Of a DNA stretch of 10,436 bases, positions 1 through 10,436 are shown piece after piece. Each line of letters begins with the position of its first letter. Position 1 is the first letter of the stretch. The notes beneath the pieces were generated by a model. That model saw only the letters and a list, made by a program, of their open reading frames with translations. It made no database searches and was not told where the DNA came from. Source of the stretch: DRGV01 sp018903055 [NCBI: bacterium] (lineage in GTDB: Bacteria > UBP18 > UBA7526); contig JAHIPW010000034.1 of the NCBI GenBank assembly GCA_018903055.1, positions 1-10,436 on the forward strand, read 5' to 3'. The translations under genes and the position numbers were made by a program.

Positions 1-130
1 AGAAACGGGGCAAGTGAAGCGCGCCGTTATCTGTCGCTAGACAGAAACAGGGCAAGTGAAGCGCGCCGTTATTTTAAGGTATCGGAACTTCCATAAGCAA
101 AAGACGGCGGAGAGCGAAGCGCGCCGTTAT
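1..130. repeat. GC-rich repeat, three copies ending in GCGCGCCGTTAT
   Basis: Two nearly identical 30-base copies lie at 1-30 and 43-72 (one difference, G to A) and a diverged third copy at 102-130. All end in GAAGCGCGCCGTTAT. Each copy can fold on itself, because its start (AACGG or ACGGCG) is complementary to its end (CCGTT or CGCCGT). The 12-base gap after copy 1 begins a small hairpin, CTGTC-GCTA-GACAG, that runs into copy 2. The gaps between copies are 12 and 29 bases, so this is not a CRISPR array. The window starts at a repeat boundary, so more copies may lie upstream. No gene is seen here. Confidence 0.8.
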
Positions 131-135
131 TTTTT

Positions 136-168
136 GACTTTTTGGGGCCCCAAAAAGTCTTTCTTTTA
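136..168 (+). terminator. Perfect palindrome with T-rich tail, likely intrinsic terminator
   Basis: Bases 136-159 form a perfect 24-base palindrome: GACTTTTT, then GGGGCCCC, then AAAAAGTC. As RNA it would give a 10-bp stem closing a GGCC loop. It is followed directly by TTTCTTTT (160-167), as expected of a Rho-independent terminator on the + strand. The - strand lacks a T-run after the stem. It probably ends transcription from a gene left of the window and separates it from pmbA. It could also be one more member of the local palindromic repeats. Confidence 0.6.
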
Positions 169-175
169 TAAGGAC

Positions 176-195
176 CTCCCCGATAAATCGGGGAG
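176..195. repeat. Perfect hairpin CTCCCCGAT-AA-ATCGGGGAG
   Basis: Two 9-base arms (176-184 and 187-195) are exact reverse complements around AA. A run AGAACCTTGTT follows, the same word that recurs in the 37-base repeats just downstream. With no T-run after it, it reads as a palindromic repeat rather than a terminator. Confidence 0.6.
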
Positions 196-353
196 AACCT
201 TGTTTTTCGCTTCGCTCCAAATAAGAACCCACTTCGTAGAACCTTGTTACTTTCGTAATAAGAACCTACTTCGTAGAACCTTGTTTTACTCACTTCGTTC
301 ATAAAATGAGCCAAGCAAGTTGTCTCTTTTATTCGCTTCGCTCATAAAATGAG
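194..353. repeat. 37-base tandem repeat with ACTTCGTAGAACCTTGTT core, plus CTCATAAAATGAG pair
   Basis: The unit starting ATAAGAACC(C/T)ACTTCGTAG and continuing AACCTTGTT occurs at 221 and 258, a 37-base period, with a partial copy at 194-213. The core CTACTTCGTAG is a mini-hairpin. Next come two copies of TTCG(T/C)TCATAAAATGAG, around 293-310 and 336-353; CTCAT-AAA-ATGAG is itself a perfect hairpin. The second copy ends on the base before the pmbA start codon. No coding potential is credible here; short open frames across it are translated repeats. Confidence 0.75.
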
Positions 354-1691
354 ATGAATATTTATAAGATAGTAAAAAAGATTGATAAACCAGCAGAGAT
401 ATATTTTGTCCAAGGCCATTCTTCCATCATTGAATTGAGTGACGAGAAGATAGAGAGTATAGAAGATGCTTCTATAGAGGGTCTTGGTCTGCGTATTATA
501 GATAGAGGGGGATTGGGTTTTGGCTATACCTCAGATATTGGATTAATAGATAAAACAATCGAAGAGGCCTCTCTAAATGCAAGGTATGCTACCAGAGATA
601 AGTATAACCTTCTGCCCCAGAAAGCCCCTTCCTATCCCAGGGTCAATATCTATGATGAGTCTTTAAAGAAAGTATCTTTGAAAGAGAAGATTGAGAAGAT
701 AAAGAAGACCTCCCGGGCTGCCTTAGAATATGATAAGAGGATTAGAAAGGTCTATAAGGCCGCCTATCACGACACCATTTATAGAGTAAACATCCTCAAT
801 TCTGAAGGACTGGAAGTTTCCTATTCTGCAACTAGTTGTTCTATATCACTTATGGCCATCGCTCAAGAAAGAAGAGAATCTCAGAGCGGGTCGGAATTTG
901 ATATCCAGAGGTTCTATGAGAAGTTAAAGATAGAAGAGGTGGGAAGAAGGGCGGCCCAGAAGGCCCTCTCCCTTCTGGGGGCTAAGAGGATAAAGACCCA
1001 GAGGATACCGATACTCCTGGATTCCTTAGTGGGCAGTAGTTTCCTGGGGCTGATCGTCAGTGCCTTAAGTGCCGAGGCGGTCCAGAGAAAGAGATCTCTA
1101 TTCAGAAATAAATTGGATAAGAGAATAGGTGCCCAGGAATTGAATATCATTGATGACGGTACCTTGGAAGAAGGCTTGGGAAGTGCTCCCTGTGATGATG
1201 AGGGGGTGCCCACCTCAAGGAAGATCCTCATCGAGAAGGGAATGCTAAGAGGATATCTTTATAATACCTATGCTGCAGCAAAAGAGAAAAAAGAATCCAC
1301 GGGAAATGGGATGAGGGGCTCCTTCAAATCTCTGCCTGGGATTGGAGCCACCAACCTATTCATTTCACCCGGCAGAAGGTCGAAGGGAGAATTAATCAAG
1401 GGGATGAGAAGAGGCCTCTACGTCACTGAGACCTTGGGGATGCATACTGCAGATCCCATCTCTGGTGACTTCTCCATTGGGGTAAATGGCCTCTGGATTG
1501 AAAGGGGAGAGGTAACTTATCCTGTTTGCGGAGTAACTATGGGCGGCAATCTCATGGAACTTTTGAACTCTATAGAAGAGGTGGGTGATGACCTACGCTT
1601 TGCGGGTAATATCGGTTCACCCTCTATCCACCTCTCTGGAATGATGATCAGCGGCCATTCATTTCATTCAGGATCGCCCAGTCCCGAGTGA
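354..1691 (+). CDS. pmbA: PmbA/TldE-type subunit of the TldD/TldE peptidase family
   Basis: This 445-residue protein, close to the usual 440-450, belongs to the TldD/PmbA family. In characterised bacteria the family forms a TldD-TldE protease that processes peptides such as microcin B17 and degrades CcdA; it is cytoplasmic. The C-terminal half has the family pattern: an ETLGMHTADPISGDFSIG stretch near residue 364 and an ending GNIGSPSIHLSGMMISG. I see no HExxxH zinc motif, which marks the TldD subunit, so this is the TldE/PmbA type. Its TldD partner is not in the window. The ATG at 354 is the only good start, since an in-frame TAA lies at 345-347. It has no clear Shine-Dalgarno sequence and directly abuts a palindromic repeat. 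The last 11 or so residues (HSFHSGSPSPE) run past the normal family end into repeat-like DNA. The substrate is unknown. Confidence 0.9.
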   Translation: MNIYKIVKKIDKPAEIYFVQGHSSIIELSDEKIESIEDASIEGLGLRIIDRGGLGFGYTSDIGLIDKTIEEASLNARYATRDKYNLLPQKAPSYPRVNIYDESLKKVSLKEKIEKIKKTSRAALEYDKRIRKVYKAAYHDTIYRVNILNSEGLEVSYSATSCSISLMAIAQERRESQSGSEFDIQRFYEKLKIEEVGRRAAQKALSLLGAKRIKTQRIPILLDSLVGSSFLGLIVSALSAEAVQRKRSLFRNKLDKRIGAQELNIIDDGTLEEGLGSAPCDDEGVPTSRKILIEKGMLRGYLYNTYAAAKEKKESTGNGMRGSFKSLPGIGATNLFISPGRRSKGELIKGMRRGLYVTETLGMHTADPISGDFSIGVNGLWIERGEVTYPVCGVTMGGNLMELLNSIEEVGDDLRFAGNIGSPSIHLSGMMISGHSFHSGSPSPE

Positions 1692-2060
1692 AACGAGGGG
1701 CGGGAGGTAGAATTATAGAAAATACGTTGAAGGATTATTGGATAACAGAAAACGGTTGTTAGAAAATAGAAAACGGTAGGGAGAACAGAAAACAGAAAAC
1801 GGTTGTTGAAATATTAGGATGAGGGTGAGTTGTGGGTTACCCCTCGACTTTGCTCGGGATTCCTTCTTACGAGAGAGGGATCCTGAGTTTTCCGAAGGAT
1901 GAGTCGGGTTGTGGGGGTGAGGGTGTGGAATATATCTCCATCCTTAATCAATCTGATTTCAGATTTCGGATTTCACTACAGTTTTCCGATTTCCGTCAAC
2001 TGTTTTCTGACTTCAATGAAACGGGCTTCGCAACCGCAACTGAAAAACGTTGAACAGAGC
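1692..2060. repeat. Repeat-rich gap between pmbA and aroE
   Basis: This gap of about 400 bases shows no credible gene. The word AACAGAAAACGGTTGTT occurs exactly at 1744-1760 and 1791-1807, with further AGAAAACGG variants between. Related words in the opposite orientation (TTTTCCGATTTCCGTCAAC, TGTTTTCTG) lie at about 1981-2009, so the ends could pair. In the middle is a folded element: CTCGGGATTCC (1853-1863) pairs with GGGATCCTGAG (1877-1887) in an 11-bp stem with two G-U wobbles, and CTCGACT (1843-1849) pairs with AGTCGGG (1902-1908) outside it. GTTGTGGG flanks the fold on both sides (1828-1835 and 1908-1915). Short open frames here are not supported. Confidence 0.65.
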
Positions 2061-2090
2061 CCTGAACCATACGGTTTAGGCGGAGTGAGG
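2053..2090 (+). promoter_or_regulatory. aroE leader palindrome bracketed by (C)AGAG / CGGAG, with RBS
   Basis: GAACAGAG is followed by CCTGAACCATACGGTTTAGG (2061-2080), an inverted repeat with an 8-bp RNA stem (one G-U pair) and a 4-base loop. CGGAGTGAGG (2081-2090) follows, and ends 9 bases before the aroE ATG, so it is the likely ribosome-binding segment. A near-identical arrangement precedes aroB. aroC has GAACGGAGTGAGG without the palindrome. Whether this is a regulatory hairpin or an inserted repeat is not settled. Confidence 0.6.
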
Positions 2091-2099
2091 TTTAACTAG

Positions 2100-2963
2100 A
2101 TGAAAATTGATGGCGAAACAAAGGTAGTGGGACTCATCGGTTATCCTATAGGACATACCCTCTCTCCAGCAATGCATAATAGGGCCTTCGAATATCTGGA
2201 CCTCAATTATCTCTATCTTCCCTTCCCGGTTAAGGAGAGTAATCTAAAAGAGGCCCTGAGGGCCCTGCCCGCCTTGAGCGTGGTGGGGGTAAACGTCACC
2301 CTGCCCTATAAAGAGAGGGTTCTTGAATATCTGGATGAGGTGAGTGAGGAAGCAGAACTCACCCAGGCAGTGAATACCATCTTGGTTAAAGATAGTAGAT
2401 TGATAGGATATAATACAGACGGGAAAGGATTTGTTACCTCCCTAAAGAAAGGGGCGGAGTTCAATCCCAGGGATAAGAAGGTAGTAATTATCGGTGCTGG
2501 GGGCGCTTCCCGGGCGGTGAGCATCGGACTTGCTAAAGAAGGAGTGGAGAAAATCACTCTGATCGATATCGTCTTTAATAAGGCTCAATCTCTCGCTTCT
2601 CACATCGCAAAAAATATCTCTAAAGTAGAAGTTGCTGCAGTGAAAGAAGAGGGGCTGGGAAAGGAGGTTAGGGAGGCAGATATTCTGATTAATGCCACAC
2701 CATTGGGGATGAAGCCAGATGATTCCCTGCCCATCGATCCCAAACTACTCCATCCAAATCTTTTAGTCTATGATTTAATCTACAATCCCTCGAAGACTAA
2801 GCTCTTAAGCGAGGCAGAGAGGATAGGAGCAAAGACCCTAAACGGGATAGGGATGCTCCTCTATCAGGGGGCCCTGGCCTTTACCATCTGGACAGGCAGG
2901 GAGGCGCCAATCGAGGTGATGGCTCGGGCCTTGAAGGAAGAACTCAAAACTCAAGTCAGTTAA
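2100..2963 (+). CDS. aroE: Shikimate dehydrogenase (NADP+)
   Basis: AroE reduces 3-dehydroshikimate to shikimate with NADPH, the fourth common step of aromatic amino acid synthesis, in the cytoplasm. The 287 residues are near the family's usual 270-290. Substrate-domain motifs are visible: GYPIGHTLSPAMHN (14-27; the first Ser of the usual SLS is Thr), NVTLPYK with catalytic Lys71, and NTDGKGF with catalytic Asp107. The nucleotide-binding loop GAGGASRA is at 132-139, followed by NATPLGM and YDLIYNPSKTKLL. Near the C-terminus NGIGMLLYQGALAF carries the conserved Gln. The ATG at 2100 follows a GGAGTGAGG ribosome-binding segment by 9 bases. The gene sits between pmbA and pilD with repeat-filled gaps on both sides. 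Nothing essential looks missing. Confidence 0.96.
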   Translation: MKIDGETKVVGLIGYPIGHTLSPAMHNRAFEYLDLNYLYLPFPVKESNLKEALRALPALSVVGVNVTLPYKERVLEYLDEVSEEAELTQAVNTILVKDSRLIGYNTDGKGFVTSLKKGAEFNPRDKKVVIIGAGGASRAVSIGLAKEGVEKITLIDIVFNKAQSLASHIAKNISKVEVAAVKEEGLGKEVREADILINATPLGMKPDDSLPIDPKLLHPNLLVYDLIYNPSKTKLLSEAERIGAKTLNGIGMLLYQGALAFTIWTGREAPIEVMARALKEELKTQVS

Positions 2964-3107
2964 CAAGGAAACAAATTAGGGGCTTCAGGCTACAAGCTAC
3001 AGGCTGCAGGCTAAAGATACTTCACGATCTAATCCTTGCATTAATTTGAAACTTGAGGCTTGTGACTTGAGGCTTGAAGCATACTTTATTAACTTATCAA
3101 CTGACCC
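2964..3107. repeat. Short AGGCT/ACTTGAGGCTTG repeats between aroE and pilD
   Basis: The gap carries a run of related words, AGGCTACAAGCTACAGGCTGC at about 2987-3007, where AGGCTA- and AGCTAC-type units recur every 7-10 bases. After about 45 bases, ACTTGAGGCTTG occurs twice (about 3051-3062 and 3065-3076). The first set reads AGGCT and the second GAGGCTTG, so they look like two separate simple repeats. No gene or clear promoter is visible. Confidence 0.55.
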
Positions 3108-3122
3108 AAGGAGGTATAATTG
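3108..3122 (+). promoter_or_regulatory. Ribosome-binding site fixing a TTG start for pilD
   Basis: AAGGAGG (3108-3114) is a near-perfect Shine-Dalgarno sequence placed 5 bases before TTG (3120-3122). It decides the start: the first ATG in frame lies well inside the conserved N-terminal domain, so the unusual TTG codon is preferred. Confidence 0.85.
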
Positions 3123-3947
3123 ATATTCAGGACCATTGTTACTTTCATCCTAGGCACTTGTGTGGGGAGCTTCTTGAATGTCTGCATCTGGCGCCTTCCT
3201 CGGAATAAATCCATCATTACTCCTCGTTCTTACTGTCCCAGTTGCCGGGCTCCAGTTAGGGGGTGTGATAATATCCCTTTGATAAGTTATTTTGTCCTTA
3301 AGGGAAGATGTAGAAACTGCAGAGGAAAGATATCACCACGCTACTTCATTGTTGAACTTTTAACCGGTATGATCTTCGCCCTCTTCTATTTCAACTATCT
3401 GCTGGGCAATTTTCCTCCGGGCGAGTTGTTCCTCTATCTTCTCTTGACTTCAGCATTGATTGCTATTACCTTCATAGACTTTGAGCATAAGATAATCCCG
3501 GACAAGATCACCTATCCCGGCATAGTAGTTGGCCTCTTAGCAAGCCTCATAGTTAAGCACCAGGCTCCTTTTATCTTTTCGCATATCCCCGAACTTAATT
3601 CTCTCATCGACTCCTCCTTAGGAGTATTGGCAGGAGGAGGACTCCTGTGGGCCATTGCTATCTTGAGCAAAGGGGGGATGGGAGGAGGAGATATAAAGTT
3701 GGGGGCCATGATCGGTGCCTTCTTAGGCTGGCAACCTACCTTATTGACACTCTTATTGGCCTTCTTCGTCGGGGCTGTAGTGGGTGTTATTCTCATGCTT
3801 TTAAAACTATTTACCAGTAAAAGCCTTAAGGCCGCCTGGAAGAAGAGGAAATCATTCATTCCCTTTGGTCCCTATCTCGCCTTAGCCGCCTTAGTAGTTA
3901 TTTTCAAAGGCCAAGCAATCATGGACTGGTACTTTAGAATCTTCTAG
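3120..3947 (+). CDS. pilD: Prepilin peptidase / N-methyltransferase (type IV pilus or type II secretion)
   Basis: This inner-membrane enzyme removes the leader of type IV prepilins and pseudopilins and methylates the new N-terminus. The 275 residues match the family. The N-terminal domain has GSFLNVCIWRLP (16-27) and two zinc-type pairs, CPSC (39-42) and CRNC (64-67), typical of the bifunctional form. The peptidase A24 domain has its two catalytic aspartates, Asp120 in FIDFEHKIIPD and Asp191 in GGGDIKLG. Several hydrophobic membrane segments follow, ending in the familiar FIPFGPYLALAA. It starts at TTG with a strong ribosome-binding site. It lies between aroE and aroC on the same strand; no pilin, pilB or pilC is in the window, so its substrates must be encoded elsewhere. 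Mixed aro and pil genes occur together in several bacterial lineages, so the position may be inherited. Confidence 0.95.
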   Translation: MIFRTIVTFILGTCVGSFLNVCIWRLPRNKSIITPRSYCPSCRAPVRGCDNIPLISYFVLKGRCRNCRGKISPRYFIVELLTGMIFALFYFNYLLGNFPPGELFLYLLLTSALIAITFIDFEHKIIPDKITYPGIVVGLLASLIVKHQAPFIFSHIPELNSLIDSSLGVLAGGGLLWAIAILSKGGMGGGDIKLGAMIGAFLGWQPTLLTLLLAFFVGAVVGVILMLLKLFTSKSLKAAWKKRKSFIPFGPYLALAALVVIFKGQAIMDWYFRIF

Positions 3948-3974
3948 ATGCAGTAGAACTTCAAAAATTAAGTA

Positions 3975-4057
3975 GATTCAAACGGATGGATGCGAATGCA
4001 AACGGATAAATCATCACAAAAGGGGTCCGTCTGCATCCGTGATAATCTGTCTGAATC
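3975..4057. repeat. Inverted repeat of ATCCGT-type words before aroC
   Basis: GATTCA (3975-3980) and ATGCAAACGGA (3996-4006) on the left are matched by the reverse complements TCCGTCTGCAT (4026-4036, one mismatch) and TGAATC (4052-4057) on the right. The arms are therefore two diverged copies of one repeat in opposite directions. The right arm (ATCCGTGATAATCTGTCTG) belongs to the same ATC(C/T)GTG word family seen before aroB, aroQ and the last gene. No T-run follows, so it is not a clear terminator. Confidence 0.6.
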
Positions 4058-4068
4058 CGCATTTTGCC

Positions 4069-4084
4069 GAACGGAGTGAGGAGG
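4069..4084 (+). promoter_or_regulatory. aroC ribosome-binding segment, the leader form without palindrome
   Basis: GAACGGAGTGAGGAGG ends 6 bases before the aroC ATG and contains GAGGAGG (4078-4084), a strong Shine-Dalgarno sequence. Its first part is the same GAACGGAG...TGAGG that brackets the palindromes before aroE and aroB, but here it is uninterrupted. Confidence 0.8.
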
Positions 4085-4090
4085 TAAGAG

Positions 4091-5245
4091 ATGCTGAGAT
4101 ACCTGACTGCTGGAGAATCGCATGGAAGGTCTTTAATGGCCATTCTGGAGGGTATGCCTTCTGGTTTAAGAGTAGATAAGACTACCATTGATAGGGAACT
4201 TAAGAGAAGACAGGCAGGCTATGGAAGAGGGAAGAGGATGAATATCGAGAAGGATAGGGTCCAGATACTATCTGGAATGAGGGGAGGTGAGACCCTGGGA
4301 AGCCCCGTTGCCCTTTCTATCCCCAATAAAGATTGGGAAAATTGGAAACTAATTATGGATACTTTCGGACCAAGTAAAGGGGAGAAGGTGACCAGGCCAC
4401 GACCGGGTCATGCAGACCTGGTGGGAGCCCTGAAGTATGATCAGGATGATATAAGAAATGTCTTGGAAAGAGCCTCTGCTCGGGAGACGGCAGCCAGGGT
4501 AGCAATAGGTGCCATAGTCAAAGTGCTCCTTTCCGAATTTGGTATCTCAATCGTCAGTCAGGTTATCCAGATCGGTGGTGTAAAGGCAAAAGTGGAAGGT
4601 TTAAAGATTAGCGAGATTAAAAGAAAAGCATCCGGTTCCAAAGTCTCCTGTCCAGATAGAGAGGCAGAGAGACTTATGATAGAGGAGATCGATAAGGCGA
4701 AAAAAGATGGAGATACCCTGGGAGGGATATTCGAGGTCATTACCACTGGTCTGCCCATAGGATTGGGAAGCTATGTCCATCCCGATCGCAGGTTGGACGG
4801 TAGATTGGCTCAAGGATTAATGAGTATTCCGGCAGTAAAGGGGGTTGAAATCGGGTTAGGATTTAGGGTGAGTGAACTTCCCGGATCAGAGGTTCAGGAT
4901 GAGATATTCTACGAGCAGAAAAAAGGATTTTATAGAAAGACGAATAATGCCGGAGGATTGGAAGGCGGGGTAACCAATGGAGAACCTTTAAGAATAAAGG
5001 TGGCCCTGAAGCCCATTTCCACTCTCCAGAGACCTCTCTCCTCAGTAGATCTGATTACTAAGAAAAGAGTTAAAGCAACTGTAGAGAGAGCGGATGTCTG
5101 TGTAGTTCCAGCAGCAGCAGTCATTGGAGAGTCAGTAGTGGCCTTTGAATTAGCCAACGCCCTGATAGAGAAGTTTGGGGGAGATAGTATAAGCGAAATG
5201 CAGAGAAATTACAGAGGCTATCTGAAGTACCTTAAACAAAGATGA
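4091..5245 (+). CDS. aroC: Chorismate synthase
   Basis: AroC converts 5-enolpyruvylshikimate-3-phosphate to chorismate, the last common step, using reduced FMN that is not consumed. The 384 residues match the bacterial form. The signature GESHG is at 8-12, with the conserved His11. [12 protein letters not shown] (39-50) and [15 protein letters not shown] follow. [11 protein letters not shown] and [13 protein letters not shown] (the second signature) lie at about 102-138, and the C-terminal third has the conserved GGVTNGEPL and [15 protein letters not shown] segments. No gap or frameshift is visible. The ATG at 4091 has a strong ribosome-binding site. The stop overlaps the aroK start by 4 bases (ATGA), so the two are almost certainly translated from one message. 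The enzyme making its substrate, AroA, is not encoded in the window. Confidence 0.97.
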
Positions 5246-5838
5246 AGAATATCGTCTTAACTGGCTTTATGGGAGTAGGAAAGAATATTATCGGAAAGAA
5301 ATTGGCTGAGGAATTGGGTTTAAAATTTGTTAATACTGATGATATCATTGAGAAGAAAGAAGGAATTACCATTACCCAAATCTTCGAGAAGTTCGGGGAG
5401 AAACACTTCAGAAAACTCGAAAAGGAAATAATAAAAAAGGTTGCCCAGGGGAAAAACCAAGTCATCTCCACGGGTGGGGGAGTAGTCCTGGACCAAGAGA
5501 ATATTTCTAATTTAACGGAGAACGGAGTCATCATCTGCCTCTGGGCTTCACCAGAGGTGATTAGAGAGAGGGCGAAGAGGGAAACCCATCGTCCTCTCTT
5601 AGAAGGGGTAGATAGAGAGGAGAGAATTAAGGAACTATTAGATTATAGAAAACCATTTTATGAGAAAAGCGCAGACTATATCATCGATACGTCACATTTG
5701 ACTGTAGAAGAAACAGTAGAAAAAATCTTAAAGTGCCTAAGATTCAAACAGATTATAAAGATGCCTTCGCTAGCGCGAAGAACTTTGTTATTCCTCCGCA
5801 TTTTTAGTAGAAGGGATAAGCGAAGCACGTCGTCATAA
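5242..5838 (+). CDS. aroK: Shikimate kinase with altered Mg2+ residues and a repeat-derived tail
   Basis: AroK phosphorylates shikimate at the 3-OH with ATP. The first 168 or so residues are a normal-length kinase. Shikimate-binding features are present: Asp33 in NTDDIIE, Arg57 in [11 protein letters not shown] at 78-80, lid Arg117 in RPLL, and YR at 135-136. Two positions are odd. The P-loop reads GFMGVGKN (8-15), with Asn15 where the family has Ser/Thr, and the usual DxD near residue 31 reads Asn31-Thr-Asp33. In studied enzymes the Ser/Thr and first Asp handle Mg2+. Residues from about 173 on (MPSLARRTL onward) extend beyond the family's usual end of about 170 and read through a palindromic stretch (CTTCGC...GCGAAG, AAGAACTTTGTTA) resembling the repeats left of pmbA. 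The start overlaps aroC by 4 bases. The identity is clear; normal activity is less certain. Confidence 0.9.
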
Positions 5839-5980
5839 TAGCAGATGCAGACAGATAAAATATCTGCCTGATCTATACTTTAATGTCTGTGATCTGTGCC
5901 AATGCCTAATTATTTATGCTCTCTAGGATGCCAACACAGTGCATCCTGTAATCTGTAATAAATCTGTGACAATCTGTGTC
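5839..5980. repeat. Hairpins and ATCTGTG words between aroK and aroB
   Basis: CAGACAGATA (5848-5857) and TATCTGCCTG (5861-5870) form a 10-bp hairpin with one mismatch. AGGATGC (5925-5931) and GCATCCT (5941-5947) form a second, 7-bp stem with a 9-base loop. ATCTGTG words stand at 5892-5898, 5962-5968 and 5972-5978, with shorter versions between. Neither hairpin has a T-run, so transcription may continue from aroK into aroB. Confidence 0.55.
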
Positions 5981-5981
5981 C

Positions 5982-6023
5982 GAACGGAGCCCTAAACCAT
6001 ATGGTTCAGGGCGGAGTGAGGAG
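5982..6023 (+). promoter_or_regulatory. aroB leader palindrome bracketed by CGGAG, with RBS
   Basis: GAACGGAG is followed by a 22-base inverted repeat (5990-6011: CCCTAAACCAT then ATGGTTCAGGG, one mismatch in 11 pairs). CGGAGTGAGGAG (6012-6023) comes next, 3 bases before the aroB ATG. CGGAG therefore stands on both sides of the palindrome. The layout matches the aroE leader, while the aroC leader looks like the same site without the palindrome. The segment places GAGGAG as a rather close ribosome-binding site. Confidence 0.6.
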
Positions 6024-6026
6024 AAG

Positions 6027-7124
6027 ATGGAAGAGATAAAAGTAGACCTTGGTGAGAGAAGTTACAAAATCTTAGTCGATAGCGGAAATCTAAAGGATAT
6101 CGGAAAGACCCTAAAAGATTACCATCTGGGAAAGAAGGCGACTATCATTACCAATCCTATCGTGGGGGACCTCTATCAGGATGTGGTGAAAGACAGCCTA
6201 AGGAAGGAAGGCTTTGAAGTAGCTATCGCCCGGGTGCCGGATGGTGAGGAGTATAAGTCTTTAGAATGGGCTGCTAAATTATACGATGAACTCTTAGAGC
6301 ATAAGAGAGACAGATATTCCTTCATTCTCGCCTTAGGGGGAGGGGTAATTGGGGACTTAGCAGGATTTGTTGCCTCTACCTATATGAGGGGGATACCCTT
6401 CATCCAGGTTCCCACCTCCTTACTTGCTCAGGTGGATGCCTCTATCGGAGGGAAGGTAGCGGTAAATCATCCTTTAGGGAAGAACCTCATCGGCTCATTC
6501 TATCAGCCAAGACTGGTCTATACCGATCTTGCGGTATTAAAGACCTTAGCCCACAGGGAACTCATCGCTGCCTTGGCAGAGGTCATTAAGTACGGGATAA
6601 TTAAGAATAGAGAATTCTTTGATTATCTGGAAACGAACATAGATAGGGTAAAAACGCTTAATCCGAATGTTTTAAAAAAAATGGTTGCTGTCTGCACTCG
6701 TATTAAGTCGGAGTTAGTCTCCCTTGACGAAAGGGAAGAGAAGGGAATACGTTCCATCATAAACTATGGTCATACCATCGGTCATGCCTTGGAGGTTTTG
6801 TCAGAATACAAAGTTTACCGTCATGGGGAGGCGGTCTCTATTGGAATGGTGGCCGCAGCCAGGATTGCCCGGAGGATGGGGATTCTGAATGAAGAAGGAG
6901 AAAGGCGCCAGATAGAACTCTTAGAGAAGGCAGGATTACCAACCGGAATAAAGGGTATCGTTCCCTCAAAGATTATAAAGGCTTTGGCGAGAGATAAGAA
7001 AGTAAAAGAAGGAAAGATAAGGTTTATCTTGGCAACTGAGATAGGTAAAGTAGAAACCAGGGACGATGTCCCACCAGAAATAATAAAAGAAGTCCTGCAA
7101 GAAATAACCGCAGAAAACAGATGA
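6027..7124 (+). CDS. aroB: 3-dehydroquinate synthase
   Basis: AroB turns DAHP into 3-dehydroquinate, the second pathway step, using NAD+ and a divalent metal. From the ATG at 6027 it has 365 residues, usual for the family. The NAD-binding motifs DGEEYKSLE (72-80) and GGGVIGDLAGF (104-114) are present. PTSLLAQVDASIGGK (129-143) holds substrate-site residues. The three metal ligands are visible: Glu185 in AEVIKYG, His249 in NYGHTIGHALE and His266 in RHGEAVSIGM. A frame extends upstream to a GTG at 5976, but those 17 codons translate the palindromic leader and match no family sequence, so 6027 is preferred. It lies 188 bases after aroK on the same strand and probably shares its message, though the gap is full of repeats. 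No damage is seen. Confidence 0.96.
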   Translation: MEEIKVDLGERSYKILVDSGNLKDIGKTLKDYHLGKKATIITNPIVGDLYQDVVKDSLRKEGFEVAIARVPDGEEYKSLEWAAKLYDELLEHKRDRYSFILALGGGVIGDLAGFVASTYMRGIPFIQVPTSLLAQVDASIGGKVAVNHPLGKNLIGSFYQPRLVYTDLAVLKTLAHRELIAALAEVIKYGIIKNREFFDYLETNIDRVKTLNPNVLKKMVAVCTRIKSELVSLDEREEKGIRSIINYGHTIGHALEVLSEYKVYRHGEAVSIGMVAAARIARRMGILNEEGERRQIELLEKAGLPTGIKGIVPSKIIKALARDKKVKEGKIRFILATEIGKVETRDDVPPEIIKEVLQEITAENR

Positions 7125-7130
7125 CAAACT

Positions 7131-7260
7131 TTGTGGTTGGTAGTTGGGTTAGGGTAAGGTAGTGAGTTTGGTAGTTTGGTAAGGGTTATGTGTTTAAAGA
7201 CCAACTACCTAACCCAACAACTAAACCAACAACCTAACCTTAACCTAAAAACTCAACTAG
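7131..7260. repeat. GT-rich arm facing AC-rich arm, imperfect inverted repeat
   Basis: After the aroB stop, 7131-7190 is made of GGTTGGTAGTTGGGTTAGG-like words and 7201-7260 of CCAACTACCTAACCCAAC-like words. GTTGGGTTAGG (7143-7153) is the exact complement of CCTAACCCAAC (7208-7218), and other stretches pair less well. As RNA the arms could form a long imperfect stem after aroB. There is no T-run at its foot, so a terminator is not shown. Strand asymmetry is strong: almost no C in the left arm and almost no G in the right. Confidence 0.65.
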
Positions 7261-7274
7261 AAAAGCCGATTTCT

Positions 7275-7324
7275 AATATCTGTGATCTGTGTCAATCTGT
7301 AAGAAATCTGTGTTAATCTGTGTG
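7275..7324. repeat. Five ATCTGTG words in tandem
   Basis: ATCTGTG occurs at 7278, 7285, 7306 and 7316, and ATCTGT at 7295, all in the same direction and spaced 7 to 11 bases. Similar words appear before aroC, aroB and the last gene, always in gaps and never within coding regions here. No function can be read from the sequence. Confidence 0.65.
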
Positions 7325-7415
7325 GTGGTATGATGAACCCCGCACCTCCTATTATATTCTGTCATATTTATCTTTTAAAAACAGAAGAAGCGAAAAATAG
7401 GTTGCTTTTACTAAG

Positions 7416-7421
7416 TATAAT
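7416..7421 (+). promoter_or_regulatory. Possible -10 box (TATAAT) upstream of aroQ
   Basis: A perfect TATAAT lies 36 bases before the aroQ start in a locally AT-rich stretch. No good -35 box stands 16-18 bases upstream (AAAAAT region), and TTGCTT at 7402 is too close. If used, it would let aroQ and the following membrane-protein gene be transcribed apart from aroB. Confidence 0.35.
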
Positions 7422-7457
7422 ACAGAGAAACTTATTGAATCATAAGGGAGGGGCGGG

Positions 7458-7889
7458 GTGAAGATATTGGTCATTCATGGGCCAAACCTGGATCTTTTAG
7501 GAACCAGAGAACCGGAGGTCTATGGTAAGACTACCTTGGCTGAGATCAATAAGAGGATCCGGAACTTAGTGAAAGAGGAGGGAGGAGAGGTTAGGATCAT
7601 TCAGTCCAACCATGAGGGAAAGATTGTGGAGGAAATAAGTAACTCCATGGAGGATGCTTTAGTCATTAACCCTGCCGCCTATACCCACACCAGTGTGGCT
7701 ATAAGGGATGCTATTGTTGCTAAAAAGATACCGACGGTAGAGGTTCACCTTTCCAATATCTATGCCCGGGAAGAGTTTCGTCATAAATCCTTAATTGCCC
7801 CTGTAGCAGTAGGTCAGATCTCTGGCTTTAGAGTGGATAGTTATCTTTTAGGATTAAGGGCAGCCATCTCTTACCTTAAGAAGAAATGA
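7458..7889 (+). CDS. aroQ: Type II 3-dehydroquinate dehydratase
   Basis: AroQ removes water from 3-dehydroquinate to give 3-dehydroshikimate, the third pathway step. The type II enzyme is a small protein forming dodecamers, unrelated to the type I AroD. The 143 residues are typical. Landmarks are [16 protein letters not shown] (8-23), with Asn10 and the catalytic Tyr22, then QSNHEG (49-54), [11 protein letters not shown] (71-81) with Asn71 and His77, and [17 protein letters not shown] (95-111) with catalytic His97 and Arg108. The start is GTG, fixed by GGGAGG (7446-7451) 6 bases ahead. The stop overlaps the next gene's ATG by 4 bases, so the two are translationally linked. It lies over 330 bases after aroB, across a repeat-rich gap, and may have its own promoter. 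Confidence 0.97.
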
Positions 7890-9886
7890 TTTTTGAACGG
7901 CTCATTACCCTGTGCCTGGTAGCCATCATTCTCTTCAGCCCCCTCTTCAGGGCTGCCCTTCCCATCTGGGCAATAACCCCTGTTTATTTAATACTCTTAG
8001 TTACTTTAGCCATCTGGCTGGTCAGAATAAGAGAGGATAGGGAATTCAGTTTTACCCGAACCCCGCTGGATCTCCCCATCCTCTTTTTTATTCTCTTCGC
8101 CTCTCTCTCCCTAATAAGATCCATCAATATCCATCACAGCATAAGCGCTCTCTATCGCCTCATCTCTTACTTCCTGATATACTTCTTAGTAGTTAATAAC
8201 ATTAAGAACAAATTAGAGATTAAAAAGTTAATCTTGAGTATATTGGGAGTGAGCGTCTTCGTTACCCTCTATGGACTCATCGAATTCTTTATCCACAATT
8301 TCAGCCCACCTTTTTCCACCTTTCCCAATCTAAATATCTTTGCCAGCTTTCTACTCATTTCCTTTTCCTTAGCTTCAGGATTATTACTATTCGGTAAGGA
8401 AAGGGGAAGGGCTAAGAGAATAGTTCTTGGGATAATGTTCATCCTCTTTCTCCTTGCCATCATAACTACCAGGTCTCGAGGAGTCTTCTTAAGTTTAACC
8501 CTGATTGTCACATTTTTGGGATACTTAAAGAACAAACGTTATGCCCTGATAACTTTGGTCTTGGTTATTCTTTTCTTCAGTCTTCTTCCCACCCCGGCTA
8601 ACTCACCATTAGTTCGTCTGATAACTGTAGGAGGAAAGGATCCTTATGCCTACACCAGGCTCTCCATCTGGAAGAGCGCCCTTTCTATATTTAAGAACCA
8701 TCCCTTCTTGGGCACTGGCCTGGGAACCTTCCAGGATGCCTTTCCCGGATACAGTTTTCCGGTAGAGGGGGTCTTTGCCCGTTTTGGGAAGAAGGCCTCC
8801 TTCGCTCACAATGAATACTTACAGATTGCCTCTGAAATGGGAATATTTGCTCTGGGAATATTCATGTGGATTCTCTGCGCTTTCTTAAAGAAAGCAAAAG
8901 AACTGCTAAGAAACCTTCGGGGCAAAGAAGAATACGGCCTAGTTATCGGTTTGATAGTAGGAATAATGGGGATTCTCATCCACAGCCTGGTAGACTTTCC
9001 TCTCCATGCCCCAGCTGTTACCATTTTTCTTACTATAAATGCGGGCTTACTTATGGGCTGGAGCTCATCACCGATCATTTACCCCGCTCGCCCCGTTAGA
9101 TGCTTGCTATCTAACGGGGTAAAAGGGCGAAGCCGCTCTAATGGGGCGGTTCACCGATCATTTACCCCGTTAGAGGGCGACCTGTCCCGTAGGCTTGTCC
9201 TTCGGGAAGCCTCTCTAATGGGGCCGATCACCACTTTAGGTAAGAGGTATTATCTCTATTCAGTTTTAATTATTTTGATCTTGGGATATGCCGTTATCGC
9301 TCCCTACTTGGCGGATATCTATGCCGAGAGAGGGAAGTATAGGAAAGCCATCGCCCATGATCCCTTATGCGGAGAATATCACTTTAAATTGGCTAATCTC
9401 TATGTCAAACAATACAGAGAAACGAAAGATTCTTACTATCGTATTGATGCCTATAAAGAATTTAAGAGGGCAATAAGGCTCGAGTCGAGAAATGGATATT
9501 ACCATCGCTGCTTGGCCAAATTCTATCATGAGAACTTTACTGGAAGATCGAGGATAGACTTTGCCATACGGGCCATGAAAAAAGCTCTGGAACTTTCTCC
9601 TTATGACTGCTTCTTCCATTATGAACTGGGCTCCATCTATGCCAATGAGGAGAGGTATGAAGAAACAATTCAGAACTATAAAAAGGCAATAGAGCTGGAG
9701 CCAAATTATGTCCAAGCCCACTATAATCTGGGTCGTATTTACGAGGACTTAGATAATGCTGAGTTGGCAGAGGAAGAGTATAAAAAGGCAGAAGAATCGA
9801 GAAGAAAAGGTCTAACCAAATTAACACGTACCAAGTATGAGAATCGATTGATCGCCCTACAGAAAAGAATACCAGAAAAAGAATGA
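7886..9886 (+). CDS. O-antigen ligase/polymerase-like membrane protein with TPR tail and in-frame repeat insert
   Basis: The 666 residues comprise about 12 hydrophobic segments (residues 5 to 395), one more at about 452-475, then four TPR-like repeats (about 490-645, such as [20 protein letters not shown] and [20 protein letters not shown]). Residues 255-330 match the Wzy_C pattern: [24 protein letters not shown] and then [12 protein letters not shown] with His308-Asn309. Such proteins (WaaL, Wzy, PglL types) move or join glycan chains from a lipid carrier at the outer face of the inner membrane. The acceptor cannot be told here, and no sugar-transferase neighbours are present. Residues 398-448 are unlike any family sequence, are Arg-rich and correspond to a palindromic repeat insert; without it the protein would read [15 protein letters not shown] across the joint. 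The insert falls in the loop before the last membrane segment. It overlaps aroQ by 4 bases and has no strong ribosome-binding site of its own. Confidence 0.8.
9068..9232. repeat. Two-unit palindromic insert within the ligase-like gene
   Basis: CCGATCA occurs three times, at 9071, 9154 and 9224, bounding two units (76 and 63 bases). Both units begin TTTACCCCG and both contain CTCTAATGGGG near the end (9136-9146, 9213-9223). The 19-base word TCACCGATCATTTACCCCG is exact at 9068-9086 and 9151-9169. Unit 1 contains an 11-bp perfect hairpin, CCCCGTTAGAT (9091-9101) with ATCTAACGGGG (9109-9119). Unit 2 pairs CCCCGTTAGAG (9165-9175) with CTCTAATGGGG, and holds an inner AGGCTT/AAGCCT stem (9191-9196, 9207-9212). 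The stretch 9078-9230 is 153 bases, exactly 51 codons, with no stop in the ligase frame. Confidence 0.85.
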
Positions 9887-10009
9887 AATCAGTGTCAAAT
9901 ACGCTTCCGCAATAAGTAGTAAACAAAAATCCGTATCTAAGATTTATCTGTGCTAATCCGTGTCTTTAGGCTCAAGCAGTAAGCGAAATAAAGAAATCCG
10001 TGTCCAAAC
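9887..10009. repeat. Gap with ATCCGTG words after the ligase-like gene
   Basis: ATCCGT (9929), ATCTGTG (9946), ATCCGTG (9956) and ATCCGTG (9996) stand in one direction, the last only 7 bases before the -35 box of the next promoter. No terminator is evident after the ligase-like gene: there is no strong stem followed by T residues. No gene is seen. Confidence 0.55.
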
Positions 10010-10038
10010 TTGACAAAAGACTAATGGCATGTTATTAT
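10010..10038 (+). promoter_or_regulatory. Sigma-70-type promoter for the terminal regulator gene
   Basis: TTGACA (10010-10015), a perfect -35 box, is followed after exactly 17 bases by TATTAT (10033-10038), a one-mismatch -10 box. Transcription would start near 10045, leaving a leader of about 210 bases before the ATG at 10258. It is the best promoter in the window. Confidence 0.75.
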
Positions 10039-10048
10039 TTTATTCAGA

Positions 10049-10079
10049 GTGTTTACAATATTCTAAACATATTAAACAC
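10049..10079 (+). promoter_or_regulatory. Operator-like dyad just downstream of the promoter
   Basis: GTGTTTA (10049-10055) and TAAACAC (10073-10079) are exact inverted 7-base words, with another TAAACA (10064-10069) between them, so TGTTTA faces two TAAACA half-sites. The dyad begins about 5 bases after the predicted transcription start, a position where a bound protein would block transcription. The downstream gene encodes a DNA-binding regulator, so autoregulation is plausible but inferred. Confidence 0.45.
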
Positions 10080-10169
10080 AGGTCTCTGTAGTTGTAATAT
10101 CTTTTTTATGTTTTTCAGTTTTCTTTTGTGCTTTGGTGGTTACAGTTTTGCGTCTTTAAGTTAAATTTT

Positions 10170-10234
10170 GCCTGCCTGGCGGCAGACAGGCGCTTTTGCC
10201 CTTCGGACCCTGAAGGTTCCTCAGGATCCTGAAC
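10170..10234 (+). repeat. Hairpins in the leader of the regulator gene
   Basis: GCCTGCCTG (10170-10178) pairs with CAGACAGGC (10183-10191) around GCGG with one mismatch. CCTTC (10200-10204) pairs with GAAGG (10212-10216). TCAGGATCCTGA (10221-10232) is a perfect 12-base palindrome, extended outward to GTTC/GAAC with one unmatched base. The group ends 10 bases before the AAGGAGG ribosome-binding site. TTTT (10194-10197) after the first stem is short for a terminator. They could be repeats or a structured leader. Confidence 0.5.
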
Positions 10235-10257
10235 GGGCGGTTGCAAGGAGGGGAAGA

Positions 10258-10436
10258 ATGAATAAAAATCTGGATAAAGCATACCATAACTTCATTGAGG
10301 GAATAGGCCATCTCAGTTCTACCTTAGGGTTCAGCAAGGTGATGGGGCAGCTATATGCCCTGCTCTATTTCTCTGAAAAACCGCTTTCCCTCGATGATAT
10401 GGTAAAGAGATTGGCCATTAGTAAGGGGGGCGCCAG
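10258..10436 (+). CDS. GbsR-like HTH (MarR-fold) transcriptional regulator, 5' part only
   Basis: Only the first 59 residues are in the window; the gene runs off the right edge. They read FIEGIGHLSSTLGFSKVMGQ, then LYALLYFSEKPLSLDDMVKR and LAISKGGA. This matches the N-terminus of GbsR/OpuAR-type regulators: a short helix, a GFSxxMGQLYALLY segment, then the winged-helix opening with LSLDDMVKRLAISKGGAS as the start of the recognition region. In Bacillus, relatives control glycine betaine synthesis and uptake; in other lineages their targets vary, so no target is assigned. The ATG at 10258 follows AAGGAGG (10245-10251) by 6 bases. A strong promoter and an operator-like dyad lie about 200 bases upstream, and it is probably a separate unit from the aro genes. 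Confidence 0.75.
   Translation, partial: MNKNLDKAYHNFIEGIGHLSSTLGFSKVMGQLYALLYFSEKPLSLDDMVKRLAISKGGA

What the first reader, a model, noticed from the sequence alone, without database searches (positions are those of the whole stretch)
9068..9232. Paired palindromic insertion adds exactly 51 in-frame codons to an O-antigen ligase-like gene
Three copies of CCGATCA bound two related palindromic units. The first step (9071 to 9154) is 83 bases and the second (9154 to 9224) is 70. Each alone would shift the frame, but together they make 153 bases, 51 codons, with no stop. Removing 9078-9230 leaves a smooth [15 protein letters not shown] join. The added residues are Arg-rich and fall in the loop before the last membrane segment, probably cytoplasmic. 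It resembles the protein-invading palindromic elements of Rickettsia, but with a compensating pair of units and possible 7-base target duplications.
Basis: partly seen in the sequence, partly recalled or inferred. Interest (0 to 1): 0.78.

Follow-up and report, generated by a model that had tools for sequence, protein, structure and literature searches.

The report
Repeat-stuffed loop in sugar-ligase gene
A bacterial gene carries a pile of tiny nested DNA repeats inside one loop of its protein without breaking the reading frame, and related bacteria show the same habit in many everyday genes, often with a different seven-letter repeat at the same spot.

Summary
Window 9071-9230 lies in frame inside an O-antigen-ligase/TPR gene (7886-9886): CCGATCA at 9071, 9154 and 9224, steps 83 and 70, 153 bases, 51 codons, no stop. 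It is best read not as one paired palindrome with target duplications but as a nest of three kinds of dispersed repeat: remnants of the tandem heptamer ACCGATC (CCGATCA is a rotation of it), hairpins with ends CCCCGTTAGA/TCTAACGGGG, and a 27-base hairpin inside one of those. The host belongs to the family of a genome titled UBP18. Heptamer arrays occur at 21.4 and 11.9 per 100 kb in samples of two of these genomes and at 0 in 369 kb from 20 others. About a third lie inside ORFs; 33 of 34 such ORFs match Pfam families, including enolase, Mfd and SAH hydrolase. At 8 chosen loops in 5 genes, 33 of 36 alleles carry an array and 44 of 57 allele pairs use different heptamers. The ligase loop is repeat-filled in 5 of 5 genomes. 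I rate this a new variant of known repeat biology. The agent of spread is unknown: no Y1 transposase or reverse transcriptase was found in 6 incomplete genomes.

The parts
7886..9886 (+). Host gene: O-antigen ligase-like protein (Wzy_C) with C-terminal TPR repeats, 666 aa
   Evidence: ORF; Pfam Wzy_C E 2.1e-22 and TPR families; orthologues 77-83% identical in four relatives
9064..9077 (+). Left heptamer remnant CTCATCA-CCGATCA (ATCACCGATCA is 1.6 units of ACCGATC)
   Evidence: the G002 orthologue has a TCACCAT-type array starting at the same CTCATCAC
9078..9149 (+). First hairpin unit: TTTACCCCGCTCG leader, a 29-base inverted-end hairpin, TAAAA, then the 3' half of a second hairpin (GGGCGAAGCCGCTCTAATGGGGCGG)
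   Evidence: fold
9091..9119 (.). Family B hairpin CCCCGTTAGATGCTTGCTATCTAACGGGG (inverted ends CCCCGTTAGA / TCTAACGGGG)
   Evidence: Copy with one difference in G000 contig 153 (L175:199); 26 distinct B copies of 29-177 bases in held sequence, the two of the window included
9150..9160 (+). Middle heptamer remnant TTCACCGATCA
9161..9223 (+). Second hairpin unit: TTTA plus a 32-base family B hairpin (CCCCGTTAGAGGGCGA|AGCCTCTCTAATGGGG) split by the 27-base family A hairpin
   Evidence: Uninterrupted relatives of 32 and 31 bases in G000 contigs 180 and 138 (L180:6974, L084:3198)
9181..9207 (+). Family A hairpin CCTGTCCCGTAGGCTTGTCCTTCGGGA, 27 bases = 9 codons, nested in the second unit
   Evidence: 14 matches in G000 and 19 in five relatives, at most 2 mismatches; flanks of 17 copies in held sequence
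9224..9233 (+). Right heptamer remnant CCGATCACCA

Best explanation
The insert is a stack of small dispersed repeats in a loop of the ligase that tolerates change, just after the Wzy_C-like membrane part and before the next predicted membrane helix (topology by eye). In this lineage (the family of a genome titled UBP18), tandem 7-base arrays arise at or reach such loops in many genes. Hairpin elements then insert into the arrays and into each other. Natural selection keeps only combinations whose total length is a multiple of three and that contain no stop. In the window a heptamer site of type ACCGATC received a family B hairpin; that block is present twice; one copy then took another family B hairpin and the other the 27-base family A hairpin. 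The order of events and a tandem duplication are inferred. Two properties of heptamers would make genes tolerant of them (logic, not tested by experiment): 7 is coprime to 3, so a perfect array reads as the same repeating peptide in all three frames and is open in all or closed in all; and gain or loss of one or two 7-base units can restore the frame after an insertion of any length. Shown here: the parts, their dispersal, the in-frame state, the different arrays at the same loops. Inferred: mobility, the frame-buffer role, that the protein is made and works.
For: Parts and copies elsewhere. Heptamer arrays: 61 in 286 kb of G000 and 72 in 603 kb of G003, against 0 in 369 kb from 20 other genomes; the 14 G000 contigs taken by number alone give 14 arrays in 73 kb, 19.1 per 100 kb. 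Inside ORFs of at least 150 aa: 21 of 61 and 24 of 72; these 45 arrays lie in 34 ORFs, of which 33 match Pfam families. Same loop, different heptamer: 8 loops in 5 genes (VorB-like, DapF, PurH x4, LpxK, ligase); 33 of 36 alleles hold an array of score 8 or more; 44 of 57 allele pairs differ by more than one base per heptamer. LpxK has an array in 6 of 6 genomes with five heptamers; the G003 enzyme has 9 residues there that the solved enzyme 4ehw lacks. By eye, hairpins sit inside arrays in PurH (G000, G003, G004), VorB-like (G005), DapF (G000) and the ligase (G003, G004). Family A lies in the ligase loop of both G000 and G004, in opposite orientation. In frame: 21 variable segments in 17 of 118 orthologue pairs G000-G003, against 0 of 179 and 1 of 135 proteins split between frames.
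Against: The window itself holds only 1.6-unit pieces of the heptamer; its best array score is 4, below the threshold used, so the heptamer origin of CCGATCA rests on sequence identity, phase and the G002 allele. Arrays are under-represented in genes: about a third lie inside ORFs that make up 80-85% of the sequence. Lag-7 periodicity of the variable segments is above random ORF segments in G003 (0 of 2000 draws) but not in G000 (283 of 2000). The eight loops were chosen because an array was seen there in at least one genome. TilS has an array in G000 but not in G003 or G004; SAH hydrolase and KDO transferase have the same heptamer in G000 and G003. Three of 45 arrays inside ORFs start with a unit that has stops on both strands, so the arrays are imperfect and the all-frames rule is not strict. 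No Y1 transposase and no reverse transcriptase was found, so movement has no known agent. The AlphaFold model of the ligase is poor (mean pLDDT 50) and does not establish the topology. No evidence of expression.
Confidence: 0.8

Rival explanations
1. One reading: a single protein-invading palindromic element, like a Rickettsia palindromic element, inserted as a compensating pair with 7-base target duplications.
For: In-frame, hairpin-forming, dispersed, bounded three times by CCGATCA. The second unit has CCGATCA on both sides of TTTA plus the hairpin; re-paired flanks would give a repeat of 7 or more in 0.09 of 26 copies.
Against: CCGATCA is a rotation of a common tandem heptamer, which gives the same picture without a duplication. 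The pieces occur separately elsewhere. Among the 53 matches only the locus itself matches over the full length. Of 26 family B copies, 25 have no flanking repeat of 7; repeats of 4 or more at the ends are the commoner pattern (10 of 26, 2.9 expected).
Confidence: 0.1
2. Heptamer arrays are only local slippage products that drift in sequence; no array moves, and shared heptamers in distant genes are chance and composition.
For: Mrazek et al. 2007, as quoted in PMC4679880, proposed that 7-base units favour polymerase slippage. The consensus heptamers are linked by single changes more than random heptamers are: 87 links among 64 types, against a mean of 42 and a maximum of 57 in 30 random sets. 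Some alleles of one site look like point variants with the same length (PurH site 1).
Against: Adjacent unrelated heptamers and what look like remnants of an older array beside a newer one (LpxK G000, DapF G000 and G004, by eye) fit insertion of one array into another. 13 exact consensus heptamers are shared out of 38 and 39 types. Hairpins A and B are dispersed in any case. Only the heptamers could be explained this way.
Confidence: 0.35
3. The insert is removed from the mRNA or skipped by ribosomes, so it never reaches the protein.
For: Strong hairpins; hairpins occur in translational bypass elements (recalled).
Against: 21 in-frame segments against at most 1 frame change; removal would not need a multiple of three. 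No Rfam family at gathering threshold in the window.
Confidence: 0.03
4. The loop insert is adaptive: it changes ligase specificity, membrane anchoring or an interaction.
For: 8 Arg and 1 Lys against 3 acidic residues in 51.
Against: The four other genomes have unlike residues and lengths at the same loop; the same happens in enzymes with unrelated functions.
Confidence: 0.05

Closest known systems
Small dispersed repeats nested in tandem heptamers (STRR) of Nostoc and related cyanobacteria (Elhai et al. 2008, Mazel et al. 1990: recalled, neither paper seen; one search listed only papers citing the former)
   Same: Short hairpin elements nested in tandem heptamer arrays and in each other; no transposase attached (as recalled)
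   Different: Different phylum; sequences not compared here. As recalled those lie in intergenic regions and RNA genes; here a third of arrays lie inside protein genes
TAACTGA heptamer repeats of marine Beggiatoaceae (PMC4679880, passages read)
   Same: Dispersed heptamer arrays; 10 of about 170 sets interior to ORFs, one in a surface loop of a beta-prime-like protein; mobility considered
   Different: One heptamer, mostly just upstream of start codons; the authors say that insertions in genes succeeded mainly at the periphery of proteins. Here many heptamers, inside or between domains of housekeeping enzymes, differing between relatives
trnL intron P6b repeat regions of lichen-symbiotic Nostoc (PMC4476775, passages read)
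   Same: Repeated replacement of one repeat class by another at one site
   Different: In an RNA intron, not a protein
Rickettsia palindromic elements (PMC10969869, passages read; Ogata et al. 2000 recalled)
   Same: Palindromic repeats in frame inside protein genes
   Different: RPEs are elements of about 150 bp with a conserved encoded peptide; here three unlike short families are stacked, one hairpin only 27 bases long, with heptamer remnants
REP / REPIN repeats with RAYT transposases (PMC3733652, abstract and outline read)
   Same: 20-40 bp palindromes, sometimes inside genes
   Different: No Y1 transposase found in 6 genomes
GGGNATC heptamer repeats of Xanthomonas and Nostoc (PMC4692102, passages read)
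   Same: Genome-wide tandem heptamers
   Different: One G-rich type, under-represented in coding regions

Membership tests
Rickettsia palindromic elements | One element of about 100-150 bp with homologous copies across the genome over its length | tested here: not met
   Only the locus itself matches over the full 160 bases; other matches cover 15-65 query bases (40 of 50 candidates scored)
Rickettsia palindromic elements | In-frame insertion in a protein gene | tested here: met
Rickettsia palindromic elements | Conserved peptide encoded by the copies | tested here: not met
   Hairpin A is read on either strand: window and G004 ligase in opposite orientation
REP / REPIN with RAYT | Y1 (REP-associated tyrosine) transposase in the genome | tested here: not met
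   PF01797: 0 of 6 genomes; controls ring in 5 of 14. The genomes are 53-93% complete
Tandem heptamer repeats (STRR-like) | Many tandem arrays of period 7 across the genome, well above other periods | tested here: met
   21.4 and 11.9 per 100 kb; periods 4-6 at most 0.2; period 8 at 7.4 and 7.0; 20 control genomes 0 at period 7
Tandem heptamer repeats (STRR-like) | A contiguous heptamer array at the window locus itself | tested here: inconclusive
   Only 1.6-unit pieces remain (score 4); arrays of score 11-18 at this loop in 4 of 4 relatives
Small dispersed repeats nested in heptamers (Elhai type) | Hairpins embedded in heptamer arrays and in each other | tested here: met
   (read by eye)
Small dispersed repeats nested in heptamers (Elhai type) | Sequence homology with the cyanobacterial SDR families | not tested
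   Sequences of those families not at hand
MITE (family B) | Terminal inverted repeats and short target duplications | tested here: inconclusive
   Inverted ends are built into the search pattern; 10 of 26 copies with flanking repeats of 4 or more, 2.9 expected by re-pairing flanks. In the window the first copy has none; the second has only the 7-base CCGATCA at an offset, which is the heptamer

The most novel reading that the evidence does not exclude
Heptamer arrays are a standing, gene-internal landing pad in this lineage: certain protein loops keep a heptamer array over long times while its sequence is repeatedly overwritten by other heptamer arrays and by hairpins, and the heptamer's arithmetic (7 = 1 mod 3, same peptide in every frame) acts as a frame buffer that makes proteins open to invasion by selfish DNA. 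This would need an undescribed mechanism that writes or swaps heptamer arrays.
Probability: 0.25. Interest if true: 0.85.

Novelty: new variant of a known kind. Interest (0 to 1): 0.6.

Why it matters
Repeats whose unit is not a multiple of three are expected to be kept out of genes. Here they sit inside genes for enolase, Mfd, SAH hydrolase, PurH, DapF, LpxK and TilS, and at several loops the relatives carry different heptamers. That gives natural replicate experiments on which loops of housekeeping enzymes accept foreign peptide, and on how small non-autonomous DNA spreads without a visible transposase. The frame-buffer idea can be tested directly in a laboratory strain.

Tried and rejected
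Seven-base target duplications: not needed, since CCGATCA is a rotation of a tandem heptamer of the genome; not strictly excluded for the second unit. RAYT or IS200/IS605-type mobilisation: no PF01797 hit in 6 genomes. Reverse-transcriptase-borne spread: no PF00078 hit in 6 genomes. Known RNA in the window: no Rfam family at gathering threshold. Defence protein: no PADLOC hit for the ligase. Structure: one AlphaFold job on five sequences gave mean pLDDT 50 with the insert near 25-33, too weak to use; no fold search was run. Lag-7 test on variable segments: positive in G003, negative in G000. Frame-split test: the only frame change concerned an ORF without a Pfam match; that test saw only pieces of 25 aa or more at 55% identity or more.

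Rows dropped: the pair counts depend on an array score cut-off of 8 and on loops chosen because an array was seen there. TilS was left out because two of its three alleles lack an array. The G002 DapF allele was dropped because it is masked at that point, and the G000 PurH allele is cut before site 4. Further fragments listed (among them L113-L117 and L145) were not aligned. One of the 22 segments printed was a repeat of another and was dropped.

Literature: searches in the open-licence library. I saw no listing that describes heptamer arrays in frame in many housekeeping genes, nor repeats in UBP18; the listings were ranked and cut, and two papers that mention UBP18 (PMC11920076, PMC11382960) were not read. 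Elhai 2008 was not among the papers listed, and most subscription papers are not in that library.

Full report
What was checked. The stated repeats, steps and frame are all in the sequence. The gene is an O-antigen-ligase-like membrane protein with a TPR tail. The 160-base stretch is strongly self-complementary. Pieces of it recur in the same genome assembly of 1.09 Mb in 191 contigs.

Whose genome. A scan of named genome contigs with the five-sequence ligase alignment returned five loci: four close relatives, one titled UBP18_UBA7526 and three titled CSMAG, plus one distant Patescibacteria hit. The window's own record carries no name.

The same loop in relatives. In the four relatives that have the gene (in G004 cut by the contig end) the very same loop carries repeat matter, each differently: G002 a TCACCAT-type heptamer array; G005 GATATCA heptamers; G003 AAAGTCC heptamers around a hairpin; G004 AAAGTCC heptamers beside the family A hairpin of the window, in opposite orientation. 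The matches in the one same-genus genome, G001 (53% complete), cover only TPR-region residues, so it adds nothing here. In 9 homologues, 6 of them distant, nothing matches the 51 inserted residues.

What the insert is made of. Left: CTCATCA CCGATCA. Then TTTACCCCGCTCG, then a 29-base hairpin with ends CCCCGTTAGA and TCTAACGGGG, then TAAAA and the 3' half of a second hairpin, GGGCGAAGCCGCTCTAATGGGGCGG. Then TTCA CCGATCA. Then TTTA and a 32-base hairpin of the same end type, whose uninterrupted relatives of 32 and 31 bases stand in two other contigs (L180, L084), here split by a 27-base hairpin, CCTGTCCCGTAGGCTTGTCCTTCGGGA. Then CCGATCACCA and the conserved protein again. With the two inner hairpins set aside the two units are near copies over their shared part (45 and 43 bases), which suggests, but does not prove, a duplication.

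The dispersed families. Family A (up to 2 mismatches): 14 matches in G000 and 2, 1, 4, 3 and 9 in G001 to G005; reversed control 0. Of 17 copies in held sequence, most by eye lie between runs such as CTCACTTTCCCAC, that is inside tandem arrays of period 7 or 8. Family B end TCTAACGGGGTAAA (up to 1 mismatch): 54 matches in G000 and 14, 30, 16, 10 and 30 in G001 to G005; reversed control 0 except 2 in G002. Twenty-six distinct B copies of 29 to 177 bases were found in held sequence, the two of the window included; 10 of 26 have flanking direct repeats of 4 or more, against 2.9 expected when flanks are re-paired. That points to a miniature inverted-repeat transposon with a target duplication of about 4 bases. 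Allowing unequal offsets, a 7-base flanking repeat is found in 1 of 26 copies, the second one of the window, and it is CCGATCA.

Heptamers. With one scoring rule, arrays of period 7 number 61 in 286 kb of G000 and 72 in 603 kb of G003; periods 4-6 reach at most 0.2 per 100 kb, period 8 reaches 7.4 and 7.0, period 14 (two units) 8.4 and 3.6; stretches of 20 other genomes (369 kb) have none of period 7. The 14 G000 contigs taken by number alone give 19.1 per 100 kb. The heptamers are many: 38 and 39 consensus types, 13 shared. ACCGATC, of which CCGATCA is a rotation, is among the common ones (4 arrays in each genome).

Inside genes. Twenty-one of 61 and 24 of 72 arrays lie inside ORFs of at least 150 codons, 45 bases or more from the ends; such ORFs make up 80% and 85% of the sequence, so arrays are depleted in genes but far from absent. 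Those 45 arrays are in 34 ORFs; 33 match Pfam families at E<=1e-6, one does not. They include enolase, transcription-repair coupling factor, S-adenosylhomocysteine hydrolase, PurH, DAP epimerase, TilS, LpxK, KDO transferase, apolipoprotein N-acyltransferase, anthranilate synthase and a TonB-dependent receptor. The solved LpxK lacks nine residues where the G003 enzyme has its array. Arrays inside ORFs are more often open on both strands than arrays outside (19 of 45 against 9 of 63, Fisher p 0.0016), as selection for open reading would predict.

Turnover. I compared 8 loops in 5 genes across the family. Thirty-three of 36 alleles hold an array of score 8 or more; of 57 allele pairs, 44 use heptamers that differ by more than one base and 13 the same or nearly the same. 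LpxK: 6 of 6 genomes have an array, with five heptamers. Two copies of the VorB-like gene in one genome (G003), 91% identical over the matched part, carry different heptamers at the same place. Against this, SAH hydrolase and KDO transferase show the same heptamer in G000 and G003, and TilS has an array in one of three genomes. Remnants of one heptamer beside another (LpxK G000, DapF G000 and G004, by eye) fit insertion of a new array into an old one; but the heptamers are also linked by single changes more than random ones (87 links, random mean 42), which leaves room for drift by slippage.

Frame. In 118 reciprocal-best pairs of G000 and G003 (median identity 86%), 17 genes have 21 internal variable segments with gaps of 3 residues or more; a few of these are plain low-complexity or ordinary length differences rather than recognisable repeats. 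By contrast 0 of 179 G003 proteins matched in G000 DNA, and 1 of 135 in the other direction, were split between frames. Selection on the frame is therefore strong, which speaks against removal of inserts at the RNA level or by ribosome hopping. PurH shows how a frame can be kept: G003 has a 25-base hairpin where G004 has one heptamer more, net 18 bases (counted).

Mechanism. Shown: nested, dispersed, in-frame repeats that differ between relatives at fixed loops. Inferred: that heptamers make loops permissive and buffer the frame. Unknown: the agent. Neither Y1 transposase nor reverse transcriptase was found, in genomes that are 53-93% complete.

Comparison with print. Heptamer over-representation is known, mainly between genes (PMC4692102, PMC4679880, passages). 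The Beggiatoaceae paper counts 10 interior sets of about 170 and concludes that insertion in genes succeeded mainly at the periphery of proteins. Replacement of repeat classes at one site is known from the Nostoc trnL intron (PMC4476775, passages). In-frame palindromes are known from Rickettsia (PMC10969869, passages), and palindromes inside genes from REP studies (PMC3733652, abstract). The combination seen here, on this scale and inside enzyme genes, I did not find in the eight searches named in Tried and rejected. I file it as a new variant of a known kind.

Noticed in passing
window 1-353: A dense cluster of short palindromic and direct repeats (30-mer AGAAACGGGGCAAGTGAAGCGCGCCGTTAT, second copy 97%; 29-mer AATAAGAACCYACTTCGTAGAACCTTGTT twice) upstream of the first long gene.
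   Followed up: no
window 2100-7889: A run of shikimate-pathway genes (by eye: shikimate dehydrogenase, chorismate synthase, shikimate kinase, dehydroquinate synthase, dehydroquinase) with a prepilin peptidase among them, collinear in DNA with the relatives' contigs (names recalled from the translations, no family search).
   Followed up: no
G003: L101:2-952 and L062:2-700: Two copies of a 2-oxoacid:ferredoxin oxidoreductase subunit in one genome, 91% identical over the matched part, carry different heptamer arrays at the same loop.
   Followed up: partly
L069:17679-17740, L178:2925-2986, L158:17751-17884, L185:2822-2935: Family B elements also lie inside four other ORFs; size classes 62, 68 and 104-111 bases recur, and some copies have flanking repeats of 4 bases such as TGAA/TGAA, TAAA/TAAA, CAGG/CAGG: perhaps a miniature transposon family.
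   Followed up: partly
G000 and G003 samples: Period 8 arrays are also frequent (7.4 and 7.0 per 100 kb) while periods 9, 11 and 12 are at most 0.4; 8 is likewise coprime to 3.
   Followed up: no
L179:2084-3511 (G000): A Mur-ligase-like protein with four separate heptamer arrays in one gene.
   Followed up: no
L084:2101-2925 (G000): One ORF joins a 23S rRNA intervening-sequence protein (7-114) and a NUDIX domain (143-262), with a heptamer array at 128-139 between them: possibly a gene fusion made by a stop-free array.
   Followed up: no
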